Assembly (NCBI RefSeq): GCF_013377085.1
Contig: NZ_JACAAX010000006.1
Location: 62,001 to 126,000 of the forward strand
Direction: 5' to 3'
DNA length: 64,000 nt
Source of the DNA: Rhodoplanes sp.
Lineage (GTDB): Bacteria; Pseudomonadota; Alphaproteobacteria; Rhizobiales; Xanthobacteraceae
This document shows positions 1 through 64,000 of this stretch, piece by piece. A model generated the notes under the pieces. The model did no database searches. It saw only the letters and a list, made by a program, of their open reading frames with translations, and had not been told where the DNA came from. Numbering within the stretch: the first letter of the stretch is position 1; each line of letters opens with the position of its first letter. Both the position numbers and the translations under genes were made by a program.

Positions 1-363
1 CACGACGTGGACTCGTCGGCGCTGGCGTTCGAGATCGCGTCGCGTGCCGCGCTGCGCGAAGCCCTGCAGAAGGGCGGGTCGGTGCTGCTCGAGCCGATCA
101 TGAAGGTCGAGGTGGTGACGCCCGAGGAATACACGGGCTCCGTCATCGGGGATCTCAATTCCCGCCGCGGCCAGATCCAGGGCCAGGACATGCGGGGCAA
201 CGCCAACGTCGTGAACGCGATGGTGCCGCTCGCCAACATGTTCGGGTACGTCAACACTCTGCGGTCGATGTCGCAGGGACGTGCCACCTTCACCATGCAG
301 TTCGATCACTACGAGCAAGTCCCGAACAACGTGGCACAGGAGGTTCAGGCCAAGTACGCGTGA
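1..363 (+). CDS. fusA: Elongation factor G, C-terminal part
   Basis: This is the last 120 codons of the translocation GTPase EF-G; the gene begins outside the window. The reading frame is open from base 1 and ends at TGA 361-363. The fragment covers the end of domain IV ([11 protein letters not shown]) and domain V with its ferredoxin-like fold ([20 protein letters not shown], then [13 protein letters not shown] and the [19 protein letters not shown] segment). EF-G moves tRNA and mRNA through the ribosome and, with RRF, recycles it. It precedes tuf by 62 bases in the usual str-operon order (rpsL-rpsG-fusA-tuf). Nothing unusual is visible in the part present. Confidence 0.97.
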
Positions 364-425
364 CCACGCAGGCCTGACCGCCACGACCGCAACGCTTAGA
401 CGCCTAAAGGCAACGGAGAGTCCCG

Positions 426-1616
<1,191 letters not shown>

Positions 1617-1618
1617 AA

Positions 1619-1698
1619 GCGAATGGCGAGTAGGGGGTGGCGAATGGAGACGGCTCCGTTCGCCATTCACTGCTCTCTCTTCCCTACTCACCATTCGC
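1619..1698. repeat. Palindromic repeat between tuf and rpsJ
   Basis: The 125-base tuf-rpsJ gap holds an inverted repeat. The left arm GCGAATGGCGAGTAGGG (1619-1635) pairs with CCCTACTCACCATTCGC (1682-1698) with one mismatch in 17. A smaller inner dyad of GGCGAA and TTCGCC lies within the loop, and the right side continues as short tandem ATTCGCT units to about 1725. As RNA it would form a long stem-loop between the two cotranscribed genes. The ATTCGC-type composition resembles dispersed intergenic repeats of alphaproteobacteria; family membership is inferred. Translation through it in the rpsJ frame gives repetitive sequence that I do not regard as protein. Confidence 0.7.
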
Positions 1699-1741
1699 TA
1701 TTCGCTATTCGCCATTAGCGACGGCGATCGAGGCAGAAGAC

Positions 1742-2050
1742 ATGAACGGCCAGAACATCAGAATTCGCCTCAAGGCGTTCGATCACCGTATTCTCGACGC
1801 CTCGACGCGCGAGATCGTGGCGACGGCGAAGCGGACCGGTGCGCAGGTGCGCGGTCCGATTCCGCTGCCGACCAAGATCGAGAAGTTCACCGTCAATCGC
1901 TCGCCGCACGTCGACAAGAAGAGCCGCGAGCAGTTCGAGATGCGCACCCACAAGCGGTTGCTCGACATCGTCGATCCGACTCCGCAGACCGTCGATGCCT
2001 TGATGAAGCTCGACCTCGCCGCCGGCGTGGACGTCGAGATCAAGCTCTAA
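1742..2050 (+). CDS. rpsJ: 30S ribosomal protein S10
   Basis: S10 (NusE), 102 residues, a component of the 30S head and, with NusB, of antitermination complexes. The family core is clear: [16 protein letters not shown] near the N-terminus, then [27 protein letters not shown] in two parts, and the RLLDI segment. I chose the ATG at 1742, giving MNGQNIRI, because it fits the family. The frame stays open upstream to 1637, but that stretch is the palindromic repeat. The ribosome-binding site is weak (GAGGCAGAAG). It opens the S10 operon. Confidence 0.97.
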
Positions 2051-2087
2051 GGCGCCACACGGCAGAGCGCAGGAAAGGACGACAACG

Positions 2088-2819
2088 ATGCGTTCCGGTG
2101 TGATCGCACAAAAGGTGGGAATGACCCGCGTCTACACGGACGCGGGCGAGCACGTGCCTGTCACGGTGCTCAGGCTCGCGAACTGTCAGGTCGTGGCCCA
2201 CCGCACCAAGGAAAAGAACGGCTACGTCGCGATGCAGCTCGGCTCGGGGGTCCGCAAGCCCAAGAACGTGTCGAAGGCGGAGCGCGGGCATTTCGCGGTG
2301 GCCAAGGTGGAGCCGAAGCGGGAGGTGGTCGAGTTCCGCGTGAACGACGACGGCCTCATCCCGGTCGGCGCCGAGATCACGGCGGACCACTTCGTGGTCG
2401 GCCAGTTCGTCGACGTCACCGGCACCTCGATCGGCAAGGGCTTTGCCGGCGGCATGAAGCGGTGGAACTTCGGCGGCCTGCGCGCCACGCACGGCGTGTC
2501 GGTCTCGCACCGGTCGATTGGTTCGACCGGTGGTCGCCAGGACCCGGGAAAGACCTTCAAGAACAAGAAAATGCCCGGTCATTTGGGCGTCGAGCGGGTG
2601 ACCACCCTGAACCTCAAGGTGGTCCAGACCGACGTGATGCGCGGGCTGATCCTGGTCGAGGGAGCGGTCCCCGGCGCCAAGGGCGGCTGGATCACGGTGA
2701 GGGACGCCGTGAAGAAGTCGCTGCCCAAGGAGGTGCCGCATCCGGGCAAGTTCCGGCTCCCGGCGACCGTCGGCGCCGCGGCGACCGAGGCTGCGGCCGC
2801 GCCGGGCGAGGGAGCGTAA
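2088..2819 (+). CDS. rplC: 50S ribosomal protein L3
   Basis: L3, 243 residues, an early 23S rRNA-binding assembly protein near the peptidyl-transferase centre. [18 protein letters not shown] is the typical start. The long loop that reaches the catalytic centre (around residues 120-165) contains the conserved [15 protein letters not shown] and [10 protein letters not shown] stretches. Gln151 matches the glutamine that PrmB methylates in E. coli L3. The last 15 or so residues are an alanine-rich tail ([10 protein letters not shown]). AGGAAAGGA upstream is a good ribosome-binding site. One base separates its stop from rplD. Confidence 0.98.
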
Positions 2820-2820
2820 G

Positions 2821-3441
2821 ATGGAACTGAAGGTCACCACCCTCGACGGCGAGACGACGGGGTCGATCGAGCTCTCGGCCGATATTTTCGGCCTGGAGCC
2901 GCGCGCCGACCTCATCCAACGCTGCATCGTCTGGCAGCTCTCGCGGCGCCAGCGGGGCACTCACGCGGTCAAGAACCGCGCGGAGATCTGGCGCACCGGC
3001 AAGAAGATGTTCAAGCAGAAGGGCACCGGCAGTGCCCGCCACGGCTCGGCGCGTGCGCCGCAGTTTCGTGGCGGCGGCCGCGCCTTCGGTCCGCAGGTCC
3101 GCAGCCATGCGATCGAGCTGCCCAAAAAGGTGAGGGCGCTGGCGCTGCGTCACGCCCTCTCGGCCAAGGCCAAGGACGGCGGCATCGTCGTGCTCGACAG
3201 GGCCGCGCTCGACGACGGCAAGACCAAGACCCTGAAGGCCCGCTTCGCCAAGCTCGGCTTCGAGAACGCGCTGATCATCGACGGCGCCGAGCTCGAATCG
3301 AAGTTCACGCTGGCGGCACGCAACATCCCGAACATCGACGTCCTGCCCGTGCAGGGCATCAACGTCTACGACATCCTGCGTCGCAGAAAGCTCGTGCTGA
3401 CCCGCGCCGCGGTCGATGCGCTGGAGGCGCGCTTCAAATGA
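2821..3441 (+). CDS. rplD: 50S ribosomal protein L4
   Basis: L4, 206 residues; it binds 23S rRNA and lines the peptide exit tunnel through its extended loop. The loop is recognisable as [27 protein letters not shown] and FGPQVRSH (residues about 42-98). In E. coli L4 also represses its own operon; whether that holds here cannot be read from the sequence. The ATG follows the rplC stop after one base, and the stop overlaps the rplW start (ATGA), so translation of the three genes is probably coupled. Confidence 0.98.
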
Positions 3442-3737
3442 CCACCAGGGATCCGCGCCACTACGACGTCATCGTCAGCCCGATCATCACCGAGAAGGCG
3501 ACGGTCGCGTCCGAGAACAACCAGGTGCTCTTCAAGGTCCGCAAGACCGCCACCAAGCCGCAGATCAAAGAGGCGGTGGAGAAGCTGTTCGACGTCAAGG
3601 TGAAGGCCGTGAACACGCTGATCCGCAAGGGTAAGCTGCGGCGCTTCCGGGGCGTCAAGGGAGAGCTCTCCGACGTCAAGAAAGCGATCGTGACCCTCGA
3701 GGAGGGGCACCGGATCGACGTGACGACCGGGCTCTAA
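3438..3737 (+). CDS. rplW: 50S ribosomal protein L23
   Basis: L23, 99 residues, located at the tunnel exit, where trigger factor and SRP dock. It shows the family pattern [14 protein letters not shown] near the start, [21 protein letters not shown] in the middle and [11 protein letters not shown] before the C-terminal strand. The start ATG overlaps the rplD stop by four bases. The next gene, rplB, follows after 10 bases with GGGGAT as its ribosome-binding site. Length and sequence are ordinary for alphaproteobacteria. Confidence 0.98.
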
Positions 3738-3747
3738 GGGGATCACG

Positions 3748-4584
3748 ATGGCACTCAAAACCTTCAAGCCGACGACTCCGGGCCAGCGCCAGCTCGTCCT
3801 TGTCGACCGTTCGGCTCTCTGGCAGGGCAAGCCCGTCAAGGCGCTGACCGAGGGCAAGAGCTCGAGCGGCGGCCGCAACAATCTCGGCCGCACCACTGTG
3901 CGTTTCCGCGGCGGCGGCCACAAGCGGGCGCTGCGGCTCGTCGACTTCAGGCGCGTCAAGCACGACCAGCCGGCGCAGGTGGAGCGGATCGAGTACGATC
4001 CCAATCGCTCGGCCTTCATCGCGCTGATCAAGTACCAGGACGGCGAGCTCGCCTACATCCTGGCGCCTCAGCGCCTCGGTCCCGGCGACACCGTCGTCTC
4101 CGGCGAGCGGGTCGACGTGAAGCCCGGCAACGCGATGCCGCTCGCCTCGATGCCGATCGGCACGATCGTGCACAATGTCGAGCTCAAGATCGGCAAGGGT
4201 GGGCAGATCGCACGATCGGCCGGCACCTACGCGCAGATCGTCGGCCGCGATCGCGACTACGTCATCCTGCGCATGAATTCCGGCGAGCAGCGCCTGGTCC
4301 ATGGCCGCTGCATGGGGACGGTCGGGGCGGTGTCGAACCCCGACCACATGAACACCTCGATCGGCAAGGCGGGGCGTTCCCGCTGGCTCGGTCTGCGCCC
4401 GCACAATCGTGGCGTGACGATGAACCCGGTCGATCATCCGCACGGCGGCGGCGAAGGCCGCACCTCGGGCGGTCGGCATCCGGTGACTCCGTGGGGCTTC
4501 CCGACCAAGGGCAAGAAGACCCGCAAGAACAAGAGCACCACGAAGTTCATTGTTTCGAGCCGCCACGCGCGGAAGAAGAAGTAA
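3748..4584 (+). CDS. rplB: 50S ribosomal protein L2
   Basis: L2, 278 residues, a conserved 23S rRNA-binding protein needed for subunit joining and peptidyl transfer. The N-terminal OB-like part contains [19 protein letters not shown]; the SH3-like part contains [20 protein letters not shown]. The C-terminal [17 protein letters not shown] stretch (residues about 229-245) carries the universally conserved histidine region. The tail is very basic ([13 protein letters not shown], ending RKKK). rpsS starts 11 bases after its stop. Confidence 0.99.
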
Positions 4585-4595
4585 GGAAGCACGAG

Positions 4596-4874
4596 ATGGC
4601 GCGCTCCGTTTGGAAAGGCCCGTTCGTCGACGGCTATCTGCTGAAGAAGGCGGAAACCGCCCGCTCGTCCGGCCGACACGACGTGATCAAGATCTGGTCC
4701 CGGCGCTCGACGATTTTGCCGCAGTTCGTCGGGCTCACCTTCGGGGTCCACAACGGACACAAGCACGTCCCGGTGATGGTGACGGAGGAAATGGTCGGGC
4801 ACAAGTTCGGCGAGTTCTCGCCGACCCGGACGTTCCACGGCCACTCCGGCGACAAGAAGGCCAAGCGGGCGTGA
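4596..4874 (+). CDS. rpsS: 30S ribosomal protein S19
   Basis: S19, 92 residues; it sits on the 30S head with S13 and helps bind t[19 protein letters not shown] is the standard start and fixes the ATG at 4596, although the frame is open upstream inside rpl[21 protein letters not shown] and [16 protein letters not shown] are conserved family stretches. The TAAGGAAG just ahead of the start overlaps the rplB stop and serves as the ribosome-binding site. rplV follows after 16 bases. Confidence 0.98.
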
Positions 4875-4890
4875 GGCGAGGGAACGAGAG

Positions 4891-5274
4891 ATGAGCAAGT
4901 CAAAACGTCCGCGCAGCCTCGCCGACAACGAGGCCAAGGCGGTCGCCCGGATGCTCCGGGTCTCGCCGCAGAAGCTCAATCTGGTCGCGCAGCTCATTCG
5001 CGGCAAGAAGGTGCAGGCTGCGCTCGCGGACCTCGAGTTCTCGCGCAAGCGGATCGCGCGCGACGTCCGCAAGTGCCTGCAGTCGGCGATCGCCAATGCC
5101 GAGAACAACCACGAACTCGACATCGACGATCTGGTCGTATCGCAGGCCCATGTCGGCAAGGCGCTGGTGATCAAGCGCTTCGTGCCGCGCGGTCGCGGAC
5201 GCTCGGGCAAGATCATGAAACCGTTCTCGCACCTGACGATCGTCGTTCGTCAGGTCGAAGCCAGCGCGTCTTAA
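4891..5274 (+). CDS. rplV: 50S ribosomal protein L22
   Basis: L22, 127 residues; its beta-hairpin lines the peptide exit tunnel opposite L4 and is a known site of macrolide-resistance changes. The sequence shows [20 protein letters not shown] near the N-terminus and the hairpin region [16 protein letters not shown] near residues 90-110, with the RGRGR tip intact. The ATG at 4891 has GAGGGAACGAGAG before it. rpsC follows with an 11-base spacer that contains AAGGAGAG, a strong ribosome-binding site. Confidence 0.98.
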
Positions 5275-5285
5275 GGAGAGGCCCC

Positions 5286-5987
5286 ATGGGTCAGAAGGTC
5301 AATCCGATCGGGCTGCGCCTCGGGATCAACCGCACCTGGGATTCGCGCTGGTACGCCGGAAAGAACGAGTACGGCAAGCTGATGCACGAGGACATGGCGA
5401 TCCGCGCCGAGCTGCTCAAGCAGCTCAAGCAGGCGGCGGTGTCGCGCATCGTCATCGAGCGGCCGCACAAGAAGTGCCGCGTCACCATCCACTCGGCGCG
5501 GCCGGGCGTGGTGATCGGCAAGAAGGGCGCCGACATCGAGAAGCTCCGCCGCAAGGTGGCCGCTCTCACCAATTCGGATGTCGTTCTCAACATCGTCGAG
5601 ATCCGCAAGCCCGAGCTCGACGCTCAGCTCGTGGCCGAATCGATCGCCCAGCAGCTCGAGCGTCGCGTCGCCTTCCGGCGCGCGATGAAGCGGGCGGTGC
5701 AGTCGGCCATGCGGCTCGGCGCCGAGGGCATCCGTATCAACTGCTCCGGCCGGCTCGGCGGCGCCGAGATCGCCCGCATGGAGTGGTACCGCGAGGGCCG
5801 GGTTCCGCTGCACACGCTGCGCGCCGACGTCGACTACGGGGTTGCGACCGCGTTCACGACCTACGGCACCTGCGGCGTCAAGGTGTGGATCTTCAAGGGC
5901 GAGATTCTCGAGCACGATCCGATGGCGCAGGACAAGCGCCAGGCCGAGAGCGACGCGGGCGGCCGTCCGCGCCGCGACGCGGCCTGA
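5286..5987 (+). CDS. rpsC: 30S ribosomal protein S3
   Basis: S3, 233 residues; it forms the mRNA entry channel with S4 and S5 and contributes to mRNA unwinding. [20 protein letters not shown] sets the start at 5286. A KH domain is evident in the first half, with [13 protein letters not shown] carrying the GxxG-type loop. The C-terminal domain has the [20 protein letters not shown] stretch and [13 protein letters not shown]. The tail after residue 210 is charged and variable, ending RPRRDAA. The upstream AAGGAGAGG is a near-perfect Shine-Dalgarno site. Confidence 0.98.
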
Positions 5988-6024
5988 GCCGCCCGGCGCG
6001 AGAGGACAGGAAAGGCGACGATCC

Positions 6025-6438
6025 ATGCTGCAACCGATGCGCACCAAGTTCCGCAAGGCGCACAAGGGCCGGATTCACGGCATCGCGACCAGCGGGACGA
6101 CTCTGGCCTTCGGCCAGTTCGGCCTGAAGGCGATGGCGCCGGAGCGGATCACGGCCCGCCAGATCGAGGCGGCACGGCGGGCGATGACGCGTCACATGAA
6201 GCGCGCCGGCCGCGTGTGGATCCGCATCTACCCGGACGTGCCGATCTCCAAGAAGCCCCTCGAAGTCCGCATGGGCTCCGGCAAGGGCGCACCGGAGTAT
6301 TGGGTCGCCCGGGTGAAGCCCGGCAAGATCCTGTTCGAGGTGGACGGCGTCACCAGCCAGGTGGCCCGTGAGGCACTGACGCTCGCGGCCGCCAAGCTGC
6401 CGATCAAGACGCGCTTCATCGAGCGCATCGCGGAGTGA
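6025..6438 (+). CDS. rplP: 50S ribosomal protein L16
   Basis: L16, 137 residues, a late-assembly protein at the base of the central protuberance that contacts A-site t[19 protein letters not shown] is the typical N-terminus and fixes the ATG at 6025. GFKAMAP-type sequence appears here as [20 protein letters not shown], followed by [21 protein letters not shown], which carries the conserved basic loop. The ribosome-binding site is AGGAAAGG. The gene continues into rpmC after 13 bases. Confidence 0.98.
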
Positions 6439-6451
6439 GGACGTGAACGCC

Positions 6452-6658
6452 ATGGCCAAGATCGACGACTTTCGCACCATGACGGTCGACCAGCTCGACG
6501 ACGAGCTCCTGAAGCTGAAGAAGGAGCAGTTCAACCTGCGCTTCCAGAAGGCGACCGGCCAGCTCGAGAACACTTCGCGGGTCCGGCAGGTGCGCCGCGA
6601 CATCGCCCGCATCAAGACGGTGGCGCAGGTGAAGCGCGCAGCCGCCGTGGCCAAGTAA
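6452..6658 (+). CDS. rpmC: 50S ribosomal protein L29
   Basis: L29, 68 residues, a two-helix protein near the tunnel exit beside L23. The start is a choice between GTG 6443 and ATG 6452 in the same frame. The GAGG at about 6437-6440 is only two bases from the GTG but about 11 from the ATG, and the family usually begins with a short MAK-like N-terminus, so I chose the [21 protein letters not shown] and the C-terminal [12 protein letters not shown] segment are diagnostic. Confidence 0.95.
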
Positions 6659-6668
6659 GGAGAAAACG

Positions 6669-6914
6669 ATGCCGAAGCGCATGCTGCAGGGTGTCGTGGT
6701 GGGCGACAAGCAGGACAAGACCGTCATCGTGCGGGTCGAGCGTCGCTTCACGCACCCCGTGATGAAGAAGACCGTCCGGCGCTCGAAGAAGTACCACGCG
6801 CACGACGAGACCAACCAATACGCGGTGGGCGACACCGTGTGGATCGAGGAGCACAGCCCGATCTCCAAGCTGAAGCGTTGGGCTGTCGTCCAGGGCGAGA
6901 AGCGCGCGAAATAG
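6669..6914 (+). CDS. rpsQ: 30S ribosomal protein S17
   Basis: S17, 81 residues, an OB-fold primary binding protein of 16S r[22 protein letters not shown] and [20 protein letters not shown] are the family hallmark, with the KKYHAHDE loop after them and ISKLKRW near the C-terminus. AAGGAG at 6657-6662 overlaps the rpmC stop and gives a strong ribosome-binding site for the ATG at 6669. A 36-base spacer separates it from rplN. Confidence 0.98.
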
Positions 6915-6950
6915 TCGGCGCGCTCAACACGAAAGAACAAGAGGCGGCTC

Positions 6951-7319
6951 ATGATCCAGATGCAGACCAATCTCGACGTGGCGGACAATTCCGGCGCTCG
7001 CCGTGTCATGTGCATCAAGGTGCTGGGCGGCTCCAAGCGCAAGTACGCGACCATCGGGGACGTCATCGTGGTGTCCGTGAAGGAGGCGATCCCGCGCGGC
7101 CGCGTCAAGAAGGGCGACGTCATGAAGGCGGTCGTCGTGCGGGTGGCGAAGGACATTCGCCGTCCGGACGGTTCGGTGATCCGGTTCGACCGGAACGCCG
7201 CCGTGCTGATCAACCCGCAGATGGAGCCGGTCGGCACGCGTATCTTCGGCCCGGTGCCGCGCGAGCTGCGTGCCAAGAACCACATGAAGATCATTTCGCT
7301 CGCCCCGGAGGTTCTGTGA
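6951..7319 (+). CDS. rplN: 50S ribosomal protein L14
   Basis: L14, 122 residues, located at the subunit interface in bridge B8 and the docking site of the silencing factor Rsf[21 protein letters not shown] is the standard start. The [22 protein letters not shown] and [16 protein letters not shown] stretches are conserved, as is the C-terminal [13 protein letters not shown]. Its TGA stop shares a base with the ATG of rplX (TGATG), which predicts translational coupling. Confidence 0.99.
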
Positions 7320-7636
7320 TGGCTGCGAAGATCCGCAAGGGCGACAAGGTCGTCGTTCTCACGGGGCGCGACAAGGGCCGTACCGGCGAGGTGATCGCGG
7401 TGCGTCCGTCGGAGAACCGTGCCCTGGTGCGCGGCGTCAACATGGTCAAGCGACACCAGCGCCAGTCCGCCAACCAAGAAGGCGGCATCATCTCCAAGGA
7501 AGCGCCGGTGCACCTGTCAAACCTGGCCGTCGCCGATCCGAAGGACGGCAAGCCGACCCGGATCGGGTTCAAGATTCAGGCGGACGGCACCAAGGTGCGG
7601 GTCGCGAAGCGTTCGGGAGCCGAGATCAATGGCTGA
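7319..7636 (+). CDS. rplX: 50S ribosomal protein L24
   Basis: L24, 105 residues, an assembly-initiator protein with a KOW motif. [20 protein letters not shown] contains the KOW fold, with [17 protein letters not shown] after it. The ATG at 7319 overlaps the rplN stop by one base; I chose it because the upstream part of the open frame is unlike L24. Its own stop lies eight bases inside the start of rplE, so rplN, rplX and rplE are chained by overlaps. Confidence 0.98.
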
Positions 7637-8354
7637 GAGCGACAAGAAGGACGGCAAGAAGTCCGACAAGGGCGGCAAGACCGACAAGGTCGAGAAGGGC
7701 GCGAAGTCCGCTGCCCCGAAGGCCGAGAAGGGTGGCGCTCCGAAGGGCGACAAAGGCGCGAAGACCGAGAAGTCCGCGAAGCCCGCGGCTCCGGCCGTCG
7801 AGGAGCCGAAGGGGCCGTCGCGCCTTCGCATCCAGTACAACGAGACGGTCAAGAAGAAGCTGACCGAGGAGTTCGGCTACAAGAACCAGATGCAGGTGCC
7901 GCGGATCACCAAGATCGTGATCAACATGGGCATCGGCGAGGGCGTCAACGACCGCAAGAAGGTCGATCAGGCCGCCGCCGATCTGGCGATGATCTCGGGT
8001 CAGCGACCGGTGATCACCAAGGCGCGCAAGTCGATCGCCACCTTCAAGGTGCGCGAGGGGCAGGCGATCGGCTGCAAGGTGACGCTGCGAAGCGACCGGA
8101 TGTACGAGTTCGTCGACCGGCTGATCAACATCGCGCTTCCGCGCGTTCGCGACTTCCGCGGGCTGAACCCGAAGAGTTTCGACGGCGGCGGCAACTATAC
8201 GCTCGGCGTCAAGGAGCACCTCGTGTTCCCCGAGATCGACTACGACAAGGTGTCCGAGGTGTGGGGCATGGACATCACGGTCTGCACCACGGCCCGCAGC
8301 GACGCGGAGGGGCGCGCCCTTCTGGCCGCTTTCAACTTCCCGTTCCGGCAGTGA
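7629..8354 (+). CDS. rplE: 50S ribosomal protein L5 with lysine-rich N-terminal extension
   Basis: L5, which binds 5S rRNA at the central protuberance and touches P-site tRNA. The family core starts near residue 64 ([20 protein letters not shown]) and runs through [34 protein letters not shown] and [17 protein letters not shown] to the end. The predicted protein has 241 residues, whereas bacterial L5 is usually about 180-185. The excess is a head of about 55 residues made almost only of K, D, G, A, S, E and P. The ATG at 7629 overlaps rplX. I see no ATG nearer the core, though an internal GTG or TTG start cannot be excluded. Confidence 0.95.
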
Positions 8355-8398
8355 GTCGGATGACGTTTCCGTCTCAAACGCGGAGTTAGGAGCATCGA

Positions 8399-8704
8399 AT
8401 GGCGAAGAAGAGCTCTGTCGAAAAGAACGAGCACCGTCGGAAGCTGACGGCTCAGCACGCGGCCAAGCGGGCGCGGCTGAAGGCCGAGGCGAACGACAAG
8501 GACGCGCCGATGGAGGAGCGCTTCGCCGCGACCCTCAAGCTGGCGCAGATGCCGCGCAACAGCTCGGCGACCCGCATCCGCAACCGCTGCGACATCACCG
8601 GGCGTCCGCGTGCCTATTACCGCAAGCTCAAGATGAGCCGGATCGCGCTGCGGGAGCTCGGCTCCAAGGGCCTGATCCCGGGCCTCCTCAAGTCGAGCTG
8701 GTGA
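8399..8704 (+). CDS. rpsN: 30S ribosomal protein S14
   Basis: S14, 101 residues, of the long zinc-free type: it lacks the paired CxxC motifs of the short zinc-binding form. The N-terminal half is basic and helical ([20 protein letters not shown]). The C-terminal half has the conserved [20 protein letters not shown] and [20 protein letters not shown] stretches that bind the 30S head. GTTAGGAGC precedes the ATG. The preceding 44-base gap after rplE shows no special structure. Confidence 0.98.
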
Positions 8705-8717
8705 GGAGGGCGCCGCG

Positions 8718-9110
8718 ATGAACGATCCGATCGGCGATATGATCACCCGCATCCGCAACGCGCAGATGCGCGCCAAGTCGCGGGTCTCGACCCCCGGCTC
8801 GAAGCTGCGGGCGAGCGTGCTCGAGGTTCTCAAGAGCGAAGGCTACATCCGCGACTTCTCGACGACCGAGCACGCGGACGGACGCACCGAGTTCGAGATC
8901 GAGCTCAAATATTTCGACGGCGCGCCGGTGATCCGCGAGATCTCCCGCGTGTCGAAGCCGGGCCGCCGCGTCTACGCCTCCGTCAAGGCGCTTCCGCGGG
9001 TCAACAACGGCCTCGGCATCGCGGTCGTGTCGACCCCGAAGGGCGTCATGGCCGACCACGCCGCGCGCGATGCCAATGTGGGCGGCGAAGTTCTCTGCAC
9101 GGTGTTCTAG
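8718..9110 (+). CDS. rpsH: 30S ribosomal protein S8
   Basis: S8, 130 residues, a primary 16S rRNA-binding protein of the 30S platform and, in E. coli, the repressor of the spc operon. [18 protein letters not shown] is the standard start. [20 protein letters not shown] and [14 protein letters not shown] follow, and the C-terminal [20 protein letters not shown] and GGEVLCTVF contain the RNA-binding signature. GAGGAGGG before the ATG is a strong ribosome-binding site. rplF begins 10 bases after the stop. Confidence 0.98.
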
Positions 9111-9120
9111 AGGGGCCAGC

Positions 9121-9654
9121 ATGTCACGCATCGGCAAGAAGGCGGTGCCGGTCCCATCCGGAGTCACCGCAGACATCAGTGGGCAGACCGTCAAGGTGAA
9201 GGGGCCGAAGGGTTCCCTCCAGATCGTGCTGCCCGAGGACGTGATCGTGAAGATGGAGCAGGGGACCGTGAAGGTCGACCCGCGCTCCGAGACGAAGCGG
9301 GCGCGCTCCATGTGGGGCACGTCGCGCACCCTCGTCGCCAACCTGATCACCGGCGTCACCAAGGGTTTCGAGCAGAAGCTCGAGATCGTCGGCGTCGGCT
9401 ACCGGGCGTCGGTCCAGGGCAAGAACCTGCAGATCGCTCTCGGCTACAGCCACGACGTGATCTATCCGATCCCCGAGGGGATCGCGATCGTGACGCCGAA
9501 GCCGACCGAGGTGTTGGTCAGCGGGATCGACAAGCAGAAGGTCGGCCAGGTGGCCGCCGAGATCCGGGCGTTCCGCCCGCCCGAGCCCTACAAGGGCAAG
9601 GGCGTCAAGTACGCGGGCGAATACATCTTCCGCAAGGAAGGCAAGAAGAAATAG
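9121..9654 (+). CDS. rplF: 50S ribosomal protein L6
   Basis: L6, 177 residues, built from two similar domains at the base of the L7/L12 stalk. [15 protein letters not shown] sets the start at 9121 (an upstream frame extension inside rpsH is ignored). [17 protein letters not shown] marks domain 1. Domain 2 has [20 protein letters not shown] and the C-terminal signature [28 protein letters not shown] precedes the ATG. Length and sequence are ordinary. Confidence 0.98.
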
Positions 9655-9667
9655 AGCGGAGCGCACG

Positions 9668-10030
9668 ATGTCCAGGCTCAGTATCAAGACAGCGCGGCGC
9701 ACCAGCCGGGTTCGGCGCGCCATCAGGGCGGCGGCCGGCGACCGGCTGCGGCTTTCGGTGTTCCGTTCGTCGAAGCACATCTACGCCCAGGTCATCGACG
9801 ACCTGAAGGGCGTGACGGTCGCGGCCGCCTCCTCGCTCGAGAAGGATCTGCGGGGAAGCCTCAAGACCGGGGCCGACACCGGCGCCGCCAAGGTGGTCGG
9901 CAAGCTCCTCGCCGAGCGAGCGGTCGCCAAGGGCGTCAAGGACGTGGTCTTCGACCGCGGCGGCTACATTTATCACGGTCGCGTCAAGGCGTTGGCCGAC
10001 GGCGCCCGCGAGGGCGGGCTGAATTTCTAG
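9668..10030 (+). CDS. rplR: 50S ribosomal protein L18
   Basis: L18, 120 residues; with L5 it carries 5S rRNA into the large subunit. The basic N-terminus ([13 protein letters not shown]) and [20 protein letters not shown] match the family, as does the C-terminal [20 protein letters not shown] and AREGGLNF. It stands 13 bases after rplF, with AGCGGAGCG upstream of the ATG. Nothing unusual is apparent. Confidence 0.98.
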
Positions 10031-10068
10031 GGCGATGACGGGCGATCGCCCGAGGGAGACGACTTCAG

Positions 10069-10626
10069 ATGGCACGTGAACACGGACGCGACCGTGACGA
10101 TCGGGACAGCGAGTTCACCGACAAGCTCGTCCACATCAACCGCGTCGCCAAGGTGGTGAAGGGCGGCCGGCGCTTCGGCTTCGCGGCGCTGGTCGTGGTG
10201 GGTGACCAGAAGGGCCGGGTCGGCTTCGGCCACGGCAAGGCCCGCGAGGTTCCGGAGGCGATCCGCAAGGCCACCGAAGCGGCCAAGCGTGGGCTGATCC
10301 GGGTGCCGCTGCGCGAGGGTCGGACGCTGCACCACGACGTGTCGGGCCGTCACGGCGCCGGCAAGGTCTATCTGCGGGCGGCACCGGCCGGCACCGGCAT
10401 CATCGCCGGCGGCCCGATGCGCGCCGTCTTCGAGACGCTCGGCATGCAGGACGTGGTGGCGAAGTCGATCGGCTCGTCCAACCCGTACAACATGGTGCGG
10501 GCGACCTTCGACGCGCTCAAGCACCAGGATTCGCCGCGGTCCGTCGCGGCCCGGCGCAACATCAAGGTGTCGTCGCTGCAGTCGCGTCGCCGCGAAGGCG
10601 CCGACGAGCAGGCTGCAACCGAATAA
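10069..10626 (+). CDS. rpsE: 30S ribosomal protein S5
   Basis: S5, 185 residues, part of the mRNA entry and decoding region, where changes affect fidelity. The double-stranded RNA-binding domain has [20 protein letters not shown], with the fidelity-sensitive loop, and [20 protein letters not shown]. The second domain contains [19 protein letters not shown] and the [15 protein letters not shown] segment. The N-terminal 20 residues are charged and variable. The stop is followed after 20 bases by rpmD. Confidence 0.98.
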
Positions 10627-10646
10627 GGCGGCCGGGAGAAGCGACC

Positions 10647-10838
10647 ATGGCGACCGAAACCAAGACCCTCAAGGTCCAGCAGACCGGCAGCCCGATCCGC
10701 CGGCATCACGATCAGCGCGAGACGCTGATCGGGCTGGGCCTCAATCGCATCGGCCGGGTGTCGGAACTGCCCGACACGCCGTCGGTACGCGGCATGATCA
10801 ACAAGGTGCACCACCTCGTCCGGGTGGTGGAAGACTGA
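10647..10838 (+). CDS. rpmD: 50S ribosomal protein L30
   Basis: L30, 63 residues, the short bacterial form. [20 protein letters not shown] and [20 protein letters not shown] are followed by [17 protein letters not shown], the typical C-terminus. CGGGAGAAGC before the ATG supplies the ribosome-binding site. Immediately after the gene come two perfect GC-rich hairpins, which are listed separately. Confidence 0.97.
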
Positions 10839-10847
10839 GACTGTCGC

Positions 10848-10868
10848 GGCCGGGGCCGATCCCCGGCC
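10848..10868 (+). other. GC-rich hairpin after rpmD
   Basis: GGCCGGGG (10848-10855) and CCCCGGCC (10861-10868) form a perfect 8-bp stem with a 5-base loop (CCGAT). It starts 10 bases after the rpmD stop and is the first of two hairpins in the 106-base rpmD-rplO gap. With no T tract of its own, it could be a pause, processing or mRNA-stability element. Confidence 0.6.
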
Positions 10869-10876
10869 GGTCGGGC

Positions 10877-10900
10877 GGCGCCCGCAGGGCGGGCGCCTTT
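10877..10900 (+). terminator. Hairpin with short T run between rpmD and rplO
   Basis: GGCGCCCGC (10877-10885) and GCGGGCGCC (10889-10897) form a perfect 9-bp stem with a 3-base AGG loop, followed by TTTG. The shape is that of an intrinsic terminator with a weak U tract, here inside the spc operon. Partial termination or attenuation ahead of rplO-secY-adk is a reasonable inference. Full termination is unlikely unless a promoter lies in the remaining 45 bases before rplO. Confidence 0.5.
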
Positions 10901-10944
10901 GCCACGAACCGCGCGCGCGACCCCGAGAGGACCGAGGAACAGCC

Positions 10945-11439
10945 ATGAAGCTCAACGAGATCGCCGACAAGCCCGGCGCCCGCAAGTCGCGCATGCGCGT
11001 CGGCCGCGGCATCGGCTCCGGCAAGGGCAAGACCGCCGGCCGCGGCGGCAAGGGCCAGACGGCCCGGACCGGCGTCGCCATCAAGGGGTTCGAGGGCGGC
11101 CAGATGCCGCTGCATCGGCGCCTGCCGAAGCGCGGTTTCAACAACATCTTCGCCCTGACGCTGACCGAGGTGAACCTCGGCCGGGTGCAGGCGGCGGTCG
11201 ACAAGGGCCGGCTCGACCCGAACGCGGTGGTCGACGCGGCGGCGCTGGTCCAGGCCGGGGTGCTGCGGCGCGCCCGCGACGGCGTGCGGCTGCTCGGCAA
11301 CGGCGCCGACACGCTCACGGCCAAGCTGCAGTTCGAGGTCTACGGCGCCTCGGCCTCGGCGGTCGCGGCCGTCGAGAAGCTCGGCGGCTCCGTCAAGGTG
11401 CTGGCGCCGCGAAAAGAGACGGGCGAACAGGCCGGCTGA
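10945..11439 (+). CDS. rplO: 50S ribosomal protein L15
   Basis: L15, 164 residues, a 23S rRNA-binding protein with a long basic N-terminal arm. The arm is evident in the first 65 residues: [35 protein letters not shown] and [17 protein letters not shown]. The globular C-terminal part ends in [21 protein letters not shown]. The ATG follows GAGAGGACCGAGGAA. secY starts 63 bases downstream, the usual partner. Confidence 0.98.
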
Positions 11440-11502
11440 CCCCTATATAGCGGGAAACGCCGGCCGGGCGACGCCACCGGGGGCGTCAACCGGAGCCTCG
11501 AC

Positions 11503-12834
11503 ATGGTTTCTGCAGCAGAGCAACTGGCAGCCAATCTCAACTTTTCGGCCCTCGCCAAGGCCGAAGAGCTCAAGAAGCGAATCTGGTTCACGCTCGGGGC
11601 GCTGCTGGTCTACCGGCTCGGAACCTATATCCCGCTGCCCGGCATCGATCCGAGCCAGTGGGAGCAGATCTTCCGCACCCAGGCGGGCGGCATCCTCGGT
11701 ATGTTCAACATGTTCGCGGGCGGAGGCATCCACCGGATGGCCATCTTCGCCCTCAACATCATGCCGTACATCTCCGCCTCGATCATCATCCAGCTCCTGA
11801 CGACCGTGTCGCCGACGCTCGAGAACCTCAAGAAGGAAGGCGAGCAGGGCCGCAAGGTCATCAACCAGTACACGCGCTACCTCACCGTCGTGCTGTCCGT
11901 CTTCCAGGCCTACGGCATCTCGGTCGGCCTCGAGGGCGCCGGCTCGGTGGTGTCCGATCCTGGCTGGATGTTCCGCATCTCGACCGTCATCACGCTGACG
12001 GGCGGCACCATGTTCCTGATGTGGCTCGGCGAGCAGATCACGGCGCGCGGCATCGGCAACGGCATCTCGCTGATCATCCTGGCCGGAATCGTGGCCGAGT
12101 TGCCGTCGGCGATCGCCGGCATGCTCGAACTCGGCCGTCAGGGCGCCATGTCGACCGGGCTGATCCTCGTCATCATCGTGATGTCGATCGCCGTGATCGC
12201 CTTCATCGTGTTCATGGAGCGGGCCCAGCGCCGGCTGCTGATCCAGTATCCCAAGCGTCAGGTCGGCAACCGGATGTTCGAGGGGCAGACCTCGCATCTG
12301 CCGCTCAAGCTCAACACCTCGGGCGTCATTCCGCCGATCTTCGCCTCGTCGCTGCTGCTGCTGCCGACCACGGTCGCCAACCTCAATGCGGGGCAGGGGC
12401 CGGAGTGGCTGAGCATCATCACGACGCAGCTCGGTCACGGCCGGCCGCTGTTCCTGCTCTTCTACATCAGCATGATCGTCTTCTTCGCCTTCTTCTACAC
12501 GGCGATCGTGTTCAACCCGACCGAGACGGCCGACAACCTCAAGAAGCACGGCGGCTTCATCCCGGGCATCCGGCCCGGCGAGCGGACCGCGGAGTACATC
12601 GACCACGTCCTCTCGCGCATCACCGTGGTCGGCGCCGCCTATCTCGCGATCGTCTGCCTGATCCCGGAAATCCTGATCTCCTATGCCTCGGTGCCGTTCT
12701 ATTTCGGCGGCACCTCGCTGCTGATCGTGGTCAGCGTCACGATGGACACGGTCGCCCAGATCCAGGGTTACTTGCTGGCCCACCAGTACGAGGGCCTGAT
12801 CAAGAAATCCAAGCTCAGAGGCCGACGGCGATGA
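11503..12834 (+). CDS. secY: Preprotein translocase subunit SecY
   Basis: SecY, 443 residues, the channel of the Sec translocon in the inner membrane, working with SecE, SecG and SecA or the ribosome. About ten hydrophobic segments can be traced. Family features include the N-terminal amphipathic part before [20 protein letters not shown], the plug and TM2 region [20 protein letters not shown], and [20 protein letters not shown] in the loop near TM8-TM9. The stop overlaps the adk start by four bases (ATGA). The start ATG has CCGGAGCC upstream. Confidence 0.99.
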
Positions 12835-13451
12835 GACTGATCCTTCTCGGCCCGCCGGGCGCCGGCAAAGGCACCCAGGCCCAGCACCTGGTCACCACCT
12901 ACAAGATCGTCCAGCTCTCGACTGGCGACATGCTGCGCGCCGCCGTCAAGGCCGGGACCCCGGTGGGCCTCAAGGCCAAGGACATCATGGCCCGCGGCGA
13001 CCTGGTGCCGGACGAGGTGGTGGTCGCCATCGTGGCCGACCGGATTTCCGAGCCGGACGCCGCCAACGGCTTCATCCTGGACGGCTTCCCGCGCACCGTG
13101 CCGCAGGCCGGGGCGCTCGAGAAAATGCTCGTCGACAAGGGCCTCGGGCTTGATGCCGTGATCGAGCTGAAGGTCGACGAGAAGGCGCTGCTCGATCGTG
13201 TCGAGAAGCGGGTGCGTGAGATGACGGCGCGGGGCGAGTCCCTGCGGGCGGACGACAATGCCGCGGCCCTGAAGACTCGGCTGGACGCCTACCGGTCCCA
13301 GACCGCTCCGCTTGCGGCCTACTACGAAGGCAAGGGAAAGTTGCGGACGATCGACGGCATGGCGCCCATCGCGGACGTCAGCAAGGCGATCGACGCGGTG
13401 TTGAAGGCGGCGGCGGGGGAGAGCCGATCCACCCCGACGGCGGTACGATAA
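12831..13451 (+). CDS. adk: Adenylate kinase, short-LID type
   Basis: Adenylate kinase, 206 residues; it interconverts AMP + ATP and 2 ADP in the cytoplasm. [20 protein letters not shown] holds the P-loop. [20 protein letters not shown] and the RGE-RADDN-TRL pattern after the very short LID show the compact form common in alphaproteobacteria, without a zinc-type LID. The ATG overlaps the secY stop, so the two are probably translationally coupled. The last dozen residues ([14 protein letters not shown]) are an unstructured tail. Confidence 0.97.
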
Positions 13452-13525
13452 GGCAGGGCAGGGTGTCGGCGGCCGGCGCGAGCCGGTCCCGGAGTTCGGC
13501 TTGCCGCGACTTGCGGGCGCAGAGG

Positions 13526-13554
13526 TTGACGAGTTCCGATGGAATCCGTACATA
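13526..13554 (+). promoter_or_regulatory. Candidate sigma-70 promoter before rpsM
   Basis: TTGACG (13526-13531) and TACATA (13549-13554) are separated by 17 bases, a good housekeeping promoter pattern. The site is in the 245-base adk-rpsM gap, about 140 bases before rpsM. The gap breaks an otherwise tight operon and holds no convincing gene. It could drive rpsM-rpsK-rpoA-rplQ independently of the upstream S10 and spc genes. Confidence 0.5.
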
Positions 13555-13696
13555 CTGCCCGCCCAGTCGGAGTGAACTCATGGACGGCGCCGAGCCCCGG
13601 AGGTCGGGGAGTGGCGTCGTTTTCGCGCTTATCGGCGGCGCGTCACTGATTCGGTTTTGACCGGCCCGAAGGCCGGGGGAAGAAGGAGCTGCGGCC

Positions 13697-14065
<369 letters not shown>

Positions 14066-14134
14066 GCGAGCCGCATCTCTTTTACGGATACAGGGCGGAC
14101 CGGGGCGCGAGAGCCGGCCGCAGAAGGGTCGACA

Positions 14135-14524
14135 ATGGGAAAAGAAGCCACCCGCGTCCGTCGTCGTGAGCGCAAGAACATCGCGTCCGGCGTGGCGCAT
14201 GTGAACGCGTCGTTCAACAACACGATGATCACCATCACGGACGCCCAGGGCAACGCGATCGCGTGGTCGTCGGCCGGCACCATGGGCTTCAAGGGATCGC
14301 GCAAATCGACCCCCTATGCGGCCCAGATGGCCGCCGAGGACGCCGCTCGCAAGGCCCAGGAGCACGGCATGCGCACCCTCGAGGTCGAGGTCGCAGGTCC
14401 CGGCTCGGGTCGCGAGTCGGCTCTGCGGGCGCTGCAGTCGGCGGGGTTCACGGTGACGTCGATCCGCGACGTGACGCCGATCCCGCACAACGGCTGCCGG
14501 CCGCGCAAGCGCCGGCGCGTCTGA
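14135..14524 (+). CDS. rpsK: 30S ribosomal protein S11
   Basis: S11, 129 residues, in the 30S platform near the E site. [40 protein letters not shown] and [19 protein letters not shown] are family signatures. The C-terminus [14 protein letters not shown] is the standard basic end, where an asparagine-glycine isoaspartate site is known in E. coli S11. The 69-base gap after rpsM shows no special structure. A U-tract hairpin follows the gene. Confidence 0.98.
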
Positions 14525-14538
14525 TCGTTTCTTCGAGC

Positions 14539-14571
14539 CGGCGGACCGTTTCGGCCCGTCGCCGCTTTTTT
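14539..14571 (+). terminator. Weak hairpin with T6 between rpsK and rpoA
   Basis: CGGCG (14539-14543) can pair with CGCCG (14560-14564), extendable by one G-U pair, and is followed by a run of six T. The stem is short and the loop long, so it is at best a leaky terminator or pause. A second perfect hairpin, GTCCCGC and GCGGGAC (14572-14592), follows at once. Both lie between genes that are normally cotranscribed. Confidence 0.35.
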
Positions 14572-14624
14572 GTCCCGCGGGCGGAGCGGGACGCGCGGCG
14601 TAAATTCCCCCGCGCCACCTAACG

Positions 14625-15662
14625 ATGGGTGATGACGTGACAATTCAGAAGAACTGGCAAGAGCTGATCCGGCCGAACAAGCTGCAGGTCACCCCCGGGG
14701 TCGACCCCAAGCGGCTGGCGACCGTGGTGGCCGAGCCGCTCGAGCGCGGCTTCGGCCTCACACTCGGCAATGCGCTGCGTCGGATCCTGCTGTCGTCGCT
14801 GCAGGGTGCGAGCGTGCAGTCGGTCCATATCGACGGGGTGCTGCACGAGTTCTCCTCGATCGCCGGCGTGCGCGAGGACGTCACCGACATCGTGCTGAAC
14901 ATCAAGGACATCGCCATCAAGATGCAGGGCGAAGGCCCGAAGCGCATGGTGGTGAAGAAGCAGGGCCCGGCCATCGTCACGGCCGCCGACATCCAGACGG
15001 TCGGCGACGTCGTGATCCTCAACCCGGAGCTGATCCTGTGCCATCTCGACGAGGGCGCCGAGATCCGCATGGAGTTCACGGTCAACACCGGCAAGGGCTA
15101 TGTCCCGGCCGAGCGCAACCGGCCCGAGGACGCGCCGATCGGCCTGATCCCGGTCGACAGCCTCTACTCGCCGGTCAAGAAGGTCTCCTACAAGGTCGAG
15201 AACACCCGCGAGGGCCAAATCCTCGACTACGACAAGCTGACCATGTCGATCGAGACCAACGGCGCCGTGACGCCCGATGACGCCCTCGCCTATGCGGCCC
15301 GCATCCTGCAGGACCAGCTCAACGTCTTCGTCAACTTCGAGGAGCCGAAGCGCCAGGAGCAGCCGATGCTGCTCGCCGACGACCTCGGTGGCATCCCGCC
15401 GGCCTTCCTCAAGAAGGTCGACGAGCTCGAGCTGTCGGTGCGCTCCGCCAACTGCCTGAAGAACGACAACATCGTCTATATCGGCGATCTCGTTCAGAAG
15501 ACCGAGGCGGAGATGCTGCGCACGCCGAACTTCGGGCGCAAGTCGCTCAACGAGATCAAGGAGGTGCTGGCGCAGATGGGCCTGCATCTCGGCATGGAAG
15601 TGCCCGGCTGGCCGCCCGAGAACATCGAGGAGCTGGCGAAACGCTTCGAGGATCACTACTGA
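14625..15662 (+). CDS. rpoA: RNA polymerase subunit alpha
   Basis: RpoA, 345 residues, the assembly scaffold of RNA polymerase. The N-terminal domain (to about 235) contains [20 protein letters not shown] and the [16 protein letters not shown] dimer part. The C-terminal domain (about 250-330) has [20 protein letters not shown] and [20 protein letters not shown], which bind UP elements and activators. I used ATG 14625 ([11 protein letters not shown]). A GTG at 14637 in the same frame would give the MTIQKNW start seen in relatives, and neither has a strong ribosome-binding site. Confidence 0.98.
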
Positions 15663-15720
15663 GGTCTGCGTGACCGGACGCGCTGCGGCCGGTCAGCAGG
15701 TCCAGTGTCGACATTAGTGC

Positions 15721-15753
15721 TGGATTCCGGATCGCCGCGCGCCCCGGAATGAC
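15721..15753. repeat. Palindromic repeat between rpoA and rplQ (family A, single unit)
   Basis: TGGATTCCGG (15721-15730), a short GC centre and GCCCCGGAATGAC (15741-15753) form a dyad. The same arms, TGGATTCCGGG and GCCCCGGAATGAC, bound the right-hand unit of the larger repeat at 30291-30393, so the two are one family. Such ATTCCGG...CCGGAAT elements are abundant between genes in Bradyrhizobium-like genomes (recalled, not searched). This copy lies 22 bases before rplQ. Confidence 0.75.
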
Positions 15754-15774
15754 CGACTGGAAGAGGATACGACC

Positions 15775-16191
15775 ATGCGCCACGGCTCCGCCCACCGGAA
15801 GCTCAACCGCACGTCCGAGCATCGGCGCGCCATGTTCGCCAACATGGCGCAGGCGCTGATCAAGCACGAGCAGATCGTCACCACGCTGCCGAAGGCGAAG
15901 GACCTGCGGCCGATCGTCGAGAAGTTGGTGACGCTCGGCAAGCGCGGCGACCTCCACGCGCGCCGCCAGGCGATCGCCGAGCTTCGCGACGTCGCCATGG
16001 TCAAGAAGCTCTTCGACGTGCTCGCGCCGCGCTACAAGGACCGCCACGGCGGCTACACCCGTGTCCTCAAGGCCGGCTTCCGTTACGGGGACAATGCCCC
16101 GGTCGGCGTGATCGAGTTCGTCGATCGCGACGTCTCCGCCAAGGGCAAGGACTCCGGCCCGGTGGTCGAGAGGGACGCCGAGGCGGCGTGA
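15775..16191 (+). CDS. rplQ: 50S ribosomal protein L17
   Basis: L17, 138 residues, close to the tunnel exit. [20 protein letters not shown] and [20 protein letters not shown] are the conserved N-terminal half, and [20 protein letters not shown] marks the C-terminal part. A charged tail of about 15 residues ([15 protein letters not shown]) follows. GAAGAGGAT before the ATG acts as the ribosome-binding site. It is the last gene of the superoperon, followed by a strong terminator. Confidence 0.98.
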
Positions 16192-16251
16192 CCGCCGCCT
16201 GACACGGCCGTTCCGAATCGGAGCGGCGCTGCAAAACGTTTCGACCCTGAG

Positions 16252-16285
16252 CGCGCCCGGACCCCGTCCGTGGCGCGTTTTGTTT
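16252..16285 (+). terminator. Intrinsic terminator of the ribosomal superoperon
   Basis: CGCGCCCGGA (16252-16261) pairs with TCCG-T-GGCGCG (16267-16277) to make a 10-bp stem with one bulged T and a CCCCG loop, followed directly by TTTTGTTT. It lies 60 bases after rplQ and is the clearest Rho-independent terminator in the window, placed where the operon should end. Confidence 0.8.
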
Positions 16286-16407
16286 GGTCACGATCTTTTG
16301 CAGGCCCAAGTCGGGTGCGAGCCGGCCCGGTTGCTGGACGGACGCCTGCGTATTCCGAACAATCCTGCCGCGAATCGCACAAAGCGACAAAACGGGAGGA
16401 GATCGGG

Positions 16408-17256
16408 ATGCGCGGGCTGACGACGTTTCTTTGGCTGCTGGCGGTCGTGGCGGCGGGTGCGACGACGGGGCGGGCCGAGACGCCGGTCGAACGGGGCGCT
16501 TACCTCGTCAACACCGTGATGACCTGCCACAACTGCCATACGCCGTTCGGCGCCAACGGTCCCGACATGGCGCGTGCCCTGACCGGCGGCACCCCGGTGT
16601 TCGACACTCCGGCGTTTCGGGTGCGCGGCTCCAACATCACGCCGGACCGGCAGAACGGCATCGGCGCCTGGAGCGACGACGACATCGAGAAGGCCCTGCG
16701 CACCGGCGTGCGCCCCAACGGCGTGCCGCTCGCCCCGCCGATGCCGACCGGCTTCTATGGTGTGCTGACGCCGGCGGATTCCAAGGCCATCGTGGCCTAT
16801 CTGCGTACCGTCAAGTCGTCGCCCAACAAGGTCGAGAACCCGGTCTACAAGGCTGCTGTGTCGCGCGAGGTGTTTCCCGGCGCCGAGACGCCGGTGGACC
16901 CGGCCGTGCTGACCGACAAGGTGAAGCTCGGCGAGTACCTCGTCACCATCGCCCACTGCATGGAATGCCACACGCCGCGGGTGCAGGGCCGGCTCGACTT
17001 CGCGGCGGCCGGAACCGGCAACCAGGAGTTCAAGGGGCCCTGGGGCGTGTCGACGTCGCGCAACATCACCTCGCACCCGACCAAGGGGCTCGGCGGCTGG
17101 ACCGATGCCGAGATCAAGCGTGCGCTCACCGAAGGCATTTCGCGCGACGGCACGAAGCTCAAGCCGCCGATGGGCTACGGCTTCTATTCGCGGATGACCC
17201 CGGGCGACATCGACGCCGTGGTGGCTTACCTGCGCAAGCTACCGCCACGCGAGTGA
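16408..17256 (+). CDS. Diheme cytochrome c
   Basis: A periplasmic c-type cytochrome of 282 residues. A signal peptide is clear (MRGLTTFLWLLAVVAAGATT, cleavage probably after GRA). Two heme sites follow: CHNCH at residues 40-44 and CMECH at 184-188, each opening a similar domain with GSNITPDR or SRNITSHP, a GGW or GAW motif, and GFY followed by a distal methionine-bearing segment. The layout resembles the cytochrome subunits of membrane-bound dehydrogenases, but no dehydrogenase is adjacent, so the electron donor is unknown. I chose ATG 16408 because GGGAGGA stands seven bases before it and the signal peptide starts there. Confidence 0.85.
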   Translation: MRGLTTFLWLLAVVAAGATTGRAETPVERGAYLVNTVMTCHNCHTPFGANGPDMARALTGGTPVFDTPAFRVRGSNITPDRQNGIGAWSDDDIEKALRTGVRPNGVPLAPPMPTGFYGVLTPADSKAIVAYLRTVKSSPNKVENPVYKAAVSREVFPGAETPVDPAVLTDKVKLGEYLVTIAHCMECHTPRVQGRLDFAAAGTGNQEFKGPWGVSTSRNITSHPTKGLGGWTDAEIKRALTEGISRDGTKLKPPMGYGFYSRMTPGDIDAVVAYLRKLPPRE

Positions 17257-17282
17257 GGTTTCGGGGGGACGCCCCGAGGACC

Positions 17283-17312
17283 CCGCTCGTTCCCGCGCAA
17301 GCGGGAATCCAG
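17283..17312. repeat. Palindromic repeat upstream of the DegP/DegQ gene (family B)
   Basis: Thirty bases beginning CCGCTCG and ending AATCCAG, centred on a perfect hairpin: TTCCCGC (17290-17296), loop GCAA, GCGGGAA (17301-17307). Nearly the same sequence forms the right arm (reverse complement) of the larger repeat at 18833-18912, on the other side of the protease gene. CCCGCG...GCGGGAATCCAG elements of this type are widespread in proteobacterial intergenic DNA (recalled, not searched). Confidence 0.7.
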
Positions 17313-17398
17313 TCGTTCCCGGCTCGGGGTTCCCGCGGCCCTTCAATTACCGAGGGCGAGGCACTATGGTTCGCGAGCTTTCGACGAGGAGTCGCACC

Positions 17399-18799
17399 AT
17401 GCCGTCCATTCTGCGCTCGGGTCTGGGGATTGCCGCCGCCGTCCTGGCGACGCTCTCGATCGGCGCCGCCGCCGCCCAGGAGTCCCGGGTGCCGACCTCG
17501 GTCGGGGAGATCAAGCTCTCCTACGCGCCGGTGGTGAAGCGCGTCACCCCCTCGGTCGTCAACGTCTATGCGGCCCGCATCGTCGAGAACCGCCATCCGC
17601 TGATGGACGATCCGGTGTTCCGCCGCTTCTTTGGCGGCCGCCCGCAGGAGCAGGTGCAACGCTCGCTCGGCTCCGGCGTCATCGTCGATCCGAACGGCCT
17701 CGTCATGACCAACAACCATGTCATCGAGAACATGGACCAGGTGAAGGTCTCGCTCGCCGACAAGCGCGAGTTCGAGGCCGAGATCGTCCTCAAGGACGCG
17801 CGCTCCGACCTCGCGGTGCTGCGCCTCAAGGACGTCAGCGAGAAGTTCCCGGCGATCGCGCTCGGCGATTCCGACGCTCTCGCGGTCGGCGACCTGGTGC
17901 TGGCGATCGGCAATCCGTTCGGCGTCGGCCAGACCGTGACGCACGGCATCGTCTCGGCCGTCGCCCGCACCCAGGTCGGCATCACCGACTATCAGTTCTT
18001 CATCCAGACAGACGCCGCCATCAATCCTGGCAATTCGGGCGGCGCGCTGGTCGATCTCTCCGGCAAGCTGATCGGCATCAACACGGCGATCTTCTCGCGC
18101 TCCGGCGGCTCGCAGGGCATCGGCTTCGCGATTCCCGTCAACATGGTGCGCGGCGTGATCGCCTCGGCCCAGGGCGGGTCGAGCGTGGTGCGCCGGCCCT
18201 GGCTCGGCGCCAAGCTGCAGGCCGTGACGGCGGAGATTTCCGAGGCCTTCGGCCTCAAGCGGCCGGCCGGCGCGCTGGTCGGCACCGTGGTGCAGAAGAG
18301 CCCGGCCGACCGGGCGGGCCTGCGCACCGGCGACCTGATCATCGCCATCGACGGCACCGAGGTCGACGACCCCAATGCGTTCGACTACCGCTTCGCCATG
18401 AAGGCGACCGGCGGCCAGACCCAGGTCGGCGTGCTGCGCAGCGGCCGCGAGATCCGCGTCAGCGTGCCGCTCGAGACCGTGCCGGACGGCCCGCGCGACG
18501 AGCGCGTCATCAAGGCGCGCTCGCCCTTCCTGGGCGCCAAGGTGGCGAACCTGTCGCCGGCGCTCGCCGATGAGCTCCGCCTCGACATCTCGCTGCAGGG
18601 CGTCGCCATCATCGAGGTGCAGGAGAATTCGACGGCCCGCAGCCTCGGCTTCCGCAAGGGCGACGTCGTGCTCGCCATCAACGGCGAGAAGATCGCATCG
18701 AGCAGCGATCTCGAACGCGCCGCCGGCCAGCAGAACCGCCTGTGGCGGATCACCATCCTGCGCGAGGGCCAATCCATCTCGGTGGTGTTCGGCGGGTAG
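17399..18799 (+). CDS. DegP/DegQ-type periplasmic serine protease
   Basis: An HtrA-family protease of 466 residues, with a role in periplasmic protein quality control. The signal peptide is MPSILRSGLGIAAAVLATLS with cleavage near AAAAQ. The trypsin-like domain has a complete triad: His107 (TNNHV), Asp137 (SDLAVL) and Ser213 (GNSGGAL). PDZ1 follows at about 280-370 (GTVVQKSPADRAGLRTGDLI) and PDZ2 near the C-terminus (FRKGDVVLAINGEKI). I preferred ATG 17399, with GAGGAG seven bases upstream, over ATG 17366, which would spoil the signal peptide. It could be called degP or degQ; sequence alone does not decide. Confidence 0.93.
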   Translation: MPSILRSGLGIAAAVLATLSIGAAAAQESRVPTSVGEIKLSYAPVVKRVTPSVVNVYAARIVENRHPLMDDPVFRRFFGGRPQEQVQRSLGSGVIVDPNGLVMTNNHVIENMDQVKVSLADKREFEAEIVLKDARSDLAVLRLKDVSEKFPAIALGDSDALAVGDLVLAIGNPFGVGQTVTHGIVSAVARTQVGITDYQFFIQTDAAINPGNSGGALVDLSGKLIGINTAIFSRSGGSQGIGFAIPVNMVRGVIASAQGGSSVVRRPWLGAKLQAVTAEISEAFGLKRPAGALVGTVVQKSPADRAGLRTGDLIIAIDGTEVDDPNAFDYRFAMKATGGQTQVGVLRSGREIRVSVPLETVPDGPRDERVIKARSPFLGAKVANLSPALADELRLDISLQGVAIIEVQENSTARSLGFRKGDVVLAINGEKIASSSDLERAAGQQNRLWRITILREGQSISVVFGG

Positions 18800-18832
18800 A
18801 GTATCTATCGGTGGTTGTGAATCGATCGGTTT

Positions 18833-18912
18833 CCGCTCGTCCCCGCGAAGGCGGCGACCCAGGGGCCACACGGCAGGCGGCCCTGGATTCCCGCTTGCGC
18901 GGGAATGAGCGG
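18833..18912. repeat. Long imperfect palindrome downstream of the DegP/DegQ gene (family B, double unit)
   Basis: An 80-base inverted repeat. The left arm runs from CCGCTCGTCCCCGCG to CAGGGGCC and the right arm from GGCCCTGGATTCCCGC to GGGAATGAGCGG, with a short loop between. The arms differ at several places, and each has an inner CCCGC-type hairpin. The arm matches the single unit at 17283-17312, so one repeat family brackets the protease gene. It may act as a terminator-like or mRNA-protecting structure for that gene. Confidence 0.72.
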
Positions 18913-18989
18913 CGTGTGGATCGTTTTCGGCGAAAAGTGCTCTAGCCGCTCGCACCGCAACCCGGCCGGTCGACGGCTGAGGACGTTCC

Positions 18990-20327
18990 ATGGCCACCCG
19001 CGCCAAAAAGCCTGACGCTTCACCCTCGCTGTTCGCGGCCGCCAGCCTCGATCACGACGCGCCGCGTCCGCTCGCCGACAAGCTGCGCCCGACCAGCCTG
19101 GCCGAGGTGGTCGGGCAGGACCACCTGCTCGGGCCGGACGGCGCGCTGACCCGGATGATCGAGACGCGCTCGCTCGGCTCGCTGGTGTTCTGGGGGCCGC
19201 CCGGCACCGGCAAGACCACGGTGGCGCGGCTGCTGGCGCACGCGACCGACCTCGAGTTCGTCCAGATCTCCGCGGTCTTCTCCGGCGTCGCCGATTTGAA
19301 GAAGGTGTTCGACGCCGCCCGCGATCGTCGCGAGATGGGGCAGGGCACGCTTCTGTTCGTCGACGAGGTGCACCGCTTCAACCGCGCCCAGCAGGACTCC
19401 TTCCTGCCCGTGATGGAGGACGGAACCGTGGTGCTGGTCGGCGCCACCACGGAAAACCCCAGCTTCGAGCTCAACGCCGCTCTGCTGTCGCGGGCGCGCG
19501 TGCTGGTGTTCCGGCCGCTCGATGCTGCCGCCATCGAAAAGCTGCTCGCGAGGGCGGAGGCCGCAGAGGGCCGCGCCCTCCCGCTCGATGCGGAGGCGCG
19601 CGCGTCGCTGGTGCGGATGGCCGACGGCGACGGCCGCGCCTCGCTGACGCTGGCCGAGGAGGTGTGGCGGGCCGCCCGCGCCGGCGAGGTGTTCGACGTC
19701 GCCACGCTGCAGGAGATCGTGCAGCGGCGTGCGCCGATCTACGACAAGAGCCAGGACGGCCACTACAACCTGATCTCGGCGCTGCACAAGTCGGTGCGCG
19801 GCTCCGACCCCGACGCGGCGCTCTACTATCTGTGCCGCATGCTCGATGCCGGCGAGGCCCCGCTGTTTCTCGCCCGCCGCATCGTCCGCATGGCGGTCGA
19901 GGATATCGGGCTGGCCGACCCGCAGGCCCTGGTGATCGCCAACGCGGCCAAGGACGCCTACGACTTCCTCGGCAGCCCGGAGGGCGAGCTCGCCATCGCC
20001 AATGCGGTGATCTATGTGGCGACCGCGCCGAAATCGAACGCCGCCTACAAGGCCTACGGGGCGGCGATGCGCACCGCCAAGCAGGCCGGCTCGCTGCTGC
20101 CGCCCAAGCACATCCTCAACGCGCCCACCAAGCTGATGAAGCAGGAGGGCTATTCGGCCGGCTACGAGTACGACCACGCGACCGAGGAGGCCTTTTCGGG
20201 GCAGGATTATTTTCCGGAGGCCCTCGGCCGCCAGACCTTCTACGACCCGCCCGAGCGCGGCTTCGAGCGCGAGATCCGCAAGCGCCTGGACTACTGGGCG
20301 AAGCTCAGGCGCGAGCGCGGCGGCTGA
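18990..20327 (+). CDS. rarA: Replication-associated recombination protein A (AAA ATPase)
   Basis: RarA/MgsA, 445 residues, a clamp-loader-like AAA+ ATPase that acts at stalled replication forks with RecQ, SSB and RecA. Walker A is GPPGTGKT (residues about 69-76) after the LADKLRPTSLAEVVGQDHLL box. Walker B is FVDEVHRFNRAQQD, followed by GATTENPSFELNAALLSRAR with sensor and arginine-finger residues. The C-terminal half (IYDKSQDGHYNLISALHKSV, then RMAVEDIGLADPQAL and APKSNAAYKAYGAAM) is typical of the family. GAGGACG precedes the ATG. Confidence 0.96.
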   Translation: MATRAKKPDASPSLFAAASLDHDAPRPLADKLRPTSLAEVVGQDHLLGPDGALTRMIETRSLGSLVFWGPPGTGKTTVARLLAHATDLEFVQISAVFSGVADLKKVFDAARDRREMGQGTLLFVDEVHRFNRAQQDSFLPVMEDGTVVLVGATTENPSFELNAALLSRARVLVFRPLDAAAIEKLLARAEAAEGRALPLDAEARASLVRMADGDGRASLTLAEEVWRAARAGEVFDVATLQEIVQRRAPIYDKSQDGHYNLISALHKSVRGSDPDAALYYLCRMLDAGEAPLFLARRIVRMAVEDIGLADPQALVIANAAKDAYDFLGSPEGELAIANAVIYVATAPKSNAAYKAYGAAMRTAKQAGSLLPPKHILNAPTKLMKQEGYSAGYEYDHATEEAFSGQDYFPEALGRQTFYDPPERGFEREIRKRLDYWAKLRRERGG

Positions 20328-20332
20328 GGAGG

Positions 20333-20361
20333 TCGATCGCGTCTGGTGCCTGGCTTATACT
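20333..20361 (+). promoter_or_regulatory. Candidate promoter of the toxin-antitoxin pair
   Basis: TATACT (20356-20361) is a good -10 element. The -35 position 17 bases upstream reads TCGATC, a poor match. It lies just after the rarA stop and 36 bases before the antitoxin start, so the pair can be transcribed on its own. Confidence rests mainly on the -10 and the position. Confidence 0.35.
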
Positions 20362-20396
20362 GGCCTCCGCGTGGGCAGCCGATGGGGAATCGCACC

Positions 20397-20618
20397 ATGA
20401 ACAAGCGTCTCGACGAGGTCCTCGTCAGGATCAAAGCTCTCCCCGAGGAACAGCAGGCCGAGGTGGCCGAGCTGCTCACCGACTATGTCGAGGCGAGTGA
20501 AACCGGAACCTGGTTGACCGTCGATCAGGTCGCCGAGATCGAGCGTCGCCTGGAGGGCGAGCCGGACTATGCGAGCGAGGAGGAGGTTCGCGCGGTCTTT
20601 GATCGTCTGACGAAATGA
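20397..20618 (+). CDS. Putative antitoxin of a ParE/RelE-type pair
   Basis: A small acidic protein of 73 residues, starting MNKRLDEVLVRIKALPEEQQ. The N-terminal half is helical (AEVAELLTDYVEA), then comes WLTVDQVAEIERRLEGEPD, and the C-terminus is acidic, EEEVRAVFDRLTK, a plausible toxin-binding tail. I cannot place it firmly in a named antitoxin family; the call rests on size, charge and its four-base overlap (ATGA) with the downstream toxin-like gene. ATG 20397 has GGGGA eight bases upstream; ATG 20382 is an alternative. Confidence 0.65.
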   Translation: MNKRLDEVLVRIKALPEEQQAEVAELLTDYVEASETGTWLTVDQVAEIERRLEGEPDYASEEEVRAVFDRLTK

Positions 20619-20893
20619 AGCTCCGCTATCGGACGGTTGCGCTTGCTGACCTCGCAGAAATCCGCGACTACATCGCTCAGGATGATCCAGAGGCCGCCCG
20701 CAAGGTGATCCGACGGATCGATACGGCAGTCGACCGACTTCGCCGAATGCCTTGGTCCGGTCGGCCGGGCGAGGTGCCGGGCACCCGCATCCTGGTCGTG
20801 CCGGGACTTCCATACGTGGTGATCTACCGGGTCGGCGAGGACGCCGTCGACATCGTCGCCGTGCTGCACACGGCCCGGAATCGCCGAACCTGA
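20615..20893 (+). CDS. Type II toxin of the ParE/RelE superfamily
   Basis: A basic protein of 92 residues with the ParE/RelE fold pattern: LRYRTVALADLAEIRDYIAQ (strand and first helix), EAARKVIRRIDTAVDRLRRM (second helix), then PWSGRPGEVPGTRILVVPGL and the strand YVVIYRVGEDAVDIVAVLHT before a basic tail (ARNRRT). ParE members poison gyrase and RelE members cut ribosome-bound mRNA; the LPYVVIYR pattern favours the ParE side, but the target is inferred. It overlaps the antitoxin stop by four bases, so expression is coupled. The pair lies between rarA and a pseudouridine synthase gene. Confidence 0.82.
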   Translation: MKLRYRTVALADLAEIRDYIAQDDPEAARKVIRRIDTAVDRLRRMPWSGRPGEVPGTRILVVPGLPYVVIYRVGEDAVDIVAVLHTARNRRT

Positions 20894-20901
20894 GGTGAGC
20901 C

Positions 20902-22545
20902 ATGACACGAGGCGGCAGCGGACCCCGGCAGCCGGGCGGCGGACGGCGGATCGCCGGTCCGCGCGATCAGGATCGGGCCGCCGGCCCGGGACGCGGCCGC
21001 ATGGGCGGTCCTCCGGGCAAAGGTCCGGGCGCCGCGAAGCGTGGTCCCGGCAAGCCCGGCAGCAAGCCAAAGGGCGCCTTCGGCGCGAAGCGGCCCGGCG
21101 GTGGTCCCGCATTCGGCGGCAAGCGGACGGCGGGCGAGGGATCGCGCGGGCCGCGCCGCGACGGTGACGAGGGACGCACGCGCATCTACGGCGTTGCCCG
21201 CAGCGACGACCGTCCGCGCACCGGCCGCAACAAGGAGGAGCGCGCTCCCGACCGGCGCTTCCTCAAGACCGGCAAGCAGCGCCGCGAGGCCGCCCCCGAG
21301 GACGGCACGCTGGCTGAGCGGTCCTACGCCGACCGGCCCACTGCCGGCCGTCCGCGGGCCGAGCGCCCCTCGGCCGATCGTCCGTATGCCGAGCGGCCCC
21401 GGCCCGCGCGGGGGCGAGACGACCATGCCGGCGAGGATCGGTTCCGCGAGGAGCGTCCCGGCCAGGACCGCGTCCGCGATGCGCGTCCGCGTCGGGACCA
21501 GCCCGCGCCCGAACCCGTGGAGGTGGCCACCGAGGCCGCAAATCTTCCGCCGCCCACCGCCGTCCAGACCGTCACGGTGACGGAGGACGAGAACGGCATG
21601 CGGGTCGACCGCTTCTTCGAGGCGCGCTTCCCGGGCCTGTCGTTCAGTCACATCCAGCGCATCGTCCGCAAGGGCCAGGTGCGGGTGAACGGCAAGCGGG
21701 TCGACACCAAGGACCGGCTGGAGGCCGGGCAGGCCGTGCGGGTGCCGCCGCTGCGGCTCGACGCCCCGAAGCCGGCCGGCGGCTCGGAGGCCGACCAGAA
21801 GACGAGGGCGTTCCTCAAGTCCATCACGCTGTTCGAGGACGACGACGTGCTGGTCCTCAACAAGCCCATGGGGCTCGCCGTGCAGGGCGGCTCCGGTACG
21901 ACGCGGCATGTCGACGGCATGCTGGAGGTGCTGCGCGATGCCAAGGGCCAGCGGCCCCGGCTGGTCCACCGGCTCGACAAGGACACGGCCGGCTGCCTGC
22001 TGGTGGCAAAAACCCGCTTCGCCGCCTCGACCCTCGCCAAGAGCTTCCGGTCGCGCGAGGCGCGAAAGGTCTACTGGGCGTTGGTCGCCGGCGTGCCGAA
22101 GCCGAAGCAGGGCCGTATCTCGACCTTCCTGGTCAAGGAGGAGCGCGAGGACGACAGCTTCATGCGGATCGCCAAGCACGGCGAGGAGGGGGCGACGCAC
22201 GCCGTCACGTATTACGCCGTGGTCGAGACGGCCGCCCAGCAGCTCGCCTGGCTGTCGCTCAAGCCGGTGACGGGCCGCACCCACCAGTTGCGCGCCCACA
22301 TGGCCCATATAGGCCATCCGATCGTTGGTGATCCGAAGTATTTCTCTATTGAAAACTGGCAGTTGCCTGGAGGGGTTCAGAACCGGCTTCACTTGATGGC
22401 GCGCCGTCTGGCGATCCCGCATCCGCGCGCCGGCACCATCGACGTGACGGCGCCGATACCGGCCCACATGGTGCAGTCGTGGAACCTGCTCGGCTTCGAC
22501 GCGACCCGCTACGACCCGATCGAGGACGCGCCGGACGAGGACTGA
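20902..22545 (+). CDS. RluC/RluD-family 23S rRNA pseudouridine synthase with long disordered head
   Basis: An enzyme of 547 residues expected to convert specific uridines of 23S rRNA to pseudouridine. From about residue 225 it has an S4 RNA-binding domain (RVDRFFEARFPGLSFSHIQR, VRKGQVRVNGKRV). The catalytic domain follows, with HRLDKDTAG carrying Asp359 and GRTHQLRAHMAHIGHPIVGD. Residues 1 to about 215 are low-complexity, rich in Arg, Gly, Pro and Asp, with loose repeats of the ADRP, AERP and AGRP type. Related enzymes have about 300-350 residues. The head is probably an RNA-binding disordered tail (inference). ATG 20902 follows GAGGTGAG, nine bases after the toxin gene. Confidence 0.9.
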   Translation: MTRGGSGPRQPGGGRRIAGPRDQDRAAGPGRGRMGGPPGKGPGAAKRGPGKPGSKPKGAFGAKRPGGGPAFGGKRTAGEGSRGPRRDGDEGRTRIYGVARSDDRPRTGRNKEERAPDRRFLKTGKQRREAAPEDGTLAERSYADRPTAGRPRAERPSADRPYAERPRPARGRDDHAGEDRFREERPGQDRVRDARPRRDQPAPEPVEVATEAANLPPPTAVQTVTVTEDENGMRVDRFFEARFPGLSFSHIQRIVRKGQVRVNGKRVDTKDRLEAGQAVRVPPLRLDAPKPAGGSEADQKTRAFLKSITLFEDDDVLVLNKPMGLAVQGGSGTTRHVDGMLEVLRDAKGQRPRLVHRLDKDTAGCLLVAKTRFAASTLAKSFRSREARKVYWALVAGVPKPKQGRISTFLVKEEREDDSFMRIAKHGEEGATHAVTYYAVVETAAQQLAWLSLKPVTGRTHQLRAHMAHIGHPIVGDPKYFSIENWQLPGGVQNRLHLMARRLAIPHPRAGTIDVTAPIPAHMVQSWNLLGFDATRYDPIEDAPDED

Positions 22546-22593
22546 CCCGGCCCCGCGCCGGGAGATCCGAAGGGGGCTGCGACGGTTTCGGAT

Positions 22594-22611
22594 AATCGGT
22601 CATAACCGATT
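22594..22611. promoter_or_regulatory. Dyad AATCGGT-N4-ACCGATT, possible operator
   Basis: AATCGGT (22594-22600) and ACCGATT (22605-22611) are perfect inverted 7-base arms separated by CATA, and GTATAT follows at once, a possible -10-like sequence. It lies 48 bases after the pseudouridine synthase stop. This is the size and symmetry of a dimeric repressor site, but there is no T tract and no adjacent regulator gene. Confidence 0.35.
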
Positions 22612-22819
22612 GTATATGTGGCGCGATTCGTCGCGACCGAATGCGGAATCATACCAAGCGCATTCGCCCGGATTAGCGAACCACCGCGGCCCCTCTAGTG
22701 TGAGGGTTGTCGGTGTCTCGGGTTTGTCGAAGACGTAGTGGGCGTTGCTCGCCACCGGCCTTCACCATGATCGCGATGACGATCGCTCACGCACGCCATT
22801 GCGGGAGAGGAAGGCTCGG

Positions 22820-23029
22820 ATGTTCGGCTCGAGATTGGATTCGACCGTTTTCCACGGCGACATCGGCGAGGCCGCGCGGGTCGCGCGGGTGACCTTGGCC
22901 ATCGGCCGGTTCCGGCTCTCGACGGAAACCGCTGACCACGGCATCGAAGCCGTCCGGCCGCGGAAAGGGCTGCTGCCCGCGGACGACGTCGATCCCCGCG
23001 TCGGCTGCCGGTTGGCGCCCCGGCCCTGA
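22820..23029 (+). CDS. Possible small protein, unknown
   Basis: A 69-codon frame starting MFGSRLDSTVFHGDIGEAAR. I do not recognise it. Two things argue for a real gene: an AGAGGAAGG sequence about five bases before the ATG, and codon usage in which about 88 percent of third positions are G or C, like the neighbouring genes. Against it are the short length and the proline- and arginine-rich end. It stands about 80 bases before the sigma-EcfG promoter of the histidine kinase and has no visible promoter of its own. Confidence 0.4.
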   Translation: MFGSRLDSTVFHGDIGEAARVARVTLAIGRFRLSTETADHGIEAVRPRKGLLPADDVDPRVGCRLAPRP

Positions 23030-23109
23030 CGCGCACCGCCGCCGGTAACAGCCAACGGGTCCCGGTCGCCAAAGGCGATCCGTCATCCACAGCTTCCGTA
23101 TCGGTCGGT

Positions 23110-23134
23110 GGAACCAATCCCGCGCTGCGGCGTT
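23110..23134 (+). promoter_or_regulatory. Sigma-EcfG (general stress response) promoter of the HWE kinase operon
   Basis: GGAAC (23110-23114), 16 bases, CGTT (23131-23134). This is an exact match to the alphaproteobacterial general-stress consensus GGAAC-N16/17-CGTT recognised by EcfG-type sigma factors. It lies 53 bases before the ATG of a histidine kinase gene, in the right orientation. It predicts that the kinase and the receiver behind it are induced by general stress. Confidence 0.7.
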
Positions 23135-23187
23135 AGGGCTGCAATTGAGCATTCCTGCCGGATTGCACCCCCCGTGAAGGCTCCGAA

Positions 23188-24246
23188 ATGGACCCCATTC
23201 TGACGCACGACGGCGCCGTATCGGGTGGCTCGCATTTGTTTGCCGCGTCACGAAAACTGAATTCGTGGAAAGAGATGCTCGATGCACTTCCGGTCGCTGC
23301 CTATCTCTGCGACGGCGCCGGCGCGATCGTCCATTGCAACCGACGGGCGGCCGAGATGTGGGGCCGCTCGCCGATCGTCACCGACGACTCGCCCACCGCC
23401 TGGCCGCCGCGGCCGGTGCGCGACACCGAGCACGGCACGCACCATCTCGGCCTCGTCGACACCCCGGTGGGCGACTTCATGCGGACCGGCCAGCCGGTGC
23501 GCGACCGCGAGATCGTTCTGGAGAGAACCGACGGAGGCCGCGCCGTGGTGCTCGCCAATATCGAGCCGATCACGGGCGACGACGGCGCCGTGCTGGGCGC
23601 GGTCGGCTGCTTCCAGGACATCACCGAGCGCAAGCGGGTCGACCACCAGCAGCGCACGCTGCTCAACGAGCTCAACCACCGGGTCAAGAACACGCTGGCG
23701 ACCGTCCAGTCCTTCGCCGACCACACGATCCGCAAATGCGGCCTGTCCCGCGAGGCCCAGGACGATTTCGAGGGCCGGCTGATCGCGCTCAGCCGCGCCC
23801 ACGACCAGCTCACCCGCGGCCGCTGGGAGCCGATCGACCTCGCGACCATCGTCGAGAGCGCGGTGGCGCCGAGCTGCGGTGGCGGGGCGACCCGGCTGCA
23901 GATTGCCGGCGACGCCATCCGGCTCGGCGCCCAGGCGTCGTTGACGCTCTCGCTGGTGTTCCACGAGCTCGCCGCCAATGCGGTGAAATACGGCGCTCTG
24001 TCGGTCCCGGCCGGCCGGGTGGCGGTGACCTGGTCGGTGGTCGAGCGCGACAGCGTGCCGACCGTCCGGATCGAGTGGGTCGAGCAGGGCGGCCCAGCCG
24101 TGGTCCCGCCGGACCACCGCGGTTTCGGCTCGCGGCTGGTGCAGCACGGGCTCGCCCGGCAGCTCCGCGCGGCGGCCGCGCTTGACTACGCTGCGTCCGG
24201 GCTGCGATGTACGATGGATATTCCATTGTCATCGACGCCGGGATGA
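23188..24246 (+). CDS. HWE-family sensor histidine kinase with PAS domain
   Basis: A soluble sensor kinase of 352 residues with no membrane segment. An N-terminal PAS domain (residues about 28-150) begins EMLDALPVAAYLCDGAGAIV and ends with the PAC-type VLGAVGCFQDITERKR. The kinase part is of the HWE class: the phospho-acceptor box ELNHRVKNTLATVQSFADHT with His164, the N-box SLVFHELAANAVKYGALSVP, the IEWVEQGG motif that gives HWE its name, and GFGSRLVQHGLARQL in place of the usual G boxes. The stop overlaps the start of the receiver gene, so the two should form one signalling pair. The sensed signal is unknown. Confidence 0.92.
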   Translation: MDPILTHDGAVSGGSHLFAASRKLNSWKEMLDALPVAAYLCDGAGAIVHCNRRAAEMWGRSPIVTDDSPTAWPPRPVRDTEHGTHHLGLVDTPVGDFMRTGQPVRDREIVLERTDGGRAVVLANIEPITGDDGAVLGAVGCFQDITERKRVDHQQRTLLNELNHRVKNTLATVQSFADHTIRKCGLSREAQDDFEGRLIALSRAHDQLTRGRWEPIDLATIVESAVAPSCGGGATRLQIAGDAIRLGAQASLTLSLVFHELAANAVKYGALSVPAGRVAVTWSVVERDSVPTVRIEWVEQGGPAVVPPDHRGFGSRLVQHGLARQLRAAAALDYAASGLRCTMDIPLSSTPG

Positions 24247-24638
24247 TGTCGAACGACAACGCAGACCAGTCTCTGCCGAATTTCGATCGTCTGAACGTCC
24301 TCATCGTCGAGGACGAGGCCATCATTTCGTTCCTGATCGAGGACATGCTGCGCGAGCTCGGCTGCAGCACGGTGCGCAATGTCGCGGGTATCGACGAAGC
24401 CCTGACGGCCCTCGACGAGGAGCGCCCCGACGTGGCGGTGCTCGACGTCAATCTCGACGGCGTCGAGGTCTATCCGGTCGCCGAGCGGCTGCGCGAGCGC
24501 GGCGTCCCGTTCGTCTTCACCACCGGATACGGTGCCGACGGGCTGGCGCCTGCCTGGGCCCATATGCCGGTCGTCCAAAAGCCGTTCCGCTCCGAAATGC
24601 TCGCCCGTGCGCTCGAGGCGGTTCTTGCCAAGCCCTGA
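24243..24638 (+). CDS. Single-domain response regulator
   Basis: A receiver domain of 131 residues with no output domain. LNVLIVEDEAIISFLIEDML gives the acidic pocket, Asp68 in VAVLDVNLDG is the phosphorylation site, followed by the FVFTTGYGADG Thr/Ser region and the conserved lysine in PVVQKPFRSEM. It starts at ATG 24243, overlapping the kinase stop; ATG 24246 is equally possible. With no DNA-binding part it probably acts by protein contact or as a phosphate sink, like the single-domain regulators that tune the alphaproteobacterial general stress response. That role is inferred from the upstream sigma-EcfG promoter. Confidence 0.92.
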   Translation: MMSNDNADQSLPNFDRLNVLIVEDEAIISFLIEDMLRELGCSTVRNVAGIDEALTALDEERPDVAVLDVNLDGVEVYPVAERLRERGVPFVFTTGYGADGLAPAWAHMPVVQKPFRSEMLARALEAVLAKP

Positions 24639-24762
24639 CCTCTCGCGTGGTTCCGCAGCCTCGCCGGCGCTCCGCCGACCGTTCCCCGCGCCGCGTCCTG
24701 CGCGCTTTGACGAAACGGCGATCACAATGGAGCGCGGGCCCGACGATCCGTCGACGCGGTCG

Positions 24763-24790
24763 TTGTCGGGCGCGTGCGAACGACTAAGAT
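24763..24790 (+). promoter_or_regulatory. Candidate promoter of the pentose phosphate operon
   Basis: TTGTCG (24763-24768) and TAAGAT (24785-24790) with a 16-base spacer, 100 bases before the tal-pgi start. It is the best housekeeping-like match in the 251-base gap after the response regulator. No clear terminator or operator is seen in the same gap. Confidence 0.35.
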
Positions 24791-24889
24791 CACGCTCGAC
24801 TCCGTGCCGGGTCCCGGCGCCCGCGGACCCGTGAGGGCCGCCTACGACCGGACCGCTCGGTCTGCAACCCGAACCTCTGGACCAGGACC

Positions 24890-27748
24890 ATGACTTCACT
24901 GAAAGCGCTGCAGGCCCAAGGCCAGGCCGTGTGGCTCGATTTCGTCGCCCGCGGCTTCGTCGAGAAGGGCGATCTCCGTAAGCTGGTCGAGCAGGACGGC
25001 GTGCGCGGCGTCACGTCCAACCCGGCGATCTTCGAGAAGGCCATTGCCGGCTCGAACGAGTACGACGATGCCATCCGGGCGGCCCTGCAGGAGCGCGACC
25101 GCAGCGTCGGCGACCTCTACGAGCGGCTCGCCGTCGCCGACATCCAGAAGGCGGCCGACGTGCTGCGGCCCGTCTACGACGCGACCGGCGGCGCCGACGG
25201 CTTCGTCAGCCTCGAAGTGTCGCCCTATCTGGCGCTCGACACCGAGGCGACCGTCGCCGAGGCACGCCGCCTGTGGCGCGACGTCGACCGCCCCAACCTG
25301 ATGGTGAAGGTGCCCGGCACGGCGCCCGGCGTTCCGGCCGTGCGCACCCTCATCGGCGAGGGCATCAACATCAATGTGACGCTGCTGTTTGCGCGGAGCG
25401 TCTACGAGGAGGTGGCCGAGGCCTATATCGCCGGACTCGAGGCGCTCGCGGCCAAGGGTGGCGACGTCTCCAAGGTCGCCAGCGTGGCGAGCTTCTTCGT
25501 CAGCCGCATCGACACCGCGGTCGACGCACTGCTCGAGCAGAAGGCCGCCGCCGTCGCCGACCCCGAGGAAAAGTCGCATATCGAGGAGCGGATGGGCGAG
25601 ATCGCCATCGCCAACGCCAAGGTCGCCTATGGCAGCTACAAGGCGATGATCGCCGGCGCGCGCTGGCAGGCGCTCGCCGCCAAGGGCGCGCGGCCGCAGC
25701 GGCTGCTTTGGGCCAGTACCGGCACCAAGAACAAATCCTACAGCGACGTCCTTTATGTCGACGAGCTGATCGGTCCCGATACGGTCAACACGGTGCCGCC
25801 GGCGACGCTCGATGCGTTCCGCGACCACGGCAGCCCGTCCGCCTCGCTCGAGCGATCGGTCGACGAGGCCGAGGCGGCGCTCGCCGGGCTGGCGCGGGCC
25901 GGCATCTCGCTCGACGAGGTGACGGACCGCCTGGTCACCGAGGGCGTGGCGCTGTTCGCCGACGCCGCCGACAAGCTTTTGGCCGCCGTCGCGACCAAGC
26001 GCGCCGAGGTCTTGGGCGACCGCATGAATCGGCAGACCATCACGGCCCATCGCGCCCTCGCCGAGGCCGTGTCGGCCGAGGCAGAGACCTGGCGCGCCAA
26101 GGGCCTGATCCGCCACCTGTGGGCGCGCGACGCCGGCGTGTGGACCGGCACCGACGAGGCGAAGTGGCTGGGCTGGCTGTCGAGCACGGCCGAGGCGCGC
26201 GACAAGCTCGCCGAATACAAGGCCTTCGCGGCCGACGTGAAGGCAGCCGGCTTCACCGATGTGCTGCTGCTCGGCATGGGCGGATCGAGCCTCGGCCCCG
26301 AGGTGCTGGCCGAGACCTTCGGGCCGCAGCCCGGCTGGCCGCGGCTGCGCATTCTCGATTCCACCGATCCGGCGCAGGTGCGGGCGACCGAAGCCGCCGT
26401 GAAGCTCGCCACGACGCTTGTGATCGTCTCCAGCAAGTCGGGCTCGACCACCGAGCCGAACGTGATGCTCGCCTATTTCCTCGACCGCCTGCGGGCGACC
26501 GTGGGCGACGCGGCCGGCCAGCATGTCGTCGCCGTCACGGATCCGGGCTCCTCGCTCGAGAAGGTGGCGAAGCGCGACGGGTTCCGAAAAATCTTCCACG
26601 GCGAGCCGACCATCGGCGGGCGCTACTCGGTGCTGTCGCCGTTCGGCCTGGTGCCGGCGGCCGCGGCCGGCATCGACGTGGAGGCGTTCGTCGCCTCGGC
26701 CGACGTGATGGTGCATGCCTGCGGCGCCGACGTGCCGCCTTCCGCCAACCCGGGCGTTCGGCTCGGCCTCGTGCTCGGGCTCGCCGCCAAGGCCGGTCGC
26801 GACAAGATGACGATGCTGGCCTCGTCGGGGCTCGCCGATTTCGGCGCCTGGGCCGAGCAGCTCGTCGCCGAGTCGACCGGCAAGAACGGCAAGGCGATCA
26901 TCCCGGTCGACGGCGAGCCGCTCGGCTCGCCGGTGTGCTACGGCAGCGACCGCATCTTCGTCGATCTCAGGCTCGCCGCCGACGCATCGTCGCCGCACGA
27001 CGCCGAGATCGCCGCGCTGGAGCACGCCGGCCACCCGGTCGTCCGCATCGTGCTGCGCGACCGCGCCGAGATTGCGCAAGAGTTCTTCCGGTTCGAGATC
27101 GCCACCGCGGTGGCGGGTGCCGTGCTGGGCATCAACCCGTTCGACCAGCCCGACGTCGAGGCGAGCAAGATCAAGACCCGCGAGCTGACCGCCGCCTTCG
27201 AGGCGACCGGGCGGCTGCCGGCCGAGACGCCGGTCGCCTCGAACGGGTCGTTCGACGTGTTCACGGATGCCAAGAACGCCGAGGCGCTGCGCGCCGCCGG
27301 GGCGGGCAATGATCTCGAAAGCTGGCTGAAGGCGCATTTCGCCCGCATCCGCCCCGGCGACTACGTGGCGCTGCTCGCCTATGTGGCACGCAACCGCTCC
27401 CATATCGGCACGCTGCAGAGCATGCGGCTCGCCGTGCGGGCGCGCCGCAAGGTCGCCACCTGCGTCGGCTTCGGGCCGCGCTTCCTGCACTCGACCGGCC
27501 AGGCCTACAAGGGCGGCCCGGACACCGGCGTCGTCCTCCAGATCACGGCCGACGACCACCCGGACCTGCCGATTCCCGGGCAGACCGCGAGCTTCGGCCT
27601 CGTCAAGGCGGCGCAGGCGCGCGGCGACTTCGGCGTCTTGTCCGACCGCGGCCGGCGGGCGCTGCGGGTCCACATCAAGACCGACGTCACGGCCGGGCTG
27701 GCGGCGCTCGCCGCCGCCGTCGAGCACGCGCTGAGCGCCACGCCCTGA
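24890..27748 (+). CDS. Bifunctional transaldolase / glucose-6-phosphate isomerase
   Basis: A fusion of 952 residues joining two enzymes of sugar phosphate metabolism. Residues 1 to about 370 are transaldolase: GVTSNPAIFEKAIAGS, the Schiff-base Lys140 in NLMVKVPGT, NINVTLLFA and WASTGTKNKSY. Residues about 385-950 are phosphoglucose isomerase, with LLLGMGGSSLGPEVLAETFG (about 460), SKSGSTTEPN (about 514), GGRYSVLSPFGLVPAAAAG and the C-terminal FGPRFLHSTGQAYKGGPDTG. Transaldolase makes fructose-6-P, and the isomerase turns it into glucose-6-P, the substrate of Zwf encoded downstream. Such fusions are known but uncommon. No frameshift interrupts the joint. Confidence 0.95.
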   Translation: MTSLKALQAQGQAVWLDFVARGFVEKGDLRKLVEQDGVRGVTSNPAIFEKAIAGSNEYDDAIRAALQERDRSVGDLYERLAVADIQKAADVLRPVYDATGGADGFVSLEVSPYLALDTEATVAEARRLWRDVDRPNLMVKVPGTAPGVPAVRTLIGEGININVTLLFARSVYEEVAEAYIAGLEALAAKGGDVSKVASVASFFVSRIDTAVDALLEQKAAAVADPEEKSHIEERMGEIAIANAKVAYGSYKAMIAGARWQALAAKGARPQRLLWASTGTKNKSYSDVLYVDELIGPDTVNTVPPATLDAFRDHGSPSASLERSVDEAEAALAGLARAGISLDEVTDRLVTEGVALFADAADKLLAAVATKRAEVLGDRMNRQTITAHRALAEAVSAEAETWRAKGLIRHLWARDAGVWTGTDEAKWLGWLSSTAEARDKLAEYKAFAADVKAAGFTDVLLLGMGGSSLGPEVLAETFGPQPGWPRLRILDSTDPAQVRATEAAVKLATTLVIVSSKSGSTTEPNVMLAYFLDRLRATVGDAAGQHVVAVTDPGSSLEKVAKRDGFRKIFHGEPTIGGRYSVLSPFGLVPAAAAGIDVEAFVASADVMVHACGADVPPSANPGVRLGLVLGLAAKAGRDKMTMLASSGLADFGAWAEQLVAESTGKNGKAIIPVDGEPLGSPVCYGSDRIFVDLRLAADASSPHDAEIAALEHAGHPVVRIVLRDRAEIAQEFFRFEIATAVAGAVLGINPFDQPDVEASKIKTRELTAAFEATGRLPAETPVASNGSFDVFTDAKNAEALRAAGAGNDLESWLKAHFARIRPGDYVALLAYVARNRSHIGTLQSMRLAVRARRKVATCVGFGPRFLHSTGQAYKGGPDTGVVLQITADDHPDLPIPGQTASFGLVKAAQARGDFGVLSDRGRRALRVHIKTDVTAGLAALAAAVEHALSATP

Positions 27749-27766
27749 GCTGAAGGAGAACACATC

Positions 27767-28750
27767 ATGCAGATCGGAATGATCGGGCTCGGACGGATGG
27801 GCGGCAACATCGTGCGTCGTCTGATGCGCAACGGCCATACGGCGGCCGTCTACGACCGCGATCAGCGGGCGGTCTCCGCCCTGGTGACCGACGGCGCCGT
27901 CGGCGCTTCCGACATCGAGGATCTGCTGCGCAAGCTCGAAACCCCGCGCGTCGTGTGGGTGATGCTGCCGGCCGGCCCGATCACCGAGAGCACGATCGAA
28001 ACGCTGTCCGGGCTCTTGTCGTCCGGCGACGTCGTGATCGACGGCGGCAACACGTTCTGGAAGGACGACATCCGCCGCGCCCGCTGGCTCAAGCAGCGCG
28101 GCGTGCACTATGTCGATGTCGGAACCTCGGGCGGCGTGTGGGGGCTCGAGCGCGGCTACTGCATGATGGTCGGCGGCGAAAAGGAGACGGTGAAGCGCCT
28201 CGACCCGATCTTCGCGACGCTGGCACCCGGCGAGGCCGAGATCCCGCCGACCGCGGGCCGCGAAGGCCGCGATCCGCGACCCGAGCGCGGCTATCTGCAC
28301 GCCGGCCCGAGCGGCGCCGGCCACTTCGTCAAGATGATCCACAACGGCATCGAGTACGGCCTGATGCAGGCCTATGCCGAAGGCTTCGACATCCTCAAGA
28401 ACGCCGGCAGCGAGGCGCTGCCCAAGGAGGAGCGATTCAACTTCGACCTCACCGACATCGCCGAGACCTGGCGGCGCGGCAGCGTGATCACGTCCTGGCT
28501 GCTCGACCTCACCGCCTCGGCACTGACCCGCGACGCCGATCTCGGCGACTACACGGGCTATGTGGAGGATTCGGGCGAGGGGCGCTGGACCATCATGGCG
28601 GCCGTCGACGAGGCGGTGCCGGCCGACGTGCTCTCGGCCGCGCTCTATGCGCGCTTCCGGTCGCGCCGCGACCACACGTTTGGTGAGAAGATCCTGTCGG
28701 CGATGCGGCAGGGCTTCGGCGGCCATGTCGAGCCGAAGGCGGGTCCGTGA
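27767..28750 (+). CDS. gnd: 6-phosphogluconate dehydrogenase, decarboxylating (short type)
   Basis: An enzyme of 327 residues that oxidises 6-phosphogluconate to ribulose-5-P and CO2. The Rossmann start [20 protein letters not shown] is clear. Substrate-site stretches are [19 protein letters not shown] and [20 protein letters not shown], with the conserved Lys and His-Asn. At about 330 residues it belongs to the shorter branch (YqeC/GntZ-like, often NAD-dependent), not the 470-residue E. coli Gnd; the cofactor is inferred. It starts 18 bases after the fusion gene with AAGGAGA upstream and overlaps the zwf GTG by four bases. Confidence 0.95.
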
Positions 28751-30267
28751 CGGCAAAGAACGGCGCGCGGGTCGTTCCCCCGGCTGACCCGTGCTGCTTC
28801 GTGGTGTTCGGCGCGTCCGGCGACCTGACCCACCGGCTTCTGATGCCGGCCCTCTACAATCTCGCCGCGTCGGGCCTGCTGCCCGACGCCTTTTCCATTG
28901 TCGGCGTGGCGCGCGCCGAGATGACCACCGCGGCGTTCTGCGATGGCCTGCGAAAAGCCCTCGATCAGTTCGCCACCCGCAAGGTCGAGCCGGCCGTGGT
29001 CGAGCGGCTGCTCTCCTGCGTCACCTATGTCCAGGGTGGCCCGGAGGACGAGGCGTCGTTCGATCGGCTCGGCGAGACGCTCGTCGCCATCGAGCATAAG
29101 CGCGGCACTCGCGGCAACCGCCTCTATTATCTGGCGACGCCGCCCACTGCCTTCACGCCGACCGCCCGCGCGCTCGGCCGCACCGGCCTCGCCCGCGAGG
29201 AGAACGGGGCGTGGCGCCGGCTGATCATCGAGAAGCCGTTCGGCACCGATCTCGCCTCGGCACAGGCGCTCAACCGGGCGCTGCTCGATGTCTTCGAGGA
29301 GCACCAGATCTTCCGCATCGACCACTATCTCGGCAAGGAGACGGTGCAGAATATCATGGTGATGCGGTTCGCCAACGGCCTGTTCGAACCGATCTGGAAC
29401 CGCGACCATATCGACCAGGTGCAGATCACGGTGGCGGAGACGCTTCCGGTCGGTCGTCGCGGAAAGTTCTACGATGCCACCGGCGCGCTGCGCGACATGG
29501 TGCCGAACCATCTGTTCCAGCTCCTGTCGCTGGTCGCCATGGAGCCGCCGTCGCGCTTCGACGCCCGCTCGGTGCGCAGCGAGAAGGCGAATGTGCTCGA
29601 CGAGATTCAGATGATCACGCCCGAGGAGGCGCTGCGCCGCTCGGTGCGCGGCCAGTATCTCGCCGGCCGGGCCGGCCGCGAGGACGTACCGGACTATCGC
29701 GCCACCCGCGACGTTGCACCCGACAGCACGACCGAGACCTATGTGGCGCTCGGCCTGTCGATCGACAATTGGCGTTGGGCCGGCGTGCCGTTCTTCCTGC
29801 GCACCGGCAAGGCGCTGTGCGCCCGTGTCAGCGAGGTGGCGATCAAGTTCAAGCAGGCGCCCTTCGCGATGTTCCGCCACACGCCGATCGAGCATCTCGC
29901 GGAAAACTTCCTCACCGTCCGGATCGCGCCGGAAGAGGGGATTTCGCTGCAGTTCAACGCCAAGGTCCCGGGCCCGTCGATCGCCATCGACGGTGTGCAC
30001 ATGACGTTCCAGTACAAGGATTACTTCGAGAGCGCACCGAGCACCGGCTACGAGACGCTGATCTACGACTGCATGATCGGCGACGCGATCCTGTTCCAGC
30101 GCGCCGACGGGGTCGAGGCCGGCTGGCGCGCCGTGCAGCCCTTCCTCGACGCCTGGCGGCAGGCGGGCCCGGAGGGCCTCTCCTTCTACAAGGCCGGCAG
30201 CGACGGACCCGAGGAGGCGCACCGGCTGATCGGCGATCACGGCCGCCGCTGGCGCCCGGTCTGCTGA
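28747..30267 (+). CDS. zwf: Glucose-6-phosphate 1-dehydrogenase
   Basis: Zwf, 506 residues; it oxidises glucose-6-P to 6-phosphogluconolactone with NADP+ or NAD+. The nucleotide-binding motif is [19 protein letters not shown] near residue 25, and the active-site signature [20 protein letters not shown] contains the catalytic His and Lys. [15 protein letters not shown] precedes it, and [15 protein letters not shown] follows. The start is a GTG that overlaps the gnd stop (GTGA). It stands between gnd and pgl, completing the oxidative branch. A long palindromic repeat follows the stop. Confidence 0.97.
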
Positions 30268-30290
30268 GGGCGGGTGCTATTTATATCTCG

Positions 30291-30393
30291 GTCATTCCGG
30301 GGCGCGGACCGAAGGTCCGCGAGCCCGGAATCCATAACCCCGGTCTGTGAGTATGGATTCCGGGCTCGCCGCTGCGCGGCGCCCCGGAATGAC
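30291..30393. repeat. Long palindrome between zwf and pgl (family A, double unit)
   Basis: An inverted repeat of about 103 bases. The left arm GTCATTCCGGGGCGC...GAGCCCGGAATCCATA and the right arm TATGGATTCCGGGCTCG...GCGCCCCGGAATGAC are near-perfect complements. Each arm also folds on itself: GCGGACC-GAA-GGTCCGC on the left and GCCGC-TGC-GCGGC on the right. A single copy of the right unit is at 15721-15753. As RNA this cruciform-like structure could stabilise the upstream tal-pgi, gnd and zwf message or uncouple pgl. The frame of pgl is open through it, but that is not coding. Confidence 0.82.
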
Positions 30394-30436
30394 GGAGGAG
30401 GGCAGTCGCCCGCTCAGCGACGACGAGGACTCAAGG

Positions 30437-31183
30437 ATGGCCGACCGACACTTCGTCGTCCTCGACGATCACGACACACTGGTCGCGGCGGCGGCGGAAC
30501 GCATCGCTTCGCTGCTCGAACGCGTGGACGAGCATGCAGCGGTGTGCTTGACCGGTGGTTCCACCATCGTGCCGGTGTATCGGCGGCTCGCTGCGCGGCC
30601 GCTGCGCGAAAAAATCCCGATCGGGCGGATCGACTGGTTCTTCGGCGACGAGCGTTTCGTTCCGGCAGGGCACGGGCTCAGCAATGCCGTTCAGGCTCGA
30701 GAAGTGCTGCTCGACCCGCTCGGCGTTCCGCCGGCGCGCATCCACGCGATGCCCACCGATGCGCCCGACCCGGATGCGGCGGCGCGGCGCTACGAAGGCG
30801 CGCTCATGGCGCATTACGGGGCCGATCGATTCGATCGCGCCCGGCCGCTGTTCGACCTCGTGCTGCTCGGCATGGGGGCGGACGGCCACGCGGCGTCGCT
30901 GTTCCCGGGGGCGGACGGGCTCGACGAGCGCGAGCGCTGGGTGATCGGGGTCGACATGGCGGGCCAACCGCCGCTCGTTCCGCGCGTCACCCTCACGCTG
31001 CCGGCGCTTGCGTCGAGCCGGGCCATGCTGTTCATCGTGTCGGGACGAGACAAGCGCGCGGCGCTGTCGCGCATCCTCGCGGGCGACGATCTGCCGGCCG
31101 CGCGGGCCAGGTCCGCGGGGGAGACCCTGTGGCTCGTCGACCGCGCCGCCGCACCCGACACGCTGACCAAGGACCTGTCATGA
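30437..31183 (+). CDS. pgl: 6-phosphogluconolactonase
   Basis: Pgl/DevB type, 248 residues; it hydrolyses 6-phosphogluconolactone, the product of Zwf. AVCLTGGSTIVPVYRRLA is the substrate-phosphate loop, IDWFFGDERFV carries the conserved Asp-Glu-Arg, and LLGMGADGHAASLFPG is the glycine-rich signature, followed by PRVTLTLPAL. I chose ATG 30437 (MADRHFVV) with GAGGA seven bases upstream; earlier in-frame starts lie in the palindromic repeat. The stop overlaps the next gene by four bases. Confidence 0.94.
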   Translation: MADRHFVVLDDHDTLVAAAAERIASLLERVDEHAAVCLTGGSTIVPVYRRLAARPLREKIPIGRIDWFFGDERFVPAGHGLSNAVQAREVLLDPLGVPPARIHAMPTDAPDPDAAARRYEGALMAHYGADRFDRARPLFDLVLLGMGADGHAASLFPGADGLDERERWVIGVDMAGQPPLVPRVTLTLPALASSRAMLFIVSGRDKRAALSRILAGDDLPAARARSAGETLWLVDRAAAPDTLTKDLS

Positions 31184-31818
31184 CGACCCGTGCCCGTGCC
31201 GCCATCATTCCGGTCACGCCGTTCCAGCAGAACTGCACGCTGCTGTGGTGCGAGGCGACCAAGAAGGGCGTCGTCGTCGATCCGGGCGGCGATCTCGACT
31301 CCATCGCCGAGACGATCGCCAAGGCCGGCGTCACGGTCGAGCAGATCTGGCTGACTCACGGGCATATCGATCACGCGGGCGGGGCGGCGGAGCTGAAGGA
31401 GCGGCTCGGGGTTGCGATCACGGGCCCGCATCGCGACGACGCCTTCCTGCTCGACAGTCTGGTCGAGTCCGGCCAAGCCTACGGCATCGAGGCCCGCAAC
31501 TGCACGCCGGACCGCTGGCTCACGGAGGGCGACCGGCTGAGCGTCGGCGAGCTCGCGCTCGAGGTGCTGCACTGTCCCGGCCACTCGCCCGGCAGCGTCG
31601 CCTTCGTCGACCGCAGCCAGGGCTTCGCCATCACGGGCGACGTGCTGTTCCGCGGCTCGATCGGTCGCACCGACCTGCCGGGTGGCGATTACGACACCCT
31701 GATTCGCTCGATCACCGAGAAGCTGCTGCCGCTCGGCGACGATGTCGCCTTCATCTGCGGCCACGGCCCGACCTCGACGATCGGCCACGAGCGGGCGACC
31801 AATCCGTTCCTGCGCTGA
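31180..31818 (+). CDS. Metallo-beta-lactamase-fold hydrolase, glyoxalase II-like
   Basis: A protein of 212 residues with the metal-binding motif THGHIDHAGG (residues about 65-74), the later ligands in LHCPGHSPGSVAF and FAITGDVLFRGSIGRTDLPG, and the final FICGHGPTSTIGHER. This pattern is that of YcbL-like relatives of hydroxyacylglutathione hydrolase. The substrate is not known. Its ATG overlaps the pgl stop (ATGA), so it belongs to the pentose phosphate operon and may serve repair or detoxification of a reactive metabolite (inference). It converges with dedA. Confidence 0.88.
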   Translation: MTTRARAAIIPVTPFQQNCTLLWCEATKKGVVVDPGGDLDSIAETIAKAGVTVEQIWLTHGHIDHAGGAAELKERLGVAITGPHRDDAFLLDSLVESGQAYGIEARNCTPDRWLTEGDRLSVGELALEVLHCPGHSPGSVAFVDRSQGFAITGDVLFRGSIGRTDLPGGDYDTLIRSITEKLLPLGDDVAFICGHGPTSTIGHERATNPFLR

Positions 31819-31820
31819 CA

Positions 31821-32435
31821 CTACGGTCTGCGCCGTCGGCGCAGCCACCAGACTGCAGCGGCGAGAAGGGTCATCGCCGCGACGGCGGCGAGCGCCGGCC
31901 AGAACCGCCGGCCGGCGGCGACGAGCGCGTCGGCGTGCTCGCCTGCCACATAGCCGAGCGTCGTCCACAAGCCGACCCAGGCGGCTGCCCCGAGCGCGTT
32001 GAAGACCAGGAAACGCCGCCAGTCCATCGCCAGCGTGCCGGCGACCACGCCGTTGAGCTGCCGCAGCACCGCGACAAAGCGCGCGACCGCGACGGTCGCC
32101 GGGCCGAAGCGGGCGAACGCCGCCTCGACCCGGGCGAGCCGCGCGGCATCGAGGCCGATGGTCCCGCCGAACCGCAGCACCAGGGCGCGGCCGCCGAACC
32201 GTCCGATGGCGTAGCCGACATTGTCGCCCGCCACCGCACCGATCCAGGCGCCGACCACCACGGCCGGAAACGACAGCTCGCCGCGCCCGGCCAGCGCCGA
32301 GGCGAACAGCAGCAGCGATTCGCCCGGCAACGGCACGCCGAAGGATTCGAGCAGAATGATCACCGTGACGGCGCCGGCCCCGTGGTCGCGCACCAGCGGC
32401 TCGAGGCTTTCGACGATATGGGCCAGCGACTGCAA
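31821..32435 (-). CDS. DedA family membrane protein
   Basis: A membrane protein of 204 residues from the DedA/SNARE-associated family, linked to undecaprenyl phosphate or lipid flipping and membrane homeostasis. The family pattern is visible: VTVIILLESFGVPLPGESLL, GAVAGDNVGYAIGRFGGRAL and FARFGPATVAVARFVAVLRQ, then NGVVAGTLAMDWRRFLVFNA with the essential Arg and Gly residues. Several hydrophobic segments continue to an arginine-rich end. The start appears to be TTG at 32435, with GGGAGGA about four bases upstream; I see no ATG or GTG that fits. It converges with the preceding hydrolase gene and diverges from the methyltransferase gene. Confidence 0.85.
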   Translation of the reverse strand: MQSLAHIVESLEPLVRDHGAGAVTVIILLESFGVPLPGESLLLFASALAGRGELSFPAVVVGAWIGAVAGDNVGYAIGRFGGRALVLRFGGTIGLDAARLARVEAAFARFGPATVAVARFVAVLRQLNGVVAGTLAMDWRRFLVFNALGAAAWVGLWTTLGYVAGEHADALVAAGRRFWPALAAVAAMTLLAAAVWWLRRRRRP

Positions 32436-32567
32436 ATGGTCCTCCCGAGAGATTGTGCCCGGGCGGCCGTAGCCGGACCGGCAGGGCCGCCTTGCCTTTT
32501 GCGGGGGCCTGCTCCACAACACCGGCCGAGCCGCGTCCGGCCCACGGACGCAAGCGGAGCCGACCCC

Positions 32568-33236
32568 ATGGATTTCGCTGCCGCCCGCCGCAAGATGGTC
32601 GACAACCAGGTGCGACCGAACGGCGTCACCGATCTGCGCCTGGTTGATGCCCTGCTGGCTGTCCCGCGCGAGCATTACGTGCCCGCGGGCAAGACCGCCA
32701 TGGCCTATATGGACGGCGACCTGGCGGTCGCGTCCGTCACGCACGGCCGGCCCGACCGCTGCCTGCTCAAGCCGATGGTCCTGGCCCGCATGATCCAGGC
32801 GCTCGACCTGGCGGAGACCGACCGCGTGCTCGACATCGCCTGCGGCACCGGCTACTCGACCGCGGTTCTGGCCCGTCTCGCGGCCCAGGTGACCGGGCTC
32901 GAGGAGACGGCAGCGCTCGCCGAATCGGCGGGCCGGCTCCTGGCCTCGGCCGGCGTCGCCAACGCGACCGCGGTGTCGGGCCCGTTGGAGGCCGGCTGGC
33001 CGGGGAGCGCGCCCTACGACGCCATCCTGATCAACGGCACGGTCGATTCGGTTCCGAAGGCGATGCTGGCGCAGCTCGCCGAGGGTGGTCGCCTGGTCGC
33101 CGTCATCGGCAGCAAGGCGCCGGGCGAGGTCGTGCTCTATCGCTCCGTCAATCGCGAGGCGAGCGGGGTTCCGGTCTTCGACGCCTCGGCGCCCGTCCTG
33201 CCGGCCTTTTCCAAGCCGCCGGTATTTGTTTTCTAA
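32568..33236 (+). CDS. Protein-L-isoaspartate O-methyltransferase family protein
   Basis: An S-adenosylmethionine-dependent methyltransferase of 222 residues, related to the enzyme that repairs isoaspartate. It begins MDFAAARRKMVDNQVRPNGV, typical of the alphaproteobacterial group. The SAM motif I is VLDIACGTGYSTAVLARLA, followed by EEGGRLVAVIG-type sequence (LAEGGRLVAVIG). The loop that in true PIMT reads GQTISQP is replaced by THGRPDRCLLKP, so repair activity is doubtful. It lies just before the TolC gene, an arrangement I recall from other Rhizobiales. ATG 32568 has AAGCGGAGC upstream. Confidence 0.85.
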   Translation: MDFAAARRKMVDNQVRPNGVTDLRLVDALLAVPREHYVPAGKTAMAYMDGDLAVASVTHGRPDRCLLKPMVLARMIQALDLAETDRVLDIACGTGYSTAVLARLAAQVTGLEETAALAESAGRLLASAGVANATAVSGPLEAGWPGSAPYDAILINGTVDSVPKAMLAQLAEGGRLVAVIGSKAPGEVVLYRSVNREASGVPVFDASAPVLPAFSKPPVFVF

Positions 33237-33260
33237 GGCTAATCTGTTCGCTGGCCGGCT

Positions 33261-33291
33261 GTGGCGCGAATGCGCCACCACGCATCTTTTT
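33261..33291 (+). terminator. Candidate terminator after the methyltransferase gene
   Basis: GTGGCGC (33261-33267), loop GAAT, GCGCCAC (33272-33278) is a perfect 7-bp hairpin. Five T follow, at 33287-33291, but eight bases lie between stem and T run, more than is ideal. It stands in the 165-base gap before tolC. Confidence 0.45.
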
Positions 33292-33401
33292 CACCGACGG
33301 GGTATCCAGGGCGCTGAGCGGTTTTTATTGTGACGCCACGGTGGGCCAGCTCTCACACGGCCCGCCGACATATCTGAGCGTTCACGATTTCGAGGTAGAC
33401 C

Positions 33402-34814
33402 ATGGCAGGGGCGACGACGCGTCGGCACCGGTTCGCCGCAGCGGCTCTCGCCGCGGCGGGGTTCGCGGCGGCGCTGGGGAGCAGCGCCGGAACGACGCTG
33501 GCCGACACGCTTCCTGGCGCGCTCGCCCAGGCCTATCAGAACAATCCGCAGCTCAACTCGCAGCGCGCGATCGTGCGGTCGACCGACGAGAACGTGCCGA
33601 CGGCGCTGTCCGGCTATCGCCCCAGCGTCTCGGCGAGCGCCTCGGTCGGCTATCAGCATCAGCGCACCGAGCAGGCCTCGGCCGGACAGCGGGTCGTGAT
33701 CGAAGGTGACTTCATGCCGCAAGGCGTCGGCATCACCGGAACCCAGACGCTGTTCAACGGCTTCCAGACCGGCAACCGCGTACGCCAGGCCGAAGGCCAG
33801 GTCTCGGCGGCGCGCGAGACGCTGCGGCTGATCGAGCAGAACGTCCTGCTCAACGGCGCCACCGCCTACATGAACCTGCTGCGCGACACCGCGATTCTCG
33901 ACCTGCAGCGTCGCAACGTCGAGGTGCTGCAGGAACAGCTCCGCCAGACCCGCGACCGCTTCGCGGTCGGCGAGGTGACCCGCACCGACGTGGCGCAGAG
34001 CGAGTCGCGCCTCGCCGCCGGCCGCTCGCAGGTGTCGCAGGCCGAATCGAACTACACGTCGTCGAAGGCGACCTACCGCCAGGTGATCGGCGTGGAGCCC
34101 GGCAAGCTCGCGGCCGCGACGCCAGTCGACCGACTGTCGCCGGCGAACCTGCCGGGCGCCATCGGCACCGGCCGGGCCCAGAACCCGAACGTCACGGCGG
34201 CGATGTTCGGCATCGACGTCCAGGCCCTGCAGGTGAAGATCAACGAAGGTGCGCTCTACCCGACCCTGACGGCCACGGCCAACGCGCAGCAGAGCTGGCA
34301 GGTCAGCCCGGTCATCTCCAAGCAGGGCTCCGCCTCGGTGATCGGCCAGCTCTCGGTGCCGATCTATCAGGGTGGTGCCAACTACGCGCAGATCCGCTCG
34401 GCCAAGGAGACGCTCGGGCAGAAGCGGCTCGACCTCGAGACGGCGCGCGACCAGGCGCAGGCCAATGTGGTGCAGGCTTGGGGGCAGCTCGTCGCCGCCA
34501 AGGCGCAGATCGAGGCGACCCAGGCGCAGGTGTCGGCGGCCGAGATCGCGCTCAACGGCGTGCGCGAGGAAGCGCGGGTCGGCCAGCGCACGACGCTGGA
34601 CGTTCTCAACGCCCAGCAGGAGCTCGTCAATGCGCGGGTCGCCCTGGTGACGGCGCAGCGCGACCGCGTGGTGGCGTCCTACACGCTCCTATCCGCGGTC
34701 GGCCGGCTGTCGCCCGTGGTGCTCGGGCTGCCGACCTCGATCTACGATCCTGTGACGCACTATCATCAGGTTCGCGACAGTTGGAGCGGCGTGCGGACTC
34801 CGGATGGCCGCTGA
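33402..34814 (+). CDS. tolC: TolC family outer-membrane channel protein
   Basis: A TolC-type outer-membrane export channel of 470 residues. The signal peptide covers about the first 35 residues (RHRFAAAALAAAGFAAALGS, cleavage near LADTL). Two repeated halves follow, each with long helices: ALAQAYQNNPQLNSQRAIVR and SVSASASVGYQ in the first, YPTLTATANAQQSWQ and VARRTTLDVLNAQQEL-like sequence (VGQRTTLDVLNAQQELVNAR) in the second. VAQSESRLAAGRSQVSQAES is typical TolC helix. CGAGGTAGACC precedes the ATG. No pump genes are adjacent; the RND genes 17 kb downstream could use it (inference). Confidence 0.93.
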   Translation: MAGATTRRHRFAAAALAAAGFAAALGSSAGTTLADTLPGALAQAYQNNPQLNSQRAIVRSTDENVPTALSGYRPSVSASASVGYQHQRTEQASAGQRVVIEGDFMPQGVGITGTQTLFNGFQTGNRVRQAEGQVSAARETLRLIEQNVLLNGATAYMNLLRDTAILDLQRRNVEVLQEQLRQTRDRFAVGEVTRTDVAQSESRLAAGRSQVSQAESNYTSSKATYRQVIGVEPGKLAAATPVDRLSPANLPGAIGTGRAQNPNVTAAMFGIDVQALQVKINEGALYPTLTATANAQQSWQVSPVISKQGSASVIGQLSVPIYQGGANYAQIRSAKETLGQKRLDLETARDQAQANVVQAWGQLVAAKAQIEATQAQVSAAEIALNGVREEARVGQRTTLDVLNAQQELVNARVALVTAQRDRVVASYTLLSAVGRLSPVVLGLPTSIYDPVTHYHQVRDSWSGVRTPDGR

Positions 34815-34986
34815 CGGTGCAGCGGCGACCGCGCGGCTCGTGCGCGCCGCCGAAATTGGGTGTAATGTCATTGGATTGGTTGCACATGATCGTCCGCTCT
34901 TCATACTGCGAGGCAGCGCCGGGGCGATGATTCGCACCAGGTAGTCGTCGGCTCGACCGGAGCGACCGGCAACGGGAACGGATCGC

Positions 34987-35703
34987 ATGAACCAACCGGC
35001 AAAGGCGCCAGAGCCGTCGATGGAGGAGATCCTCGCGTCGATCCGACGGATCATCGCCGACGACGACACCGCCAAGGCGCCTGCGGCCAAGCCAGCACCC
35101 GCGCCTGTGGCCGCCGTCCCGAAGCCCGCACCGCCGCCGCCGCCGGCAGCCGCCAAGCCGCCCGACGCCAGCAACAGCCAAGACGACATCGACGCGCTGT
35201 TCGCGAGCTTCGACTCGCCCGCGGAGCCGGAACCCGAGCCGCCTCCGCCGCCGCCCCCTCCGCCCGTGGCCGCCGCGCCTGCGCCCCGTCCCGCACCGCC
35301 GCCTCCCGCAGAGGATGTCCTCGAGCTCACCGAGGCCATGCGGACACCGGCGCCGGCCTTCCAAAAGATCGACGCCCACTCGGACGTCGTGTTCAGCGAG
35401 CCTTCCGGCTGGGACGACGAGCCGGCCCCTGCCAAGCCGGCGGCGCGGCCGATCCCGGCCTCCTATGCCGAGGTCCCGCCCGACCGCCCGCTGATGTCGT
35501 CGACCACCTCGGCGGCGGTCGATTCGGCCTTCAACGCGCTCGCCGAGACCGTGCTGGTGCAGAATGCCCGCACGCTCGAGGATCTGGTCCGCGAGATGCT
35601 GCGGCCGATGCTGAAGGCGTGGCTCGACGACAATCTGCCCCAGATGGTCGAGCGGATGGTGCGGGCCGAGATCGACCGCGTCGCGCGCGGCCGCAGCAAC
35701 TGA
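34987..35703 (+). CDS. popZ: PopZ-like cell-pole organizing protein (DUF2497)
   Basis: A protein of 238 residues with the three-part PopZ plan. An N-terminal helix contains the signature PSMEEILASIRRIIADDD (residues about 11-28). A long disordered linker follows, rich in Pro, Ala, Asp and Glu, with PPPPP runs at about residues 40-110. The conserved C-terminal helices come last: NALAETVLVQNARTLEDLVR, EMLRPMLKAWLDDNLPQMVE and RMVRAEIDRVARG. In Caulobacter PopZ self-assembles at the pole and holds ParB and signalling proteins. The gene stands alone between tolC and a convergent transporter gene. Confidence 0.9.
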   Translation: MNQPAKAPEPSMEEILASIRRIIADDDTAKAPAAKPAPAPVAAVPKPAPPPPPAAAKPPDASNSQDDIDALFASFDSPAEPEPEPPPPPPPPPVAAAPAPRPAPPPPAEDVLELTEAMRTPAPAFQKIDAHSDVVFSEPSGWDDEPAPAKPAARPIPASYAEVPPDRPLMSSTTSAAVDSAFNALAETVLVQNARTLEDLVREMLRPMLKAWLDDNLPQMVERMVRAEIDRVARGRSN

Positions 35704-35727
35704 TCGGCGCTCTGAAACGCCGGCGGA

Positions 35728-36957
35728 TCATGCCGCCGCGGCGGCGCGCGCCCGCAGCTTGGCCGCGAACCACAGGCCGAGCGGCGGCAGCAGGACGGCC
35801 GCAGTGAGAAACACCGGCGGCGCCCCGAAGCGGTCGATCACCCACGCGAACAAGGCGACGCCGACCGGCTGGCCCATGTAGAGCGCCGCCGAGAACAGCG
35901 CGACCGCGGTGCCGCGCGCCTCCGGCGAGACCTGGGTGGCGTTGGTCTGCAGCGTGTTGTGCAGCATGTAGAAGCCGAGCCCGACCAGCGTGACGCCGAG
36001 TGGCGTGATCCACCACACCGGCGCCAGCGCCAGCGTCGCATAGGCGAGGCCGAGCACCAGCCCGCCGCCCATCGCCAGCCCGGTCTGGCCGAGCCGGCCG
36101 ACCAAAAGCTTCACGGACCCCGCATAGATCAGCCCGCCGAGCCCGAAGGTGCCGATCACCACGCCGACCATGGTGAAGCTCAGGCCGAAGCGGACATGCA
36201 GGTCGGCCCCGATATAGGCGAGCGAGCCGAACATCAGCAGGCCCTCGACGAACACGATGCCCATCAGGGTCCGGGCCCAGGCGTTGGTCAGCACGGCGCG
36301 ATAGCCGCCGATCAGCCCGAGCGCGTCGGCATGCGCCGGACGGGCGCGGGTCAGCGGATTACGGCGCAATTCGACGAGCAAGGCGGCGGCGACGACCAGG
36401 AACACGCTGCCGAGCACGACGAACACGGCCCGCCAGCCGAAGGCGTCACCGATGATGCCGCCGGCGGCTTGGCCGAAGAGCTGGCCGGAGATTTGGCCGG
36501 AGAGATAGCGGCCGAGCACCTGCTGGCGGCGCTCGTAGGGCACCGTGTCGCCGATATAGGCCATGCCGAGCGGGATGATGCTGGCCGCCATCAGGCCGCA
36601 GGCGATGCGGATCAGCGTCAGGCCGGTGAGCGAGGCGGCGAGCGCGCAGCACAGCACCAGGACGGCGGCGAGCGCGGCCGCGACCGTGATGGTCCGGTAC
36701 TTGCCGAAACGGTCGCCGAGCGGCCCGATGAAGAGCTGCATGGTGCCGTGCACGACCAGATAGGACGACACGACGATGGAGGCGGCCCCGACCGTCACGC
36801 CGAAATCGGCGGCGATCTGCGGCAGCACCGAGTCGGCGGCGCGCACCTGCGCCTGGCTGGCGAAACCGGCGAGCGCCAGCACGGCGATCGGGCGCGCGAC
36901 TGACGGCGGCGCGGGAGGCGACGCAGCCGGCGGCGGAGCGGGGGAGGGAATCGGCAC
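35728..36957 (-). CDS. MFS transporter
   Basis: A 409-residue major facilitator with about twelve hydrophobic segments. The MFS signature between TM2 and TM3 appears as GPLGDRFGKYRTITVAAAL, and TM4 to TM5 contain RIACGLMAASIIPLGMAYIG. The loop VPYERRQQVLGRYLSGQISG suggests the drug/proton antiporter or sugar-efflux branch, but the substrate is unknown. The start is GTG at 36957, followed by a proline-rich 20-residue N-terminus. It is the last of four minus-strand genes (aldehyde dehydrogenase, epimerase, binding protein, transporter), with an 87-base gap and a hairpin before it. Confidence 0.88.
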   Translation of the reverse strand: MPIPSPAPPPAASPPAPPSVARPIAVLALAGFASQAQVRAADSVLPQIAADFGVTVGAASIVVSSYLVVHGTMQLFIGPLGDRFGKYRTITVAAALAAVLVLCCALAASLTGLTLIRIACGLMAASIIPLGMAYIGDTVPYERRQQVLGRYLSGQISGQLFGQAAGGIIGDAFGWRAVFVVLGSVFLVVAAALLVELRRNPLTRARPAHADALGLIGGYRAVLTNAWARTLMGIVFVEGLLMFGSLAYIGADLHVRFGLSFTMVGVVIGTFGLGGLIYAGSVKLLVGRLGQTGLAMGGGLVLGLAYATLALAPVWWITPLGVTLVGLGFYMLHNTLQTNATQVSPEARGTAVALFSAALYMGQPVGVALFAWVIDRFGAPPVFLTAAVLLPPLGLWFAAKLRARAAAAA

Positions 36958-36999
36958 GGGCGAGCTGCGTCCTGTCGGGTCGGCAGCTTATACCATCCG

Positions 37000-37020
37000 G
37001 GCCGCCCCTCCAGGGCGGCC
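37000..37020. terminator. Perfect hairpin between the binding-protein and MFS genes
   Basis: GGCCGCCC (37000-37007), a CTCCA loop and GGGCGGCC (37013-37020) form a perfect 8-bp stem in the 87-base gap. On the minus strand it follows the binding-protein gene and precedes the MFS gene. There is no T tract, so termination would be weak or Rho-assisted. TATAAG on the minus strand just beyond it may be a -10 element for the MFS gene. Confidence 0.4.
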
Positions 37021-37044
37021 GCGCTCCTCCAGGGCCGGGCGGGG

Positions 37045-38013
37045 CTAGCTGCTCGACCAGGGCCGGTTGCGCCACAGCGCGCGGAACCGCGCGTCGGCGG
37101 CGGCGAGGCTGTCGCGCCAAGCGGCGCCCGGACGATAGGCGACCTCGGTGAACTGCTGCTCGATCCGCTCGACGAACTCGCGGTCCTTGAACACCTTGGC
37201 GGTTGCCTCGCCGAGCCGCCTGGCGACCGCCGGGTCGAGGCCACGCGGCGCGACCAGGCCGCGCTCCGAGCCCATCTCGATCGCCAGCCCGGCCTCCCTG
37301 AAAGTCGGTACGTCGGGCGCGAAGCGCGAGCGCGTCGTGCCGCCCTGGACGATGATGCGGAGATTGCCGCCCTGCGGCACCGCCTCGCCGACATTCAGGC
37401 CGGCGACGTCGATATGCTTGCCGACCAGCGCGGTGGCGAGCGGCCCGGCGCCGCGGAAGCCGATGTGGTTGAGCTTCACGCCGGCCGCCTCCTCGAACAG
37501 CACGAGGGCGAGGTGGTCGTCGGTGCCGACCCCCGTCGAGCCGTAGGTGACCTGGTCGGGGCGGCTCCTTGCCGCCGTGACGAGATCGCCGACCGTTCGG
37601 ATCGGACTGTCGGGCGCCACGCTGAAGGCCGACGGGTCACTGACCAGATTGGCGATCAGGTGGAAGTCGTCGAGCTTGAACTGCGCCTTGCGCTCGATCG
37701 GAATCGTGATGAAGCCCGGCATGTTGGTGACGGCCAGCGTGTGGCCGTCGGGCTCGGCGCGCGCCACCTGGGACAGCGCGATCTCGCCGGAGGCGCCGGG
37801 CTTGTTGACGACCAGGACGGCGCCGCCGAGCGCGGCTTCGAGGTATTTCGCGAAGGTGCGGGCCGTGATGTCGGTGCCGCCGCCGGGCGCGAAGCCGACA
37901 TAGAGCTCGATCGGCCGGCTCGGATACGGTCCCTGTGCGCGCGTCACGGCCGGCATGGCGAGACAGGCGGCGCCGGCCGCCATCAGGCGGCGTCGCGTGA
38001 TCGTCGTGGTCAT
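37045..38013 (-). CDS. Tripartite tricarboxylate transporter substrate-binding protein (Bug family)
   Basis: A periplasmic binding protein of 322 residues. A Tat-like or Sec signal peptide starts it (TRRRLMAAGAACLAMPAVTR). Bug-family features follow: YPSRPIELYVGFAPGGGTDI, GEIALSQVARAEPDGHTLAV, TVGDLVTAARSRPDQVTYGS with the GVGTDDHLALVLF helix, and the late VPTFREAGLAIEMGS loop. Bug proteins bind organic acids for TctAB-type transporters, but no tctA or tctB is near. It lies between the epimerase and MFS genes on the same strand. Confidence 0.92.
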   Translation of the reverse strand: MTTTITRRRLMAAGAACLAMPAVTRAQGPYPSRPIELYVGFAPGGGTDITARTFAKYLEAALGGAVLVVNKPGASGEIALSQVARAEPDGHTLAVTNMPGFITIPIERKAQFKLDDFHLIANLVSDPSAFSVAPDSPIRTVGDLVTAARSRPDQVTYGSTGVGTDDHLALVLFEEAAGVKLNHIGFRGAGPLATALVGKHIDVAGLNVGEAVPQGGNLRIIVQGGTTRSRFAPDVPTFREAGLAIEMGSERGLVAPRGLDPAVARRLGEATAKVFKDREFVERIEQQFTEVAYRPGAAWRDSLAAADARFRALWRNRPWSSS

Positions 38014-38100
38014 GTGCGGTCCTCCCGGGCCAACGGTCGAGCGTCTCGGTTTCTTGTTGTGGCGCCGGGCTCGCGGCCCGGCACGTTGCGCGCCGCCGCT

Positions 38101-39138
38101 CTACTCCGCGGCTTGTACGGTCGCGGCGCCCTGGTCGCGCCAGGCGAGCAGCCGGCGCAGGCCCTCCCGCATGCTCACCTCCGGGCGCCAGCCGATCGCG
38201 CGCTCGGCCGCCGCGTGGTCGATCCGGAAGGCACCGCCGGAGGTGAGGCGCACCTTGCCGGCCTCGGGCTCGACATGCTCGGGGCGCAGCGTCGTGCCGG
38301 TCAGCTCGCAGACCAGCTCGACCAGCGCGAGCGTCGTGATCGGCTCCGGCCCCGAGACGTTGACGGCGACGTCGGTCGCCGCCGCCTCGAACGCCATCGC
38401 ATTGGCGCGGGCGAGATCGCCCACATAGACGAAGTGCTTGGTCTCGGCGCCGTCGCCGATCACCCGCGGCCGCAAGCCGGCCTTGATGCGGTCGTGGGTC
38501 TCGACGATGTAGAGCGCGTTGGCGGCCCGATAGTGCTGGCGCTCGCCGTAGACGGTCGAGTAGCGCAGCACGACATAGTCGAGGCCGTGCTTGCGGTGCG
38601 CCTGGCGGCAGAGCTGCTCGCCGATGATCTTCGAGGCGCCGTACAGCACGGCGGCGGGCGGTGCGCCGGCCGAATGGAACGGCGTGTCCTCGACCAGGTC
38701 GCCGGCGACGCCGGGGCCGTAGCCGTAGACGGCGTTCGACGAGGCGAACACCAGCTTTCGCACGCCGCGCACGAGACACGCCTCGATGACGTTCTGGGCG
38801 CCGCGGATGTTGACGTCGAGCCCGCTCCACGGGTCGCGGTCCATCGAGATGGTCATCATGGCGGCGAGGTGCAGCACGCCGTCGGCCGCCTCCAGGGCGG
38901 CGAGCAGGTCGGGCAGCCGCATCACGTCGCCTTGGAAGACCCGTACCCGCGGATCGTCGGCGAGATGGCGGATCGCCTCGCGCGAGCCGAAGGAGAAGTT
39001 GTCGAACAGCACGACCTCGCCGGCGCCGCGCGCCAGCAGGAGATCGGCCGTGGTCGAGCCGACCAGGCTGGCGCCACCGATGACGACGAAGCGGCGGCCG
39101 GCGATCGGCACGGCGGCGGAGACGCGGGCGCCGGTCAT
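38101..39138 (-). CDS. NAD-dependent epimerase/dehydratase (extended SDR)
   Basis: A nucleotide-sugar-type epimerase or dehydratase of 345 residues. The Rossmann motif is FVVIGGASLVGSTTADLLLA near the start, with Ser in place of the usual Phe-Ile of GxxGxxG. The catalytic region shows FASSNAVYGYG and YGASKIIGEQLCRQ (YxxxK), and HFVYVGDLARANAMA and NVSGPEPITTLALVELV follow as in UDP-sugar epimerases. The substrate is unknown. Its ATG overlaps the stop of the aldehyde dehydrogenase gene by four bases, so the two enzymes probably act in one pathway. Confidence 0.9.
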   Translation of the reverse strand: MTGARVSAAVPIAGRRFVVIGGASLVGSTTADLLLARGAGEVVLFDNFSFGSREAIRHLADDPRVRVFQGDVMRLPDLLAALEAADGVLHLAAMMTISMDRDPWSGLDVNIRGAQNVIEACLVRGVRKLVFASSNAVYGYGPGVAGDLVEDTPFHSAGAPPAAVLYGASKIIGEQLCRQAHRKHGLDYVVLRYSTVYGERQHYRAANALYIVETHDRIKAGLRPRVIGDGAETKHFVYVGDLARANAMAFEAAATDVAVNVSGPEPITTLALVELVCELTGTTLRPEHVEPEAGKVRLTSGGAFRIDHAAAERAIGWRPEVSMREGLRRLLAWRDQGAATVQAAE

Positions 39139-40583
39139 CGGGCGATTCCGAAAGGCTGGGTGTGGAGGCCGAAATACATGCTCTTCACCTGTCCGTAGAG
39201 GCGCAGGCCGTCGACGCCCTTCTCGCGTCCGAGCCCACTGTCCTTGAAGCCGCCGAAGGGCGAGCTGATGCTCGATTGCTTGTAGGTGTTGATCCAGACC
39301 GAGCCGGCCTCGAGGGCGCGGCCGATCCGCCAGGCCCGCTTGAAGCTCTCGGTCCAGATGCCGCAGGCGAGCCCGTAGGGCGTGCCGTTCGCCTTGGCGA
39401 TCAGCTCCGCCTCGTCGCGGAACGGCAGTGCCACCAGCACGGGCCCGAAGATCTCCTCCTGGCAGAGCCGGGCGGTCGCCGGCAGGCCCTCGATCACGGT
39501 CGGGGCGTAGTAGGCGCCGATGTCGTAGACCGGGCTGCGCGGCACCTCGCCGCCGGTGAGCACCCGGCCGCCCTCGGCGAGGCCCTCGCGGACGTGGCGC
39601 GCGACCTTGTCGCGATGCCGGAAGGAGGCGAGCGGCCCGATCTCGACGGAGGGATCGTCGGGCGCCGCGACGCGTGCGGCGGCGGCGCGCTCCGTCACGC
39701 CGTCGACCACCCGGCGGTAGACGCTCGCCTCGACGAACAGCCGCGAGCCGGCGACGCAGCTCTGGCCCGACGAGCCGAAGATGCCGGCAGCGACGGCGGC
39801 GATCGCCTGGTCGAGGTCGGCGTCGGCGAAGACGATATGGGGCGACTTGCCGCCGAGCTCGAGGGCGGCCGGGACGAGGCGGGCGCCGGCGACCCGGGCG
39901 ATCGCCCGGCCCGTGTCGGTGCCGCCCGTGAACGAGATCATCCGCACGCCGGGATGCGCCACCAAAGCGGCGCCGATCTCCTCGCCGGTGCCCTGCGCGA
40001 CCTGGAGCTGGTCCTCGGGCAGGCCCGCTTCCAGGCAGATGCGGACGAGCTCGGGGGCCAGCAGGGGGGTCTCCTCCGAGGGCTTGAGGATCACGGCGTT
40101 GCCGGCGGCGAGCGCCGGCGCCGCCTTCTGGGCCTCGTTCATGATCGGCGAGTTCCACGGCGTGATCGCCAGCACCACGCCGTAGGGCTCCAGCACCGTC
40201 ATCGAGACGTAGTCGCCGCGCGGCGGCGTCACCTCGGTCTCGTGGGTCTCGACCACGCCGGCGTAGTAGCGGAAGGCGCCGGCGGCGGCGTCGATCATGG
40301 CGCGGCACTCGGCGAGCGGCTTGCCGTTGTCGCGCATCTGCAGGAGCGCCAGCGCCTCCTTCTCGGCGAGCAGCCGGCGCGCCACCTCGTGCAGCACGGC
40401 CGCCTTGCGGTCCGGCCGCCGCGCCGCCCAGCCGGAGCACCGGAATGCGGCCTCGGCCCGCGCCACCAGGGCGTCGACCTCGCCGCGCCTCGTCACCGGC
40501 ACCGTGCCGGCGATCCGGCCGGTCGCCGGATCGATGCTGACGAGGTCGTCCGGGCGCGCCGCGATCTTGGGCTTCGCGTTCAT
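39135..40583 (-). CDS. Aldehyde dehydrogenase
   Basis: An NAD(P)+-dependent aldehyde dehydrogenase of 482 residues. The usual motifs are in order: ITPWNSPIMNEAQKAAPALA and GNAVILKPSEETPL (cofactor binding), SFTGGTDTGRAIA, the catalytic Glu in ALELGGKSPHIVF, the nucleophilic Cys in SSGQSCVAGSRLF, and EEIFGPVLVALPF. The C-terminal NTYKQSSISSPFGGFKDSGL is the oligomerisation part. The aldehyde is not evident. It is the first gene of the minus-strand cluster, with GGTGAG before the ATG, and divergent from the GntR regulator gene, which probably controls it. Confidence 0.93.
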   Translation of the reverse strand: MNAKPKIAARPDDLVSIDPATGRIAGTVPVTRRGEVDALVARAEAAFRCSGWAARRPDRKAAVLHEVARRLLAEKEALALLQMRDNGKPLAECRAMIDAAAGAFRYYAGVVETHETEVTPPRGDYVSMTVLEPYGVVLAITPWNSPIMNEAQKAAPALAAGNAVILKPSEETPLLAPELVRICLEAGLPEDQLQVAQGTGEEIGAALVAHPGVRMISFTGGTDTGRAIARVAGARLVPAALELGGKSPHIVFADADLDQAIAAVAAGIFGSSGQSCVAGSRLFVEASVYRRVVDGVTERAAAARVAAPDDPSVEIGPLASFRHRDKVARHVREGLAEGGRVLTGGEVPRSPVYDIGAYYAPTVIEGLPATARLCQEEIFGPVLVALPFRDEAELIAKANGTPYGLACGIWTESFKRAWRIGRALEAGSVWINTYKQSSISSPFGGFKDSGLGREKGVDGLRLYGQVKSMYFGLHTQPFGIAR

Positions 40584-40651
40584 CGTCTCACCGTTGCTGC
40601 AGGACCGATGAGCGCAGTCTATGGTGGTGGACGACGGGGAAAAGCACCTCG

Positions 40652-41428
40652 ATGCCGATGAAATTATCGATAATCGCCACGGATCCGCAGCCCAGCGCGC
40701 CAGGCGCGCCCGACGCTCCCGCTGCGAGCGGCGCCGATTCCGCCTATTTCGCCTTGCCGGGGGCCGACCGGCCAGTGTCGCCGCCGGTCGCGGCCGTCAT
40801 CGCCGCGCTCGAGGCCGACATCATCCTGGGCCGCATTCTTCCGCGCGGGCGTCTCATCGAAGACCATCTGATGGAGGACTACGGCTGCAAGCGCCACGTG
40901 GTCCGCGCCGCCCTCGACGAGCTCGAGCGGCTCGGCGTGGTGGTCAAGCCGCGCCATCGCGGCGCCGAGCTTCGCCGCTTCGATGCCGGGGAGATCGCCC
41001 GGCTGTACGACATGCGGGAGGTGCTGCACCGGGCGGCCGTCCGTCGCATGGGAACAGTGCCGGCCGACGGCCTCGCGGTGGTCGAGCGGTGGCGGCACTG
41101 CCATGCCGAGGCGGCGACGGGCGGTGACGTGGTCGCGGTCCACCGCACCAACATGATGTTTCATCAGGCGCTGTTCTCGCTCTGCGGCAATCCCTTCATC
41201 GCCAACGCCATCCGGTTGCACGATTGGCTCAGCTTCCCGATCCGGGCCTACGGGGTCGCCGATGCCGAGGCGCTTGGCCAGGCTTGCGACGAGCACACCG
41301 AGATGATGCGGCTGCTGCGCGACGGTCGGCTCGATCTCCTGGAGGAGCTCGCGGTCGCCCACATGCTGCGGGCGCGGCGCATCTACGAGGCGAAGTTCGT
41401 CACCGCGTCGGTTCGGCGGACCGGCTGA
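40652..41428 (+). CDS. GntR-family transcriptional regulator with FCD domain
   Basis: A FadR-subfamily repressor or activator of 258 residues. The winged helix lies at about residues 45-110 (ALEADIILGRILPRGRLIED, HLMEDYGCKRHVVRAALDEL, ERLGVVVKPRHRGAELRRF). The all-helical FCD ligand domain follows, with metal or acid-binding residues in YDMREVLHRAAVRRMG and NMMFHQALFSLCGNPFIANA, and DEHTEMMRLLRDG. FCD regulators often sense organic acids. The first 40 residues are disordered, and an in-frame GTG near 40775 would remove them, so the start is uncertain. It is divergent from the dehydrogenase-epimerase cluster. Confidence 0.88.
   Translation: MPMKLSIIATDPQPSAPGAPDAPAASGADSAYFALPGADRPVSPPVAAVIAALEADIILGRILPRGRLIEDHLMEDYGCKRHVVRAALDELERLGVVVKPRHRGAELRRFDAGEIARLYDMREVLHRAAVRRMGTVPADGLAVVERWRHCHAEAATGGDVVAVHRTNMMFHQALFSLCGNPFIANAIRLHDWLSFPIRAYGVADAEALGQACDEHTEMMRLLRDGRLDLLEELAVAHMLRARRIYEAKFVTASVRRTG
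40663..40674. promoter_or_regulatory. Perfect palindrome ATTATCGATAAT at the GntR gene start
   Basis: A 12-base perfect palindrome, AT-rich in a GC-rich setting, 11 bases into the predicted GntR reading frame and about 80 bases from the divergent dehydrogenase start. It has the symmetry of a dimeric regulator site and could be the autoregulatory operator. If the real start is downstream, it would lie in the promoter region. Confidence 0.4.
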
Positions 41429-41513
41429 GCCCGCGGCCCGGCCGCTACCCGTTCGGCGACGTTGACAGGGGCGGTGGCCACGGCTTTGGTGGCCCGCTCC
41501 ATCCTATCGAGGG

Positions 41514-41562
41514 GAGCATGATCTCTTCCGAACATCGGTCCCCATTTTTCGGGATCATGCTC
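41514..41562. repeat. Palindromic repeat in the valS leader
   Basis: GAGCATGATC (41514-41523) and GATCATGCTC (41553-41562) are perfect 10-base inverted arms. A second stem, CCGAA (41528-41532) with TTCGG (41548-41552), continues inward past a TCTT bulge, and the loop contains CATCGGTCCCCATTT. The whole lies 23 bases before valS. I recall closely similar GCATGATC...TTTTCGGGATCATGC elements as frequent repeats in Bradyrhizobium-like genomes; this was not searched. Confidence 0.75.
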
Positions 41563-41585
41563 CGACGCGTCGAGAACCCGAAAAA

Positions 41586-44348
41586 ATGATCGAAAAAACC
41601 TATCAGCCTGCCGCCATCGAGGACCGCATCTCGGCCGCCTGGGAGACCGCGCAGGCGTTCCGGGCCGGTCGGCCAGAGCGGCGGACGGCGGCGCCTTATT
41701 GCCTGGTGATCCCGCCGCCCAACGTCACCGGCTCGCTCCACATGGGGCACGCCCTCAACAACACCCTGCAGGACGTGCTGGTGCGCTTCGAGCGCATGCG
41801 CGGCCGCGATGTGCTGTGGCAGCCGGGGACCGACCATGCCGGCATCGCCACCCAGATGGTGGTCGAGCGCCAGCTCATGGAGCGCCAGGAGCCGTCGCGC
41901 CGCGACATGGGCCGCGAGGCGTTCCTGGAGCGCGTCTGGGCCTGGAAGGCGGAATCGGGCGGCACCATCGTCAACCAGCTCCGGCGGCTCGGCGCCTCCT
42001 GCGACTGGTCGCGCGAGCGCTTCACCATGGACGAGGGCCTGTCCCGCGCCGTTCTGAAGGTGTTCGTCGAGCTTTACGACCAGGGGCTGATCTACAAGGA
42101 CAAGCGGCTGGTCAACTGGGACCCGAAGCTCCTGACCGCCATCTCGGATCTCGAGGTGCAGCAGGTCGAGGTGAAGGGGAACCTCTGGTACATCCGCTAC
42201 CCGGTGGAGGGTACCCAGGAGACCATCACGGTCGCGACCACCCGGCCGGAGACCATGCTGGGCGATACCGCGGTCGCCGTGCATCCCGACGACGAGCGCT
42301 ACCAGCACCTCATCGGCAGCCATGTGATCCTGCCGCTGGTCGGCCGCCGCATCCCGATCGTCGCCGACACCTATTCGGACCCGGAGAAGGGCACGGGCGC
42401 GGTCAAGATCACGCCGGCGCACGATTTCAACGACTTCGAGGTCGGCCGGCGGCACCATCTGCCGCTGGTCAGCGTGCTCGACACCGAAGGCCGGCTCGAT
42501 CTCGCCGAGAACGCCGCCTTCCTGGAGGACGTGCCGGTCACCGAGGCGCTGCAGGAGACCATCGCGCTGCATGGGCTCGACCGCTTCGAGGCCCGCAAGA
42601 AGATCGTCGAGCGGCTGGAGGCCGAGGGCCTGCTCGAGAAGATCGAGCCGCACCCCCACATGGTGCCGCACGGCGACCGCTCCGGCGCCGTGATCGAGCC
42701 GTTCCTGACCGACCAGTGGTACGTCAACGCCAAGGCGCTGGCAGTGCGCGCCATCGAGGCGGTGCGAGACGGCTCGACCGTGTTCGTTCCGAAGACCTGG
42801 GAGAAGACCTATTTCGAGTGGATGGAGAACATCCAGCCCTGGTGCATCTCCCGCCAGCTCTGGTGGGGCCACCAGATCCCGGCCTGGTACGGGCCGGACG
42901 GAAAGGTGTTCGTCGCCGAGACCGAGGAGGAGGCGGTCGCCCGCGCGCTCGCTTATTACGCCGAGACCGAGGCCATCACGCCCATGGAAGGGCACGACAT
43001 GGCGCTCGACCCGGAGAGCCGCGAGCCCTTCCTGATCCGCGACGAGGACGTGCTCGACACCTGGTTCTCGTCGGCCCTGTGGCCGTTCTCGACGCTGGGC
43101 TGGCCGGACCAGACCCCGGAGGTCGCGCGGTTCTACCCGACGAGCGTGCTCGTGACCGGGTTCGACATCATTTTCTTCTGGGTTGCCAGGATGATGATGA
43201 TGGGACTTCACTTCATGGACGAGGTCCCGTTCAAGACCGTCTACATCCACGCCCTGGTCCGCGACGAGCGCGGCCAGAAGATGTCGAAGTCCAAGGGCAA
43301 CGTCATCGACCCCCTGGAGCTGATCGACCAGTACGGCGCCGATGCGCTGCGCTTCACGCTCGCCGCCATGGCGGCGCAGGGCCGCGACATCAAGCTCGCC
43401 AAGTCCCGGGTCGAGGGCTACCGCAACTTCGCGACCAAGCTGTGGAACGCCTGCCGGTTCGCCGAGATGAACGGCTGCGCCGCCGTGCCGGGCTTCAATC
43501 CGCGCGCCAACGACAGCGTTCTCAATCGCTGGATCGGCCACGAGCTGTCCCGCACGGTCGCCGAGACCACCGAGGCGCTGGAGGCCTACAAGTTCAACGA
43601 GGCGGCGGCCAGCGTCTATCGCTTCGTCTGGAACGTCTATTGCGACTGGTATCTCGAACTCGCCAAGCCGGTCCTGCTCGGGGCGGACGGGCCGGAGAAG
43701 ACCGAGACCCGGGCCATGGTGGCCCATGTCCGCGACGAGATCATCAAGCTCCTGCACCCGTTCATGCCGTTCGTGACCGAGGAGCTGTGGGCCGTCACGG
43801 CGGAAGGCGGCGACCCGCGAAAAAGCCTGCTGGCGCTTGCGCCTTGGCCGGAGCCGAAGGGCCTCGACGACGAGGAGGCGGAGGCGGAGATCGGCTGGGT
43901 CATCGATCTGGTGACGGCGGTGCGCTCGGTGCGGGCCGAGATGAACGTCCCGCCCGCGACCTTGCTGCCGCTGGTGCTCACCGGCGCCCGCATGACCGCC
44001 GAACGCGCCAAGCGGCTGCCCGAGGTGATGCGGCTGGCGCGGCTGTCCGGAATCGAGTCCGCCGACGCCGTGCCGAAGGGCTCGGTCCAGCTCGTGGTCC
44101 GCGGCGAGGTGGCGGCGATTCCGCTCGCCGGCGTCATCGACCTCGCGGCCGAGCGGGCCCGCCTCGGCAAGGAGAAGGCCAAGGCCGAGGCCGACATCGC
44201 CCGGGTCGACGGCAAGCTCGGCAATGCCGACTTCCTGGCCCGCGCCCCCGAGGAGGTGGTCGAGGGCGAGCGCGAGAAGCGCGAGGAGGCGATGGCCCGC
44301 CGGGCCAAGATCCTCGAGGCGCTGGAGCGGCTCAAGGACGCCGGCTGA
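41586..44348 (+). CDS. valS: Valyl-tRNA synthetase
   Basis: ValRS, 920 residues; it charges tRNA-Val and edits threonine. The class I motifs are [20 protein letters not shown] (HMGH form of HIGH) near residue 45 and [12 protein letters not shown] near 560. The editing domain includes [17 protein letters not shown] and [19 protein letters not shown]. The C-terminal coiled-coil arm is clear ([20 protein letters not shown]). No good Shine-Dalgarno sequence stands before ATG 41586; the palindromic repeat ends 23 bases upstream. TTGACA at 41462-41467 could be a -35 element, but the matching -10 is poor. Confidence 0.98.
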
Positions 44349-44361
44349 AGCGCCCGCCGGG

Positions 44362-44379
44362 CGGGTCCGCCAGGACCCG
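44362..44379 (+). terminator. Candidate terminator after valS
   Basis: CGGGTCC (44362-44368), loop GCCA, GGACCCG (44373-44379) is a perfect 7-bp hairpin 13 bases after the valS stop. No T tract follows, so it is a weak candidate. The rest of the 266-base gap to glnK has no clear sigma-54 promoter. Confidence 0.4.
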
Positions 44380-44485
44380 ACTCGTCGGGGCTGGTGCCCG
44401 TTCGCGCAGCGGCGGCTGCGGCAGTCTTGTGCTGCGGCCGCCACGAACCCCGCCAAAATGGGGGACGGCGCGCGATTTCGCTTAA

Positions 44486-44953
<468 letters not shown>

Positions 44954-44981
44954 GCGCCGGGTCGCAAGGGGGGACACCGCT

Positions 44982-46328
44982 ATGACTCCAACACGCCCGT
45001 GGCGCCGGTTCGGCGCCGCGACGGTGGCCGCCGCCGTGTTGGCGGCGCTCGCGCTCGGGCCGGCCGCCGCACAGGACCCCGCACAGGCCGCCGGCAAGAT
45101 CGATGCGGCCGACACCGCCTGGATGATCGCCGCGACCGCGCTGGTGCTGATGATGAGCATCCCGGGGCTGGCGCTGTTCTATTCCGGCATGGTCCGCAAG
45201 AAGAACATCCTCGCCACCATGGCCCAGACCTTCGTCGCCACCGCGCTGGGCTCGGTGCTGTGGGCCGTGCTCGGCTACTCGTTGACATTTTCGGGCGACG
45301 GCGCCGTGATCGGCTCGCTCGACCGGGTGATGCTGCACGGCATCGGCCTCGACACGGTCAGCCCGCTCGCCAAGACCATCCCCGAGATGCTGTTCATGCT
45401 CTACCAGATGACCTTCGCGGTCATCACGGTGGCGCTGGTGGCCGGCTCGGTCGCCGACCGCATGCGGTTCTCGGCCTTCGTCTGGTTCGCGTTCGGCTGG
45501 CTGTTCCTGGTCTATGTGCCGATCGCCCACTGGGTGTGGGGCGGCGGCTTCCTGATGCAGCTCGGCACCATCGACTTCGCCGGCGGCCTGGTGGTCCATC
45601 TCAATGCCGGCGTCGCCGGCCTGGTCGCCGCCCTGGTGCTCGGCCGCCGGCACGGCTACGGAGCCGAGAACTTCGCCCCGCACGACCTGTCGCTCGCCGT
45701 GATCGGCACCGGCCTGCTGTGGGTCGGCTGGTTCGGCTTCAACGGCGGCTCGGCGCTGGGGGCCGGCTCGCGCGCCGTGTTCGCCATCGTGGCCACCCAT
45801 CTCGCCGCCGCCTCCGGGGCACTCGCCTGGCTGGCGCTCGAATGGCTGACCCGCGGCAAGCCGTCGGTGCTCGGCATGATCTCGGGGGCGGTCGCCGGCC
45901 TCGGCACCATCACGCCGGCCTCCGGCTTCGTGCTGCCCTGGCACGGTATCGTCATCGGCCTGATGGCCGGTGTCATCTGCTTCTATGCCTGCACCTGGCT
46001 GAAGACCAAGCTCGGCTACGACGACTCCCTCGACGTCTTCGGCGTCCACGGCATCGGCGGCGCCGTCGGCACGCTGCTTGCCGGGGTGTTCGCGACCGCG
46101 GCGGTGTCGGCCACTCCGGAGCTGCCGGGCGGGGTCCCGGGCCTGCTCGAAGGCCATCCGGAGCAGCTCGTCGCCCAGCTCTACGGCGTGCTGGCGATTC
46201 TCGCCTGGTCGGGCCTCGTCACCTTCGTGCTGCTGATGCTGGTCCAGCGGCTGGTGCCGCTGCGGGTCGGCCGCCAGCAGGAGATCGAGGGGCTCGACGT
46301 CACCCAGCACGGCGAGGCGCTGCAGTAA
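44982..46328 (+). CDS. amtB: Ammonium transporter
   Basis: An Amt-family ammonium channel of 448 residues. A cleavable signal peptide (RRFGAATVAAAVLAALALGP, then AAAQD) precedes eleven hydrophobic segments. Signature stretches are DTAWMIAATALVLMMSIPGL and ALFYSGMVRKKNIL at TM1, the pore region YVPIAHWVWGGGFLMQLGTI with the conserved Trp, DFAGGLVVHLNAGVAGLVAA with the first pore His, and DVFGVHGIGGAVGTLLAGVF with the second. It is cotranscribed with glnK, whose product plugs the channel when nitrogen is plentiful. A strong GC hairpin follows. Confidence 0.97.
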   Translation: MTPTRPWRRFGAATVAAAVLAALALGPAAAQDPAQAAGKIDAADTAWMIAATALVLMMSIPGLALFYSGMVRKKNILATMAQTFVATALGSVLWAVLGYSLTFSGDGAVIGSLDRVMLHGIGLDTVSPLAKTIPEMLFMLYQMTFAVITVALVAGSVADRMRFSAFVWFAFGWLFLVYVPIAHWVWGGGFLMQLGTIDFAGGLVVHLNAGVAGLVAALVLGRRHGYGAENFAPHDLSLAVIGTGLLWVGWFGFNGGSALGAGSRAVFAIVATHLAAASGALAWLALEWLTRGKPSVLGMISGAVAGLGTITPASGFVLPWHGIVIGLMAGVICFYACTWLKTKLGYDDSLDVFGVHGIGGAVGTLLAGVFATAAVSATPELPGGVPGLLEGHPEQLVAQLYGVLAILAWSGLVTFVLLMLVQRLVPLRVGRQQEIEGLDVTQHGEALQ

Positions 46329-46353
46329 GGCTGCGCCCATGGGGTTCGGAGAG

Positions 46354-46379
46354 GCGGTCCCGGGACACCGGGGCCGCCG
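46354..46379. terminator. Hairpin between convergent amtB and 3-methyladenine glycosylase genes
   Basis: GGCGGTCCCGG (46354-46364), loop GACA, CCGGGGCCGCC (46369-46379) form an 11-bp stem with one G-U pair. It sits in the 89-base gap between the two convergent genes and can serve both. There is no T tract on the plus side. Confidence 0.5.
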
Positions 46380-46417
46380 CCGCAGCCTTCGATCGTCGGT
46401 CCAATCGAATTTCTGGT

Positions 46418-47035
46418 TCAGCGCACCGGCCGGGCCGGCGCCGCCGGCCGGAACGGCCGGCTGAGATAGGGCGAGCCCTTCAGCCCGTAGCGCCACGGCT
46501 TCTCGGCCGCCTTGGTGATGCCTATCCGCGGACCGGCGACGATCGCGGGCTTTTTGGCGCGCGCCAGCAGAACGAAGGGGGCCGCGTCGAGCGGGGCGCC
46601 GTCGAGTGCCCTGGTGATGCCGAGGGCCTGGCACAGCCGGCCCGGCCCGCTGCACAGGAGGCGCTCGTCCTCGACGCCACGCCGCGCCCGCATCGCCTCC
46701 AGCCCGGCGGTCGGCGCCAGCGCCCGGATCAGCACGGCGCTCGCCTCGCCCTCCGGCTCGCACACCGCGTTCACGCACCAGTGGATGCCGTAGGACCGGT
46801 AGACATACGCATGGCCGGGCGGGCCGAACATCACGGCGTTGCGCGCGGTGCGCCCGACATAGCTGTGCGCCGCCGGGTCGGTGTGGTGGTAGGCCTCGAC
46901 CTCGACGATGACGCCGCCGACGCCGTCGACCAAAAGGGTCGCGCCGATCAGCCCGGGCGCGACGCGATGGACGCTGCGGTCGAAGAAGCGGCGCTGCAAA
47001 GGGGACGGGGCACGGGGGAGGGCGGTCGTCTGCAT
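46418..47035 (-). CDS. mpg: DNA-3-methyladenine glycosylase (AAG/Mpg type)
   Basis: A base-excision repair enzyme of 205 residues that removes alkylated purines. The family signature [20 protein letters not shown] contains the catalytic Glu, followed by [20 protein letters not shown] and the [23 protein letters not shown]-binding stretch. [20 protein letters not shown] is the typical end. I chose the start at 47035 ([10 protein letters not shown]) because it gives the usual length; there is no strong ribosome-binding site, and the frame is open upstream. It is convergent with amtB and divergent from ilvD. Confidence 0.92.
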
Positions 47036-47371
47036 GGTGAAGGAAATCTCGACGAGATCGATCGCTTCGTCACCGTCGCTTTGACGGTCCGGCGACGGTG
47101 GCTGTGCATAGTGGCGCCGGGGCGACGGGGTTTTCTGCAGATTGATCGTGCATGCAGGACGCCGCGCGTCGCGTGGCGGTCTGTGCACGCGTGACCACAG
47201 CGTGTGTCGCGGCAGCAACAGGGGATCAACATTTCCGTGACCGGGCCGGTAACGACCCTAAACGCCTATTTTCCGCCACACGCCTCCACGATTTCGAATG
47301 GGTCCAGATCGCAGTCCACGACGCCCGTGAGCGTCGGTCGTCCGCGATCTCGACCGGGGACATGACGCGAG
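47036..47371. other. Divergent intergenic region, mpg / ilvD
   Basis: These 336 bases should hold the promoters of two divergent genes. They contain a perfect inverted repeat, CACCGTCGC (47071-47079) and GCGACGGTG (47092-47100), and a near-palindrome at 47237-47253, listed separately. I find no leader peptide rich in branched-chain codons, no T-box-like feature and no convincing -35/-10 pair. Confidence 0.6.
47237..47253. promoter_or_regulatory. Near-palindrome upstream of ilvD, possible operator
   Basis: GTGACCGG (47237-47244), a central G, then CCGGTAAC (47246-47253): one mismatch in eight base pairs. It is 118 bases before the ilvD start and followed by an AT-richer stretch (CTAAACGCCTATTTT). 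The symmetry suits a dimeric regulator, but none is identified. Confidence 0.3.
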
Positions 47372-49096
47372 ATGGATGCCAGGACCGACCTCAAGAGCAG
47401 GCTGCCCAGCCGGCACGTGACCGAGGGTCCCGACCGCGCGCCGCATCGGTCCTACTACTACGCCATGGGCCTCACCAAGGAGCAGATTCACCAGCCCTTC
47501 GTCGGGGTGGCGAGCTGCTGGAACGAGGCCGCGCCGTGCAACATCGCGCTGATGCGGCAGGCCCAGGCGGTGAAGAAGGGCGTCGCTGCCGGTGGCGGCA
47601 CGCCGCGCGAGTTCTGCACCATCACGGTGACGGACGGCATCGCCATGGGCCACGAGGGCATGAAGTCCTCGCTGCCGTCTCGCGAGGTCATCGCCGACTC
47701 GGTCGAGCTGACCATGCGGGGCCACGCCTATGACGCGCTGGTCGGGATCGCCGGCTGCGACAAGTCGCTGCCCGGCATGATGATGGCCATGTGCCGGCTG
47801 AACGTGCCGTCGATCTTCATCTATGGCGGCTCGATCCTGCCCGGCACCTTCAAGGGGCAGCCCGTCACGGTTCAGGACGTCTTCGAGGCGGTCGGCCGCC
47901 ACTCGGTCGGCGACCTCTCCGACGCCGACCTCGACGAGCTCGAGCAGGTCGCCTGTCCGTCGGCCGGCGCCTGCGGGGCGCAGTTCACCGCAAACACCAT
48001 GGCGACCGTCTCCGAGGCGATCGGCCTGGCGCTGCCTTACTCGGCCGGCGCGCCGGCGCCCTTCGAGATGCGCGACCGCTTCTGCATGACGGCCGGCGAG
48101 CTGATCGTCGACCTGATCCGGCGCAACATCCGGCCTCGCGATATTGTGACCCGCGAGGCGCTGGAAAATGCCGCCGCCGCGGTTGCGGCCACGGGCGGTT
48201 CGACCAATGCTGCGTTGCATCTTCCGGCGATCGCCAACGAGTGCGGTATCGCCTTCGATTTGTTCGATGTGTCCGATGTGTTCAAGCGTACCCCATATAT
48301 TGCGGACCTCAAGCCGGGCGGCCGATACGTCGCCAAGGATCTGTTCGAGGTCGGCGGCATTCCGCTCATCCTCAAGACGCTTCTCGACCACGGCTTCCTG
48401 CACGGCGACTGCATGACCGTGACGGGCCGCACCATGGCCGAGAACCTCGCCCATGTGGCCTGGAACAAGGCGCAGGACGTCGTGCGTCCCGCCAACCGTC
48501 CGCTGCTGCCGACCGGCGGCGTGGTCGGCCTCAAGGGCAATCTCGCTCCCGACGGCGCCATCGTGAAGATCGCCGGCATGGAGAGCCTCACCTTCACGGG
48601 CCCGGCGCGCTGCTTCGACGGCGAGGAGGCCTGCTTCGAGGCGGTCAAGAAGCGCCGCTACAAGGACGGCGACGTGCTGGTCATCCGCCACGAGGGGCCG
48701 CAGGGCGGCCCCGGCATGCGCGAGATGCTGGCCACGACGGCGGCGCTGTACGGCCAGGGCACCGGCGGCAAGGTCGCGCTGATCACCGACGGGCGCTTCT
48801 CCGGTGCCACCCGCGGCTTCTGCGTCGGCCATGTCGGCCCCGAGGCGGCGGCCGGCGGGCCGATCGGCCTCCTGCGCGACGGCGACATCATCGAGATCGA
48901 CGCCGACGCCGGCACCCTGAACGTCAAGCTGCCGAAGGCGGAGCTCGACCGGCGCCGCGAGGATTTCAAGACCAAACGGACGACGGCGACGTCGGGTTAC
49001 TTGTGGAAATACGCCCAGCAGGTGGGCCCGGCGCGGACCGGCGCCGTCACCCATCCGGGCGCTGTGGCCGAGAAGAAGTGTTATGCGGACGTCTAG
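47372..49096 (+). CDS. ilvD: Dihydroxy-acid dehydratase
   Basis: IlvD, 574 residues; it dehydrates 2,3-dihydroxy acids to 2-oxo acids in valine, leucine and isoleucine synthesis, using a [2Fe-2S] or [4Fe-4S] cluster. Cluster cysteines lie in ASCWNEAAPCN, AGCDKSLPGMM and CPSAGACGAQFTANTMA. The C-terminal part has LITDGRFSGATRGFCVGHVG and PEAAAGGPIGLLRDGD, with the catalytic serine region. The length matches the family. Its last 14 bases overlap the start of the exoR-like gene, which is unusual and may couple their translation. Confidence 0.97.
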   Translation: MDARTDLKSRLPSRHVTEGPDRAPHRSYYYAMGLTKEQIHQPFVGVASCWNEAAPCNIALMRQAQAVKKGVAAGGGTPREFCTITVTDGIAMGHEGMKSSLPSREVIADSVELTMRGHAYDALVGIAGCDKSLPGMMMAMCRLNVPSIFIYGGSILPGTFKGQPVTVQDVFEAVGRHSVGDLSDADLDELEQVACPSAGACGAQFTANTMATVSEAIGLALPYSAGAPAPFEMRDRFCMTAGELIVDLIRRNIRPRDIVTREALENAAAAVAATGGSTNAALHLPAIANECGIAFDLFDVSDVFKRTPYIADLKPGGRYVAKDLFEVGGIPLILKTLLDHGFLHGDCMTVTGRTMAENLAHVAWNKAQDVVRPANRPLLPTGGVVGLKGNLAPDGAIVKIAGMESLTFTGPARCFDGEEACFEAVKKRRYKDGDVLVIRHEGPQGGPGMREMLATTAALYGQGTGGKVALITDGRFSGATRGFCVGHVGPEAAAGGPIGLLRDGDIIEIDADAGTLNVKLPKAELDRRREDFKTKRTTATSGYLWKYAQQVGPARTGAVTHPGAVAEKKCYADV

Positions 49097-49973
49097 TCGT
49101 ATAGGCATTCTCGCCGTTGCGGGCCTGGCCATCGGGCTGGGGACCGCGCTCGCGTTCGACGGCTCGCGCACGCCGGGCGAGATCGCGCCCGCCGTGAGCG
49201 TCGATCTTTTCCCGCGCGGTACCGTCATCATGTCGCCGGGGCGGCTGCCGTCGCCGCCGGAGCTGCGCAGCATCACGCCGGTCGAAGCCTTCCGCTCGGG
49301 GGCCCAGGCGCTGCGTGCCGGCGATACCAAGGGCGGCGTCTCCTCGCTCGAATACGCCGCGGCGAGCGGCCACCCGATCGCCCAGTGGAAGCTCGGCCGC
49401 ATGTATGCGGACGGCGACGGCGTCAAGCAGGACGACGTGCGTGCCTTCGAGTATTTCCGCGAGGTCGCCGACGCCCATGCGGACGAGAGCCCGGGCACGC
49501 CGCGGGCCCGCTTCGTCGCCAACGCCTTCGTGGCGCTCGGCGGCTACTATCTCGACGGCATCCCGAACTCGACCGTGAAGGCCGACCCGGACCGGGCCCG
49601 CGAGATGTACACCTATGCGGCGTCCTATTTCGGCGATCCCGACGCCCAGTACCATCTCGGCCGCATGTATCTCGAAGGCCCCGGCGGCGTGAAGGATGCT
49701 CGCCAGGCGGCGCGTTGGCTGCAGCTCGCCGCCAACAAGGGCCAGTACCAGGCCCAGGCATTGCTCGGCGCCATGCTGTTCAAGGGCGAGGCGGTGCCGC
49801 GCCAGGGCGCCCGCGGCCTGATGTGGCTCACCCTCGCCCGCGACGCCGCGACGGCCCAGGAGGCCTGGATCTCCGACATGCACGCCGCCGCCTTCAAGAC
49901 GGCGACCGACGACGAGCGGGCGACGGCGCTCTCCTATATCGAGCGCTGGCTGCGCGGCGGCCGGCGGGAGTAG
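49083..49973 (+). CDS. exoR: ExoR-like Sel1-repeat periplasmic protein
   Basis: A secreted Sel1-repeat protein of 296 residues. It has a short signal peptide (RIGILAVAGLAIGLGTALAF). Sel1 helices are evident in HPIAQWKLGRMYADGDGVKQ, DPDAQYHLGRMYLEGPGGVK and YQAQALLGAMLFKGEAVPRQ. The ANAFVALGGYYLDGIPNSTV and GLMWLTLARDAAT stretches are those I associate with rhizobial ExoR, the periplasmic inhibitor of the ChvG-ChvI system that controls exopolysaccharide and envelope genes. The assignment comes from sequence memory. ChvG/ChvI genes are not in the window. The start lies inside ilvD. Confidence 0.8.
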   Translation: MRTSSRIGILAVAGLAIGLGTALAFDGSRTPGEIAPAVSVDLFPRGTVIMSPGRLPSPPELRSITPVEAFRSGAQALRAGDTKGGVSSLEYAAASGHPIAQWKLGRMYADGDGVKQDDVRAFEYFREVADAHADESPGTPRARFVANAFVALGGYYLDGIPNSTVKADPDRAREMYTYAASYFGDPDAQYHLGRMYLEGPGGVKDARQAARWLQLAANKGQYQAQALLGAMLFKGEAVPRQGARGLMWLTLARDAATAQEAWISDMHAAAFKTATDDERATALSYIERWLRGGRRE

Positions 49974-50036
49974 GGGCGGCGAAGTCCAAGTACAGCAGAA
50001 AACGGGGCCCGAACGAACCCGGCGGCCGCTGCCGGC

Positions 50037-50831
50037 TCAGGCCGCGTCGATAGCCAGGTCGCACCACACCGGCACGTGGTCGGACGGCTTGTCCCAGCCG
50101 CGCACATGCTTGTCGATGCCGGCGGCGACGAGCCGGTCGGCCGCCTGCGGGGACAGCAGCAGGTGATCGATCCGCAGGCCCATGTTCTTCTGCCAGCAGC
50201 CCGCCTGATAGTCCCAGAACGTGTAGAGGCCGGGAGCGTCCGAGCCCGCCCGGATCGCGTCCGTGAAGCCCATCGTCGTCAGCGCCGAGAACCTCTCCCG
50301 GGTGGTCGGCAGGAAGAGGGCGTCCTTCGCCCAGGCCTCGGGATTGGGGACATCCTTTTCGGACGGCAGCACATTGTAGTCGCCGGCCATCACGAACGGC
50401 TCCTCCAGCGCCAGGCGCTCCTGCGCATAGGCAGCGAGGCGGTCCATCCAGCGCAGCTTGTAGGGGTACTTCTCGGTGCCGACCGGGTTGCCGTTGGGCA
50501 GGTAGAGGCATGCGACCCGGACCGCGCCGCCGCTCCCGGTCGAGACGACGCCCTCGAGGAAGCGGGCGTGGTCGTCGGCCGGATCGCCGGGCAGGCCTGC
50601 CGTCACCTCGTCGAAGGGCCGGCGCGACAGCAGGGCGACGCCGTTGAAGGTTTTTTGGCCGTGCACGGCCACGTTGTAGCCGGCGGCCTCGATCGGATCG
50701 CGCGGAAACGCGTCGTCGACACACTTGGTCTCCTGCAAGCAGACGATGTCGGGCCGCCGCTCCGCCAGCCAGGAGAGCAGGTTGTCGAGGCGCTGCTTCA
50801 CCGAATTAACATTCCAGGTTGCAATGCGCAT
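50037..50831 (-). CDS. xth: Exodeoxyribonuclease III
   Basis: An apurinic/apyrimidinic endonuclease and 3' to 5' exonuclease of 264 residues, for base-excision repair. MRIATWNVNSVKQRL starts the fold, LQETKCVDDAFP carries the metal-binding Glu, VACLYLPNGNPVGTEKYPYK and VMAGDYNVLPSEKDV hold the catalytic Tyr, Asp and Asn, and KPSDHVPVWCDL has the final Asp-His pair. The length fits ExoIII. It is convergent with the exoR-like gene, an adjacency I recall from other Rhizobiales. Confidence 0.96.
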   Translation of the reverse strand: MRIATWNVNSVKQRLDNLLSWLAERRPDIVCLQETKCVDDAFPRDPIEAAGYNVAVHGQKTFNGVALLSRRPFDEVTAGLPGDPADDHARFLEGVVSTGSGGAVRVACLYLPNGNPVGTEKYPYKLRWMDRLAAYAQERLALEEPFVMAGDYNVLPSEKDVPNPEAWAKDALFLPTTRERFSALTTMGFTDAIRAGSDAPGLYTFWDYQAGCWQKNMGLRIDHLLLSPQAADRLVAAGIDKHVRGWDKPSDHVPVWCDLAIDAA

Positions 50832-51156
50832 CGAATGACCGTTTCGACTAACGTTCCGTTGTCGGGCAGCGGGGACAATGCCTTGTCAAGCTGCGACAAA
50901 TCAATCACGTTTTGGAATAACCGCGGCTGGGCCGCTGCACGGCCTGCGGCGGTATGCTATTTGCAGCAGTTGGTAGTATAACTTGCCAGTACGGTCGGCA
51001 CCCCCGGCGCTGTTCCGTTGCTGATCGAGGATCCGATGGCCTCGTTGCTGTTCGACTCCTGGTTTGGTGACGAGAGTGCGCGTCGCGGTCATCATGCGCG
51101 GCCCATCCGGTTCTCCCGAACTTGACCCTCGGCATTCGGACGACGACGGACCCGAC
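50832..51156. other. Divergent intergenic region, xth / RND adaptor
   Basis: These 325 bases contain an array of TTGTC and GACAA half-sites at 50859-50899 (listed separately) and a TATAAC hexamer at 50977-50982 that could be the -10 of the efflux operon; the -35 position (ATGCTA) is poor. The adaptor frame is open through the last 90 bases from a GTG at 51064, but that part lacks signal-peptide character. I see no other gene. Confidence 0.6.
50859..50899. promoter_or_regulatory. Array of TTGTC / GACAA half-sites, possible operator
   Basis: Four half-sites alternate: TTGTC 50859-50863, GACAA 50874-50878, TTGTC 50883-50887, GACAA 50895-50899, with spacers of 10, 4 and 7 bases. Two nested dyads in 41 bases, between a repair gene and an efflux operon, suggest cooperative binding of a dimeric repressor such as a TetR-type protein (inference). 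No regulator gene is adjacent. Confidence 0.4.
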
Positions 51157-52308
51157 ATGATGCGAAAACGCCTTTTCTGGGGTTTGGTGGGAGTGCTTGC
51201 GCTCGCGGGCAGCGCCTTTGCGGTTCAGTGGCTCGGCACCGGTGACAAGGGTGCGGGCGCCGCCGTGCGGGCCACCGGCCCGCGGGCCGTCGTCGTCACC
51301 ACCGACACGGCGACGCGCAAGAAGGCGCCCGTGCTGATCGAGGCGCTCGGCTCGGTGACGCCGCTCGCCACTGTCGCGCTGCGCACCCGTATCGACAGCG
51401 AGATCCTCGCCATTCATTTCGAGGACGGCGCGCTGGTGAAGAAGGGCGACCTGCTGGTCACCCTCGACAGCCGCGCCATCGAGGCCCAGATCCGCCAGGC
51501 CGAAGGGCAGCTCGCCCGCGACAAGGCGCAGCTCGAAGGCGCCGAGCGCGATTTCAAGCGCTACACCGAGCTGGTGGCGCGTGCAGCGACCCCGCAGGTC
51601 AATCTCGACAACGCCAAGACACAGTCCGACGTCTACCGGGCCGCGATCCTGACCAGCCAGGCGACGATCGAGAACCTCAAGGTGCAACTCGGCTACACGT
51701 CCATCCGGGCGCCCATCACGGGCCGGATCAGCCAGGCCAATGTGAAGGTCGGCAACCAGGTGCGCACCGCCGACATCTCGCCGATCGCCACCATCAACCA
51801 GATGGCGCCCGTCTACGTGTCGTTCACGGTGCCTCAGCGGGTGCTTCCGCAGATCCGCGCCGCCATCAACGACGAGGACTCGTCCGTCGAGGCGATCATT
51901 CCCGGCGAGAGCCGGCGCGCTCGCGGCCAGATCGCCATGGTGGAGAACGCGGTCGATTCGGCGACCGGCATGGCGACCATCCGGGCGGCGATGCCGAACC
52001 AGGACGAGCTCTTGTGGCCCGGCACGCTGGTGATGGCGCGGCTCACCCTGCGGGTCGAGGATGCCGTCACGGTGCCGGCCTCGGCCATCCAGGTCAGCCA
52101 GCAGGGCAGCTTCGTCTATGTGGTGAAGGACGGTGTCGCCCGCGTGCAGGCCGTCAACGTGCTGCGGACCAACGGTCCGCAGGCCGTCGTCGACTCGGGT
52201 CTCACCGGCGGCGAGACCGTGGTGACCGACGGCCACCTGCACCTCACCGACGGCGCCCGCGTCACGGTGCGCGGCGACCAAAGCGCGCCCCGCAAGGCCG
52301 GCGCTTGA
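51157..52308 (+). CDS. RND efflux periplasmic adaptor (membrane fusion protein)
   Basis: A membrane fusion protein of 383 residues linking an RND pump to an outer-membrane channel. An N-terminal membrane anchor or signal (KRLFWGLVGVLALAGSAFAV) is followed by the lipoyl half-motifs LRTRIDSEILAIHFEDGALV and LGYTSIRAPITGRISQANVK around a coiled-coil hairpin (IRQAEGQLARDKAQLEGAER). The beta-barrel and proximal domain follows, ending with the VRGDQSAPRKAGA tail. It resembles MdtA/AcrA. ATG 51157 or 51160 is likely; neither has a strong ribosome-binding site. The pump gene follows after 82 bases. Confidence 0.93.
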   Translation: MMRKRLFWGLVGVLALAGSAFAVQWLGTGDKGAGAAVRATGPRAVVVTTDTATRKKAPVLIEALGSVTPLATVALRTRIDSEILAIHFEDGALVKKGDLLVTLDSRAIEAQIRQAEGQLARDKAQLEGAERDFKRYTELVARAATPQVNLDNAKTQSDVYRAAILTSQATIENLKVQLGYTSIRAPITGRISQANVKVGNQVRTADISPIATINQMAPVYVSFTVPQRVLPQIRAAINDEDSSVEAIIPGESRRARGQIAMVENAVDSATGMATIRAAMPNQDELLWPGTLVMARLTLRVEDAVTVPASAIQVSQQGSFVYVVKDGVARVQAVNVLRTNGPQAVVDSGLTGGETVVTDGHLHLTDGARVTVRGDQSAPRKAGA

Positions 52309-52390
52309 TCGGCGCCCCGCGCCGCAGCTCGCTTCCCGTACAGGCCCAGGCTCGCGCCACCCCAGGGCGGACTGCCAGGAGACGGACGCC

Positions 52391-55300
52391 GTGAAGATCT
52401 CGGAGACCTGCATCCGCCGCCCGGTGCTGACGACGCTGATCACGGCGTCGATGATCGTGTTCGGGATCTTCGCCTACCGGCTGCTCGCCGTCGCCGCGCT
52501 GCCGACCGTCGACTTTCCGACCATCGCCATCACGGCGACCCTGCCGGGCGCCAGCCCGGAGACCATGGCGGCCTCTGTCGCCTCGCCGATCGAGCGGCAG
52601 CTCTCGACCATTTCCGGAATCTCGTCGATGACCTCGATGTCGTCGCTCGGGACGACCCAGATCACCATTCAGTTCGATCTTGCCCGCGACATCGACGGCG
52701 CCGCGCTCGACGTGCAGACGGCGCTGTCGGTCGCGCAGCGCCGGCTGCCGATCGAGATGACGACGCCGCCGAGCTTCCGCAAGGTCAATCCCGGCGACTT
52801 CCCGATCCTCTACATCAGCCTGGTGTCGCCGACCCTGCCGCTGTCGACCATCAACGACTATGGCGAGATCACGCTGGCCCAGCAGATCTCGCAGATCCCC
52901 GGCGTCGCCCAGGTTCTGGTCTACGGAGCCCAGCGCTTCGCCGTGCGGGTGCAGGTCGATCCGGTCGCCGCGGCGGCCCGCAACATCTCGCTCGAGGATA
53001 TTCGCAACGTCGTCGCCAAGACCAACTCCAACACGCCGGTCGGCACCATCTCGGGTCAGGAGCAGAACATCACCCTGACGGCGACGGCCGCGATGAACAA
53101 GGCGGCCGAGTACCGCAAGGTGGTGGTCGCCTTCCGCAACGGCACGCCGGTCAAGCTGGAGGACGTGGCGCGCGTCATCGACTCGGTCGAGAACGACAAG
53201 ATCGCCAGCTTCTTCAACAACGAACGTGCCATCGTGCTGGCCATCCAGCGGCAGCCCGCCGCCAACACGGTGGCGGTGGTCGATGCCGTCATGGACCGGC
53301 TGCCGACCTACCGGGCGCAGATCCCGGCCGCCATCCGCATGGAGGTCTTGAACGACCGCTCGGCGTCGATCCGCGAGGCGGTCGCCGACGTGCAGGAGAC
53401 GCTGGCCATTGCGATCTGCCTGGTCGTGCTGGTGATCTTCCTGTTCCTGCGCACCTTCTCGGCGACCTTCATCCCGGCGCTCGCCGTGCCGGTGTCGCTG
53501 ATCGGCACCTTCGCGGTGATGTACGCGTTCGGCTTCTCCATCAACAACATGACCATGCTGGCCCTGACCCTGTCGGTCGGCTTCGTGGTCGACGACGCGA
53601 TCGTCATGCTGGAGAACATCGTGCGCCATATAGAGGGCGGCATGCGCCCCTTCGAGGCGGCGCTGAAGGGCTCGCGCGAGATCGGCTTCACCATCGTGTC
53701 GATCACCTTCTCGCTGATCGCGGTGTTCATCCCGGTGCTGCTGATGGGCGGACTGGTCGGCCGGGTGTTCCGCGAGTTCGCCGTGACGATCGCGGTCGCC
53801 ATCCTGATCTCGGGCTTCGTCTCCCTGACGCTGACGCCGATGTTGTGCGCCCGCGTGCTGCGCGCCCATCACCCCGACGACAAGCAGAATTTTGTGCTGC
53901 GGCTGTTCGAGCGCGGCTTCAATGGCATGCTGCGCGCCTACGAGGTGGCGCTCGACCTCGTGCTGCGCAACAAGCCGGTCGTGCTGGTGGTGACCGCGCT
54001 CACCATGATCGCCACCGTCTGGCTCTATGTCGTCGTGCCGAAGGGCTTCTTCCCGATCGAGGACACCGGGTTCATCTCGGCGACCGTCGAGGGGCCGGCC
54101 GACATCTCGTTCAAGGCGATGTTGGAGCGGCAGGCGCGTATCGCCGAGATCGTGCGGGCCGATCCGGCGGTCGACTACGTCAACTCGACGGTCGGGGTCG
54201 GCGGGCCGAACCCGACGCCGAACTACGGCCGCATGTTCATCGCGCTGAAGCCCAAGAAGGAGCGCCGCGAGAATGCCAATGCGGTGATCCAGCGGCTGCG
54301 GCAGAAGACCAGCGTCGCGGTCGGCATGGCGACCTATTTCCAGAACGTCCAGAACATCAACATCACGGGCCGCATCTCCAAGAGCGAGTACCAGTACACG
54401 CTGCAGTCAAGCGACACCGAGCAGCTCTACCGTCTCGCCCCGGAGTTGCGCGAGAAGATCGCGGCCCTGCCGGGGCTGCGTGACGTCACCACCGATCTCT
54501 ACATCAGCAATCCGCAGATGACGGTCGAGATCGACCGCGAGCGCGCCGCCTTCTACGGCATCTCGGTCGACCAGGTGCGCCAGGAGCTGTTCAACGCCTT
54601 CGGCACCCGCCAGGTGGCGACCATCTACACGCCGTCGAACGACTATCAGGTGATCCTCGAGAGCCTGCCCGAGGTCCAGGCCGACCCATCGGGGCTCGAG
54701 CGGATCTTCCTCAAGACCAATGTCACGGGCGCGGCCGGCAACGTGCTCACCCCGGGCGGCGGCGTCACCGGCAACACGGCGGCGAACGGGCCCTCGATCC
54801 CGCTCTCGGCCGTCACCCGCACGGTGCGCACGGTCGGACCGCTGCAGGTCAACCACCAGGGCCAGCAGCCGGCCGTGACCATCTCGTTCAACCTGGCGCC
54901 CGGCTATTCGCTCGGCCAGGCCGTCGACGCCATCCGCGAGATCGAGCGCGAGTCGAACCTGCCGGCCTCGATCGCCACCGGCTTCCAGGGCTCCGCCCAG
55001 GTGTTCCAGGATTCCTTGCGTGGGCAGGGCGTTCTCGTCCTCGCCGCCGTGTTCGCCGCCTATGTGATGCTGGGCATTCTCTACGAGAGCTTCATCCATC
55101 CGATCACCATCATCTCGGGACTGCCCTCGGCCGGCGTCGGCGCGCTCCTGATCCTGATGCTGTTCAACATGGAGCTGTCGGTGATCGCCATGATCGGCAT
55201 CGTCATGCTGGTCGGCATCGTCAAGAAGAACGCCATCATGATGATCGACTTCGCGGTCGAGCGCCGGCGCGTCGGGCTCAGCGCCGAGGCGGCGATGCGC

Positions 55301-55591
55301 GAGGCCTGCCTGCTGCGCTTCCGGCCGATCATGATGACCACCTTCGCGGCGATCTTCGGGGCGCTGCCGATCGCGCTGGGCACCGGCGCCGGCGCCGAGC
55401 TGCGCCAGCCGCTCGGCGTCGCCGTGGTGGGCGGCCTCGTCTTCTCGCAGCTCCTGACGCTGTTCATCACGCCGGTGATCTACATCTATCTCGACCGCAT
55501 CGACCGCCGCCTGCGCCAGCGCCTCGAGCCGCAGCTCGAGACGGTCGGCGAGCGCGAAGAGCGCGAGCACGCCCCGGTCGCGGCCGAGTAG
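52391..55591 (+). CDS. RND efflux pump, HAE1/MdtB-MdtC-like
   Basis: An inner-membrane proton-driven exporter of 1066 residues. It has the two-fold RND plan: TM1, a large periplasmic loop, TM2-TM7, then a second loop and TM8-TM12. Proton-relay residues Asp401 and Asp402 are in LSVGFVVDDAIVMLENIVRH, and the second half carries IGIVMLVGIVKKNAIMMIDF. LRPIMMTT-like sequence (LLRFRPIMMTTFAAIFGALP) matches the family. The branch looks like MdtB/MdtC by overall pattern, but substrates are unknown. The start is GTG with AGGAG nine bases upstream. Adaptor and pump form an operon without an outer-membrane gene. Confidence 0.94.
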   Translation: MKISETCIRRPVLTTLITASMIVFGIFAYRLLAVAALPTVDFPTIAITATLPGASPETMAASVASPIERQLSTISGISSMTSMSSLGTTQITIQFDLARDIDGAALDVQTALSVAQRRLPIEMTTPPSFRKVNPGDFPILYISLVSPTLPLSTINDYGEITLAQQISQIPGVAQVLVYGAQRFAVRVQVDPVAAAARNISLEDIRNVVAKTNSNTPVGTISGQEQNITLTATAAMNKAAEYRKVVVAFRNGTPVKLEDVARVIDSVENDKIASFFNNERAIVLAIQRQPAANTVAVVDAVMDRLPTYRAQIPAAIRMEVLNDRSASIREAVADVQETLAIAICLVVLVIFLFLRTFSATFIPALAVPVSLIGTFAVMYAFGFSINNMTMLALTLSVGFVVDDAIVMLENIVRHIEGGMRPFEAALKGSREIGFTIVSITFSLIAVFIPVLLMGGLVGRVFREFAVTIAVAILISGFVSLTLTPMLCARVLRAHHPDDKQNFVLRLFERGFNGMLRAYEVALDLVLRNKPVVLVVTALTMIATVWLYVVVPKGFFPIEDTGFISATVEGPADISFKAMLERQARIAEIVRADPAVDYVNSTVGVGGPNPTPNYGRMFIALKPKKERRENANAVIQRLRQKTSVAVGMATYFQNVQNINITGRISKSEYQYTLQSSDTEQLYRLAPELREKIAALPGLRDVTTDLYISNPQMTVEIDRERAAFYGISVDQVRQELFNAFGTRQVATIYTPSNDYQVILESLPEVQADPSGLERIFLKTNVTGAAGNVLTPGGGVTGNTAANGPSIPLSAVTRTVRTVGPLQVNHQGQQPAVTISFNLAPGYSLGQAVDAIREIERESNLPASIATGFQGSAQVFQDSLRGQGVLVLAAVFAAYVMLGILYESFIHPITIISGLPSAGVGALLILMLFNMELSVIAMIGIVMLVGIVKKNAIMMIDFAVERRRVGLSAEAAMREACLLRFRPIMMTTFAAIFGALPIALGTGAGAELRQPLGVAVVGGLVFSQLLTLFITPVIYIYLDRIDRRLRQRLEPQLETVGEREEREHAPVAAE

Positions 55592-55595
55592 GAGC

Positions 55596-55613
55596 GGGGA
55601 GGCTCATCTCCCC
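55596..55613. terminator. Hairpin between convergent RND and SDR genes
   Basis: GGGGAG (55596-55601), a 6-base loop and CTCCCC (55608-55613) form a perfect stem four bases after the pump stop. The 54-base gap lies between convergent genes, so a bidirectional terminator is plausible, but there is no T tract. Confidence 0.4.
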
Positions 55614-55645
55614 ATCGATGTCGGCTCCCGTGGCGGCTGGCCTGT

Positions 55646-56413
55646 TCAGCGGGCCGGCTCGGGGATCCGGGGCTCGTTCCGCGTCTTGAAGAGCGTATCG
55701 TAGTCGCCGCGCGCCTCGGCGAAGCGCAGTGGCTTCACCCGCTCGACACAGATCTCCTGGGCGCCCGTGGCGAGAAGCGCCATCGTCTCGGCGATGAAAT
55801 CGGCGAGCGGCATGGCGGCCGGGTCGATCGCCTGCTGCGGTCCCATCAGCTCGGTCTGCACATAGGGCGGCACGATCTCGATCACCTCGACGGCCGTGGT
55901 TCTGAGCTGGAAGCGGAGCGACTGCGTGTAGGAGTGGATCGCCGCCTTGGTGGCGCTGTAGCTCGGCGTTGACGCCCGCGGCACGAAGGCGAGGCCGGAC
56001 GACACCGTCATCACGGTGGCGCGCGGCTTCTTCATGAGGAAGGGCAGCAATGCCGCCGTCAGGCGGATCGGGCCGAGCAGGTTGGTGACGACCGTCGCCT
56101 CCGCCGTGCCGACGTCCTCGGGCTGCGCCAGGATGTCCTCGATCTTCATCATGCCGGCATTGTTGATGACGATGTCGAGGTCGGGATGCTGGGCCGTGAC
56201 CTCGGCCGCAAAGGCCTTGATGGCGGCCGGATCCTCGATGTCGAGCGTGATCGAGGCCATGCCCGGATTGGCGGCTGTGGTCATATCGAGCGCCGCCTGC
56301 CGGCGCCCGGCGACGATCACCCGGTTGCCGAGGGCGTGAAAGGCCTCGGCGAGGCCGCGGCCGATCCCGGTGCCGCCGCCCGTGATCAGGATGGTGTTGC
56401 CGCTCATCTGCAT
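55646..56413 (-). CDS. Short-chain dehydrogenase/reductase
   Basis: A classical SDR of 255 residues. NTILITGGGTGIGRGLAEAF gives the TGxxxGxG cofactor motif, LDIVINNAGMMKIED the NAG motif, and VMTVSSGLAFVPRASTPSYS with SYSATKAAIHSY the catalytic Ser, Tyr and Lys. The C-terminal part, EICVERVKPLRFAEARGDYD, resembles DltE-like oxidoreductases. The substrate is unknown. ATG 56413 has AAAGGA upstream; a second ATG at 56407 is possible. It diverges from a Bug-type binding-protein gene across a 130-base region with an operator-like dyad. Confidence 0.9.
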   Translation of the reverse strand: MQMSGNTILITGGGTGIGRGLAEAFHALGNRVIVAGRRQAALDMTTAANPGMASITLDIEDPAAIKAFAAEVTAQHPDLDIVINNAGMMKIEDILAQPEDVGTAEATVVTNLLGPIRLTAALLPFLMKKPRATVMTVSSGLAFVPRASTPSYSATKAAIHSYTQSLRFQLRTTAVEVIEIVPPYVQTELMGPQQAIDPAAMPLADFIAETMALLATGAQEICVERVKPLRFAEARGDYDTLFKTRNEPRIPEPAR

Positions 56414-56495
56414 GGTGTCGTCCTTTGCCGGGCAGCGCACACGGCTGCCGCCGACACCGAGGTAATGCAGCCACGGCAATTTGGAACCCCCTGCG

Positions 56496-56514
56496 CTGGC
56501 ATGCATATTGCCAG
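56496..56514. promoter_or_regulatory. Dyad CTGGCA-N7-TGCCAG, possible operator
   Basis: CTGGCA (56496-56501) and TGCCAG (56509-56514) are perfect inverted arms around TGCATAT. The site is in the 130-base gap between the divergent SDR and binding-protein genes, 30 bases before the latter. Spacing and symmetry fit a LysR- or IclR-type site (inference), but no regulator gene is adjacent. Confidence 0.4.
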
Positions 56515-56543
56515 TGTGTCTCTCAAAATCGGGAGACCACAGG

Positions 56544-57512
56544 ATGAGACTGCGCAGGATTGTCATTGCCGCACTGGCCGGGCTCCTGGCCGCGACCGCG
56601 GCCGCCGGAGCCGAGGACTGGCCGACCAGGCCGGTCCGCGTGATCATTCCGTTCGGAGCCGGCAGCGCCACCGACGTGGTGCCGCGTGTCGTGCTGGAGC
56701 AGCTCTCGACGCAGCTCGGCCATCCCTTCGTGGTGGAGAACCGCGGCGGCGCCGGCGGCACCATCGGCACGGCGGCGGTCGCCAAGTCGGAGCCGGACGG
56801 CTACACGCTGCTCGCCCATTCGTCGGCCCACACCATCACGCCGGCGCTCTATCCGAACCTCTCCTATGACGTCGTCCAGGACTTCGTGCCGCTGGGCGTC
56901 GCCGGCAATCTGCCCAATGTGCTGATCGTCGCGCCGTCGACCGGCTACACCACCGTGCAGGAGTTCGTCGCCGCCGCCAAGGCCGATCCGGGCTCGTTCA
57001 ATTTCGCTTCGGTCGGCATCGGCTCGGCCGTCCATCTCAGCGCCGAGCGGTTCCGCGCCAGCGCCGGCTACGAGGCCGTGCACATCCCGTTCAAAAGCGG
57101 CGCCGAGGCGCTGACCGAGGTGATCGCCGGCCGCGTCACCTACTATTTCTGTCCGATCGCCACCGCGCTGCCGCACATCCGATCCGGCCGCCTGCGGGCG
57201 CTGGCGGTGTCGAGCCCGACGCGCGCCGCCGCGCTGCCCGACGTGCCGACCACGCTGGAGGCCGGCTATCCGGATTCCGACTACACGCTGTGGATCGGCT
57301 TTTTCGCACCGGCCAGGACCAGCCCGGCGATCGTCGCCACGCTCGAGCGCGAGATCCGCAGGGCGGTCGACTCGGCGGCCGTGCGTGAAAAGTTCGCCCA
57401 GATCGGGGTCGAGCCGATGCCGCTCTCGACCGTGCAGTTCGGCACCCAGGTAAGCCGCGAGGTCTCGACCTATGCGGCCTTCGCCAAGGCGATCGGCATG
57501 AAGGTGAACTGA
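56544..57512 (+). CDS. Tripartite tricarboxylate transporter substrate-binding protein (Bug family)
   Basis: A periplasmic binding protein of 322 residues. Its signal peptide is MRLRRIVIAALAGLLAATAA, cleaved near AGAED. WPTRPVRVIIPFGAGSATDV, IGTAAVAKSEPDGYTLLAHS, the YPNLSYDVVQDFVPLG loop, FASVGIGSAVHLSAERF and LPDVPTTLEAGYPDSDYTLW are Bug-family stretches in order. ATG 56544 has GGGAG eight bases upstream. No TctA or TctB membrane gene is near. It is divergent from the SDR gene, which may share its substrate pathway (inference). Confidence 0.93.
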   Translation: MRLRRIVIAALAGLLAATAAAGAEDWPTRPVRVIIPFGAGSATDVVPRVVLEQLSTQLGHPFVVENRGGAGGTIGTAAVAKSEPDGYTLLAHSSAHTITPALYPNLSYDVVQDFVPLGVAGNLPNVLIVAPSTGYTTVQEFVAAAKADPGSFNFASVGIGSAVHLSAERFRASAGYEAVHIPFKSGAEALTEVIAGRVTYYFCPIATALPHIRSGRLRALAVSSPTRAAALPDVPTTLEAGYPDSDYTLWIGFFAPARTSPAIVATLEREIRRAVDSAAVREKFAQIGVEPMPLSTVQFGTQVSREVSTYAAFAKAIGMKVN

Positions 57513-57580
57513 CGGGCAGGGCACCAGGCGACCACCGGGGCGAGTGGGCGGGACGCCGTCGCCGGGCGATGCTCTCCACC

Positions 57581-57602
57581 GCCGCGGCGGATACGCCGCG
57601 GC
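57581..57602 (+). terminator. Perfect GC hairpin after the binding-protein gene
   Basis: GCCGCGGCG (57581-57589), loop GATA, CGCCGCGGC (57594-57602): a perfect 9-bp stem 69 bases after the stop. No T tract follows. It lies in the 237-base gap before the GGDEF gene and may end the upstream message. Confidence 0.45.
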
Positions 57603-57749
57603 GCCGGCTCCAGATGCTCGGAATACGGGACTAATCCTGGTGGTGTAATCGTTCCTTAAGACCTATCTCCGACGGTATCGCAATCTTGCATTGCGTCTCG
57701 TTCGCTTCGATCCGACGCACGGTCTGCCGATTACGGCCAGGGGATATCG

Positions 57750-58979
57750 ATGCCCGTCGTGACTGCGCCCGCCGAGCCTCTCGCATCCCGTCTGGACACT
57801 TACACGACCTGGGTGCGGCAGCTCCGCTGTGGCCGGCCGGTGGCGCGCCTCGACGCCGACGCGGCCGATCCGCTGGCGGCGCTCGCCCGCGAGCTCGAGA
57901 TGCTCGCCGACCAGATCAGCCGCCGCGAGCGCGAGTTCGACCGCCTGTTCGATCTCGTCCACATGGTCGATCAGGGCGTCCTGCTCGACGACGTGCTCAA
58001 CCGCATCTTCGACTGGTTCGTCGACCTCATCCCCTACGATCGCATCGGCTGCGCCTTCGTCAGCCCCGACGGCCAACATCTCGCCGCGCATTGGGCCCGC
58101 TCCGTGCTGGGGCCGGTCCAGATTTCGGCCGGCTACTCGCAGCCGCTCGCCGGCAGCAGCCTGCAGGCCGTCCTGACGCGCGGCGAGCCGCGCATCCTCA
58201 ATAATCTCGAGCAGTATCTCGCCGAGCATCCGGACTCCGATTCGACCCGCCGCATCGTGCGCGAGGGCGGTCGCTCCAGCTTCACCTGTCCGCTGATCGT
58301 CGGCCGCCGGCCGATCGGCGTGCTGTTCTTCACCAGCCGGGAGAAGGACACCTATCGCGAGATCCATCAGGCGGTCTTCCGGCAGATCGCCGCCCAGGTG
58401 GCGATCGTCATCGAAAAGAGCCGGCTCTATCAGGACATGGTCGACCACAATCGGCGCCTGCAGGAGGAGCGCAGCCTGCTCGCCGAGGCGGCGAGCCACG
58501 ATCCCCTGACCGGGGCGCTCAACCGCGGCGCCATCATGACGGCGGTCGAGCAGGCCCTGCGCGACGCCTGCGCGGCGTCGCGGCCGATCGGCGTCGTGTT
58601 GTCCGACATCGATCATTTCAAGCCGATCAACGATGCCTGCGGCCACGCCGCCGGCGACGCCGCCTTGCGGGAGTTCACCCGTCGGCTCGGCGATGCGCTG
58701 CGCGAGGGCGACTTGGTCGGCCGCTACGGCGGCGAGGAGTTTCTGGTGCTGCTCAGGAACGTCGACACCAACGGCATCCGCAGCACGACCGAACGCCTGC
58801 GGGCGGCGATCGCCGGCACGCCGTTCGATCTCGGTTGCGCGACCCGGACCATCACGGCGAGCTTCGGAGCCGTGCTGGCCGACAGCGCCGAGGCTCCGGT
58901 CGCCGCGCTGGTCGCGGCCGCCGACCGCGCCCTCTACGTCGCCAAGAACAGCGGGCGCAACAAGGTGGTGGTGGGCTGA
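57750..58979 (+). CDS. GAF-GGDEF diguanylate cyclase
   Basis: A soluble cyclic-di-GMP synthase of 409 residues. The first 70 residues end in a helical linker, and a GAF-type sensor domain follows at about residues 70-230 ([20 protein letters not shown], then [20 protein letters not shown] and [20 protein letters not shown]). The GGDEF domain begins [13 protein letters not shown]; its active site is GGEEF at residues 327-331. An inhibitory I-site RxxD is present, Arg318-Asp321, so product inhibition is expected. The cyclase should be active. GGGGA precedes the ATG. No phosphodiesterase is nearby. Confidence 0.93.
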
Positions 58980-58991
58980 CGCGAGGTGCTT

Positions 58992-60014
58992 TCAGCGCCG
59001 CGGGCCGCCGGCCGGCACGATGCCGGCGTCGCGCATCAACGGGGTCCAGCGGGCGATATCGGTGTTGATGAAGCGGGCGAAGGCTGTGCCGGTGATCGGC
59101 TGCGGCTCGGCGCCGAGCTCGGCGAGGCGCGTCAGCACGGCCGGCTCGGCCAGCACGGCCGTCACCTCGCTCTCGAGCCGCGCGACGATGTCGTCCGGGG
59201 TGTGACGGGGCGCGAGGAGACCGAACCAGCCGACCGAGTCGAAACCCGCGATGCCGGCCTCGGCGAGCGTCGGAACGCGCGCGAACAGCGGCGAGCGGGT
59301 CGCCCCTGTGAGCGCGACCGGAACCAGGCGGCCCGCATCGACCACGGGCCGCACCGTCTGGGGCGGCGCGAAGAGGAGGTCGATCCGGCCGCTGAGAAGC
59401 TCCTGCATGGCCTCGCCGGTGCCCTGATAAGGCACATGGGTGAGCGTGACTCCGGTCTCCTTTGCAAACAGCACGGCGATGAGATGGGAGGCGGCACCCG
59501 CCCCGGAGGAGCCGTAGCGCAGCGGCTCGCCGCGGGCCTGCCGGGCGCGGGCCAGATCGACCAGCGTGGCCACCGATCGGGCCGGCACGGCCGGATTGAC
59601 GGTGACGACATAGGGCGGGGCGGCGAGCAGCGCGATCGGGGCGAGAAGCTTGGTGATGTCGAAGTCGTCCGCCGGGCTGCCGTCTGGGCCGCTGGCGGCG
59701 GCCAGCAGGGCGCCTGTCGAGGCCATCAGCAGCGTGTAGCCGTCCGGGGCGGCCCGCATCACGGCGCGCGTCGCGATGCCGCCGGACCCGCCCGGCATGT
59801 TGTCGACCACGCAGGGGCGCCGCCAGCGCTCGGCGAGCCGGTTCGCGGCGAGGCGGGCCAGGATGTCGGTGCCGCCGCTCGCCAGGAAGGGGACGACGAT
59901 GTGGACCGTGCGGGTCGGGTAGTCGAGCGCGAGCGCCGGGCGCGCGGCCCAACCCGAGCCGAAGCCGGCGAGAGCGCCGAGCAGGGCCGAGCAGGAGTGC
60001 CGCCGCGTGAGCAT
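58992..60014 (-). CDS. Tripartite tricarboxylate transporter substrate-binding protein (Bug family)
   Basis: The third Bug-family protein in the window, 340 residues. The N-terminus (MLTRRHSCSALLGALAGFGS) looks like a twin-arginine or Sec signal, with cleavage near ALALD. YPTRTVHIVVPFLASGGTDI, AVMRAAPDGYTLLMASTGA, the YGSSGAGAASHLIAVLFAKE helix and THVPYQGTGEAMQELLSGRI are family stretches. Membrane partners are absent. The start at 60014 lacks a clear ribosome-binding site. It is convergent with the GGDEF gene and followed upstream by erpA on the same strand. Confidence 0.9.
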   Translation of the reverse strand: MLTRRHSCSALLGALAGFGSGWAARPALALDYPTRTVHIVVPFLASGGTDILARLAANRLAERWRRPCVVDNMPGGSGGIATRAVMRAAPDGYTLLMASTGALLAAASGPDGSPADDFDITKLLAPIALLAAPPYVVTVNPAVPARSVATLVDLARARQARGEPLRYGSSGAGAASHLIAVLFAKETGVTLTHVPYQGTGEAMQELLSGRIDLLFAPPQTVRPVVDAGRLVPVALTGATRSPLFARVPTLAEAGIAGFDSVGWFGLLAPRHTPDDIVARLESEVTAVLAEPAVLTRLAELGAEPQPITGTAFARFINTDIARWTPLMRDAGIVPAGGPRR

Positions 60015-60184
60015 GGCCGAAAAGGATCGCGTGGATGCCGCTGCCGCAACCGGCCGCCGGCGAGGCCGAGCCTCGTCGACCACTGTAAGCCGAGAATGCC
60101 GAAGGGGCCGTAAACGTCGATCCGCCGTGTCCGAGGGACAGGGCTGCGGCCTTCGCAGTTGCCCCGCCGCTCGACGGCCGCCGC

Positions 60185-60511
60185 TCAGATCGAGAAGCTC
60201 GTCCCGCAGCCGCAGGAGGCGGAGGCGACCGGATTGTGGATCTTGAAGGCGGCGCCGATCAGGTCGTCGACAAAGTCGATCTGGGCGCCGGCCATGTATT
60301 GCAGCGACACCGGGTCGATCAGCACGGTGGCACCGTCCCGCGCCAGGACGAGGTCGTCCTCGGCGCGCTCCCGATCGAGGTCGAACTTGTACTGGAAGCC
60401 CGAGCAGCCGCCGCCTTCGACGCTGACGCGGAGCATTGCGCCGGCCGGCTCGGACCGCAGGATTTCGCCGATGCGTCGGACGGCGCTGTCCGTGAGGGTG
60501 ACGTCTGTCAT
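60185..60511 (-). CDS. erpA: A-type iron-sulfur carrier protein (ErpA/IscA)
   Basis: A carrier of 108 residues that passes Fe-S clusters to apo-enzymes. The three ligand cysteines are present, Cys36 in [13 protein letters not shown] and Cys100 and Cys102 in [29 protein letters not shown] matches the family. I chose ATG 60511 ([10 protein letters not shown]); a GTG three codons upstream is an alternative. It is divergent from dgt, with 74 bases between, an arrangement typical of alphaproteobacteria (erpA, dgt, argS, SPOR gene). Confidence 0.95.
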
Positions 60512-60585
60512 GGCTCTCACATTGCCTGTGCTGGTGCAAAAAAGGTAAGTGCTGCACTGGCGCGGGTCAATGCGGCGAGGCCTCG

Positions 60586-61791
60586 ATGGCGGTTCAGGAA
60601 GCGTGCGCGCGTGCGCCTTATGCGGCCGATGCGGCGGCGAGCCGCGGGCGGCTGCACCCGGAGCCGCCGAGCCCTGGCCGCAGCGTCTTCCGCCGCGATT
60701 GCGATCGGGTGATCCACTCGACCGCGTTCCGCCGGCTCGCCCACAAGACCCAGGTCTTCGTCTATCACGAGGGCGATCACTTTCGCACGAGGCTGACCCA
60801 TACGCTCGAAGTGACCCAGGTGGCCCGCTCGATCGCCCGTGCGCTCGGGCTCGACGAGGACCTGGCCGAGGCCTGCGCGCTCGCCCATGACCTCGGGCAC
60901 ACTCCGTTCGGCCATGCCGGCGAGCGGGCGCTCGACCGCTGTCTGGCCGCCCATGGCGGCTTCGACCACAACGCCCAGACGCTCGCCGTCGTCACCCGGC
61001 TCGAGCGGCGCTACCCGGGCTTCGACGGACTCAACCTGACGTGGGAGACCCTGGAGGGGCTGGTCAAGCACAACGGTCCGCTGATTCGCCGAATCGGCGG
61101 TGACGATCTGTGCGACGCGGCACAAATTCTCGCGCCGGTGATTCGCGACTATGATGCGCTGCACAATCTGGATCTCTGGGGCTTTCCCAGCCTGGAGGCT
61201 CAGGTCGGTGCCATCGCGGACGATATCGCCTATGATGCCCATGACATTGACGACGGACTTCGAGCCGGCCTGTTCGGCCTGGACGACCTGGTTCAGGTGG
61301 AAATTGCTGCGCACATACTGCAGGACATTGGTGCAGAGCACAAAAACATCGAGCCGTCCCGGCTCGTTCACGAGCTGATTCGGCGAATCATCACGGTGAT
61401 GATCGGCGACGTGGTGGCCGAGACGCGGCGCCGTGTTGCACAGCAGCAACCCGCGTCGGTGGCGGATGTGCGGGCCGCCGAATCACCACTGGTTGCATTC
61501 TCGGCCAGCATGGCGACCGCCGACCGGTCCATCAAGGCCTTCCTGATGACCCACATGTACCGGCATCCGCGGGTCATGAAGGTGATGGGAGACGCCGAAG
61601 GAGTGCTTTCCGACCTGTTCGCCCGCTATGCGGGCGACCCGAAGACGCTTCCGGCGGAGTGGCGCCATGACCTGCCGGACCAGGAGGGCGCCCGCGCCCG
61701 GCTGATCGCCGACTTCATCGCCGGGATGACGGACCGGTATGCCCTGATCGAGCACGCCCGGCTCTTTGACTCGACGCCGCAATTGCGTTAG
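60586..61791 (+). CDS. dgt: Deoxyguanosinetriphosphate triphosphohydrolase-like protein
   Basis: An HD-domain dNTP triphosphohydrolase of 401 residues, expected to convert dNTP to deoxynucleoside and triphosphate. [20 protein letters not shown] starts the family core. The metal ligands are in [20 protein letters not shown] and [16 protein letters not shown], followed by [20 protein letters not shown] with the later Asp. The C-terminal half ([20 protein letters not shown]) fits the short dgt type 2 branch. It is 38 bases before argS, a standard alphaproteobacterial neighbour. Confidence 0.95.
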
Positions 61792-61829
61792 TGGCCCGGC
61801 CGGCGCGAACGGCCCCTGGATAGAACAAA

Positions 61830-63650
61830 ATGTTTGAAAACACTGACGAAACCAGTCACGTCACGGCGGCCGTCCTCAACCGCGTGCAGGCCGTCGTCGC
61901 CGCGCTCGTGGCGGCCGGTGCGCTGCCGGCGGCGATCGACCGCAGCCGCGTGCTGGTCGAGCCGCCGCGCGATCCGAGCCACGGCGATCTCGCCACCAAC
62001 GCCGCCATGGTGCTGGCCAAGGACGCCGGCCGGAAGCCGCGCGACCTCGCCGAGGAGATTGCCGCAAAGCTCCGTGCCGACGACTGGGTCGCCAAGGTGG
62101 ACATCGCCGGGCCGGGCTTCATCAACCTGACCCTGAAGCCGCAGGTCTGGCGTGCCGCGCTCGGCGCCGCCGTCGCGGCCGGTCCCGATTACGCCCACGG
62201 CACCGCGGGCGGCCCGCCCGTCAATGTCGAGTATGTCTCGGCCAACCCGACCGGCCCCATGCATGTCGGCCACTGCCGGGGCGCCGTTTTCGGGGACGCG
62301 CTGGCGAATCTGCTCGCATTCGCCGGCCGGCCGGTGACGCGCGAGTACTACATCAACGACGCCGGCGCCCAGGTCGACGTCTTGGCCCGGTCGGCCTTCC
62401 TGCGTTACCGCGAGGCGCTGGGCGAGGATATCGGCCCGATCCCCGAGGGGCTCTATCCGGGCGACTATCTGGTGCCGGTCGGGCAGGCACTCGCGGAAAA
62501 ATTCGGCGCGGCGCTCCGGCAGCAGCCCGAATCGGCTTGGCTGGCGGAGGTCCGGCAAATCGCCATCGACATGATGATGGGCATGATCCGGGACGACCTC
62601 GCGGCCCTCAATGTGCGCCACGACGTCTTCTTCTCGGAACGCTCGTTGATCGAGGGCGCCGAAGGGGCGAAGACCGGCGACCAGGTCGGCGCCACCATCG
62701 CGACGCTGCGGGCCGAGGGGAAGGTCTACGAGGGCCGGCTGCCGCCCCCCAAAGGTGCCCCGCCGGAGGATTGGGAGGACCGCGAGCAGACGCTGTTCCG
62801 GGCCACCGATTTCGGCGACGACATCGACCGGCCGCTGAAGAAGTCGGACGGCTCCTACACGTATTTCGCCTCCGACATCGCCTATCACAAGAACAAGGTC
62901 GCCCGCGGCTTCGACGACCTGATCGACGTCTGGGGCGCCGACCATGGCGGCTACATCAAGCGCATGCAGGCGGCCGTGAAGGCGGTGAGCGACGGCCGCG
63001 CCGCCCTCGACGTCAAGATCGTCCAGCTCGTGAAGCTTTTGCGGGCCGGGCAGCCGGTCAAAATGTCGAAGCGGGCCGGGGACTTCGTGACGCTTCGTGA
63101 AGTCGTCGACGAAGTCGGCAAGGACGCCGTGCGGTTCATGATGCTGTACCGCAAGAACGACGCCGTGCTGGACTTCGACCTCGCCAAGGTGATCGAGCAG
63201 TCACGCGACAACCCGGTCTTCTATGTCCAGTACGGCCACGCCCGCGGCCAGTCGATCTTTCGCAATGCCCGCGAGGTTTTGCCGGACCTGCCGGAGGATC
63301 CGAAAGACTGGGCGGCGCGGGCCGCGTTGCTGGCCGGGGCGTCGCTCGACAGGCTCGACGATCCGGGCGAGCTGGCGCTGATGCGGGCCGTCGCCCAGTT
63401 CCCCCGACTCGTCGAGGCCGCCGCGGTGGCGCACGAGCCGCACCGAATCGCCTTTTATCTCTACGACCTCGCCAGCGCGTTCCACGGCCAATACACGCGT
63501 GGAGGCAAGGACTCGCCACATTTACGTTTCATTATCCAGGATGATCCACAACTGACGTTGGCCCGTCTCGCGCTTGTTCAAGGTGTGATCACGGTGCTCT
63601 CCGTGGGGCTTGGTCTGCTCGGGGTCGAAGCGCCTGACGAGATGCGGTGA
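61830..63650 (+). CDS. argS: Arginyl-tRNA synthetase
   Basis: ArgRS, 606 residues, charging tRNA-Arg. An N-terminal Add-1 domain is followed by the HIGH motif in [20 protein letters not shown] (about residue 140). The second motif is [15 protein letters not shown]. The DALR anticodon-binding domain ends the protein, with [20 protein letters not shown] and the C-terminal [13 protein letters not shown]. It lies between dgt and a SPOR-type gene. The start ATG 61830 has no strong ribosome-binding site (GGATAGAAC). Confidence 0.97.
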
Positions 63651-63730
63651 CCCTCGCTGGCGTGCCGGAAGTGCGGTGATGCTGCCGCCTCCGAAGTGTT
63701 GAGTGGCACCGCGACCGGTGGCTGGCTGGC

Positions 63731-64000
63731 ATGGCAGACGACCGATATCGTCGAACGGACGGGGCAACCGCGGCAGCACGGAGTTCGGCACGTCCGGAAC
63801 CGGCGGCCGATCCGCTGGTCGAGCTGGCGCGGTTGATCGGGCAGAACGACCCGGTCGCCTACGAGCCGCGCAGCGCGATGCGGTCCCGCGACGGTGTCGA
63901 AAGCCGCGTCGAGCGGGCTCCCGCGCCGCCGCGGCGCAGCGAGCCGGCGCCCTTGCCGCGCGCGCCGGAACCGAATTTCGCGCCGTCGTCCTACGCGCCG
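63731..64000 (+). CDS. SPOR-domain protein, N-terminal part (cut by window end)
   Basis: Ninety codons from ATG 63731 to the last base, still open. The sequence has a basic start (MADDRYRRTDGATAAARSSA), then DPLVELARLIGQNDPV, a motif typical of the N-terminus of alphaproteobacterial SPOR proteins that follow argS. A proline-, arginine- and alanine-rich stretch follows (RAPAPPRRSEPAPLPRAPEP). The membrane segment and the peptidoglycan-binding SPOR domain would lie outside the window, so the call rests on this motif and the conserved position. Confidence 0.75.
   Translation, partial: MADDRYRRTDGATAAARSSARPEPAADPLVELARLIGQNDPVAYEPRSAMRSRDGVESRVERAPAPPRRSEPAPLPRAPEPNFAPSSYAP

Follow-up and report, generated by a model that had tools for sequence, protein, structure and literature searches.

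Side branches of the general stress response that consist of a kinase and a receiver are already known from Sinorhizobium and Caulobacter. In S. meliloti, SMa0113/SMa0114 and exsFG have mapped transcription starts with σE2 motifs and are described as RpoE2-dependent (PMC3616915); SMa0113/SMa0114 is involved in succinate-mediated catabolite repression (PMC6180224), and SMa0114 mutants overproduce PHB (PMC4581636). In Caulobacter crescentus, LovK-LovR is described as a SigT-controlled phosphate sink that damps the response and may act as feedback control, LovK being assigned to HisKA2 and not to HWE; the same source gives the FATGUY motif as PFXFATG(G/Y) and MrrA as a promiscuous hub (PMC5964349). 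In Sphingomonas melonis, signals pass through a Pak-SdrG-PhyT-PhyR relay whose Paks belong to the HWE/HisKA2 kinases and phosphorylate SdrG as well as PhyR in vitro (PMC5898713), and PakB-PkrB combines a kinase with an associated receiver or response regulator in the stress response (PMC6599016).

Here we analyse a kinase-receiver operon of Rhodoplanes sp. that lies in a 64-kb stretch of contig C56 (64,000 nucleotides, hereinafter designated the window). With it, Rhodoplanes joins the alphaproteobacteria whose general stress sigma factor appears to switch on a kinase-receiver side branch of its own; among the matches listed, the literature on EcfG and PhyR makes no mention of Rhodoplanes. The pair is a new addition to a kind already described, and its distinguishing features are a single non-LOV PAS domain, an FTTGY form of the FATGUY motif, a hairpin that is predicted at the gene junction and conserved, and a linkage to tal-pgi within the genus. 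We favour, with some reserve, the reading that stress induces the operon as an accessory two-component pair of the general stress response of alphaproteobacteria, and that the pair loops back onto this response. Its compact form (one PAS domain, one receiver, a conserved promoter and a distinct second FATGUY receiver) makes it convenient for asking whether such a branch damps the response, amplifies it or feeds into carbon metabolism.

Table 1 Features of the Rhodoplanes kinase-receiver operon and its surroundings (positions in the window)
Feature	Positions	Strand	Basis
Predicted EcfG-type promoter, GGAAC-N16-CGTT	23110..23134	+	Motif match; both boxes identical in 5/5 operon copies
Soluble PAS-HWE histidine kinase, 352 aa	23188..24246	+	ORF, Pfam, motifs
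PAS domain, kinase residues 31-150, no LOV motif	23278..23637	+	PAS_4 match, motif scan
HWE_HK dimerisation/phosphotransfer region, kinase residues 161-242	23668..23913	+	Pfam match
RNA hairpin predicted where the kinase and receiver genes meet, within rare codons of the kinase 3′ end	24196..24243	+	Folding, conservation
Single-domain receiver, FATGUY-like (PFVFTTGYG), no output domain	24246..24638	+	ORF, Pfam, motif
Candidate σ70-like site before tal-pgi, TTGTCG-N16-TAAGAT	24763..24790	+	By eye; TTGT and TAAGAT kept in 5/5 copies
Fused transaldolase / glucose-6-phosphate isomerase, tal-pgi	24890..27748	+	Directly downstream in 5/5 operon copies
6-phosphogluconate dehydrogenase, gnd	27767..28750	+	After tal-pgi in 4/4 named relatives, whose loci end inside gnd
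Glucose-6-phosphate dehydrogenase, zwf	28747..30267	+	Next after gnd in the window; relatives' loci end before zwf

A conserved EcfG-type promoter is predicted upstream of the kinase gene

An initial sequence-only reading had placed an exact GGAAC-N16-CGTT promoter 53 bases before the kinase gene, and the site is indeed present as GGAAC-CAATCCCGCGCTGCGG-CGTT, with 53 nt between its last base and the kinase ATG at 23188. The number of motifs in the window was rejected as a measure of significance, because a single GGAAC-N15..18-CGTT match stands against 1.68 expected on both strands of the 64 kb, and 85 of 100 shuffles of the window contain at least one. A fortuitous match, with the operon expressed by a housekeeping sigma factor, would be in keeping with this expectation of at least one such motif in 64 kb, and also with the estimate that about a third of the exact N16 sites in the genome arise by chance (25 of 70). 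Genome-wide, the 70 exact N16 sites (38 + 32) compare with 25 (14 + 11) for the reversed pattern, corresponding to a 2.8-fold enrichment, while N17 sites by themselves show little excess (26 versus 21) and the two spacings together give 96 versus 46. By arithmetic from the 25 reversed-pattern control matches, a chance site is expected in a given 100 nt of one strand with a frequency of about 2e-4.

Comparison of the operon copies bears more directly on the site. In all five copies, from the window, R. tepidamans, R. elegans, R. serenus and Rhodovulum sp. PH10, the kinase ATG is preceded at 50-53 nt by GGAACCA-N14-CGTT, in flanks that have diverged and align poorly; a close operon copy was not found in a sixth genome of the genus, which is 58% complete. 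The promoter is credible because its boxes are unchanged in all five Rhodoplanes-group copies while the flanks have diverged. Outside these operon copies, an exact N16 site precedes the kinase in five of the six kinase-receiver pairs examined, namely in all four rhizobial pairs and in a pair from another family of the order (L147); the sixth, a second pair of the Rhodoplanes genome on contig C89, has none within the 8 kb covered. The genome-wide N16 excess, the conservation in five of five copies and the sites in five of six other pairs together raise the promoter above chance, and the retention of both boxes and of the distance to the start amid diverged surroundings makes the fortuitous match very improbable.

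The proposal that the operon is an EcfG target is well supported by the conserved boxes and distance and by the genome-wide N16 excess, and the conserved promoter, in a genome that has ecfG, nepR and phyR, marks the operon as a well supported predicted member of the EcfG regulon. Stress that frees EcfG would thus very probably start transcription just downstream of 23134.

The operon encodes an HWE kinase and a FATGUY-like receiver

The HWE_HK region of the kinase scores 88.4 bits against a curated Pfam cut-off of 22.8, and PAS_4 is matched as well. An N-box and a WxE motif are the defining marks of HWE histidine kinases. The catalytic and ATP-binding motifs are intact, with HRVKN at residue 164, HELAANA at 259, WVE at 297 and GFG, and residues H164, R165, N168, H259, N264, W297 and E299 are invariant in the five kinase copies. 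With HWE_HK above its cut-off and HRxxN, the N-box and WxE all present, the protein is an HWE histidine kinase, and from what is known of the family we take His164 in HRVKN to be the phospho-acceptor. Its highest 19-residue hydropathy is 1.42 and no clear membrane segment is apparent, which together with the PAS_4 and HWE_HK matches bears out the description of a cytoplasmic PAS-HWE kinase.

A motif scan of the kinase did not find GxNCxFLQ, the LOV motif, and the NCBIfam LOV kinase model reaches 150.7 bits, below its cut-off of 450. The best two of the four solved-structure matches of the kinase are entries for blue-light-activated kinases (6ph4 and 5epv), matched via the HWE region. The AlphaFold2 model built from a five-sequence alignment (mean pLDDT 57.6, pTM 0.45) is too poor for a fold search. 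Three PAS cysteines, at kinase residues 41, 50 and 141, are invariant in the five copies, and redox or metal sensing through them is possible.

The receiver comprises 130 residues, scores 49.3 bits with Response_reg (Pfam) and contains the phospho-Asp, Thr and Lys motifs. The kinase TGA at 24244-24246 overlaps the start of the receiver gene, ATG at 24246, confirming that the kinase stop overlaps a lone receiver gene. Its most likely start is 24246 or 24243, and a further in-frame ATG lies at 24207. In PH10, where the ATG frame is shifted, the closest start codon is a GTG located one base past the kinase stop. Kinase and receiver would probably be made from one mRNA, with translational coupling suggested by the overlap, and the overlap also makes it quite likely that the two proteins are cognate partners. 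In such a pair, the soluble PAS domain would read an internal cue and the HWE kinase would phosphorylate or dephosphorylate its receiver.

In all five copies the receiver carries PFVFTTGY, which departs from the published PFXFATG(G/Y) by one residue, Thr for Ala. The top two of its 59 solved-structure matches are Sma0114 (9e-27) and SdrG (1.5e-19), both FATGUY members; structure 2lpm is taken here as Sma0114, since its sequence matches the reading frame at L080. In a tree of 40 receivers, the window receiver groups with the four genus copies in a single clade (100/99), whereas the second FATGUY receivers of the genus form another (99/91). The window clade does not group clearly with any of the remaining rows; outside the genus, SMa0114 is the row closest to it by path.

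The stress-response core and a second FATGUY receiver lie elsewhere in the genome

The sequence-only reading had regarded the pair as a satellite module away from phyR, nepR and ecfG, and this is borne out, as the genome has those genes on a different contig, C12. The single NepR gene found is on C12 (by Pfam; the NCBIfam scan returned no family for NepR at 1e-8), and beside it lie an ECF sigma factor, PhyR (NCBIfam PhyR family, 368 bits against a cut-off of 240) and a PAS-HWE kinase; the interval from nepR to phyR holds an exact EcfG site. The C12 sigma factor is presumably EcfG, as indicated by its place next to nepR and by ECF models. The PAS-HWE kinase beside phyR (L039:5836-7710) has an N-terminal ETR1_N domain, ethylene-receptor-like (Pfam, 5.8e-14), an unexpected sensor for a stress-response kinase.

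Seven HWE_HK matches occur in the genome. The window kinase is the only one whose gene is preceded by an exact site at a distance of at most a few hundred bases; the gene of the C12 kinase follows phyR and the EcfG site of phyR, and an HWE kinase on contig C6 has a site about 2 kb upstream. On C89, near 62.7-63.9 kb (L043), an HWE kinase gene is adjacent to a receiver gene in an overlapping frame, and no exact EcfG site was found in the 8 kb around this pair.

A second FATGUY receiver is encoded on C56 itself (C56:135672-136004; L132:4679-4999), 49 kb beyond the pair, with the standard FATGY motif and conservation in the genus. A tblastn search of the fetched stretches revealed no HWE kinase region beside it (the R. 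tepidamans receiver is at a contig end). About 3 kb upstream of this receiver, the same strand carries an exact EcfG site. Of the two receivers, this second one is the better candidate for the counterpart of the SdrG and MrrA hubs. The window receiver resembles these hubs in receiver fold and, but for one residue, in motif, and SdrG is its second-best solved match, but a role for it as the SdrG/MrrA hub of the genome is not favoured, the separate receiver with FATGY being the likely counterpart.

Around FATGUY-type receivers of the Rhodoplanes genome and related genomes, 20 regions were compared, and four of them (L143, L144, L146 and L150) have an exact N16 site in the orientation of the receiver match and 50 to about 210 nt upstream of it. 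A further apparent case of a kinase-receiver arrangement with an EcfG site is L147:3430-5310 (G040:C10), from a different family of the order: here 31 nt separate an exact site from the first ATG of an HWE kinase, and the kinase frame overlaps that of a FATGUY receiver. These regions together suggest that EcfG control of such receivers and pairs recurs.

The pair resembles SMa0113/SMa0114 and lies beside pentose phosphate genes

We take one of the rhizobial loci to be SMa0113/SMa0114 on pSymA, from the 2lpm sequence and from the position of that locus. SMa0113/SMa0114 and the window pair have in common an HWE kinase gene with a FATGUY-like single-domain receiver gene directly behind it, and an exact GGAAC-N16-CGTT site upstream. 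The gene order is common to the window pair and the four rhizobial loci (L080-L083), each of which has an exact N16 site upstream. By gene order and the upstream EcfG site, the window pair appears to fit an SMa0113/SMa0114-type operon. The two differ in that SMa0113 has several PAS domains and the window kinase only one, and in that the receivers are about 48% identical, with FATGY in SMa0114 and FTTGY in the window. SMa0114 is a possible strict orthologue of the window receiver, but the 40-row tree does not group the two clearly.

The other systems are likened to the window pair by description. LovK-LovR of C. crescentus is likewise an operon of a kinase and a single-domain receiver that the general stress sigma factor controls, a control that is predicted for the window pair; LovK, however, is a LOV blue-light kinase in HisKA2, whereas the window kinase lacks the LOV motif and scores higher as HWE. 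PakB-PkrB and exsG-exsF are described as a kinase associated with a single-domain receiver or response regulator in the stress response (PMC6599016 and PMC3616915).

The neighbourhood is conserved within the genus group. An RNA pseudouridine synthase gene lies upstream in all five copies across a gap of 0.6 to 1.9 kb, and tal-pgi follows directly downstream. Of 13 tal-pgi rows from other genera, nine full-length loci were checked and four partial ones (L128-L131) were left out; neither a FATGUY-motif match nor an exact N16 site was found in the 1.5 kb upstream of tal-pgi in any of the nine. The linkage of the operon to tal-pgi is, as far as seen, a Rhodoplanes-group trait and was discarded as a general feature.

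These observations bear on the main alternative, an output branch in which EcfG induces the pair and the pair in turn resets carbon metabolism (by SMa0113/SMa0114-like catabolite repression or PHB control), possibly in connection with the neighbouring pentose phosphate genes. It can draw on the RpoE2 dependence of SMa0113/SMa0114, on the part of that pair in succinate-mediated catabolite repression and on the PHB overproduction of SMa0114 mutants; Sma0114 is also the best solved match of the window receiver and SMa0114 its nearest tree row by path outside the genus, and tal-pgi stands directly downstream in five of five copies, with an exact EcfG site starting 73 nt before it in PH10 (L078:5551). 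The tree does not, however, clearly group the window receiver with SMa0114, the tal-pgi linkage is confined to the Rhodoplanes group (0/9 full-length loci elsewhere), and tal-pgi has a conserved candidate σ70-like site of its own, four of the five copies having no exact EcfG site there. On this balance we hold such an output branch to be possible, though rather unlikely. Because the σ70-like site is conserved, tal-pgi need not depend on the EcfG promoter; its co-transcription from that promoter is possible, and read-through as the main control is not favoured.

The pair may feed back on the stress response

In the favoured reading of a stress-induced accessory pair, the induced proteins would exchange phosphoryl groups with a shared pool, comprising the separate FATGUY receiver and PhyR, and thereby close a loop. 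We consider such exchange an evenly balanced prospect, given the promiscuity that published work describes for HWE kinases and FATGUY receivers; the window receiver may not share such hub-type behaviour, since its FTTGY variant is present in all five copies and the receivers form a clade of their own. The loop might, tentatively, damp the response by draining phosphate after the response has set in, a role likelier than amplification because an output-less receiver is made alongside the kinase, as in LovK-LovR.

An amplifying loop appears improbable. A positive input, in which a Pak-like kinase phosphorylates PhyR or a separate SdrG/MrrA-like receiver and the loop amplifies, finds a parallel in the S. 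melonis Paks, HWE/HisKA2 kinases described as phosphorylating SdrG and PhyR in vitro (PMC5898713), and the window kinase has intact ATP-binding motifs. A dedicated output-less receiver made together with the kinase would, however, compete for phosphate, and LovKR, the worked-out co-operonic precedent considered here, is negative, so that we regard this input as unlikely too.

Both the input half of the favoured reading and the sign of the feedback draw on analogy, with LovKR and with the published promiscuity of FATGUY proteins. Some comparisons count against the favoured reading. The closest characterised pair found, SMa0113/SMa0114, is known for catabolite repression and PHB storage and not as a demonstrated PhyR regulator, implying that the window pair could act on metabolism instead of closing a loop on PhyR. 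The LovK precedent belongs to HisKA2, not HWE, and the C89 pair has no exact EcfG site in 8 kb.

A hairpin is predicted at the kinase/receiver junction

The 3′ end of the kinase gene has an unusual codon composition. Over the last 15 kinase codons the third-position GC content is 0.53-0.67, compared with 0.88-0.92 over the full gene. Up to the kinase stop, 36 of the final 40 nt are identical in the five copies. The 15-codon stretch lowest in third-position GC starts at codon 327 to 330, near the 3′ end, in the four relatives, and lies near the gene start in the window.

For the consensus of the five copies, folding predicts a hairpin of 19 pairs. It is the strongest fold in the sliding scan of the window (z -4.1 to -4.6); in the relatives it is weaker (z -1.8 to -3.7) and is not the top scan window in R. 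tepidamans, R. elegans, R. serenus or PH10. Covariation is thin, with a two-sided change at one of the 19 pairs, kept one-sided changes at two and three pairs broken in one copy each. No second match to the hairpin sequence was found in the genome at up to 3 mismatches. The shape was not seen at the four rhizobial pair junctions (z 0.16 to -2.14, with other shapes; the lowest value is that of L081), and the SMa0113/SMa0114 junction accordingly differs from that of the window in having no comparable hairpin.

A reasonable guess from the folding is that the hairpin couples translation of the receiver to that of the kinase. A more elaborate proposal, which we consider doubtful, is that the rare-codon hairpin sets the kinase-to-receiver ratio of a stress-induced phosphate sink, the receiver being translated only once ribosomes finish the kinase, and that the pair, placed next to tal-pgi and gnd, links pentose-phosphate flux to the general stress response. 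Alternatively, the rare codons at the junction may stem from dual coding, with the receiver starting at ATG 24207; the frame from this ATG is open in four of the five copies, but in PH10 it is shifted and the hairpin sequence is still kept.
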